A stretch of 30,670 bases of DNA from positions 1 to 30,670 of the IMG/VR virus record IMGVR_UViG_3300009151_000252; one strand, written 5' to 3'. The stretch comes from a virus. The notes beneath the pieces were generated by a model. That model was not told the DNA's origin, did no database searches, and saw nothing but the letters and a program-made list of their open reading frames with translations. The position numbers were made by a program, and so were the translations under genes. How positions within the stretch are numbered: the first letter of the stretch is position 1; every line of letters begins with the position of its first letter. Shown here in pieces: positions 1 to 30,670 of the stretch.

Positions 1-2949
1 CATACCAATTGCAGCAGCTTTGCTGAGCCATGACTGAGGTTTAGGTATAAGCTTGCCTACCTTGCCAGTATTACTTGTATCTTCTGCTGTAGGTATTGAT
101 ACAGGGGAAGTAGAAGCTGTTGGTTCAGTATTTACTGTATTTACTGTTGGTTCAGTATTTACTGTATTTACTGTTGGTTCAGTATTTACTGTATTTACTG
201 TTGGTGGTTCAGTGCTTATAGCTGGGGCTATAGTTGAAGTTTGAGCCGCTGCAGCATTTGGTACCGCTGTAGCTTCACCAGTTTTAATATCGCGGTTCAC
301 TGTATTTTCGTTAGAACCAGAGATCATTTTAGCACTTTTACTTGCTAGTTGAATATTTACTGATTTATTTAATGCTTGTCTAGCGTATGCCGGTGGTAAA
401 GATTTTGTAGCAAATTCCTCTACAAATGCGTTGTATTCTTCCTTAGGTATATCATTAGATGAGGTATAACCTTTTTTACTCCATTCATTTATTACATCTC
501 TTTGTTTTGCTGCTCGAGCTATAACTGATTGAGCAGCATTTTTAGGTTTAGATAATTCAGTTTCGCTGTTCTTATTAGCTACAGCAGTAACTGTTGCTAC
601 CTCTGCTACAGACCCCGGCGTAGGAGCTTGTGTTGCATTGGAACTATTTTGAGATGCACTTGCAACTACACCCCCGCCTACTTCAGGTGGTGTTGTGAGG
701 GCGCTTGTTGCCCCAGTAATAACAGGCGCTGCTTTGTTGATCAGTGACCCTTTTTCGTCTGTTGTATTAGTTGTGGCAGTATTAACAGTGTCATTATTTT
801 CGTCTTTTGGTTGTTCTTTTTCTTTATCTTTTTTGTTACCAAATCCAAAGAAACTAGCAACACCGCTACCCGCTTTCTTAGTTAGGTCCCATCCTTTTGA
901 TGCAACATTTGATACACCTTCAATTGCTGCTGCACCAATCTTAGTACCACCAACTGTCTTACCTAAGAAATTACCTGCTTTTTCGCCGAGATAACCACCC
1001 GCTAATGTACCAAGAGGGCCCAGTAACGACCCTAATGCAGCTCCCGCGGTGCCCCCAACAGCTGAGCCAGCTGCGCCGCCAATCGACTTACCTTTTAATT
1101 CTTTTGCTTGCTCAGGAGTAAGCTCACCGCTTGCTACTTTTGCATTAATATCTTTAACTTCACCTACTGTATCTGCTACCGCTGACCCAACAGAAATTAA
1201 TGTGCCAAGAGGCCCAATTGCTTTACCCAAAAACTTACCTGCTCCACCAGCAAGCTTCATAGCGCCGCCCGCGACTTTTGATGCATTTTTTGTTACACCA
1301 GAAATCAATTTAGAACCACCTGCAAAAGCTTTTTTAGCTAAAGACGCCCCGGGTAATTTATTAAGCTTTGCCATAGCGCCGCGTCTAAATTTACGCATAC
1401 CTACTTTTGCTTTTAACTTAGCTTTATCAAATCTTGTTCGCTGCTTGGGGCCCTGGCCAGCGCGGGAGCTTTTAGAAGTTTTGCTGCCTTTGCTGTCTGG
1501 TAAAAGATCGCTCGCAAGATCTAACAACCCACCCGCTGCGGCAGAGCCGGGTGTATTAGGCTGTTTTTTATCTTTTTCATTACTGGCAGCTGGACCTGAT
1601 GAACTGTTTTCAAAAGATTTTGCAATCTTATGAACATGTTCTTCAATTTTCTCAAGCACTTTAAGTATGCTTTCATTTACATCTTTTTTGCCAAATACGT
1701 CAACTTGCGCTTCACCACCTGAAGATTTTACTGCATCTTGTCGCTGCGCTTGCGATATTGCAAGTGAGGTAGTAGTAGCAGGAGGTGTTAATTGTGTGAT
1801 GGTATCGGAGGATCTTGCATCTACATTCTTAGGCAATATTAATTTATTAATTGCATTCTTTGCACCCGTTAAAAAGCCAGAGGCTCGGTCAAGAAACGGT
1901 GTTTTATTACTTGTATCATCGCTATCAACCTTATTTGAACCGCTTGCTTCTTTTTTGGTTTGTTTAAATGTATCAAGTATTTTATTTAAAATTGATGGTT
2001 TGTTATCTGTTTTGTCATCTTTAGATTCAGATGTTTCTTCAGCTTTATCTTTCTTAAATAAATCTCTTAATTTCATGAAGTGATCTACTAATGATCCTTC
2101 TGCTGGTTTTTTACCATCTTTCTTTTCAGATGTTTCTTTATCAGTTTCTTTATCTTTCTTTAAGAAAGTTTTTAATTTTATAAACTGTTCAACTAATGAT
2201 CCTTCTGCTGATTTTTTATCATCTTTAGATTTAGATGCTTCAGTTTCTTTATCTTTTTTTAAGAAATCTCGCATCTTAGCAAACTGATCTACTAATAACC
2301 CTCCAACTGATTTTTTATCATCTTTCTTTTCGGGTGCTTGTTCAGCTTTATCTTTCTTTAAGAAAGACTTCAATTTCATTAATTGGTCTACTAATGACAC
2401 TTCAGCTGGTTTTTTATCATCTTTCTTTTCGGGTGCTTGTTCAGCTTTATCTTTCTTTAAGAAAGTTTTTAATTTTATAAACTGATCTACTAATAACCCT
2501 CCAACTGATTCTTTATCATCTTTCTTTTCAGATGTTTCTTTATCAGTTTCTTTATCTTTCTTTAAGAAAGTTTTTAATTTCATTAATTGGTCTACTAATG
2601 ACACTTCAGCTGGTTTTTTATCATCTTTCTTTTCGGGTGCTTCATCAGCTTTATCTTTCTTAAATAAAGTTTTTAATTTTATAAACTGTTCTATAAACGA
2701 TGTTTCAGACACTTTTTTATCTGATTCATTTATATTTGATGCGTTATTTTTATTCTCAGCTATAGGTTCTTTTGTCTTACTGTCTTCTCTCGCTTGAGTA
2801 AAAAATTTACCAAATTTAGTTTGCTCTGGTTCTCTAAGTAAGTGGAATATACCTTCAAGACTACTGTCAATTGACGACAGTGTTTTACTATCTTCTGGTG
2901 TTTTTAGCCCAGAAGATAGTAGATCTTTAATAGTAAAAGCTTTATCCAT
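1..2949 (-). CDS. Giant repeat-rich virion protein, C-terminus beyond left edge
   Basis: An open frame starts at ATG 2949 and runs 983 codons to the window edge without a stop, so the C-terminus is missing. I do not recognise the family. Order of parts: an N-terminal segment (1-83); seven tandem 33/35-residue repeats (about 84-318) of an amphipathic helix (VDQFIKLKTFLKKDK) plus a charged Lys/Asp/Glu linker; a short helical stretch (about 424-445); a very basic patch (about 490-525, with RKFRR); a Gly/Ala-rich glycine-zipper-like hydrophobic region (about 620-665, GGAAGSAVGG); a Ser/Thr/Asn-rich low-complexity region; and three NTEPTVNTV-type repeats near the edge. It follows two hub-type genes, where T4 relatives carry hub and tape-measure genes (27-29). 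A tape-measure or hub-associated protein is the best guess, but repeats and the zipper alone do not prove it. A downstream lytic or spike domain could lie outside the window. Confidence 0.8.
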   Translation of the reverse strand, partial: MDKAFTIKDLLSSGLKTPEDSKTLSSIDSSLEGIFHLLREPEQTKFGKFFTQAREDSKTKEPIAENKNNASNINESDKKVSETSFIEQFIKLKTLFKKDKADEAPEKKDDKKPAEVSLVDQLMKLKTFLKKDKETDKETSEKKDDKESVGGLLVDQFIKLKTFLKKDKAEQAPEKKDDKKPAEVSLVDQLMKLKSFLKKDKAEQAPEKKDDKKSVGGLLVDQFAKMRDFLKKDKETEASKSKDDKKSAEGSLVEQFIKLKTFLKKDKETDKETSEKKDGKKPAEGSLVDHFMKLRDLFKKDKAEETSESKDDKTDNKPSILNKILDTFKQTKKEASGSNKVDSDDTSNKTPFLDRASGFLTGAKNAINKLILPKNVDARSSDTITQLTPPATTTSLAISQAQRQDAVKSSGGEAQVDVFGKKDVNESILKVLEKIEEHVHKIAKSFENSSSGPAASNEKDKKQPNTPGSAAAGGLLDLASDLLPDSKGSKTSKSSRAGQGPKQRTRFDKAKLKAKVGMRKFRRGAMAKLNKLPGASLAKKAFAGGSKLISGVTKNASKVAGGAMKLAGGAGKFLGKAIGPLGTLISVGSAVADTVGEVKDINAKVASGELTPEQAKELKGKSIGGAAGSAVGGTAGAALGSLLGPLGTLAGGYLGEKAGNFLGKTVGGTKIGAAAIEGVSNVASKGWDLTKKAGSGVASFFGFGNKKDKEKEQPKDENNDTVNTATTNTTDEKGSLINKAAPVITGATSALTTPPEVGGGVVASASQNSSNATQAPTPGSVAEVATVTAVANKNSETELSKPKNAAQSVIARAAKQRDVINEWSKKGYTSSNDIPKEEYNAFVEEFATKSLPPAYARQALNKSVNIQLASKSAKMISGSNENTVNRDIKTGEATAVPNAAAAQTSTIAPAISTEPPTVNTVNTEPTVNTVNTEPTVNTVNTEPTASTSPVSIPTAEDTSNTGKVGKLIPKPQSWLSKAAAIGM
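121..201. repeat. Three perfect 27-bp tandem repeats in the giant ORF
   Basis: Three identical 27-bp units abut at 121-147, 148-174 and 175-201. A diverged partial copy (tggttcagt then different sequence) follows at about 205. The unit is nine codons, so the frame is kept and copy-number changes would only lengthen or shorten a Thr/Val/Asn/Pro-rich linker (read as NTEPTVNTV in the protein). Perfect identity suggests recent slippage or unequal recombination. Confidence 0.95.
1996..2700. repeat. Seven tandem 99/105-bp coding repeats
   Basis: The giant ORF contains seven head-to-tail copies of a unit of 33 residues (35 in two copies), starting at residues 84, 117, 152, 185, 218, 251 and 286. 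Each copy has a hydrophobic/amphipathic core (S/L-L-V-D-Q-F-x-K-L-K-T-F-L-K-K-D-K) and a hydrophilic linker (EKKDDKKPAEV or KKSVGG type). The linkers come in a few recurring types (PAEV, SVGG, PAEG), and copies sharing a linker are not always adjacent, which suggests multi-unit duplication or gene conversion. All length differences are multiples of three. Confidence 0.92.
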
Positions 2950-2967
2950 CTACAATATTTATTGTAG
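2950..2967 (-). promoter_or_regulatory. Leader hairpin / AATAAATA element before giant gene
   Basis: A perfect inverted repeat, CTACAAT-attt-ATTGTAG, directly abuts the ATG of the giant gene at 2949. On the minus strand its centre reads AATAAATATT, close to the T4 late-promoter core TATAAATA. It could be a late promoter with dyad symmetry or a hairpin masking the translation start. The sequence alone does not decide between them. Confidence 0.4.
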
Positions 2968-2977
2968 AAATATCAGT

Positions 2978-3715
2978 CTATTCAAGAAAAGATACATCAA
3001 ACGGCAATGTGATTGTATTGTGTGTAATACAATCACTAACAGCGTCAAGTACTTGTTTACTGAAGCCTACAGACTCACTAGCTATTTGATAGGGCAATTG
3101 TTCAATTATTTTAAATTGCTTATCAATCGGTAAGCTCGAATCATATACAACAGTTTCATCAAGTGCACTCTTGATATTATCAATATACCGAGCCATTTCA
3201 ATTAAAAAATAATTTGTACTTGCTTCTTGTTCGTTTTTAATTTCGCCGTCTTCATCTACTTTTATACTATCTGCAAGAAATTTATCATACATTTTAATTT
3301 TTGTGAGTGATGGAAACTGAAACGTAACAATTAAATTATTATATGTAAAATACTTTACTATAGGCGTTTTAACAGCATCAAAAGATTTCTGTAAAAAATC
3401 TTTAATGGGTGTATCTTTATACGAACCGTCGTATTTTAAATAACCGTATAATAATAACATATCAACTTCTGTTAATATGTCAGCTATTTTTTTATCTTTA
3501 ATATCAATTTCAATATTTTGTATTAAAGCATCAATAATACCGCCTCTAAAACCAATATCAAAGTAAGGGGTATTAATACTGGAATCAACTATATTTTTAA
3601 TTTGTTTAATATTAATAGGGCGTATTTTAATACTATACTGTGTTGACGGTATTACTGCAACTGCTGCAAGTTCGTTTAAAAATGTCTTGATTAGATCGTT
3701 TGGTGTTGTTGTCAT
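2978..3715 (-). CDS. Baseplate hub-type protein (gp26-like family candidate)
   Basis: This is a 245-residue protein starting at ATG 3715, which overlaps the upstream stop in an ATGA junction. The N-terminal part (IKIRPINIKQIKNIVDS) resembles the opening of T4 gp26-type baseplate proteins, where a short beta segment precedes 'R-P-L-x-x-K-x' and a helix. The mid region LTEVDMLLLYGYLKYDG also resembles the 'LTEFD...LR' stretch of that family. The rest is helical and unannotated by eye. Its place between tube/hub genes and the giant tail protein supports a baseplate hub or hub-assembly role. The family match is from memory of motif shape, so moderate. No membrane segment or signal peptide is seen. 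Confidence 0.6.
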   Translation of the reverse strand: MTTTPNDLIKTFLNELAAVAVIPSTQYSIKIRPINIKQIKNIVDSSINTPYFDIGFRGGIIDALIQNIEIDIKDKKIADILTEVDMLLLYGYLKYDGSYKDTPIKDFLQKSFDAVKTPIVKYFTYNNLIVTFQFPSLTKIKMYDKFLADSIKVDEDGEIKNEQEASTNYFLIEMARYIDNIKSALDETVVYDSSLPIDKQFKIIEQLPYQIASESVGFSKQVLDAVSDCITHNTITLPFDVSFLE

Positions 3716-4635
3716 ATTTTATTTGATGCGTGGCGTTGTTGCTCCATCTGGTTTTTTAATTTAATTTCAGCATCAAGTATTTTCATATACATTAAAGCTT
3801 CACCTGGAGCACAGTTATCAATATAATTAAGATTGATATTAGCAAATTGCGACAGTTTAAATGAGTTTTGATGTATCGTAACAAGATCATCACCGTATAA
3901 TAAAGATATTACATATACCAAAAACTCGTAATTTAATACAAAGTTAATTATAGTTTCGTCACTATTTTTGTCATCAGGTGGCGCGTAGATGAAATTTATA
4001 TTCTCAAAACGTTGTATATATTGTGTTACAATTTTTTGTAGTTCTTGTATAATAAACGGTGGTAAGCTATCAAGATAATTTTGCTTTTGAGTGCAGTCTA
4101 CAACTAATTTATTATTACCTATTTCAAGGTATTCAATATAATCAAATATATCATGTTCTTTATGCAAATCTATAAACCGCGGGGTTGTTAGTTTTATAGA
4201 TAAATTATTATATACTACATGTGACGCTTCTGTGAAACCACGTAAAGACGTCTGTAAACTATGTAAGTTTTTTGATACACGTAACGGTTCTTTAGGTTCT
4301 GTTGTAACTTGCCCCTCTTGGTTTTGGCCTTCTTTTGCTGCTTCTTCGTTTCCTTCAGTTTCACGTTTTTTAATATGAACTGTCAATGCAGCACCTAAGC
4401 TGAGTATACGTATCTCTATTAACAGCATTAAAATATCTATACAATTTAATTTTTTTAATTCGTCTATTGTAATATCGCTGTGCTGTGCGAGAAAATGTAA
4501 TATATTAATACTAAAAATACCATATTCACTTTTCCTAAAAAATAGTTTTAGAAGAGTTTTATAAGTTTTAAAATTCATCTCTTCTACTTCTACAGAGTGT
4601 GAAGATAGTTGTAATGTATTTTTAAGTTTAAACAC
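3712..4635 (-). CDS. Probable baseplate/hub assembly protein
   Basis: This is a 307-residue protein. The chosen start is GTG 4635; the next in-frame ATG is codon 20 (MNFKTYKTL). I keep GTG because the first residues (LKNTLQLSSHSVEVEEMNFKTYK) look like the beta-hairpin-plus-helix opening shared with the next gene and with T4 gp26-type proteins. A charged low-complexity insert (about residues 110-140, rich in E, K, Q and G) splits a helical N-terminal domain from a C-terminal half. The gene joins its neighbour through ATGA, implying coupled translation. No enzyme motif is visible. A baseplate or tail assembly role is inferred from position and weak resemblance. Confidence 0.55.
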   Translation of the reverse strand: MFKLKNTLQLSSHSVEVEEMNFKTYKTLLKLFFRKSEYGIFSINILHFLAQHSDITIDELKKLNCIDILMLLIEIRILSLGAALTVHIKKRETEGNEEAAKEGQNQEGQVTTEPKEPLRVSKNLHSLQTSLRGFTEASHVVYNNLSIKLTTPRFIDLHKEHDIFDYIEYLEIGNNKLVVDCTQKQNYLDSLPPFIIQELQKIVTQYIQRFENINFIYAPPDDKNSDETIINFVLNYEFLVYVISLLYGDDLVTIHQNSFKLSQFANINLNYIDNCAPGEALMYMKILDAEIKLKNQMEQQRHASNKI

Positions 4636-4664
4636 GTGATAATTTATACAACAATTGTGTATTT

Positions 4665-5339
4665 TTAAACTAGAAAGGTTTGAATATTCTCAGGGCTTGG
4701 GTTATATTCATAGCTTTGATATACAAAATCTACATTACGTCGTAATACACCGCTCTGTTGTGTGTACTCAATTTTTTCGGAATCAACTGATATAGGTATA
4801 ACACCCTTGAACTTCCACGTCTGGTATACAACGGGGGTGCTTGAATTTTTTGTGCCTAGACCCCATCTAAATATATTAATACCAGCTCGATAATTTTCTT
4901 TTCTCGCTACCATTCCCATAAATGAAGACACAATAACCCACGGCCTAATAACATTCTCTACAAAACTTATAGATGTGTCTAAAAACGACACTTTAAATTT
5001 TTGTAAATCTTCGCGGCCGCTATTCATATATTCTCTAAATAAACCACCTTGTTGCGAACCTTCAGCAGTTGATGTAAAACCATCTCCTGGTAAATCAATA
5101 CCTTGAACAAATAAACATCCCTTAGCGTCTTGCAATGCGCCTGTTGTAAGTTTAGATAAAACAGAAGCGTCTGGTGGCGGGTTACATATATTTGATTGGT
5201 AGTCGTTAACTTTTAATATCAAGCTTGTTGGTATATTATCAAAAGTTAGTGACCATATTGGCACTCTGGGTATACTACCAACAGGTTTACTTAAAAACTC
5301 TTTTAGAAAATATGCTGATGTCGGTGCTTCTGTTGCCAT
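4665..5339 (-). CDS. Tail tube/baseplate protein, gp19- or gp54-like fold candidate
   Basis: This is a 224-residue protein starting at ATG 5339, one base after the stop of the tail-tube paralogue upstream. Phrases such as FVENVIRPWVIVSSFMG and a late segment ending in RRNVDFVYQSYEYNP have the layout of T4-like tail-tube-fold proteins: long beta strands around a single helix, then a C-terminal 'fkg..P.s.d...e' strand. The N-terminus is Pro/Ser-rich, with VPIWSLTFDNIPTSL. In T4 the tube-fold family also includes the baseplate initiator gp54 and gp48, so a tube initiator is plausible here between tube and hub genes. I cannot separate these options by eye. Confidence 0.55.
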   Translation of the reverse strand: MATEAPTSAYFLKEFLSKPVGSIPRVPIWSLTFDNIPTSLILKVNDYQSNICNPPPDASVLSKLTTGALQDAKGCLFVQGIDLPGDGFTSTAEGSQQGGLFREYMNSGREDLQKFKVSFLDTSISFVENVIRPWVIVSSFMGMVARKENYRAGINIFRWGLGTKNSSTPVVYQTWKFKGVIPISVDSEKIEYTQQSGVLRRNVDFVYQSYEYNPSPENIQTFLV

Positions 5340-5340
5340 G

Positions 5341-6084
5341 TTATTTTACCTTTCCTTGTAACCAATAGTGGTAGCTAAGAGTTACATCCATTTTTACAAT
5401 TGACCCTGTATCCCCCAAGTTATACGTTATTGACCCAGGGTTTATAAGACTCACACCTATAAGAGTGTAATACTTAATTATTACCATTTCTTTATTTAGT
5501 AAACCTATTGTCAGGTAACTATCATCACCAGGCGCGATAAAATTACCTGTTGTGTCTTGATCGTTATAGTTGAGTAAAGACATATCTTCAAATGCTTTAC
5601 GCAATACAAAGTCCTTATCACACTTAAATGTAACAGGGTATGAAGCTCCTGAATATGTTGACATACCCGGTACATTATATGTCATCCCTATATAGTTAAC
5701 AGCTACGTTTATTGTTTCACGAGCGGGTAGCTGCGCAGTTTCTAAATATAACGAATAACCATCCTCAGGTAATACATTTTCGCCATATGACTTCCAATCA
5801 ACAATACGAAATTGGTGTTGTCTTGCAAAATCGTGCTTAATCGCAAACGCATAAAAATCCGCTATACCTTGGCCGTGTGCTTTTTCACTTGGTGTATAAT
5901 CACCAGGAGCATGCTTTACATCTGACGCTTGTTGATCAATACTCTGTACAGGAGAGCCTCTATTAATTGATGTCGACGACGGGGTATGTATACTTTGCAC
6001 TGGGGTACCTTTGCGGTAGCCCGGTGTATTAGACTGCTGCTTCACGACCGGTGAAGTGTGAGGAGGTAGTTTGCGAATAGCCAT
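5341..6084 (-). CDS. 19: Second tail-tube protein (gp19 paralogue) with N-terminal extension
   Basis: This is a 247-residue protein. I use ATG 6084 (MAIRKLPPHTS); an upstream TTG at 6096 is less likely. From about residue 71 it parallels the 203-residue tube protein encoded just upstream. Shared blocks include DFYA, DFARQHQFRI-DW, LYLETAQLP-RE, YSGS/YSGA, YLT-LL-K, LINPG/LINTG, YNLGDTG and TLSYH-W-QG. The first ~70 residues are absent from the paralogue. They are Pro/Ser/Gln-rich with two TPVQSI/SPVQSI copies and look disordered. It may be a minor or specialised tube subunit, for example a decorated or end-cap ring. A strong stem-loop separates the two genes, so their mRNA levels could differ. 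Confidence 0.85.
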   Translation of the reverse strand: MAIRKLPPHTSPVVKQQSNTPGYRKGTPVQSIHTPSSTSINRGSPVQSIDQQASDVKHAPGDYTPSEKAHGQGIADFYAFAIKHDFARQHQFRIVDWKSYGENVLPEDGYSLYLETAQLPARETINVAVNYIGMTYNVPGMSTYSGASYPVTFKCDKDFVLRKAFEDMSLLNYNDQDTTGNFIAPGDDSYLTIGLLNKEMVIIKYYTLIGVSLINPGSITYNLGDTGSIVKMDVTLSYHYWLQGKVK

Positions 6085-6099
6085 ATCACGTAACAAGGT

Positions 6100-6134
6100 A
6101 ATGCCCTGTATTATAATATTTAATACAGGGCATT
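6100..6134. terminator. Strong stem-loop between two tail-tube genes
   Basis: A perfect 14-bp stem (6100-6113 and 6121-6134) has a 7-nt AT loop. The stem carries the GCCCTG/CAGGGC core. It lies downstream of the first tube gene (stop 6158) and just before the second (start 6084). No run of T follows on the minus strand (ACCTTGTTACG), so it may be a weak terminator, an mRNA 3'-end stabiliser or a processing site rather than a classic Rho-independent terminator. Confidence 0.6.
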
Positions 6135-6157
6135 CACTTTATAGCTAAAATATATTT

Positions 6158-6769
6158 TTAGTAACTACGATCTATTGCTTGCGGTGTGGGTGTCTCGTTT
6201 GCTGTTGTTCTGTTATAATCACCCTGTACCCAGAAGTGGTACGAAAGAGTAGCATCAACCTTTGCGGGCTGTCCAGTATCACCCAAATTATAACTTATAG
6301 TACCTGTATTAATCAATTGAGTACCAATTAAAGAATAATATTGAATTGGCGCTAAGTACTTATCAAGCAACGCCATTGTGAGATAACTTTTATCTGAACG
6401 GATGTTGTAATCACCGATAGATGTCATATCGTTAAACACCCTTCTTGTATGATGCTCCATAACGGAACGTAGATAATACATACTATCACATCTAAACGAT
6501 ACAGCGTAAGCAGCGCTACCAGAATACGAAGCTAGACCACCGACGTTGAAGCTTAATCCCATAAACGGCACTGGTACGTTAGTAATTTCACGACCGGGTA
6601 ACTGTGCTGTTTCGAGGTATAATGTATGCTTGGCGGAGCCATCGCCGTTAGATCCGTCCTGGTCGAGGACGTCTTCACCTTCAATCACCCAGTCAGTAAT
6701 TCTGAATTGATGTTGACGTGCAAAGTCACGTTCTGTTGCTACTGCGTAGAAGTCTTGAATTGTACTCAT
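6158..6769 (-). CDS. 19: Tail tube protein (gp19)
   Basis: This 203-residue protein from ATG 6769 is similar in size to the T4 tube protein gp19 (163 aa) but longer. It follows the sheath gene directly, as in T4. Key blocks are DFYAVATERDFARQHQFRI, LYLETAQLPGRE, SYSGSAAYAVSFRCD, YNIRSDKSYLT, YNLGDTGQPAKVD and SYHFWVQG. It polymerises into the inner tail tube through which DNA passes and forms the platform for sheath assembly. A divergent paralogue with an N-terminal extension lies immediately downstream. The leader contains AATAAATAAT, also found before gp18. Its C-terminal tail is Thr/Pro-rich. Identification rests on order, size and recurring tube blocks in both paralogues. Confidence 0.85.
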   Translation of the reverse strand: MSTIQDFYAVATERDFARQHQFRITDWVIEGEDVLDQDGSNGDGSAKHTLYLETAQLPGREITNVPVPFMGLSFNVGGLASYSGSAAYAVSFRCDSMYYLRSVMEHHTRRVFNDMTSIGDYNIRSDKSYLTMALLDKYLAPIQYYSLIGTQLINTGTISYNLGDTGQPAKVDATLSYHFWVQGDYNRTTANETPTPQAIDRSY

Positions 6770-6776
6770 ATGTTAT

Positions 6777-6786
6777 ATTATTTATT
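6777..6786 (-). promoter_or_regulatory. Candidate late promoter element before gp19
   Basis: The minus strand reads AATAAATAAT seven bases before the ATG of gp19. The same 10-mer occurs before gp18 (9252-9261). It resembles the T4 late core TATAAATA, read by gp55-RNA polymerase with the clamp, and both gp55 and gp45 are encoded here. The very short distance to ATG would give a near-leaderless message, so this could equally be an A/T-rich translation leader. Confidence 0.3.
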
Positions 6787-6795
6787 GTTAAATTG

Positions 6796-9234
6796 TTAGA
6801 TTAATTCGCTAAAGTCTTGACCGGTTCTTGTAGCTATAAAGTTAACTAAAATAAACTCTGCAGCTTTAACAGGTTTAATGTAAATGTCTACAATCAACTC
6901 GTTACGATCAATACTATCTGAAGTATTGTTGCGTTCATCACAAACTATAAGATATTCATATACACCTTGTGTACGTTTTGCTTGCTCAAATAACGGTGTA
7001 ATTGTATTAACTAAACGCGTGCGTGTAATAGTTGTATTTGGCTCAAACACAAAGTATTTAAGAGCGCCTGTAGTCTCACGCTCAAGTGTTAAGAACAATC
7101 TACGAACATTTACACGATCAAATGCTGTTGGTTTCTTTTGCAGCGTTTTCTGTCCGTATACCACAAAGCCTTCGCCAGGGAAAAACACAATAGGGTTTAC
7201 AGATATAGTATAAAGATTGTCACGTTGTTTCTGTGTAGGGTTACAAGCAACATCAATAATACCTTGTATTGAACCTCTGTTAAAGCCAGCTGGCGCATAC
7301 CAAGGTTGTGATACTGAGTCACTCTTTGCGTATACAGCAGCTACAGCACCTGAAAGAGGTATCCATATCTTGCGATCAAGAGCAGTACTGTAAACACTTC
7401 CCCAGTTACCGTATGTCGCTACGTAATTGCTTTCAACAGCAGCGCTTGCTGCATATAAAGCCTTCAACGGAGCATACACTGTATTAGTGAATGTTTCGCC
7501 TCTACGCTCTGTCTGTTTTGCGCCACCGCGTAAAAACACCTGACGTAACGGATCTACAATTGCCATACAATCTTTTCTTATGCTGCTTGCAAATGTCTCA
7601 AGCACTTCATAAATCTGTCTCCATGAAGTAACAGGTAAGCTACTTGAGTTGAATACAGTTAATGCTACATCAAGACGTTTTAAATCATTATAATCACCAG
7701 TTGCGGTTTTGTTTGTATGGATTGTAGATAACCCTGCATCTACAACAATATCTAATGTATAGTTTTCAACACTCTCAACCAAACGCAAAGCGTGCTCTAA
7801 TTTTGCAGCAACATTACCCACGTCTTTTTGATTAACGGTTGTAAAGGTTGGTTGGTACACGCCGCTAGCAAATAAATATTTTGCTTCTGGTTCAACACGT
7901 AATGAAACTACAGGGTCAGAGCTTGATGTTTGCTGAGAGGTCCATTTAACACCTCTTGAGAGAGCTGGGTTAATTAACAGCTTTACTCGGCTCGAGTCTC
8001 TATTTACAAGATCTTGTAAATAGAATGACCTTTGCACACCGCCTGAATCTGCTATTGTTTTTTTATCGTGATCAAATGAACCAATATATGTTTCAACAAG
8101 TGACACATTTAGAAGATTAGGTTGATATGTAGATGGCGTTATTCTATGTACACTAAACACTACACTATCATTAAAGTAATCAGCATTGAAATTAAATTTT
8201 GGTACACTTTCAATTGAGCGCGAAACGCTCATTGCAGGATCAGTATGCGTGCTTGAAAGAGGTAATACAAATCTAGTAGACGGCACTTCGATCTGTCCGT
8301 AACTTACTTCTAATCCTGGGTCTTCAGGATCATTTACCATATGGTTATTTGCTGTCAACCCTACGACACCTGCAATTGAATCATAATTGCTATCAGGCCC
8401 AAAATTTGTGTTATCAACAACACTCACATAATAACCTATTGCTTTTTCGTTATTAGTAGATTTACTTGTATTCAATACAATAAAACCGGTGTTTAGCATC
8501 AAATTGTCATATGACCTATATTGAGGCTCTGGGTTTGAGTTGAGGTCTGCGATGTTATCGTCCCAATCGAATTCTTCATTAGCAAACTGTTGGTATTCGT
8601 TCAACGTAAGTGTTATCTGACGCGGTTGGCCAACGTGTACAACAATTGGTCCATCAACAGGTATAGATTCAATTGATACAGTCGATATTGTTAAAATCTG
8701 AGCGTCAATATTGTCGATTTTTGTGGGTTTTGTTTCTTCAAGAGTGATGGTGTCCAAGTTATCGAGCGGTGTTAGGCTGACAGAGCTTAACACAAATGTT
8801 GATGTAGCGATACCAGCATTAAAATTCACCCCTTCAAGACCTTCGTTACCCACAATTTGAATTGATTGTGTGCGTACTGTACTGAGATTGGTGTATGTTA
8901 CACTAACAGCTGTTGCTGTTGGAAACAACAACGCACTGTATTGTTCTGCAAAGCCTTCACCAGCTCCTGAGCCGTAAGGTAGACGCGTGCAGTATAAATT
9001 ACCAGGGGATTGAATGATTTGCTTACAGTTTTCGTAAAAATATACTTCAGCAGCATTGGCGGGTACACCATATGTGCTTTCAAGTTCTGTAAGAGTTGTA
9101 ATTTGATTGACCTGATCAATAGGACCTTGTGGCGCAAAACCCGCAACAAACACGTTTGTGCCTACTACCGTTTGTGCGTAAGAGCTTAAATCAGTCTCTG
9201 TTATTTGAATACCGGGTGAATTTATCGTTCTCAT
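6796..9234 (-). CDS. 18: Contractile tail sheath protein (gp18)
   Basis: This 812-residue protein from ATG 9234 is longer than T4 gp18 (659 aa). The N-terminus (SPGIQITETDLSSYA, then GTNVFVAGFAPQGP and the YFYEN region) is the canonical sheath start. The C-terminal domain has QKTLQKKPTAFDRVNVRRL, LERETTGALKYFVFEPN and YEYLIVCDERNN, the conserved inner sheath domain that bonds to the tube. The central insert (about residues 110-400) is beta-rich and variable, probably the exposed protrusion domains, and accounts for the extra length. It assembles around the tube and contracts at infection. It lies between a tube-like gene and gp19, as expected for T4 relatives. Confidence 0.96.
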   Translation of the reverse strand: MRTINSPGIQITETDLSSYAQTVVGTNVFVAGFAPQGPIDQVNQITTLTELESTYGVPANAAEVYFYENCKQIIQSPGNLYCTRLPYGSGAGEGFAEQYSALLFPTATAVSVTYTNLSTVRTQSIQIVGNEGLEGVNFNAGIATSTFVLSSVSLTPLDNLDTITLEETKPTKIDNIDAQILTISTVSIESIPVDGPIVVHVGQPRQITLTLNEYQQFANEEFDWDDNIADLNSNPEPQYRSYDNLMLNTGFIVLNTSKSTNNEKAIGYYVSVVDNTNFGPDSNYDSIAGVVGLTANNHMVNDPEDPGLEVSYGQIEVPSTRFVLPLSSTHTDPAMSVSRSIESVPKFNFNADYFNDSVVFSVHRITPSTYQPNLLNVSLVETYIGSFDHDKKTIADSGGVQRSFYLQDLVNRDSSRVKLLINPALSRGVKWTSQQTSSSDPVVSLRVEPEAKYLFASGVYQPTFTTVNQKDVGNVAAKLEHALRLVESVENYTLDIVVDAGLSTIHTNKTATGDYNDLKRLDVALTVFNSSSLPVTSWRQIYEVLETFASSIRKDCMAIVDPLRQVFLRGGAKQTERRGETFTNTVYAPLKALYAASAAVESNYVATYGNWGSVYSTALDRKIWIPLSGAVAAVYAKSDSVSQPWYAPAGFNRGSIQGIIDVACNPTQKQRDNLYTISVNPIVFFPGEGFVVYGQKTLQKKPTAFDRVNVRRLFLTLERETTGALKYFVFEPNTTITRTRLVNTITPLFEQAKRTQGVYEYLIVCDERNNTSDSIDRNELIVDIYIKPVKAAEFILVNFIATRTGQDFSELI

Positions 9235-9251
9235 GAGTTAAAAAGTATAAA

Positions 9252-9261
9252 ATTATTTATT
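9252..9261 (-). promoter_or_regulatory. Candidate late promoter element before gp18
   Basis: The minus strand has AATAAATAAT, 17 bases before the gp18 start, identical to the 10-mer before gp19. It lies in the 42-bp gap after the preceding gene. The spacing fits a T4-like late promoter with a very short leader better than the gp19 copy does. It remains unproven because AT-only 10-mers recur by chance in this genome. Confidence 0.35.
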
Positions 9262-9276
9262 CTTTTTGGTTGAATT

Positions 9277-9861
9277 TTAGACTCCTGGGACTAGCTCCAT
9301 TAAAAATTGATCAAATTGGAATGTAACGTTACTATTAATTATACCTTGATCTTGATAAGAAAATTCTATACCACCCATAGCGGTTACAAAAGCATGTAAA
9401 TATGTGAATTTAACTACCGGTACATTGTATTCATCAAGACCATATATACTCATATTAGCCTGATAGTCGTATAATCCTCTCTTTTTTGCTTCGTTTTTAT
9501 ATACATTAAACGCGCCAGTAAGGGGGTTATTAAGACCATCAAACCATTTCCACATAATATAATAGTTATGGTAACGGTTATCAACAACGAAGTTTACAGT
9601 CAGCGGAGAGAACTCTGGTCTATGCATTGAGGTAATCTGTTGCACTTGCCCGCTAAAACCATTGTTTACATTCGGCACACTGGCTGATGGCACTACAGAA
9701 CCGTATACTGTTAATTGAAGCGGCTTGACACCAACAATTGTACCTCCAACATTAAGCTCTCGCAAAAACGGCGGTACATCAAGCACAAGCAAGAATTTGT
9801 CTTTACCTGCTTGGTTTAATATTGATTGTTCAGTAGGATTGTCTGTATGTATTAAGTCCAT
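9277..9861 (-). CDS. Tail tube-fold protein between terminase and sheath
   Basis: This is a 194-residue protein. The chosen start is ATG 9861 (MDLIHTDNPTEQ), one base after the gp17 stop; an upstream in-frame TTG at 9888 would overlap gp17. Internal blocks are FLLVLDVPPFLREL, FSPLTVNFVVDNRYHNYYIM-WKWFDGLNN and the IYGLDEYNVPVVKFTYLHAF stretch. The mid 'PLTVNFxVDNRxxNYxxMxKWxxxLN' block resembles tail-tube-type virion proteins of T4-like marine and environmental phages. Tight linkage to gp17 and gp18 marks it as a late virion gene. Its exact role (tube variant, tail terminator or neck) cannot be fixed by eye. Confidence 0.65.
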   Translation of the reverse strand: MDLIHTDNPTEQSILNQAGKDKFLLVLDVPPFLRELNVGGTIVGVKPLQLTVYGSVVPSASVPNVNNGFSGQVQQITSMHRPEFSPLTVNFVVDNRYHNYYIMWKWFDGLNNPLTGAFNVYKNEAKKRGLYDYQANMSIYGLDEYNVPVVKFTYLHAFVTAMGGIEFSYQDQGIINSNVTFQFDQFLMELVPGV

Positions 9862-9862
9862 A

Positions 9863-11650
9863 TTATAAATACGTATACCCGCTAGCAAATAAATCGTCTA
9901 AATCCTCTTGTATTTTATGTTCATACATATCATCAGGTATAAAAGGCACTTTATTAAGCTTATTGTCAATAACAGGTTTTACTATACTTATAACATGCTT
10001 AGTGTCGAGGTCTTGAATATGTAAATCGCGTTGTACAGGATCAAAATTATTATTATCTCGTATAATAGATGGCATACCATGTAAATCATATTCATCAATA
10101 TTATACCATTGTTGACATAGCTCTGGATTAAGCATCTGTAGTGCCCACACAAGTGACATTATACGGTCATCAAAAAATCGGTCATTGCGTTTACGATAGA
10201 CTCCATTTGCTTGTTTAATGAATGTTTCAAACTCTTTAATTGTATCAATATCGTTCACTTTAACAGCAGCGAGTGAGTTTACCCAATACCTCATATTCGA
10301 TATTGCGTCTAAGCGTAGGTTGTTGTGGCTGAACACACCCAATTGTCTAGTACTTACGTATGAGCCTGTTTTTGATAGTTTAGCGTAACTAACAATTTTT
10401 TCGTAGTTTAGATTATAATATAAAGCATCTATCACCTGCCCACCGCAATTATTTCTTTCAATGAGGAGAGGGGGGGACCCCCATGTTTCCCCCAGAGTAA
10501 ATAATTTATTAGCAAAATGATAAGGATCGAGGCTAGCGTTTGAATACACAGCTACTTGCTCAATATTTTTAAGATCGGTGATATCAAGCACTTGTGCAAC
10601 AGAACTAGCTCTTCCAATACCTTCGCCAACATCAACTCCTATAACATACAACTTAGTTCTTTCAGGTGATGCAAAAACTTTATATGTGTTATCAGCACTA
10701 ACCCACAGCGGTTGTTTTCGTTGTGCTTTAAACCGTTCAAGTGTCTCTGCTGCTACCGCACCTTCGCCGCTATCAACAAAATGGTTTTCGTATTCTTGTT
10801 TAAATGCTTCTTCAGAACCCAGAGCAGCAATTAACTCTTTTTTCCATCTTTCAGTCTGACCGGGCACATCCCACCAGTCTATTCGTTCACCTTTCCAACC
10901 GTTTGTATTTTTTTCAGCACCAGAATATATTTCGTAAAATTTATTGTCTGTACCGTTTGGGGTAGACGTCATGAAGATTTTAGACTTTTTACTTCGTGTA
11001 ATTGTGGGTATTACTGATTTCCAGAAATCATCAATAAAATGTTGATCAATAAACGCAGCCTCATCAATCATCAAGCAGTTTGCGGTGTCGCCGCGAGCGG
11101 CTGTCGATGTGGTGGTGCTCACCCCAATACTACTATCATTGCTGAAAGTAATGCCAGTCTTACCGTATTCTTTAAGACCGGGTTTAATGTAGGGGGAAAG
11201 CTGTTCATATGCCATTCTAATACGCTTGAGTACACGTATAGCTGTATTTTCGTTATTTGCAACAATAACAACACGCTGATCACCGTAAAAACATGTTAAC
11301 CACAATGCAAATATAGTCATTAATGTTGTTTTACCTGCTTGGCGGCAAGATAAAACACACACAAAGCGGTTGTTTTGTAAACTACGTAATATCTGCTTTT
11401 GCCTTACGTATAATTCAATTACACACTTTTTACCTTTATTAGGATCAACAATATAAAAATGTTTTTCAGCGAAATAAATAATGTCTTCCGCACACATTTT
11501 ATTCTCTTTAATCATTTTTGGAGTCCACTCAAACTCCGCGCCATCTTTTAAAAGCTTCTTATCACCTCGGTAATAATGGGACTCATCAATAGGTGATTCG
11601 TTAATTTTTTCGAACTCAGCATCTGTATCGTCTTCAGGTTCTTTTGACAT
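9863..11650 (-). CDS. 17: Large terminase subunit (gp17), DNA packaging motor
   Basis: This 595-residue protein from ATG 11650 is close to T4 gp17 (610 aa). The ATPase domain shows Walker A SCRQAGKTT (about 101-109), Walker B CLMIDEAAF (192-200) and the coupling motif TSTPNG (228-233). The C-terminal RNase H-like nuclease domain has VIGVDVGEG (first catalytic Asp about 340), an ERNNCGGQVIDAL segment and FFDDRIMSLVWAL carrying the later acidic residue. It cuts concatemeric DNA and pumps it into the prohead through the portal. The Asp/Glu-rich N-terminus is typical. The gene before it (11712-12125) occupies the place of small terminase 16 in T4, but no clear homology is visible. Confidence 0.97.
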   Translation of the reverse strand: MSKEPEDDTDAEFEKINESPIDESHYYRGDKKLLKDGAEFEWTPKMIKENKMCAEDIIYFAEKHFYIVDPNKGKKCVIELYVRQKQILRSLQNNRFVCVLSCRQAGKTTLMTIFALWLTCFYGDQRVVIVANNENTAIRVLKRIRMAYEQLSPYIKPGLKEYGKTGITFSNDSSIGVSTTTSTAARGDTANCLMIDEAAFIDQHFIDDFWKSVIPTITRSKKSKIFMTSTPNGTDNKFYEIYSGAEKNTNGWKGERIDWWDVPGQTERWKKELIAALGSEEAFKQEYENHFVDSGEGAVAAETLERFKAQRKQPLWVSADNTYKVFASPERTKLYVIGVDVGEGIGRASSVAQVLDITDLKNIEQVAVYSNASLDPYHFANKLFTLGETWGSPPLLIERNNCGGQVIDALYYNLNYEKIVSYAKLSKTGSYVSTRQLGVFSHNNLRLDAISNMRYWVNSLAAVKVNDIDTIKEFETFIKQANGVYRKRNDRFFDDRIMSLVWALQMLNPELCQQWYNIDEYDLHGMPSIIRDNNNFDPVQRDLHIQDLDTKHVISIVKPVIDNKLNKVPFIPDDMYEHKIQEDLDDLFASGYTYL

Positions 11651-11654
11651 AAAA

Positions 11655-11684
11655 AAATAAATGCACTTGCAAGTGCATTTATTT
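11655..11684. terminator. Perfect 30-bp palindrome upstream of gp17
   Basis: Two 15-base arms (11655-11669 and 11670-11684) are perfect reverse complements with no spacer. The RNA would fold as a GC-containing stem (core GCACT/AGTGC) with a TGCA loop and A/T-rich flanks. On the minus strand it ends in TTTATTTTTT before the gp17 ATG, resembling a Rho-independent terminator; a terminator in either direction is possible. It sits at the border between replication-type genes and virion genes. It could also be an operator or a DNA-protein recognition site for packaging. Confidence 0.6.
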
Positions 11685-11692
11685 AAGCTATC

Positions 11693-11712
11693 GACTGACT
11701 ATAAATACAGTC
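11693..11712. promoter_or_regulatory. Small inverted repeat enclosing TATAAATA
   Basis: GACTG (11693-11697) and CAGTC (11708-11712) flank ACTATAAATA. The 8-mer at 11700-11707 on the plus strand matches the T4 late-promoter core exactly, but it points away from gp17 and would give antisense RNA to the genes at 11712-13203. On the minus strand the same site is the loop of a weak hairpin overlapping the upstream stop codon. A function is not established. Confidence 0.3.
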
Positions 11713-12125
11713 TAGTGATTATCAGAGCCAATCATTTGCAATAACGTCGTGCGCAAATGTTCGACTAGCGCGTCTTTTCCGCAATGCGATGTAGCGTGTA
11801 CAAGTGATACTTTTTGACCTAAAACATCAAAGCCTAATAATATGAAATGGTCTAGATACTCACTCACAATACCATCCAAGTGATTTAACTCTGTATTATG
11901 AGCTTGCTTTAAAGACGCTTTATCATAAAAACGTAAAAACGCCTGCTTGATTGCATCGTGTACGTATGCAGGTATATCTGTTACCGGTATTACATCACTT
12001 GCTGCTTCTGAAGCGGGAATGCTCTTTTTCACGCTTTTCTTTTTCACCGGCTTAGGTGTATCTTCACTTAAGACTTTTTTCTGTATTTTTTTATTCTTTT
12101 TAGGTTCGAGATTATCGTCTTTCAT
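11712..12125 (-). CDS. Small unknown protein upstream of terminase (positional gp16 candidate)
   Basis: This is a 137-residue protein from ATG 12125, overlapping the preceding gene by 14 bases. The first ~40 residues are very Lys-rich (KKNKKIQKK, KPVKKKSVKK) and likely disordered or nucleic-acid binding. The C-terminal two thirds are helical with a distinct block, YLDHFILLGFDVLGQKVSLV, then HCGKDALVEHLRTTL. I recall 'hydrophobic-GxDxxGxxV' proteins like this beside late genes of T4-like environmental phages, but no function. Being directly before gp17 makes it a positional candidate for the small terminase. There is no sequence proof. Confidence 0.6.
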   Translation of the reverse strand: MKDDNLEPKKNKKIQKKVLSEDTPKPVKKKSVKKSIPASEAASDVIPVTDIPAYVHDAIKQAFLRFYDKASLKQAHNTELNHLDGIVSEYLDHFILLGFDVLGQKVSLVHATSHCGKDALVEHLRTTLLQMIGSDNH

Positions 12126-12462
12126 TTTTGTTTAATGGTTCTTCCCGATTATTGTATTTATCTGTTTTATTGTTTATACCGAATTTTACCAAAGTTTCGA
12201 CAAGGATTTCGTACGAGCTAGTCTTAAGCTTTAGCCTTCCGGGTATAAATTGACCGCCATCATATAATTCTAGATAACTTTCCCCGAGATATGGATCATT
12301 AACATAGCATGTGCAAATAATACTTGAGTGAGTCGGGTCTATTACAAGCATCCACGACCTCGGGTCTACTTCACTAAAGTCTGTGTACAATTTGTGGGCA
12401 TAGTAACCACTATCCCTCAAACGTTTTAAGATGTAACCGAGAGTTGTTATTTTATTTGACAT
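12112..12462 (-). CDS. Small conserved-looking unknown protein
   Basis: This is a 116-residue protein. I use ATG 12462 (MSNKITTLG); an upstream TTG at 12468 is in frame. The N-terminal helix (LGYILKRLRDSGYYAHKLY) is followed by a compact beta-rich part: WMLVIDPTHSSIICTCYVN, LGESYLELYDGGQFIPG and LKTSSYEILVETL. The Lys/Asn/Glu-rich tail overlaps the next gene. The shape is that of a folded domain, not a shadow ORF. It lies just after the sliding clamp, so it may belong to the replication or late-transcription group. No motif gives a function. Confidence 0.65.
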   Translation of the reverse strand: MSNKITTLGYILKRLRDSGYYAHKLYTDFSEVDPRSWMLVIDPTHSSIICTCYVNDPYLGESYLELYDGGQFIPGRLKLKTSSYEILVETLVKFGINNKTDKYNNREEPLNKNERR

Positions 12463-12474
12463 ATACAACGTGAG

Positions 12475-13203
12475 CTATTTTACTAAAGCTGAAATCGCAA
12501 ATCGTATATTTATATTTATGTCATTGATGTCAAATAAAAACACTTTAAGACTATTGTTAATCTTTACTTTAAACGTTTGGTTTCTAAGACCGAGTAACAT
12601 TCTTATAGACTCAAGATTAATTGCTATCGGTGCAAATTCCTGCCCTTTATATTCATCAGTTATATGATATTCAATAGTATTGATATTTTGCTTTTCTCTA
12701 TCATTTAGCTCTGCATATACATCTGTATCTTTTATAAAGAAGTACACTTTAGTAGCGTCTGTAGCAATACTATGACCTCTTAAAATCTCTGCTAAATTTT
12801 CAGAAGTGAAGTTAAACTCGCTATCATGAGTAAGATTTTTAATCTTTGCTGCACTCACAGGGCATCTCTGTACGTAACCATCTTCAAGTAAATAATAGTT
12901 AAATTTAATTTTTTTATTATTATACGAAAGATGGTTACTCTTATACAGTAAATCTATGCTCGCGTCTTCAAGGTTTTCAAGCAGTTTAAGAAATTTTTTG
13001 ATGTCGGGTAAATTAATTACAACATCTTTTTCTATATCAAATTTTGATAAATACTCTGCGCATACAACCACCCCAGCGTCTGCTGTACTACAGGTAGCGC
13101 ATATTGAATCTTTACTAATATTCAATATTATATTATCTGTAAGCTTACTGAGTGGTAATAAAAACTGATGTACAAAAGAGTTTTTATCAAATTTTAAATT
13201 CAT
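12475..13203 (-). CDS. 45: DNA polymerase sliding clamp (gp45)
   Basis: This 242-residue protein from ATG 13203 overlaps the upstream stop as ATGA. It is near the length of T4 gp45 (228 aa). The repeating beta-alpha-beta pattern fits a clamp: an N-terminal helix ending in LPLSKLTDNIILNISKDSI, a strand with VVVCAEYL, the VINLPDIKKFLKLLENL helix-strand unit, and a second domain (FTSENLAEILRGHSIATDATKVYFFI) ending in SLKVFLFDINDININI. The trimeric ring tethers polymerase gp43 and, in T4, also activates late promoters with gp55 and gp33. Clamp-loader genes 44 and 62, which follow in T4, are not next here. Confidence 0.82.
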   Translation of the reverse strand: MNLKFDKNSFVHQFLLPLSKLTDNIILNISKDSICATCSTADAGVVVCAEYLSKFDIEKDVVINLPDIKKFLKLLENLEDASIDLLYKSNHLSYNNKKIKFNYYLLEDGYVQRCPVSAAKIKNLTHDSEFNFTSENLAEILRGHSIATDATKVYFFIKDTDVYAELNDREKQNINTIEYHITDEYKGQEFAPIAINLESIRMLLGLRNQTFKVKINNSLKVFLFDINDININIRFAISALVK

Positions 13204-13613
13204 ACTGCTTTATTATTGTCTTTAAGAGTTGTTGCTATCTTTTTAAGGGTTTTATCAATACTACCAACAAACGATACTAAATCAACCAATGTCTTTAATA
13301 TTTCTGCGGTATCACTGTTTGATAGAGTAATATTATTAGGTATCACTACACTCGCTGTAGTACGAGATACAGGCTCTTGCTCCTGTACTATACTCACAGG
13401 CTCCTGTACTATACTCACAGGTATATGTTGCTGCATAACAGTATCTTGGTGAACCGGTAGTACCGGGGCCTGAGGCTGTGTATTGAGGAAGTTATGCGGA
13501 TTTATTTTTTTAGCAAGACCTGTTGAAGATCGTTGAGTTGTAGACTCATCAATTTGTTGCAAGTTACCAGCAACAAGCCCCGCTATCATTGCGGCTGTAA
13601 AATCAGTGCTCAT
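13200..13613 (-). CDS. Small Gln/Pro-rich unknown protein with 7-residue repeat
   Basis: This is a 137-residue protein from ATG 13613, three bases after folE2 and fused to gp45 by an ATGA overlap. It begins with a short helix (FTAAMIAGLVAGNLQQI), then a Pro/Gln/Val linker with two copies of PVSIVQE, and ends with a predicted amphipathic or coiled helix (AEILKTLVDLVSFVGSIDKTLKKIATTLKD). The helix-linker-helix build suggests a tether or adaptor protein. Position before the clamp suggests, but does not prove, a replisome or late-transcription partner. I do not recognise the family. Confidence 0.6.
   Translation of the reverse strand: MSTDFTAAMIAGLVAGNLQQIDESTTQRSSTGLAKKINPHNFLNTQPQAPVLPVHQDTVMQQHIPVSIVQEPVSIVQEQEPVSRTTASVVIPNNITLSNSDTAEILKTLVDLVSFVGSIDKTLKKIATTLKDNNKAV
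13381..13422. repeat. Two 21-bp tandem repeats in coding sequence
   Basis: Units at 13381-13401 and 13402-13422 differ only at their last base and encode two PVSIVQE heptads in the small linker protein. A shorter degenerate copy (aggctcttgc) precedes them. In-frame slippage is the likely origin. Confidence 0.9.
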
Positions 13614-13616
13614 ATA

Positions 13617-14450
13617 TTAATGCAAATCTTTACCGGCGCATATTACTGCACATGCTGTTGATGAGTGAATACTTTCATAATGATTAACTACTGCAGAGTA
13701 ATCTACAATACGGTTACCCATTTCTTTATCAAGCTCTTGGCCAATAAGACGAACCATATCTTCAACGAAGCGGGGGTTTTCATACATAAGCTCTGTCTGA
13801 TAAGCTTCATCAATTCTCTTTAGAGCATTAATAATAGGTGCAGAGCTTGTACGCTCGACAATATCAATTAGCTCCTCAATCCACATAACACCCTTGCTCT
13901 CATCTAGCTCGACGGTTACGTCAGCAACACTTCGTTGATTATGAGCGCCGTAATCACTGATCTCTTTACTGCAAGGACACAGCGAAGCGTACAGCACGTT
14001 TACAGTTAGATATAGCTTCTTAACACCGTTAACGAGCCTACCTTCCATACTACCCCGATAGTCCATATGAGACTCAATACCTGATACCGGAGCTTTTCTC
14101 TTAAGAAAGTAATCAAACTTAATCTTTACATATGCATTATCAGACTTGAGCCGCTCTTTACACTCATCAAGAAGACTCGGTATAACTTCATGAATATAAT
14201 AACCGTCTTTTTGAAGAATTTCTTCAATTAAAATACGATATCTACTCATATTGGTACCTTTTACCTCAGGTGTCAGGTCTGTGTACATACTAATCTTACC
14301 GCTACTCTCGTTAACAGTACCGTCTTTGCGAATAATTTTAATAGGCACTGTTGCGTCTCGCGTACCTACCTTGGGTATATACTTGCGAGGGAATCCTTCA
14401 ACAGTGTTTTGAATATCAGGAATATCGTCGTTAGTTTTTTTACGTGGCAT
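13617..14450 (-). CDS. folE2: GTP cyclohydrolase IB (FolE2), first step to 7-deazaguanine
   Basis: This 277-residue protein from ATG 14450 has family hallmarks: RKAPVSGIESHMDYRG (about 118-132), the metal/catalytic stretch SLCPCSKEISDYGAHNQRS (156-174) and ALKRIDEAYQTE with YENPRFVED (209-230). Family knowledge places the catalytic, metal-binding Cys at 158 and a His ligand at 170, 12 residues apart as in characterised enzymes. It converts GTP to 7,8-dihydroneopterin triphosphate, used for folate or, via QueD/E/C, for preQ0. In a phage that also carries queF and a transglycosylase, the DNA-modification route is the likely purpose. It lies between gp32 and a clamp-linked gene, about 5 kb from the other pathway genes. 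Length is ordinary and no lesion is seen. Confidence 0.95.
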   Translation of the reverse strand: MPRKKTNDDIPDIQNTVEGFPRKYIPKVGTRDATVPIKIIRKDGTVNESSGKISMYTDLTPEVKGTNMSRYRILIEEILQKDGYYIHEVIPSLLDECKERLKSDNAYVKIKFDYFLKRKAPVSGIESHMDYRGSMEGRLVNGVKKLYLTVNVLYASLCPCSKEISDYGAHNQRSVADVTVELDESKGVMWIEELIDIVERTSSAPIINALKRIDEAYQTELMYENPRFVEDMVRLIGQELDKEMGNRIVDYSAVVNHYESIHSSTACAVICAGKDLH

Positions 14451-14479
14451 ATAATTTTTTAAGTTATTGTAATTTTATA

Positions 14480-15400
14480 TTAGATTTTGTTGAGAATGTC
14501 TTTGAGCTCAGCATCAAGATCGTCATCATCGTCATCAACATCGTCTTTAGGGGAGTTTTTTGCTTCTTCAATACCGCTGAAGACATCAAACTCAGGCGTA
14601 CGGTTAGATTTCATTGCAGATGCTTTTGCAAGAGTAGGCTTTGGGGCTACTACTACATCATCGTCATCCGAATAGGTGCTTGACGCATCTTCAATACATA
14701 GATAGTGCTGATCAAGCAAGCGCTGTAGCTCAGGAGCAGATTGCACTTTGTTTACAGATTCAAGATCAAAGATAGACTTATATAGTTCTGCGAGTCTATC
14801 ATCATTAACATCATCAAGTGTGGATGATGCTACAAACTTACTCGAACTGTAAGTAACAAGATGTTTTTGTGCGGCGTTATTAGTTCTTGGTTCACATTTA
14901 ATGCGCAACGAACACCCGTTTTGAATATCAAAAATCTTATTACCAAATTCAGATGCATCATCACCGTCGATAGCCGAGTCTACAATTTTTGCAAGCTCTC
15001 TACCGTAGCGCAGCATCTTTACTTTACCGACATTATCTGAGTTAGTTGCATCAGACACAACATATACGTTAGTGAGCCAGTTTTCTTTACGCGAGATCAA
15101 TTTATTCTTCTCTTTTTCTTCAGCTGAACCCGAGCGATACGTCTTGATTGCCTGACTGCAAAGAGGGCAAGTTTCGCCAAAGGTAGTGGGGCAAATTGCG
15201 GTTACGAACTTACCAGATGCTACACTATTCCAGCTATGATGAAAATAGTGAAAGATTGACTTTTTAGGTTGATTAACATTTGGCACAAGACGTAGCAAGT
15301 AGGTTTTACCAGACTCAAATTTAAGAATGTCCTTAAAGACGGTATCTTTATTATTGAGGTTGCTTTTAATTTCGTTGAACATTGAGTTAGTGAATTTCAT
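14480..15400 (-). CDS. 32: Single-stranded DNA-binding protein (gp32)
   Basis: This 306-residue protein from ATG 15400 matches T4 gp32 (301 aa) in plan. The N-terminal part, normally basic and cooperative, is short. The OB-fold core contains FESGKTYLLRLVPN and a zinc site with Cys 70, 78 and 81 plus an upstream His (51-55), like the T4 His-Cys-Cys-Cys subdomain. LRYGRELAKIVDSAI and a beta core follow. The C-terminus is strongly acidic (a DVDDDDDDLDAELKD stretch), the tail that recruits replication partners and guards the DNA cleft. It coats single-stranded DNA in replication, recombination and repair. Neighbours uvsX, gp41 and gp45 act with it. Confidence 0.95.
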   Translation of the reverse strand: MKFTNSMFNEIKSNLNNKDTVFKDILKFESGKTYLLRLVPNVNQPKKSIFHYFHHSWNSVASGKFVTAICPTTFGETCPLCSQAIKTYRSGSAEEKEKNKLISRKENWLTNVYVVSDATNSDNVGKVKMLRYGRELAKIVDSAIDGDDASEFGNKIFDIQNGCSLRIKCEPRTNNAAQKHLVTYSSSKFVASSTLDDVNDDRLAELYKSIFDLESVNKVQSAPELQRLLDQHYLCIEDASSTYSDDDDVVVAPKPTLAKASAMKSNRTPEFDVFSGIEEAKNSPKDDVDDDDDDLDAELKDILNKI

Positions 15401-15427
15401 ATAATGTATGATCTATAATATATCTTT

Positions 15428-16081
15428 TTATTGATTCTGCAAGCGCTTAAAAATTAAATTTTGAATTCTAAGAGTAGCTTGTTGTAAAAAAGGTCGCAGT
15501 AGAGTACTATTATTATAGTTGTCTCTGTATTTAAAATACGACACTGCTATTGGCCCTATTACAACCTCTTGCTCTTCGGGTGAGTATGTATTAATTGATT
15601 TATATAAACCATTTAATTCCATCAAGCTATAAGGGTGAATTAAATTTGTTTTAATATGCTCAACCCACACAGGCATGCCGCCGGTAGTATGTTTTATATA
15701 ATCTATGAGCTGTATACGTTCTGTAATACAGTACTCTGTTAAGAATTTTAAAGATCTCTTAACCTGTTCAATGCAATTATCAGGTAATTGCGCTTCTAGC
15801 TGTTTTTTATACAGTGAATATGATTTAATGGCTCGCGGGCTAGCGTAGTAATTTAAATCAAAAAATACAGCGTCTGTGTATATTTTATACGGAGCCTCAA
15901 AATACATCTTTACGTCTATCTCTTTATGCTTGCTCACAAATGTAGCAATACGTTTTATGCTTAGGTATTTTGGATCATCTTCAAAATTATCAAAATTTTC
16001 ACGCCTTTTAAACGGTTTATTTTGACGCTGTCGTGTAGTAGTTAAATATTGATTGTATATATGCTTTTCAAGATCTGTCAT
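15428..16081 (-). CDS. Unknown protein, positional candidate for helicase loader gp59
   Basis: This is a 217-residue protein from ATG 16081, overlapping the upstream stop by ATGA. It is mostly helical and basic, with blocks RQNKPFKRRENFDNF, KMYFEAPYKIY, FDLNYYASPRAIKSYSLYKKQL and LIDYIKHTTGGMPVWVEHI. In T4 the order 33-59-32 precedes frd, and gp59 is also 217 aa. This gene lies between gp41 and gp32 at the gp59 place. I do not see the usual gp59 opening (Y-x-x-x-K-x-H motifs), so homology is unproven and the equal length may be chance. Helicase-loader function is a hypothesis only. Confidence 0.6.
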   Translation of the reverse strand: MTDLEKHIYNQYLTTTRQRQNKPFKRRENFDNFEDDPKYLSIKRIATFVSKHKEIDVKMYFEAPYKIYTDAVFFDLNYYASPRAIKSYSLYKKQLEAQLPDNCIEQVKRSLKFLTEYCITERIQLIDYIKHTTGGMPVWVEHIKTNLIHPYSLMELNGLYKSINTYSPEEQEVVIGPIAVSYFKYRDNYNNSTLLRPFLQQATLRIQNLIFKRLQNQ

Positions 16082-16386
16082 TTTTTAAGAGATTTTTGAA
16101 ACGTTTTTTTAACGTTTTTACTCTTTAATAAAGCCGGGTACATGTGTAAGATACTTAAAAGAGCATCTCGCTCACTTTCTGACCCAGTCATAGATATTAA
16201 AATATAACGAACGTCGCTATTTTCTAATATCATTGTAAAGAGTGTTGAAGAATTAATTTTTTTATTAACAATAATTGACAAAAAAGAACCAAGCTTCATT
16301 AACCCTTCAATAAACTCTTTTGAAGACACGTTCTCAACTGGGTCATTATTATGTATTGTACTAGTTATATTTTTAATGTTGAGCAT
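16078..16386 (-). CDS. Small unknown protein, positional candidate for gp33
   Basis: This is a 102-residue protein from ATG 16386. It is helical throughout, with SKEFIEGLMKLGSFLSIIVN in the middle and a basic C-terminus (KSKNVKKTFQKSLKK). It is linked by ATGA to the next gene and ~45 bp after gp41. In T4, gp33 (112 aa) lies just before 59 and 32 and couples late RNA polymerase to the gp45 clamp. Order and size fit, but no gp33 signature can be confirmed by eye. It could equally be an unrelated small replication protein. Confidence 0.5.
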   Translation of the reverse strand: MLNIKNITSTIHNNDPVENVSSKEFIEGLMKLGSFLSIIVNKKINSSTLFTMILENSDVRYILISMTGSESERDALLSILHMYPALLKSKNVKKTFQKSLKK

Positions 16387-16430
16387 GTGTCTAAAATTTA
16401 ATTAAACACATTTGTCAACAAGTTCAACAC

Positions 16431-17780
16431 CTATTCAATATCCGTCAGTTTTGTAAGTGTGTTTGAGGCATCTTCTACAGCGGTTACAACGCTATCGGGA
16501 GCAAAATAATCAGAATTAGTTTCAGATAATGTAAGTGTATCGTACTTTATCTTAAAAGCGCATGTACCAAAATTAGGACCAAACCTATTCTTAATAACGC
16601 CCATGTGAACCAAACCGAGTTCTTTGTCTTCTTCTTCTTGCCAAATGGAACACATAACATCACATGTTGCAGCAAGACCAATACTCTCTGACACGCCCTC
16701 CATGCCGGGATTGCTTGTATTAAAAGCATCTCTTTTAAGCTGAGACGCTGTTACGATTGGTAGGTTATATTTGAATGATAAAGCTCGTAATTGCTCTGCT
16801 ATTTCTTTAACACCTTCATATGAATTAAGATTTTTAGAAGTGGTTTTTAGCAAATTAATATAATCAATTACAACCACCGCTGGTCTAAAACCTTTTTGTA
16901 AAAGCTTAGTAATATACGCATCAATATGTCTTGTGGTTACAGATTTTGGCGGAAATTCTTTAATCACCAGTCTACTATCTATACGCTTTTTAAGGTGTGT
17001 GACAGAATCTTTAAGCTCGTCTACGTAAACCTTTAACTGATTATGTGGTATTTGAGTAATTTGCGAACTGATACGCTTAGCATACATAAACTCCGACATT
17101 TCAAGGGATATAAGAAGCACATTATGATCTCTCATCACAATATTAGTTGCAATATTGCCGAGAAATATACTTTTACCGACATTTACTTGGCCTAATATAC
17201 ATGTAAGCGTTTTAGGGTACAGTCCTCCTTCGAGTCGATCATCGAGAAACTTCCATCCTAACGGCAGTGGGTTATACACCGTTACCAGGTCTCTAATATG
17301 TTTATCAACATCTTCAAAGTACCAGTGTCCTAAACTTTCACTTAATGTAATTGCGCTTGCTTTTTCAAACTCAAGTAATACTTCTGCGGGATCAATTTTA
17401 CCCTTTGAGAACTTCTCTGCAGTATCAATAATAGCTTTTTGAAGGCAACGCTCTTTTAAAAAACGCTCTGTGTTACAAAGTAACTCTTGCTTATCAAATT
17501 CTCTATCTAATTGTTTAAGTCTGCTAACAGCACTATTAAAAGACTCTTTTTCTTCATCGGTAATTAAACGCGCTTTTATTTCTGTATGAGTAGGTACAAC
17601 GCCACGCTCTCTAAAAAATGACGATATTGTAGTAAAAACAACTTTAACATCTTTATTAGCAAAATAATCCGCGCTTACATACTCAATAATTGATGATAAA
17701 TATTCTTGATTTGTAAGAGAGTTTAATAAAATTATATTTTCGTAATAATCTAGATCTAACTGCTTAGAGTCATTTTGCAT
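16431..17780 (-). CDS. 41: Replicative DNA helicase (gp41, DnaB-like)
   Basis: This is a 449-residue protein from ATG 17780 (T4 gp41: 475 aa). The N-terminal helical hairpin domain ends near 150. The RecA-like core then carries LPLGWKFLDDRLEGGLYPK, Walker A GQVNVGKS (197-204), the LLISLEMSEFMYAKRI block, Walker B VVVIDYINLL and the SQLKRDAF/MCSIWQ sensor region. The hexamer unwinds the fork 5'-3' and recruits primase. It starts 4 bp after the uvsX stop, as in an operon. The primase (gp61) is not in the window. The C-terminal Asp/Thr-rich tail is short. Confidence 0.95.
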   Translation of the reverse strand: MQNDSKQLDLDYYENIILLNSLTNQEYLSSIIEYVSADYFANKDVKVVFTTISSFFRERGVVPTHTEIKARLITDEEKESFNSAVSRLKQLDREFDKQELLCNTERFLKERCLQKAIIDTAEKFSKGKIDPAEVLLEFEKASAITLSESLGHWYFEDVDKHIRDLVTVYNPLPLGWKFLDDRLEGGLYPKTLTCILGQVNVGKSIFLGNIATNIVMRDHNVLLISLEMSEFMYAKRISSQITQIPHNQLKVYVDELKDSVTHLKKRIDSRLVIKEFPPKSVTTRHIDAYITKLLQKGFRPAVVVIDYINLLKTTSKNLNSYEGVKEIAEQLRALSFKYNLPIVTASQLKRDAFNTSNPGMEGVSESIGLAATCDVMCSIWQEEEDKELGLVHMGVIKNRFGPNFGTCAFKIKYDTLTLSETNSDYFAPDSVVTAVEDASNTLTKLTDIE

Positions 17781-17784
17781 ATTT

Positions 17785-18891
17785 TTATTCTAGCTCATTT
17801 ACTTCAGTCTGCAAGTCTTCAGACACAGAACTGCTATTATTACTATAACATAGCTGTTTTTGCAAAACTTCTTCAAGAACAGGCATAATACGGTCCCACA
17901 TTTCTTGAGATTTTTCAATTTCTTTACGATAACCTAAAATATCATTGCCTAGTGCATATCTATTACCGTTCTTTTGAAGAACGTTGTAAGATGTAGCAAT
18001 ATCAAATAAACCCGAATGTCTATCAAGGCCAGTTTTAAAGTTTAAGTATAATTCTGTTTTGAGGAAATTAGGAACAAAGCGATTTTTAACAGTCATTGCT
18101 CCTAGTGTCACTCCTGATACATTATTAGAAATAGCTACAGATGCTTCATCAGGGTTTTCAGATGTCTTTTCGTTACGAGTACTTAATTGTACAAGCACAG
18201 ATGCAAGATAAACAGGCCCTTTACCACCGCTTTGGTTTTTTACAAGCGTGGGAAACATCTCCATGCCTTCATAAATATGATTACTAAAAAGAATTGGCAC
18301 TCTTGCTTTAGCTGCTTTGTACGTAAGAGTACGCATCATGGATTTAATAGCTTTTGCGCGCTGGCCCACATCTGCTGCATCTTTACCTGCAGCAGCATCT
18401 TTAAGCTCTTTTGAGCTCGCAAGGTTGCCAAGTGAGTCTATTGCTACAATAAATTTGTGTTCGGGATTATTTGCTTCAATAATATTGTCGAGAAATTTAC
18501 TCATTTGATTTCGGCAATCTTCAACTGTCTCAACTGGATAATATTTTACACGAGACGTATCCATTCCTGCACCTTCTGCGCTTTTTTTATCAACAGCAAC
18601 TTCAGAATCCCATATTACTGGGATATAGCCCTTCTTTTGCGCATTAGCCATAATTTTATTCATTATAAGCGTCTTACCGGCCTGAGACGGGCCTGCAAAG
18701 CCAGTGATTCTCCCAGAGGGAATACCCTTATACATTGATCCTGAGATAATAGCATTGAGTGCGTAGCTCCCAGTGTCAATCCAGTCATCCGCAGTAGATA
18801 GAGCTGACTCATCTAGTATGCCCGCATCGGGGTTTAATGCGTCTACAGTTTTGAAAATATCTTTTAAGTGACTCAACGGATCTTTTGCCAT
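17785..18891 (-). CDS. uvsX: RecA-like strand-exchange recombinase (UvsX)
   Basis: This is a 368-residue protein from ATG 18891 (T4 UvsX: 391 aa). Walker A GPSQAGKT lies at 67-74, in RITGFAGPSQAGKTLIMNKI. YIPVIWDSEVAVD holds the first acidic site, and FIVAIDSLGNLASSKE is Walker B with the following L1-like region. VKNRFVPNFLKTELYLNF and a Gly-rich RHSGLFDIA segment close the core. It forms filaments on gp32-coated single-stranded DNA for repair and recombination-dependent replication. A terminator hairpin sits upstream, and a -35/-10-like pair (TTGAAA, 18 bp, TAATAT) lies close to the start, suggesting its own promoter. Confidence 0.96.
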   Translation of the reverse strand: MAKDPLSHLKDIFKTVDALNPDAGILDESALSTADDWIDTGSYALNAIISGSMYKGIPSGRITGFAGPSQAGKTLIMNKIMANAQKKGYIPVIWDSEVAVDKKSAEGAGMDTSRVKYYPVETVEDCRNQMSKFLDNIIEANNPEHKFIVAIDSLGNLASSKELKDAAAGKDAADVGQRAKAIKSMMRTLTYKAAKARVPILFSNHIYEGMEMFPTLVKNQSGGKGPVYLASVLVQLSTRNEKTSENPDEASVAISNNVSGVTLGAMTVKNRFVPNFLKTELYLNFKTGLDRHSGLFDIATSYNVLQKNGNRYALGNDILGYRKEIEKSQEMWDRIMPVLEEVLQKQLCYSNNSSSVSEDLQTEVNELE

Positions 18892-18896
18892 ATAAA

Positions 18897-18926
18897 ATAT
18901 TATGTAACCATATTCATTTTTTTCAA
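18897..18926 (-). promoter_or_regulatory. Weak promoter-like pair before uvsX
   Basis: On the minus strand TTGAAA (18921-18926) and TAATAT (18897-18902) are 18 bp apart, a sigma70-like layout. The predicted transcript start would fall at or within a few bases of the uvsX ATG, so the mRNA would be leaderless or nearly so. It directly follows a terminator, where a new promoter is expected. Both boxes are AT-rich and could arise by chance. Confidence 0.25.
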
Positions 18927-18929
18927 CAA

Positions 18930-18963
18930 AAAAGCTCTTAAACTTTTACATCTAAGAGCTTTT
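18930..18963. terminator. Bidirectional Rho-independent terminator
   Basis: An 11-bp stem (18930-18940 with 18953-18963; AGCTCTTA/TAAGAGCT core) has a 12-nt loop. On the minus strand it is followed by T-rich TTTTTTGTTG, and on the plus strand by TTTTATTTTA. It ends the cassette that includes queF and the small gene at 18988-19353, separating it from uvsX. The T-tracts on both sides make it the best terminator in the window. Confidence 0.8.
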
Positions 18964-18987
18964 TATTTTATTGTTTAGATTATTAAA

Positions 18988-19353
18988 TTATTCATCAAAC
19001 AATTTAACTAACTGAGGCGACTCTTTTACAGGTTCTGCCGGCTTTTGAGGCGGATTAAAGAGTTGTTGATACTGTGCAATAAACTTAAAATCAAGAACTA
19101 CATCATTACATATATGTATATTACTATGTTTAAAATCCCATACAGTAGACTCTGTAGGATCAGCTAAAAACTCACGAAAAAACACAGGCAATAACTGTAA
19201 TGTAATTTGACCTGTTTGTGCATTTGGTGTGATACTTACTACAGATGGGTTTTTAATTGATAAAACCTCATTTGTGGTTTTAACTTTTTCTCCGAGTATA
19301 GTCCTACCGATAGCATCGAGAAATACTACTAACTTATTATTTGGTGTTGTCAT
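18988..19353 (-). CDS. Small unknown protein after queF
   Basis: This is a 121-residue protein from ATG 19353, 11 bp after the queF stop. It starts NKLVVFLDAIGRTILGEKV and includes SIKNPSVVSITPNAQTGQITLQLLPVFF and WDFKHSNIHICNDVVLDFKF. It ends in a Pro/Glu/Lys-rich tail. The beta-rich first ~100 residues are a likely folded domain. I recall similar small proteins in T4-like marine phages but no function. It shares the operon with the deazaguanine cassette, which alone does not tie it to modification. A terminator follows it. Confidence 0.6.
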   Translation of the reverse strand: MTTPNNKLVVFLDAIGRTILGEKVKTTNEVLSIKNPSVVSITPNAQTGQITLQLLPVFFREFLADPTESTVWDFKHSNIHICNDVVLDFKFIAQYQQLFNPPQKPAEPVKESPQLVKLFDE

Positions 19354-19364
19354 ATATTAAAAAA

Positions 19365-20258
19365 TTATTGTCTTGATGTAAGAGGAAATCTTTGAGTGTT
19401 ATCTGTAAAACATCTATCTAAAAGTTTAACATCAGATACGCGAACAGGGTTAATATCGAGGCTACCACGACGTACATACTTACACTGTACATACAATTCT
19501 TCGGGTTTACACTTTGTCATTAATCGCATATATATTGCTTCACAAATTTCTTCATGAAAATGACACTCATTACGAAAGCTGATTATATATTCTAAAAGAG
19601 ACTCTTCGGTTACGGGAGTAAGCGACTTCATATAAATAAAAACATCGCCATGATCTGGTTGATGTGTCACTCTACAGTTTGACCGCAGCAATGAAGATGT
19701 ATACCCGCGCTCTATTGGAGTAAATACTTCGTATGTCTGAAGTACATCAGGTGATTCGCTATAGCGCGTATACATCTTGCCTTCGGGCACTACGTCTTCG
19801 AGAACGGTGTATCTATCACTAATTGGTTCATACACATTAGAGTCATATGCCGAAAACATTTTTACGCTAACTTTAGCTTCTAGCAACTCCGAAAGATCTC
19901 TAGATGCGGTATCTTCTATGTTTTGAAAGACGCTAAGTCTACTTGCTCCCATTTTAGACATATTAAATGAATTAAAGTATAGCTTAGCAGACTTTGACTC
20001 AACAATATATTTTGAGTTACAGTCGTATGTAATTTGTGCAATACCTGATACAGGTAGACCGTCATATGTTAAAGAACCCACCTCCCAATTGTTCCATAAA
20101 TCTTTACCAAAGAAAGGTAAATGGTTACTATCAATATTAAGATAAGTTCTATTATTTTGACGCAGTTCTTTAACTAAGATTGATTTATCATATTGCTCGG
20201 GTGCCGAAACTCTTTGGCCTAACACCTTTGAAATTGCTGTGTTATCTATTTGTTGCAT
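19365..20258 (-). CDS. queF: QueF, NADPH-dependent preQ0 reductase
   Basis: This 297-residue protein from ATG 20258 matches the long two-domain QueF of the E. coli type (282 aa). The N-terminal half has NHLPFFGKDLWNNWEV and VESKSAKLYFNSFN (86-99). The C-terminal half has the catalytic Cys in SNCRVTHQPD (Cys195) and Asp202, the same seven-residue spacing as E. coli C190/D197. His235-Glu236 in CHFHEE and YVRRGSLDINPVR are also present. It reduces the nitrile of 7-cyano-7-deazaguanine to the aminomethyl group, giving preQ1. The active site looks intact. It follows the kinase-like gene by 6 bp, and dpdN and dpdA lie just before, so the preQ1 probably serves DNA modification rather than tRNA queuosine. 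Confidence 0.95.
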   Translation of the reverse strand: MQQIDNTAISKVLGQRVSAPEQYDKSILVKELRQNNRTYLNIDSNHLPFFGKDLWNNWEVGSLTYDGLPVSGIAQITYDCNSKYIVESKSAKLYFNSFNMSKMGASRLSVFQNIEDTASRDLSELLEAKVSVKMFSAYDSNVYEPISDRYTVLEDVVPEGKMYTRYSESPDVLQTYEVFTPIERGYTSSLLRSNCRVTHQPDHGDVFIYMKSLTPVTEESLLEYIISFRNECHFHEEICEAIYMRLMTKCKPEELYVQCKYVRRGSLDINPVRVSDVKLLDRCFTDNTQRFPLTSRQ

Positions 20259-20264
20259 GATCTG

Positions 20265-20789
20265 TTATATATTAACTACTCTATGTATTAAATCAACACG
20301 CTCTTTAACGGTGCCTTTTAATTCTGTGTATTTAATATTATATTCTTTTAATACATTATTAAAATTATTTACAACAGAATTAAAAAATTTTATATCCTGT
20401 GAACGCGTACCATCATCAGTTAAAATAAGTTCAGGTTTGATGTAAAAAATTACATCATATTGTTTAATTGTGTGATTAAACAATTCAATAAAAGTATTAG
20501 ATAATTGGTTTTTACTTATTTCGCTCCAAAAATACAAGCTATAAGCAAGACCGTCAATAACACATCTATCAAATACTGCATCATCACAACATGTATTTTT
20601 AAAATGTTGCATCATTATTAATAGTTGTGTATTAGCATTACCGCTTTCATTAATAATATTACCTTCGGACATTAACTGTCTTGTAGGGCTATTAATAAAA
20701 TTAAAATGCTTGTACCTTATATCTTTCTTAAGCTCATTTAAGAGGGTTGTCTTACCTTGACCGTGTGCGCCAGATAAAGCGATTTTCAT
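20265..20789 (-). CDS. P-loop NTPase/kinase-like protein inside modification cassette
   Basis: This is a 174-residue protein from ATG 20789, overlapping the formyltransferase stop (ATGA). It has an N-terminal Walker A, GAHGQGKTT (7-15), a DR-containing loop AVFDRCVIDGLAY (71-83, with Walker-B-like Asp 74/79), and a strand plus helix IFYIKPELILTDDGTRSQD like the lid region of small kinases. The layout matches NadR/thymidylate-kinase-like AAA_28 proteins, which bind ATP and may phosphorylate small molecules. Its intimate position between dpdN and queF suggests a step in making or handling the modified base or a nucleotide. Substrate is unknown, and a general dNMP kinase is another possibility. 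Confidence 0.7.
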   Translation of the reverse strand: MKIALSGAHGQGKTTLLNELKKDIRYKHFNFINSPTRQLMSEGNIINESGNANTQLLIMMQHFKNTCCDDAVFDRCVIDGLAYSLYFWSEISKNQLSNTFIELFNHTIKQYDVIFYIKPELILTDDGTRSQDIKFFNSVVNNFNNVLKEYNIKYTELKGTVKERVDLIHRVVNI

Positions 20790-21316
20790 ATTTTTATTTT
20801 TTTACTTAAAAACTCACACCATAAATCTGTAGCTGCTTTATGCACTTTTGAGTACACCTCATCGAGAGTACAGTTTTGTATATCAACAGAGTTCTCTGCT
20901 TCAATCTCACCAGCGTCTACTTCTGCAACACACTTATGAATAGTATTACCGCCGTATACTAAATTCATGTCAAAGCATTTTTGTTGAGGGTCTTTACCTT
21001 TGAGAAAAGGGTATCTTGTTAAGGGAGCTGGATGAGAGTTATATATATTAAAACCATCACATACAGCTGGTGGAATAATCCTCAACCACCCGTGTAGTGT
21101 TACAATATCACTGCTATTTAACACTGTATTGTATTCGTGCACCTGTGGTTTTACAGGTAAAACAACTAAACGGTCATGATACGACTGATATAAATCTTGA
21201 TTTATTTTAGATAAATCTTGTTTATTTGTCACAATAACATCAGGTACTTTTTTCAGGTTTTGAGATATATTAAAAATCTCACTACCGGTTTGCGAAAACA
21301 TTGCTACCCACTTCAT
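20786..21316 (-). CDS. dpdN: PurN-like formyltransferase, DpdN-type (preQ1 formylation)
   Basis: This is a 176-residue protein. ATG 21316 (MKWVAMFSQTGSE) is chosen because it matches the first strand and loop of formyltransferases and lies one base after the dpdA stop; a longer frame to 21457 would overlap dpdA by 140 bp. The PurN-type catalytic set is visible: Asn93 and His95 in YNSHPAPLTRYP, His127, and Asp134 in VAEVDAGEI, with H-to-D spacing of seven as in PurN. LHGWLRIIPP matches the segment just before. It should use 10-formyltetrahydrofolate to formylate an amine. Phage DpdN proteins are reported to make 7-(formylamino)methyl-7-deazaguanine. Linkage to dpdA and queF strongly favours that role over purine synthesis. 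Confidence 0.85.
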   Translation of the reverse strand: MKWVAMFSQTGSEIFNISQNLKKVPDVIVTNKQDLSKINQDLYQSYHDRLVVLPVKPQVHEYNTVLNSSDIVTLHGWLRIIPPAVCDGFNIYNSHPAPLTRYPFLKGKDPQQKCFDMNLVYGGNTIHKCVAEVDAGEIEAENSVDIQNCTLDEVYSKVHKAATDLWCEFLSKKIKI

Positions 21317-21317
21317 A

Positions 21318-22175
21318 CTACGAGCACAAATTTCTAAATTTCCAAATATTGTTTTGAATAGTAGTTTGTTGGTCTTTACTAACATGACTATTAATAAAGT
21401 CAACAAGTTTACAGCTCCATTTGTCTGTGAGGCCGTGTTTGACATTATAATCAACATTAAGAAGACCCGCTACTATAGGATTAGATGTATCAATTGTATG
21501 TATAGCCTGTAATGATGCACTCGGTAATTCTTTTATAAGAACTTTAAACTCCCACGGTACACTACAACCCAATAAATGATGTTTTTTGTTTTTATTAAAA
21601 ATACCGTCTTTTATCAAGTCTACCAAAAATTGAATTCTGCCAGCGGCATAATTACACCACTGGTTAGTAAAAGAGTCGTTAGGTAAATCAAGATATTTTG
21701 CATACTTGTACTGTAAGTTAAGATCAATATTACCCGCTTGTAAATAATAACTATAATCAAAACTAATAGCTATTTTATCTACTCTATCTTGCATAAATTT
21801 ATAACAATTTACAAGTTCATCATATGTCTTGCCTTGCACAACGCCTATCGATTTACCGGGTAGGTTTTTGTACTCTTTCGTGAAGTGTGTGAAAGATTGT
21901 TGTGTACCTATTGCATCTTCGAGTACATCGGGTACTATATACTCTGTCGGAGTAAGTTTTTCGATCCACTCAGCAAACGATTTACCATCGTACGCTGTAC
22001 CTAATTCAAATATTGAGTTATCAAGTAATACATGCCTACCCATTTTAATAGAGTCAAAATAAAAATCTCTATACAAACTATATTCAGGTAATAGATGAAC
22101 TAGGCAATAATCGTAATCATTATAGTACCTAGATAGAGGTAGCATATCAATCGGGGTTTCGTGGCTTAATAGCAT
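21318..22175 (-). CDS. dpdA: DpdA-like DNA guanine transglycosylase
   Basis: This is a 285-residue protein. ATG 22175 (MLLSHETPID) is chosen; an upstream TTG at 22211 only adds 12 unsupported residues. The TGT-family order is recognisable: HVLLDNSIFELG with Asp52 at the place of the general acid/base (DSGGFQ in tRNA enzymes), PDVLED, GVVQGKTYDEL, KIAISFDY, LLGCSVPWEF and IHTIDTSNPI with Asp229 as candidate nucleophile. The C-terminal zinc-binding Cys/His set of tRNA-guanine transglycosylases is not evident, as expected of phage DpdA. It would exchange guanine in DNA for preQ0 or preQ1. Exact DpdA subfamily is not assigned. A divergent region separates it from the polymerase gene. Confidence 0.8.
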   Translation of the reverse strand: MLLSHETPIDMLPLSRYYNDYDYCLVHLLPEYSLYRDFYFDSIKMGRHVLLDNSIFELGTAYDGKSFAEWIEKLTPTEYIVPDVLEDAIGTQQSFTHFTKEYKNLPGKSIGVVQGKTYDELVNCYKFMQDRVDKIAISFDYSYYLQAGNIDLNLQYKYAKYLDLPNDSFTNQWCNYAAGRIQFLVDLIKDGIFNKNKKHHLLGCSVPWEFKVLIKELPSASLQAIHTIDTSNPIVAGLLNVDYNVKHGLTDKWSCKLVDFINSHVSKDQQTTIQNNIWKFRNLCS

Positions 22176-22187
22176 AAATATGTAGTA

Positions 22188-22197
22188 TATTATAATA
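22188..22197. promoter_or_regulatory. Palindromic divergent -10-like element
   Basis: The 10-bp palindrome TATTATAATA places TATAAT on both strands (plus 22191-22196; minus 22189-22194). It is 13-15 bp before each of two outward-facing starts: ATG 22175 of dpdA on minus and ATG 22212 of the small plus-strand ORF. CATAAATA (22173-22180, plus) is a further late-core-like 8-mer. No good -35 is seen, so the promoter call is tentative. Confidence 0.35.
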
Positions 22198-22211
22198 CCA
22201 TTTTTATTCAA

Positions 22212-22385
22212 ATGAAAGTTATTTTTATCGCAAAATTAGATTGCTTATATATGTGGTGTACAGCATCAGACAGCTACAACGATTGTTTTGATAAACTTCA
22301 ATCTCTTTTAGTTGATGATAAAAAATATTTGTATACCATATCAACTATACAACTTACGTGTCTTGATTCTAAGAATGCATTTTAG
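22212..22385 (+). CDS. 57-residue ORF, only plausible plus-strand gene
   Basis: ATG 22212 to TAG 22385 encodes 57 residues beginning MKVIFIAKLDCLYMWC and ending CLDSKNAF. It fills the gap between the polymerase stop (22388) and the dpdA start almost exactly. No comparable minus-strand ORF is present there, and codon endings (A/T) match the genome. It has four Cys and hydrophobic and acidic patches and could be a small regulator or an inhibitor. I recognise no family. A TATAAT box lies 16 bp upstream. Against it: no Shine-Dalgarno, and a 57-codon frame can occur by chance. Confidence 0.45.
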   Translation: MKVIFIAKLDCLYMWCTASDSYNDCFDKLQSLLVDDKKYLYTISTIQLTCLDSKNAF

Positions 22386-22387
22386 TT

Positions 22388-24949
22388 TTAATCCATACCA
22401 AACAAATCAAATAAATCAGTCTGTACTTCTTTACCTATTTGAGGTAATCTCCAATTTAATGCCGCGTACAATCTTTCAACAGGTGATGAAGCAATCTTCA
22501 TAAACATTTTTTCGTAATCTATACTGATGTTTTCAAACTCTTTTGGCACCTCTGTTGTAAAAGCTAAAGCGTCCAAACGAAACGGGTTTTTACTTGTATA
22601 AAACCATTTAATCTTTTGTCCAGATCTAATCTTTTCGTATTTACCTGCGAGGTTATATTTCTCTAGCAAAAGATTGTATGCAATACTTGCTTTTGCATGA
22701 CATGGTGTACCTTTATTAAATTTATCAAGAGTTGCACCTTCAGAATATTTAGTATAGTCAGAAATACTACTACGAAACGAAACATCGGGCACTGGCAGGG
22801 ACACAAAGACCTCATAAGCTTTTTTATATGCATCGTTTACGAGTTTACAGTTATTTGAAATAAGAGCTAGTTCTATAACATCTTTCATTAGCGTTTTAAC
22901 TTGCTTCGGCATTGTGCTTCTAACAATTTCTACCCCGACATATTTAAATTTACCGCCTTCGAGCGCCGTACCTTCTTTATCAAAAATTCGGACCACGTAG
23001 CGTTTTTTAGCAAAAAACACACCAACATCAGCAATGATTTCTCGCTTAAACTCAAACCTAGGGTCTTTAGAATTAAGTTCTTTACTCGCCCAGTTGTTAA
23101 TCTCAATGTTAACATGTGTAGTTATTTTATTAACAATTTCATGTACTTCTTCGTTAATTATTTTTCTATCAACATCAAGAAGGTTAATGTTATTTTTATC
23201 TAATACTGACTGTATAGATATGTATACACTATCAGTATCACCTGCTACCACACATGTATCTGTTATACCGTAATTTTTAAATATATATTCATCAAGAATA
23301 GACGCACCGGCTTTAGCAACTGCCTGACCTGTTCTAGTAATAGATGATGCATTATCAATATCCATGAATGCGCTGTGTTTGTTAGCAAATGTACCGTATA
23401 TACTATTTAAAAAGATTTTAATGGTGTGCTGAAGAGTATCAAGGTATCCCATTAAAGCATCTTCGTCTTCTGTACGTTTTGTTTTTTTACTGAGCGTCGA
23501 CAACTGCTTTTTTGCAGCTACACGCTCAGCATATAGCTTATCAATTAAGTTTGGACACACACCTTTAAATTTTTGCGTATACAAAACCCCTGCTTTAGAT
23601 ATTGCAAGATTTTCTCTCTTAATAAAGGTATTAAATTGAGCGGTTGTGAGATCGTGTATTTTACCGTTGACAAGCCTCAAAGTTAATTTTTCATCTACTC
23701 CGTATTCACCGGTTACAATTTTACCTATTTTTGTTTCAGGTGAAATATTCAGAGTAACAATAGTATTAGGGTATAGTGAATTAACATCGTAACTAACTAT
23801 ACTTTTCTGCAAACCTTTTTTAGACTCTCTTACAAAACCACCTGCAAGAGACTCTCTATCATGCTCGTTCTTAAACGTGGGTATAATATAACCGTGCTTA
23901 TATGCCTGTAAGGTCATAGCACCTGTGACAATTGCAACCTTACCAAGGGCTGCTTCAAAGTTAGTACACCCCTTGTATGCAAGTAGACGAACAATTTTTA
24001 AGTAATTTAATTTACGCTCTAGCTTAACGAGTAGCTCGACATCCTGTATGTTATAATCAACAAAATTTTCCCAATCTTCAGTTGCAAGATTTGATAGATT
24101 TGTAGCGTTGATTGCAAGCTTACCTTCATTAAGTTCGTATTCACCAATATAATTTAACGAATACGATTCGCGCTCTCCTTGAGAGAACGTTTTATATACA
24201 TCCATGTAATCCAAGCAGCTTACTCCGTAAATGATCCATTTACCAACTTCTTTGCCATAGTCTCCCATGAACGTTCTATAATACAATTTACGTATAGGTG
24301 ATAACTGATTTATAAACTCATCATTTAAAAGCTTTCTACCTCTATTAATAATATAAGGAATATCAAAATATTCTGAATTCCACCCACATAATATATCTGG
24401 TGGGTCAATCTTCCAGAAATCCATAAACCTTATAAAAAGATCTACTTCATTTTTACAACATACATACTTAACGTTGGCTCTTTTTGGTGTGTATTTTTTC
24501 TCTGTTCCCCAACTGTATATTTCATCTGTTAAGCTGTTATGAAGTGAGAGTAATATAACAGGGTCTTTTGCGAGATCGGGTACAGGGAATTCATTAGGAG
24601 AAAAAGTTTCAATGTCTAATGAATATATTTTAAGTGGGAATTTGCTGAAATCAGGGTCGTCAATATTATCTTTAAACGATTCAATTAAAAACTGCTGCTC
24701 ACACGAGATGTTACCAAATAAACGTGTTGTTGAAGTATCTTTCACAAACCTAGACCTCTCAGCATTATTCTTGAAAACATGCTTTTTCAAGTGTGTACGA
24801 AATATGCTTGTTGCATCAGACGGCTTAAGCGTTTCTGTATAAAGAAACGGACAAAAAGTAACTTCAGTGTCTATTCTCTTACCATCAGGGGTCCACGTAC
24901 GAAGATACATTGCACCTTCGCGGCTATTGTAATGTGCATTACGATACAT
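22388..24949 (-). CDS. 43: Family B DNA polymerase (gp43)
   Basis: This 853-residue protein from ATG 24949 is slightly shorter than T4 gp43 (898 aa). The 3'-5' exonuclease has Exo I YSLDIETFSP (Asp112/Glu114), Exo II LCGWNSEYFDIPY (Asn191/Asp196) and Exo III VDYNIQDVELL (Tyr299/Asp303). The polymerase has motif A SYDVNSLYPN (Asp388), motif B KIFLNSIYGTFANK (511-524) and motif C VVAGDTDSVYIS (Asp571/573). All catalytic residues are present. The C-terminus ends TDLFDLFGMD, a hydrophobic clamp-binding-type tail as in T4 (LDFLFD). It replicates the genome with gp45 and gp41. The substrate DNA is modified afterwards if DpdA acts as proposed. Confidence 0.98.
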   Translation of the reverse strand: MYRNAHYNSREGAMYLRTWTPDGKRIDTEVTFCPFLYTETLKPSDATSIFRTHLKKHVFKNNAERSRFVKDTSTTRLFGNISCEQQFLIESFKDNIDDPDFSKFPLKIYSLDIETFSPNEFPVPDLAKDPVILLSLHNSLTDEIYSWGTEKKYTPKRANVKYVCCKNEVDLFIRFMDFWKIDPPDILCGWNSEYFDIPYIINRGRKLLNDEFINQLSPIRKLYYRTFMGDYGKEVGKWIIYGVSCLDYMDVYKTFSQGERESYSLNYIGEYELNEGKLAINATNLSNLATEDWENFVDYNIQDVELLVKLERKLNYLKIVRLLAYKGCTNFEAALGKVAIVTGAMTLQAYKHGYIIPTFKNEHDRESLAGGFVRESKKGLQKSIVSYDVNSLYPNTIVTLNISPETKIGKIVTGEYGVDEKLTLRLVNGKIHDLTTAQFNTFIKRENLAISKAGVLYTQKFKGVCPNLIDKLYAERVAAKKQLSTLSKKTKRTEDEDALMGYLDTLQHTIKIFLNSIYGTFANKHSAFMDIDNASSITRTGQAVAKAGASILDEYIFKNYGITDTCVVAGDTDSVYISIQSVLDKNNINLLDVDRKIINEEVHEIVNKITTHVNIEINNWASKELNSKDPRFEFKREIIADVGVFFAKKRYVVRIFDKEGTALEGGKFKYVGVEIVRSTMPKQVKTLMKDVIELALISNNCKLVNDAYKKAYEVFVSLPVPDVSFRSSISDYTKYSEGATLDKFNKGTPCHAKASIAYNLLLEKYNLAGKYEKIRSGQKIKWFYTSKNPFRLDALAFTTEVPKEFENISIDYEKMFMKIASSPVERLYAALNWRLPQIGKEVQTDLFDLFGMD

Positions 24950-24988
24950 GCCTATATAATAAATGATATTGCAAAATAACTCTAGTGT

Positions 24989-26227
24989 TTATTTAATATA
25001 AACACGCTTTGGGTCTTTAAATGCAGTAAAATATGCTTCGACATGTTGGTTTATATTTTTCTCGTCTTCAAGCCAATACCCCTCTGACAGTGCTCGAGAC
25101 TTCTTGCATAAGTCAGCGTAACGTGTTTGGTCTTTAAGAGCGTATTTTATAGCGTCAATAAATTCATCACCAGTCTTATATTTTAAAAACGCGTCCTGAT
25201 ATGTCACCATATCAGGGCATACGCATGGTATACCTACAGCTCCTGATTCTGTAAGCTTAATATTGCTTTTTGCTCTATTAAATTCGTTGTCTAATAGAGC
25301 AGCAAACGTTAATTGAGCACCGGATTCTGCAACAGCCTTAGCGTAGTCGGGTAACTTAACCCACGGTATATATTGCATTTCTCCTCTATCAATATACGGC
25401 TTTAACTGAAATGGAAATGATCCGTAAAACACCCATTTAAACATTGTTCTCGTTTTTATAATTGCGGGTACAACGTGTGCAAAGTCATCATAGAAATTTG
25501 CACGGCCCGCTGCATCAACGTGTGTACCTGATGCAAATATTGCAATGACGGGTTTTTTCTTATTTTTTTCGTAAAGTTTTACACGGTCACCTAGGTTATA
25601 GTACCGATCCCACCACCACTTGAACAAATGATTGGGTATATGCGTACCGTTTTTATTACCCGTTTTTGCAATATAATAATCTCTCATATACGCAGACGGT
25701 GTTGTAACTTCATCAGCAAGCTGCATGATTTCAACAATGCTTTTGCGTATTTCCGGTGGCATAAAAGCGCCTTTATTTTTATTGTAATTGGGTATGTCTT
25801 CACCTAATACAATATCATCTACTTCATATATTATCTTAAAATTGTATCTCTCGCTTAATTTTTTGAGAGATTGCATAAACTGTAACTGAATAGGCGTAGC
25901 CTGTCTTTGCACTTTAACAGCTTTGATATTTTGATAAAAACGTTCATCAAGAATCATCTGAGTTAACTCGTGTACAACGCCTTTTTCGTATAAGTTAATT
26001 ACAAAATTTGGTCCCATGCACCTCCATAATGCACATCCACCATAATCTGCAAGATAATTTAAAGCACGTGGTAGCTTTGCTCCAGGTACGTCGGTAATGT
26101 CTTGGTTTTGCTTAGGCTTGTTTTGTGGCGAAGGGTACAGGTAGTTAACAGAGGGTGTACTTAGTGGTATACCTTGAGGAGCTCCGTGTATATTATGCAA
26201 GCCGTAATTTTGAATACTATATTCCAT
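24989..26227 (-). CDS. Glycosyltransferase-like protein (GT-B / GT4-like)
   Basis: This is a 412-residue protein from ATG 26227. After a low-complexity Pro/Gln N-terminus (~50 residues) come YLADYGGCALWRCMGP, VKVQRQATPIQLQF, FKIIYEVDDIVLGEDIPNYN, DEVTTPSAYMRDYY, a nucleotide-binding-like strand KKPVIAIFASGTHVDAAG, WVFYGSFP and the donor-site block KSNIKLTESGAVGIPCVCPD. This matches GT-B-fold group 1 glycosyltransferases. Such genes occur in T4-like environmental phages between replication genes. The acceptor is unknown: virion protein, a modified base, or a host glycan. No signal peptide, so the cytoplasm is expected. Placement between gp46 and gp43 is unlike T4. Confidence 0.7.
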   Translation of the reverse strand: MEYSIQNYGLHNIHGAPQGIPLSTPSVNYLYPSPQNKPKQNQDITDVPGAKLPRALNYLADYGGCALWRCMGPNFVINLYEKGVVHELTQMILDERFYQNIKAVKVQRQATPIQLQFMQSLKKLSERYNFKIIYEVDDIVLGEDIPNYNKNKGAFMPPEIRKSIVEIMQLADEVTTPSAYMRDYYIAKTGNKNGTHIPNHLFKWWWDRYYNLGDRVKLYEKNKKKPVIAIFASGTHVDAAGRANFYDDFAHVVPAIIKTRTMFKWVFYGSFPFQLKPYIDRGEMQYIPWVKLPDYAKAVAESGAQLTFAALLDNEFNRAKSNIKLTESGAVGIPCVCPDMVTYQDAFLKYKTGDEFIDAIKYALKDQTRYADLCKKSRALSEGYWLEDEKNINQHVEAYFTAFKDPKRVYIK

Positions 26228-26248
26228 ATTTATTATTTTAATAAATAT
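26226..26248. repeat. AT-only inverted repeat at the gp46/glycosyltransferase junction
   Basis: ATATTTATTA (26226-26235) and TAATAAATAT (26239-26248) form a perfect 10-bp stem around TTT. It spans the gp46 stop and the start codon region of the glycosyltransferase. The minus strand reads ...AATAAATATGG at the start. All A/T pairs make it weak as a terminator; it may be a late-type promoter-like or translation-control element, or chance. Confidence 0.4.
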
Positions 26249-28038
26249 GTCAAACCGTTGCGTTTTTCAAGGTTTATTACCTTGTTAACCTTACTTAAAG
26301 CAGTATAACCTCTGTGTGTTATTATGTAACAACCTTCATTAAACTGCTTATTACGATCAATTAAGATGTCAATTACAAGCTCTACACCCTTGTCATCGAG
26401 TGATGAGTCAATTAATTCGTCATAAAAAGATGTACTAAATACAGTTTCTCCCTGAAGTCTTTTCATGTCCATGAACGCAAACAGACAAGCTAAATCAATA
26501 CGTTTTCTTTCACCGCCGGAAAAATTAAAATAAGACTTTTCGTGCTTTTTATCATCAGTTATTTTTTCATCAAAGAATTCATCAAACTCGCATCGAATTG
26601 GCGCGTGCATTTTTGATAGGTAGTAATTTAATTTGGTGTTTAAAACATTTAATACCTTTTTGATAAGAAAAGTCTTGACACCGTCTTCTGACAACACATA
26701 CTTTACACAATCAAGTATTTTAAGAGCGTTTTCATGCTTAATAATATCTTGAGATGTTTCTTCTTGTTGTTTCTCGGCTTTATTTTTTATATCTACTAAA
26801 AAATCACTAGTATCATTTTGTTTCTTTTTAAACTGTTTTTTGAGGTCATTAATACTATCTTTTACATTATCAATCTTAATTTGAGTGTTTGAAAGATCTG
26901 TTTGTATTTTATTTTTTGCATTTCTGCTTTGATTTTCTTTTAAATCTAATGCAGATATATCTGTCTTAAGTTTTTGTATTGCAGTGTCACATGCAGCAAT
27001 ATTCTTATCTACTTTAGCAGTAGTAAGCGTAACAAGTTTTTCTTGCAAAGACTCAATCACATCACCGCAATCACTTGTATTGTGTTCAAATGCTCGTAAA
27101 CAAGTAGGGCACGGTTTGTTCTTATCGTTTAAATTACGCAACTGATCTTTAATAATTTTGCATTCTGTTAGAATTGCTGTTCTCTCATCAACAAAAATTG
27201 CTTTTTTTGCGAGAAGCGATTCAATTTTTTTCTTATAACTTGCAATATCTACTGTATAATCTACTTCTTGTATTTGCGTGGCTTGTAAATTTACATATTG
27301 CTCCTGCAAGGTGCTTTGAGTCGACTCTTTTTGTGTTACTTGTTGTGATATTTCATCAAGAGATTTTTGCTTTTCTATTTCAAAAACTTCGAGTTGAAAT
27401 ACTGCATTATTAACAGCGTTAATATTATATTGATGCTTAGTGCGTGTAATATCGTACTCATGTTTTGCGTTATTATAATCCTCTCGCGCTTTTAAGAGCA
27501 TTTGAGAAAATACCTCAAGCTGGAGCATATTTTCAATATATTTTCTTTTATCTACTTTACTTTGTGCCAAAAAAGGCACAGTATTGTTGATAGACATCAC
27601 AACAGAATTTTGAAAAACTTTACTACTGCAGTTTAAAATACCTTGTATATACTCAGTAGATTTAGCCATTGTAGAAAGAGTTACATCAACTCCATTTTTA
27701 CTCACATTACATTTTGTTGGTGATATTGATCTGTTTATTACGTAAACATCTTCAGAGTTTTCTGTCTTTACAGAGAGTGTAAGTTCTACTCTACAGTTTT
27801 TATTTGTAGTTGTGTTTACAATTTGTTCTTTTGAAATTTCACGTATCGTGCTACCGTACAAAGCAAAATGAATAGCATCTGTAATCGTGGATTTACCTAC
27901 ACCGTTTTTACTGTCTTCTTGGTCGTGGTTTTTACCAGTAATAATGTTTATCTTATTATCTAATTCTATAATTAGAGGTGTACCACCAACAGATAAAAAA
28001 TTTTCTATTTTAATTTTATTAAAAAATATTTGCTTCAT
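26233..28038 (-). CDS. 46: Recombination nuclease subunit gp46 (SbcC/Rad50-like)
   Basis: This is a 601-residue protein. ATG 28038 (MKQIFFNKIKIENFLSVGG) is chosen: it lies one base after the gp47 stop and begins with the conserved first strand; the longer frame to 28125 would overlap gp47. Walker A is NGVGKST (45-51) and the zinc hook CPTC (310-313) is mid-protein, flanked by long Lys/Gln/Glu coiled-coil arms (about 180-300 and 340-470). The ABC signature is FSGGERKR (506-513), Walker B FYDELID (538-544) and the His loop ITHRG. With gp47 it forms the ATP-driven double-strand-break nuclease for recombination and host DNA breakdown. T4 gp46 has 560 aa. Confidence 0.97.
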   Translation of the reverse strand: MKQIFFNKIKIENFLSVGGTPLIIELDNKINIITGKNHDQEDSKNGVGKSTITDAIHFALYGSTIREISKEQIVNTTTNKNCRVELTLSVKTENSEDVYVINRSISPTKCNVSKNGVDVTLSTMAKSTEYIQGILNCSSKVFQNSVVMSINNTVPFLAQSKVDKRKYIENMLQLEVFSQMLLKAREDYNNAKHEYDITRTKHQYNINAVNNAVFQLEVFEIEKQKSLDEISQQVTQKESTQSTLQEQYVNLQATQIQEVDYTVDIASYKKKIESLLAKKAIFVDERTAILTECKIIKDQLRNLNDKNKPCPTCLRAFEHNTSDCGDVIESLQEKLVTLTTAKVDKNIAACDTAIQKLKTDISALDLKENQSRNAKNKIQTDLSNTQIKIDNVKDSINDLKKQFKKKQNDTSDFLVDIKNKAEKQQEETSQDIIKHENALKILDCVKYVLSEDGVKTFLIKKVLNVLNTKLNYYLSKMHAPIRCEFDEFFDEKITDDKKHEKSYFNFSGGERKRIDLACLFAFMDMKRLQGETVFSTSFYDELIDSSLDDKGVELVIDILIDRNKQFNEGCYIITHRGYTALSKVNKVINLEKRNGLTYLLK

Positions 28039-28039
28039 A

Positions 28040-29092
28040 TTACTGTAATTGAAATTGCTTATAATATTCGATACACTTTGCGTATACTTCGTTTTTGGGT
28101 ATTTCGGTTTCTTGAAGAGCGTCAATATAATCTTTCATTATATGCTCAATTGTTACTGATGTGCTTTTTTCAATATTATTATCTATCTTAACATCGTCTT
28201 CAGGTATTTCATACTCAACACGCATCTGTTGTGGTTGATATGAATTTAATTTAGCGATTAATGTATCAACACCCGCGTCTGCAAATTTTACATCAACAAT
28301 CAATTTGATATTATTATCTTTAAATATACTCTTTAAATTTGCTAACTTAATTTTACCGTTTTGTAGGTCAGAGATTGCAAGCTTGTAATGCTTCGGGGAA
28401 AAATCATTCTCAATAAATGATAGAGCCATCTTCTCAGTATCAAGTATAGTCACACCTTTAATGCTATCACGCTCTCCCCATTCAAGTTCAAGCGGTGAAC
28501 CGAGATATAAAATAACTTTACCGTTATCATAGATACGTTCTTGACGCATATGAAAATGACCTGTTATAGTAATTGCGGCCTTATCAGTAAGAGAGCCACT
28601 CTCCCAGCCATGGTCACAGTGAATGTTACCGTTCATTTTAAAATTTAACAATTCAAAGTGACCTATAATAACATCAGATTTAGGTATATCTTTTAATTCA
28701 GTGCCCCACGGGCAAAAGGCAAATTTTTTATTATTAATAGTTACATTTGTAGGTGTGTCATACACAGTAATGTTGCTACGATCAAATATTGATATACTAT
28801 TAATGCGTGAGTTATCTCTATAAAAACAATCATGATTACCTGTGATTGCATATATTTCAAAGTCTTTTAAAATATCAAAAAACAACTTTGCAGTATGCAA
28901 AGTTGATACACCTACTTCATGTCTATTATGAAATATATCACCCGCAATAATAATAGTATTGATGCCGTTGTTTTTTAACGTTGAACAAAGCCACTCAGCA
29001 TATTTTACGTGCTGAGTGTGCCACATTTCTGAATCTTGATGTATACCTAAATGAATGTCAGAAATGCATGCAATTTTATTTTTATAAAGCAT
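28040..29092 (-). CDS. 47: Recombination nuclease subunit gp47 (SbcD/Mre11-like)
   Basis: This is a 350-residue protein from ATG 29092 (T4 gp47: 339 aa). All metallophosphoesterase motifs are present: DIHLG (12-16), GDIFHNRHE (51-59), GNHDCF (85-90), GHFELLN (144-150) and GHFHM (178-182). The manganese site is therefore intact. The C-terminal ~130 residues are a variable cap that contacts gp46. The complex trims DNA ends for UvsX-dependent recombination. The gp46 start overlaps none of it and is one base away, so translation is probably coupled. Confidence 0.97.
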   Translation of the reverse strand: MLYKNKIACISDIHLGIHQDSEMWHTQHVKYAEWLCSTLKNNGINTIIIAGDIFHNRHEVGVSTLHTAKLFFDILKDFEIYAITGNHDCFYRDNSRINSISIFDRSNITVYDTPTNVTINNKKFAFCPWGTELKDIPKSDVIIGHFELLNFKMNGNIHCDHGWESGSLTDKAAITITGHFHMRQERIYDNGKVILYLGSPLELEWGERDSIKGVTILDTEKMALSFIENDFSPKHYKLAISDLQNGKIKLANLKSIFKDNNIKLIVDVKFADAGVDTLIAKLNSYQPQQMRVEYEIPEDDVKIDNNIEKSTSVTIEHIMKDYIDALQETEIPKNEVYAKCIEYYKQFQLQ

Positions 29093-29124
29093 CTTTTAAT
29101 GATAAGATATTTTCAATGCTTAGG

Positions 29125-29679
29125 CTACTCTGTTTCTTCAATAATCTCAGGCTCATCTTGGTCGTTGTATATGTTAAAAAAGTTATCATCGCTGTCTTCG
29201 CACTCTCTTTTGTTTTTTCGTGCAGGTAGTAAGCCCCCTTCTGCAAGTGTATTGTACACATCCGCTTGATAGCGCCTCATTGTCTCGTACTCTTTCTTTT
29301 CACGTTTAATACGGTTTTGAAAAGCTCTATATGCTACTTTAGTAAAATAACTAAAAGGGTTATATCCATTGTCGACAATGAAGCGCTTTCTCATAAGAGC
29401 TGTCATCATTTTTATTACTGCGTCACCAATCATTTCTTCTTTATAGCTATAGTTAATAAAATTTTGTGCGTAACCTAGTCGAGTAGCTATTTTTTGTATA
29501 GAATCCGCTAACGAATCGGGTATAGTACCGCACGCATAGTAGTCTTTAATACTTTGCTCCATTTCAATGGGGTTGACATAGTTAGGCTTTAACTCTTCTT
29601 TGGTTCGCCTCACTCTTTTTTTGGGTTTAGTTAGATCTTCAAAATCTATAACGTCATCTTCAAATGTATCCTTATTCAT
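29125..29679 (-). CDS. 55: Late transcription sigma factor (gp55)
   Basis: This 184-residue protein from ATG 29679 is almost the T4 length (185 aa). The conserved core NPFSYFTKVAYRAFQNRIKREKK mirrors T4 gp55, and upstream GDAVIKMMTALMRKRF is the preceding helical region. A basic KPKKRVRRTK segment lies near the N-terminus and an acidic tail (DEPEIIEETE) closes it. It recruits host RNA polymerase to TATAAATA-type late promoters and, in T4, needs clamp gp45 and gp33. gp45 is encoded in the window. The gene starts inside the uvsW stop region by an 8-bp overlap. Confidence 0.94.
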   Translation of the reverse strand: MNKDTFEDDVIDFEDLTKPKKRVRRTKEELKPNYVNPIEMEQSIKDYYACGTIPDSLADSIQKIATRLGYAQNFINYSYKEEMIGDAVIKMMTALMRKRFIVDNGYNPFSYFTKVAYRAFQNRIKREKKEYETMRRYQADVYNTLAEGGLLPARKNKRECEDSDDNFFNIYNDQDEPEIIEETE

Positions 29680-30670
29680 GTGTTTGGGTAATTATTTTAA
29701 TTGTGTATGGTATACTTTCGCTCTTGTAAAGTGCCATGCGCTCACGTAAGTGGTTATTACCGTAGCGCATATTATCACCTATATCAAAAATTGTTGCTTT
29801 TTTCTTACTAGCATGCAGGCGCAAGCTGCGACCAATACTTTGAATTATTTTTGTTTTAGCTTTGCCGATACTCGCAAAAATAATATAATGCAAATTACGA
29901 ATGTTTACGCCTGTGCTAAAAATCTTTGAAATAGCTACACATATAATGTTGTCATTATTCTCCATTAAATTGCGTACACGCTCACGCTCTTCAATATCAA
30001 CATCACCGCATATGAAGTGTACATCTTTGCCTGTACATGTTTTTAATATTTCGAGTAATAATTCACCGTGTGCTATTCTATCTACTAACACAAGTGTGTT
30101 TCTGCTTAAAGATTGAACAAGTGTTTGTATGGTTTTATTGCGGAATAAATTTGTTTGTAAAAATTCATTCTCTAATTCATACGCTGCTGTAGGATTTGCG
30201 CTCGTACTTGCCTCAATATGAGGCGGGTTATAATAATTCATCTGCAGTACTACCACTTGCACGTTTGAAATGTAATTTTGATTACGTAAATCAATACTCT
30301 TCTTTTGATATAAAACAGGTCCTAGCTGCCCTATTATATACCACCTATCAAGCTTTGCATCGGGCATTGTGCCTGTTAGACCGTAGCGCATTTTTGCGGG
30401 TATGGTAGCAACTACTTTGCTTATCTTGTTAGATGCTTTAAGCTTATGCACCTCATCAATTACTAGTAGCTGTACTTGCTGTAGTAGGGACGTATCTTGT
30501 TTTTCAGATAAGAGAATCTGACTATTTGCAATAATAATTGCAGCAGATTTATTAGGTGAATGATCACCTGTCCACCTTGTAATATTACAAGGATCAATAC
30601 CGTATTCAATTAAATCACTATACGATTGCTCCACAAGTTGTATATCCGGAACAAGCACTAAAGTTTTATA
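29672..30670 (-). CDS. uvsW: DNA/RNA helicase UvsW, N-terminus beyond right edge
   Basis: 332 residues are present; the frame is open to the window edge, so the N-terminus (including Walker A) is missing. A GTG at 30658 is internal, because the preceding codons read YKTL and continue the helicase motif Ia (TLVLVPDIQLVEQ). Motif II is DEVHK, motif III RYGLTGTMPD, and motifs V and VI are KIFSTGVNIRNL and QSIGRSLRLH. This is a superfamily-2 pattern like T4 UvsW (503 aa). It unwinds branched DNA and R-loops, ending origin-driven replication and promoting recombination-dependent replication. It overlaps gp55 by 8 bp. Confidence 0.93.
   Translation of the reverse strand, partial: YKTLVLVPDIQLVEQSYSDLIEYGIDPCNITRWTGDHSPNKSAAIIIANSQILLSEKQDTSLLQQVQLLVIDEVHKLKASNKISKVVATIPAKMRYGLTGTMPDAKLDRWYIIGQLGPVLYQKKSIDLRNQNYISNVQVVVLQMNYYNPPHIEASTSANPTAAYELENEFLQTNLFRNKTIQTLVQSLSRNTLVLVDRIAHGELLLEILKTCTGKDVHFICGDVDIEERERVRNLMENNDNIICVAISKIFSTGVNIRNLHYIIFASIGKAKTKIIQSIGRSLRLHASKKKATIFDIGDNMRYGNNHLRERMALYKSESIPYTIKIITQTHE

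Follow-up and report, generated by a model that had tools for sequence, protein, structure and literature searches.

Phages that replace all of one base in their DNA usually make the modified dNTP, and TGT-type enzymes alter nucleic acid in place. In the 2023 work of Cui et al., DpdN is reportedly a dPreQ1 formyltransferase and the DpdA3 subfamily is said to be linked to full replacement, with insertion treated as post-replicative and the kinase given no role. For phages with 100% 7-deazaguanine, a modified dGTP was proposed first, for Campylobacter phages at a time when DpdA had yet to be recognized there (PMC6884629), and exchange by DpdA at the DNA level was favored later, the action of DpdA being placed at the level of DNA or nucleic acid in published work (PMC12783734). 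In the Campylobacter phages CP220 and CPt10, 100% of dG is replaced (PMC8306585); in the measured phages with DpdA1 or DpdA2, replacement of dG reaches at most about 30%, as in phage 9g, where it is partial at 27% (PMC6884629).

Here we describe a 30.7-kb fragment of a T4-like bacterial virus (the window, meaning the whole 30,670-nucleotide stretch of DNA that was analyzed, IMG/VR record IMGVR_UViG_3300009151_000252), which, with a probability that we put at about 0.58, carries the larger part of a pathway by which the phage replaces genomic guanine with a 7-deazaguanine of the preQ1 type and in which a DpdA3 enzyme acts at the nucleotide level. A preliminary description of this DNA had listed FolE2, QueF, a transglycosylase-like protein and a PurN-like protein, encoded on either side of uvsX-gp41-gp32, and both statements hold: all four proteins are present, with matches far above chance, and their genes, all on the minus strand, occupy two places that flank gp32 (14480-15400), a DnaB-type helicase gene (16431-17780) and a RecA/UvsX-like gene (17785-18891). 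Immediately upstream of dpdA is a gene for a family B DNA polymerase (22388..24949, minus strand; Pfam DNA_pol_B 2.5e-28), an enzyme that would need to tolerate the modified base, either in the incoming nucleotide or in the template. A megablast search of the locus against annotated phages returned no match.

On one side of the intervening genes lies FolE2, GTP cyclohydrolase IB (13617..14450, minus strand), which would start the route from GTP as the first step towards preQ0. It matches Pfam GCHY-1 over residues 10-268 (E = 1.8e-67) and exceeds the cut-off of the NCBIfam FolE2 equivalog (224.4 bits against 215), and the CPCSKEIS motif described earlier is present as C158-P-C160-S-K-E-I-S. The gene is about 7 kb from dpdA, past gp32, the helicase and RecA, and GTP cyclohydrolase is common to folate and preQ0 synthesis (PMC6884629), so that FolE2 might be a folate or thymidylate gene outside a pathway that would then run from queF to dpdA on host-supplied preQ0. 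We regard this as unlikely, given that the same FolE2 layout is seen again in relatives, that FolE2 swaps with FolE-I across dpdA3 phages (seven and eight of the 28 relatives' records, respectively, and both together in none), and that queD accompanies FolE2 in five of the seven FolE2 relatives' records, four times with queE and once with queC. Within the 30.7-kb record itself, no queC, queD or queE was seen. The partial set of genes in the earlier statement probably reflects the record more than the phage: the record is a fragment, and in relatives queD and queE lie 18-30 kb away from dpdA, a distance that falls past the end of the window record. QueC is encoded in 6 of the 28 relatives' records and, among those bearing FolE2, in G040 only. 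QueD and QueE, together with a phage or host QueC, would accordingly be encoded beyond the record and complete preQ0.

On the other side, preQ0 would be converted to preQ1 by QueF, the nitrile reductase (19365..20258, minus strand), which matches Pfam QueF_N (3.4e-28) and QueF (1.1e-18), both above cut-off, and whose best NCBIfam model is TIGR03138 (1e-68), yet at 232 bits, below the cut-off of 293. Across 67 relatives, conservation is 95% or more for its residues C195, D202, H235 and E236 and for the ESKSxKLY motif, in agreement with the catalytic Cys195 and Asp202 already assigned. The PurN-like, DpdN-like formyltransferase (minus strand; Pfam Formyl_trans_N 9.1e-10) has a longest open reading frame that extends to 21457; since in relatives the start is at the MK/W position, the gene is 20786..21316 and immediately follows the stop codon of dpdA. 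The catalytic N-H...D signature (N140, H142 and D181 in the numbering of the long reading frame) shows at least 95% conservation among 40 relatives, and the protein is 47% identical to the one that adjoins dpdA in the phage vB_FspM_immuto. The formyltransferase is found only alongside queF (25 of 25 loci) and queF occurs without it in 24 loci; this pattern we count in favor of formyl-preQ1 as the product. The enzyme is predicted to formylate the aminomethyl group of preQ1 or of a preQ1 nucleotide, and both the place of this step in the pathway and its end product, which is most likely formylated dPreQ1 (fdPreQ1), are what we infer.

The enzyme that would exchange guanine for the 7-deazaguanine is a 285-residue protein with a TGT fold, a transglycosylase of the DpdA3 type (21318..22175, minus strand), identified by its fold model, its kinship and the conserved D52, D83 and D229. 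It matched no Pfam family, and the usual TGT model, PF01702, finds no match in the window and so fails to detect this DpdA. Predicted from the single sequence, its structure was unusable (pLDDT 32.6), while AlphaFold2 with a 40-sequence alignment as input gave a model with a pLDDT of 94.1, whose top fold match in the PDB is the DNA preQ0 insertase DpdA (7ui4; E 4.8e-4, probability 1.00, TM ∼0.5) and whose second is TGT (7ovo). The structural comparison suggested in the preliminary description thus left the assignment in place, and the Asp52 and Asp229 that it had singled out are invariant both in 40 relatives and across nine sequences that include deeply divergent ones. Profile-profile comparison with hhalign gave no significant similarity of DpdA3 to E. 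coli Tgt or to DpdA1, although it pairs, below significance, the DpdA3 motifs GVVQG and LLDNS with GIIQG of TGT and FLDSG of DpdA1, and alignments of the window type and of the 9g DpdA are related with a probability of 1% and fall into different PHROGs (19058 and 887). The kinship of DpdA3 to TGT and DpdA1 therefore rests on fold and motifs.

Within its own group the enzyme is readily placed. It is 43.4% identical to the CP220-type protein over 99% of its length (E about 1e-51), 43-44% identical to the Campylobacter CP220 and CP21 proteins, and 42% identical to the 'DNA guanine transglycosylase' of immuto. Since all the dG of CP220 is reported to be replaced, the window enzyme belongs with those of CP220 and immuto to the 'complete replacement' type of DpdA and not to the 9g/DpdA1 type. 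The proposal of guanine replacement by a preQ1-derived base stands as far as a preQ1-type DNA-modification pathway with a DpdA-like enzyme is concerned, with the enzyme being of another kind than that of 9g. The 21318-22175 product most likely swaps guanine for 7-deazaguanine, as predicted from its sequence and model. It is very improbable, in our judgment, that what these genes boost in the infected cell is instead the supply of queuosine precursors for the tRNA of the host, with DpdA3 in a minor or tRNA-directed role. Such a function was considered by Hutinet in 2019 for phages that have preQ0 genes and no recognized DpdA (PMC6884629), but in phages of the CP220 type, which were once counted among these, the DNA is fully modified (PMC8306585), supplying the host TGT requires no QueF, formyltransferase or dedicated kinase, and DpdA3 is nearly missing from cellular genomes, with two loci among 84,980 species represented by one genome each. 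When DpdA of the Bacillus type was used as the query, no viral contig matched.

Between queF and the formyltransferase gene lies a P-loop (deoxy)nucleoside or nucleotide kinase of the AAA_28/NadR-TMPK type (20265..20789, minus strand; Pfam AAA_28 1.6e-14), the profile of which matches structures of thymidylate kinase, dNK and NadR. This gene was absent from the gene list of the preliminary description. In the window's clade the kinase is an obligate partner of dpdA3: it adjoins dpdA3 in all 52 testable loci, including those that lack queF or the formyltransferase, compared with 49 of 52 for queF and 25 of 52 for the formyltransferase, and at loci with no intervening formyltransferase its start overlaps the dpdA stop (median -11 bp). 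From one DpdA3-like clade to another this position is taken by different kinases, from four families with weak mutual similarity at most, namely AAA_28 in the window, immuto and Campylobacter phages, a TMPK-like family in Bacillus/Weizmannia, AAA_18 in phiST and Chryseobacterium, and a dNMP kinase like that of T4 gene 1 in Ahp1, D479 and Bakedbeans, where Ahp1 retains a separate full-length gene-1 kinase besides the one linked to dpdA. A kinase lies within two genes at 66 of 75 DpdA3 loci (within 2.5 kb at 74 of 75) vs. none of 73 DpdA1 control loci. A neighboring kinase does not accompany every DpdA3-like enzyme: of 77 loci in the DNMK clade, 37 have none within 1.5 kb, and the isolates RHph_I1_18 and StAshley have none adjacent to the DpdA3-like gene.

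The constancy of the kinase (52/52), the several families in the same place, the lack of any at DpdA1 loci and the complete replacement in CP220 and CPt10, as against at most about 30% with DpdA1 or DpdA2, point to an exchange at the nucleotide level. The substrate of DpdA3 would be free dGMP or dG, a deoxynucleotide or deoxynucleoside, and not DNA, the adjacent kinase would phosphorylate the 7-deaza product, and the phage polymerase fed by it would incorporate this to give complete replacement; we consider such a substrate somewhat more probable than DNA. The broader proposition, that DpdA3 enzymes exchange the base on free dGMP or the deoxynucleoside, are served by a dedicated kinase drawn from different families in different phage clades and achieve full replacement of G before replication, unlike DpdA1, DpdA2 and all TGTs known so far, has about even odds. 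The earlier wording, in which 7-deazaguanines are inserted into DNA, is accordingly one of two live readings, given that no other gene accompanies this dpdA as constantly as the kinase does. In the other, to which we assign an appreciable chance somewhat short of even, the phage DNA is completed first and DpdA3 then replaces guanines in it, as TGT does in tRNA, while the kinase, encoded in the same early operon, serves the nucleotide pools by supporting dNTP supply in general or by acting in salvage of the released guanine. TGT and the DpdAs of 9g and CAjan are nucleic-acid enzymes and DpdA is classed at that level (PMC12783734), 7ui4 and then TGT are the nearest folds, and some DpdA3-like loci have no adjoining kinase. 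Post-replicative exchange leaves unexplained, however, why the kinase is the single invariable partner in the window's clade and why different families sit at the same place and none at DpdA1 loci, and the exchange of all guanines in a DNA duplex is a demanding task. Against the nucleotide route, which might want depletion of dGTP, counts the finding that MazG-type dNTP pyrophosphatases and PRA-PH are not enriched in DpdA3 records, MazG being if anything commoner in DpdA1 records. The non-universal kinase in the wider family, the sub-cut-off QueF score in NCBIfam and the non-significant sequence homology of DpdA3 to TGT and DpdA1 also weigh against our main reading. A charge test of whether DpdA3 is too acidic for DNA binding was uninformative, with a median pI of 5.2 vs. 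5.8 for DpdA1, both acidic.

The kinase linkage and the clean contrast with DpdA1 make the route of replacement directly testable. If exchange on nucleotides is correct, DpdA3 would be, to our knowledge, the first TGT-fold enzyme to act on free nucleotides, and would offer a simple route to 7-substituted 7-deaza-dG nucleotides and to fully substituted DNA. FolE2 is the zinc-independent type of GTP cyclohydrolase, and its substitution for FolE-I in a 7-deazaguanine phage pathway could matter under zinc shortage.

The pathway of the window is already known in kind. Flavobacterium phage vB_FspM_immuto (MW353175) has the same row of dpdA, PurN-like formyltransferase, kinase and queF, of which DpdA and QueF are annotated as such, and its DpdA, formyltransferase and QueF proteins are 42-47% identical to those of the window. 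The two phages differ in their polymerases, of family A in immuto and of family B in the window, and in their cyclohydrolase genes: immuto encodes FolE-I, along with queD and queE, a short way upstream of dpdA, and in the window FolE2 stands apart. The Campylobacter phages CP220, CPt10 and CP21 (Firehammervirus), with dADG genomes, share a DpdA that is 43-44% identical over its length and a homologous kinase directly downstream, but beside their dpdA there is neither QueF nor a formyltransferase, and dADG, the base that they carry, does not derive from preQ1. What the DpdA1 pathway of Enterobacteria phage 9g has in common with the window is a DpdA enzyme, preQ0 synthesis genes and the order of the DS/DN and DxS motifs; it differs in its longer DpdA, the lack of an adjoining kinase and the lack of homology detectable by profile comparison. 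As with the DpdN and DpdA3 of Cui et al., formylated dPreQ1 is the product predicted here too. The proposed mechanism would share with the T4 gene 1 dNMP kinase and with substitution of the PurZ/dZTP type the phosphorylation of a modified deoxynucleoside monophosphate that is then incorporated by a polymerase, but in the PurZ/dZTP type the base is altered on the nucleotide, whereas in the window a TGT-fold enzyme would replace the base as a whole.

Genes for a T4-type terminase, a tail sheath, gp32, a DnaB-type helicase, a RecA/UvsX-like protein and a family B polymerase lie in the 30,670-base window. The genes of guanine modification named in the preliminary description are all present where it had placed them, on the minus strand, with clear family membership in family searches for FolE2 (13617-14450, E 1.8e-67) and QueF (19365-20258, E 3.4e-28 and 1.1e-18) and a clear formyltransferase domain (E 9.1e-10). 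The longest ORF of the formyltransferase runs into dpdA (21318-22175), and since its relatives start at the MKWV position, the gene is placed at 20786-21316, directly after dpdA. That gene list had, however, left out a P-loop kinase (20265-20789, minus strand; AAA_28, 1.6e-14) situated between the formyltransferase and queF, which has profile kinship with thymidylate kinase, dNK and NadR. Elsewhere, two ORFs (217 and 102 aa; 15428-16386) between gp32 and the helicase gave no match in family searches, and a glycosyltransferase-like protein (24989-26227, weak Glyco_trans_1_2 match) adjoins the polymerase. Both features are kept in the related locus L003, where two more genes (343 and 306 aa) resemble nucleotide-sugar enzymes by reading of their sequence.

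The transglycosylase encoded by dpdA matched no family in a Pfam search, and the TGT model also failed to match. Its predicted structure (pLDDT 94.1, from an alignment of 40 relatives) bore out the proposed TGT/DpdA fold, the top match among 350,542 PDB chains being 7ui4, the DNA preQ0 insertase DpdA (E 4.8e-4, probability 1.00), and the next mouse TGT; TM-scores against DpdA/TGT structures are ~0.5, and the protein is therefore a distant relative of these enzymes. The two residues singled out earlier, D52 and D229, are invariant in the alignments, deep relatives included. By sequence the protein groups with those of Campylobacter phages CP220, CPt10 and CP21 (43-44%), followed by the 'DNA guanine transglycosylase' of Flavobacterium phage immuto (42%), with weak links to Bacillus, Cellulophaga phiST, Chryseobacterium, Aeromonas and Vibrio phage proteins. 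Identity as a 9g-type DpdA was ruled out by profile comparison. The CP220/immuto-type group is presumably the DpdA3 of Cui et al. 2023.

The closest metagenomic relatives (63%) have the same layout as the window, with FolE2 also beyond gp32. In larger relatives queD and queE lie 18-30 kb from dpdA, and because only 8.5 kb upstream of dpdA is present in the window, their absence is explained by the end of the fragment. QueC occurs in 6 of the 28 relatives' records; the others would have to rely on QueC from the host or encode it in a part that was not sequenced. Among these 28, FolE2 (7 records) and FolE-I (8) never occur together, a mutual exclusion that links FolE2 to the pathway. The formyltransferase is present only alongside queF (25/25 loci), which is also found without it; this fits an aminomethyl acceptor and hence formyl-preQ1, very probably the end product of the window's predicted pathway. 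The record of one relative, L031, carries two QueD/PTPS-family genes (69902-70330 and 38481-38876).

The new element is evidence, drawn from gene neighborhoods, for a putative core made up of DpdA3 and a nucleotide kinase. Among the 52 loci of the window's clade with enough downstream sequence, the kinase follows dpdA in all; 49 of them also have queF and 25 the formyltransferase. In loci lacking a formyltransferase between the two genes, the kinase begins before dpdA has ended (median -11 bases). This constancy and overlap suggest that dpdA and the kinase are the core and the base chemistry an add-on. In deeper clades the dpdA-adjacent place is taken by a TMPK-like kinase (Bacillus and Weizmannia phages), an AAA_18-type kinase (phiST and Chryseobacterium phages) or a T4-gene-1-like dNMP kinase (Aeromonas and Vibrio phages). 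The kinase families, AAA_28 included, are at most weakly similar to one another, and each is confined to one clade of the tree, some of whose deep branches have poor support. The dpdA-adjacent kinase of Aeromonas phage Ahp1 is an additional copy, since this phage encodes a full-length gene-1 kinase at another place. A kinase gene lies within two genes of dpdA in 66/75 DpdA3 loci (within 2.5 kb in 74/75) and in 0/73 testable loci of a control set of 80 DpdA1 (9g-type) loci gathered by the same method; as loci share descent, these counts are not independent events, and the different kinase families are the stronger argument for the link. Among cellular species (84,980, one genome each), DpdA3 with the kinase was found in just two contigs, one in a Spirochaetia MAG and the other in a Rhodobacteraceae bin, both probably binned phage DNA.

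The argument has limits: the link has exceptions, and MazG-type enzymes showed no enrichment in DpdA3 records. In the Aeromonas/Vibrio clade the kinase is nearby in just 40 of the 77 metagenomic loci that were informative, and the kinase-less loci inspected carry instead DUF3310-like and dCTP-deaminase-like genes, named by resemblance to annotated Rhizobium and Vibrio phage genes. The isolates RHph_I1_18 and StAshley have no kinase adjacent to the dpdA3-like gene. In Rhizobium phage RHph_I1_18 (locus L099, 4965-6233) the dpdA3-like domain lies inside a 422-aa protein annotated with DUF3310, and a dUTPase comes next. Ahp1 (L102, 4983-6966) and Vibrio phage D479 (L177, 3986-5875) have a dpdA3-like gene with the additional gene-1-like dNMP kinase immediately behind it, and then one resembling dCTP deaminase. 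In the Aeromonas/Vibrio clade dpdA3 is directly preceded by the gene of a small conserved protein (~130 aa, phrog_17812, motif EGIH.YPAA...PHRHIFHF; 4537-4929 in L102, and in many loci from L182 to L261), possibly a part of the base chemistry.

The current literature has DpdA acting at the nucleic-acid level (PMC12783734), while Hutinet 2019 allowed for modified dGTP or unrecognised deoxyribosyltransferases (PMC6884629). A DpdA3-kinase core gives weight to base exchange on free nucleotides, with the kinase feeding the polymerase, over exchange on finished DNA, and on the genomic evidence the former would be about as likely as the latter, or slightly likelier.

Judged from its genes, the window is part of a phage genome that encodes a preQ1-type pathway for guanine replacement, predicted to be of the complete-replacement kind. 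Its DpdA is kin to the proteins of CP220 and CPt10, in which 100% of dG is replaced, by dADG (PMC8306585), whereas 9g, with another kind of DpdA, Rosebush and HVTV-1 show replacement near 30% or lower (PMC6884629). The pathway itself is already known in kind: in immuto, the closest annotated relative, dpdA, the formyltransferase, the kinase and queF stand in a row with queD, queE and folE just upstream, and FolE2 is the window's variation.
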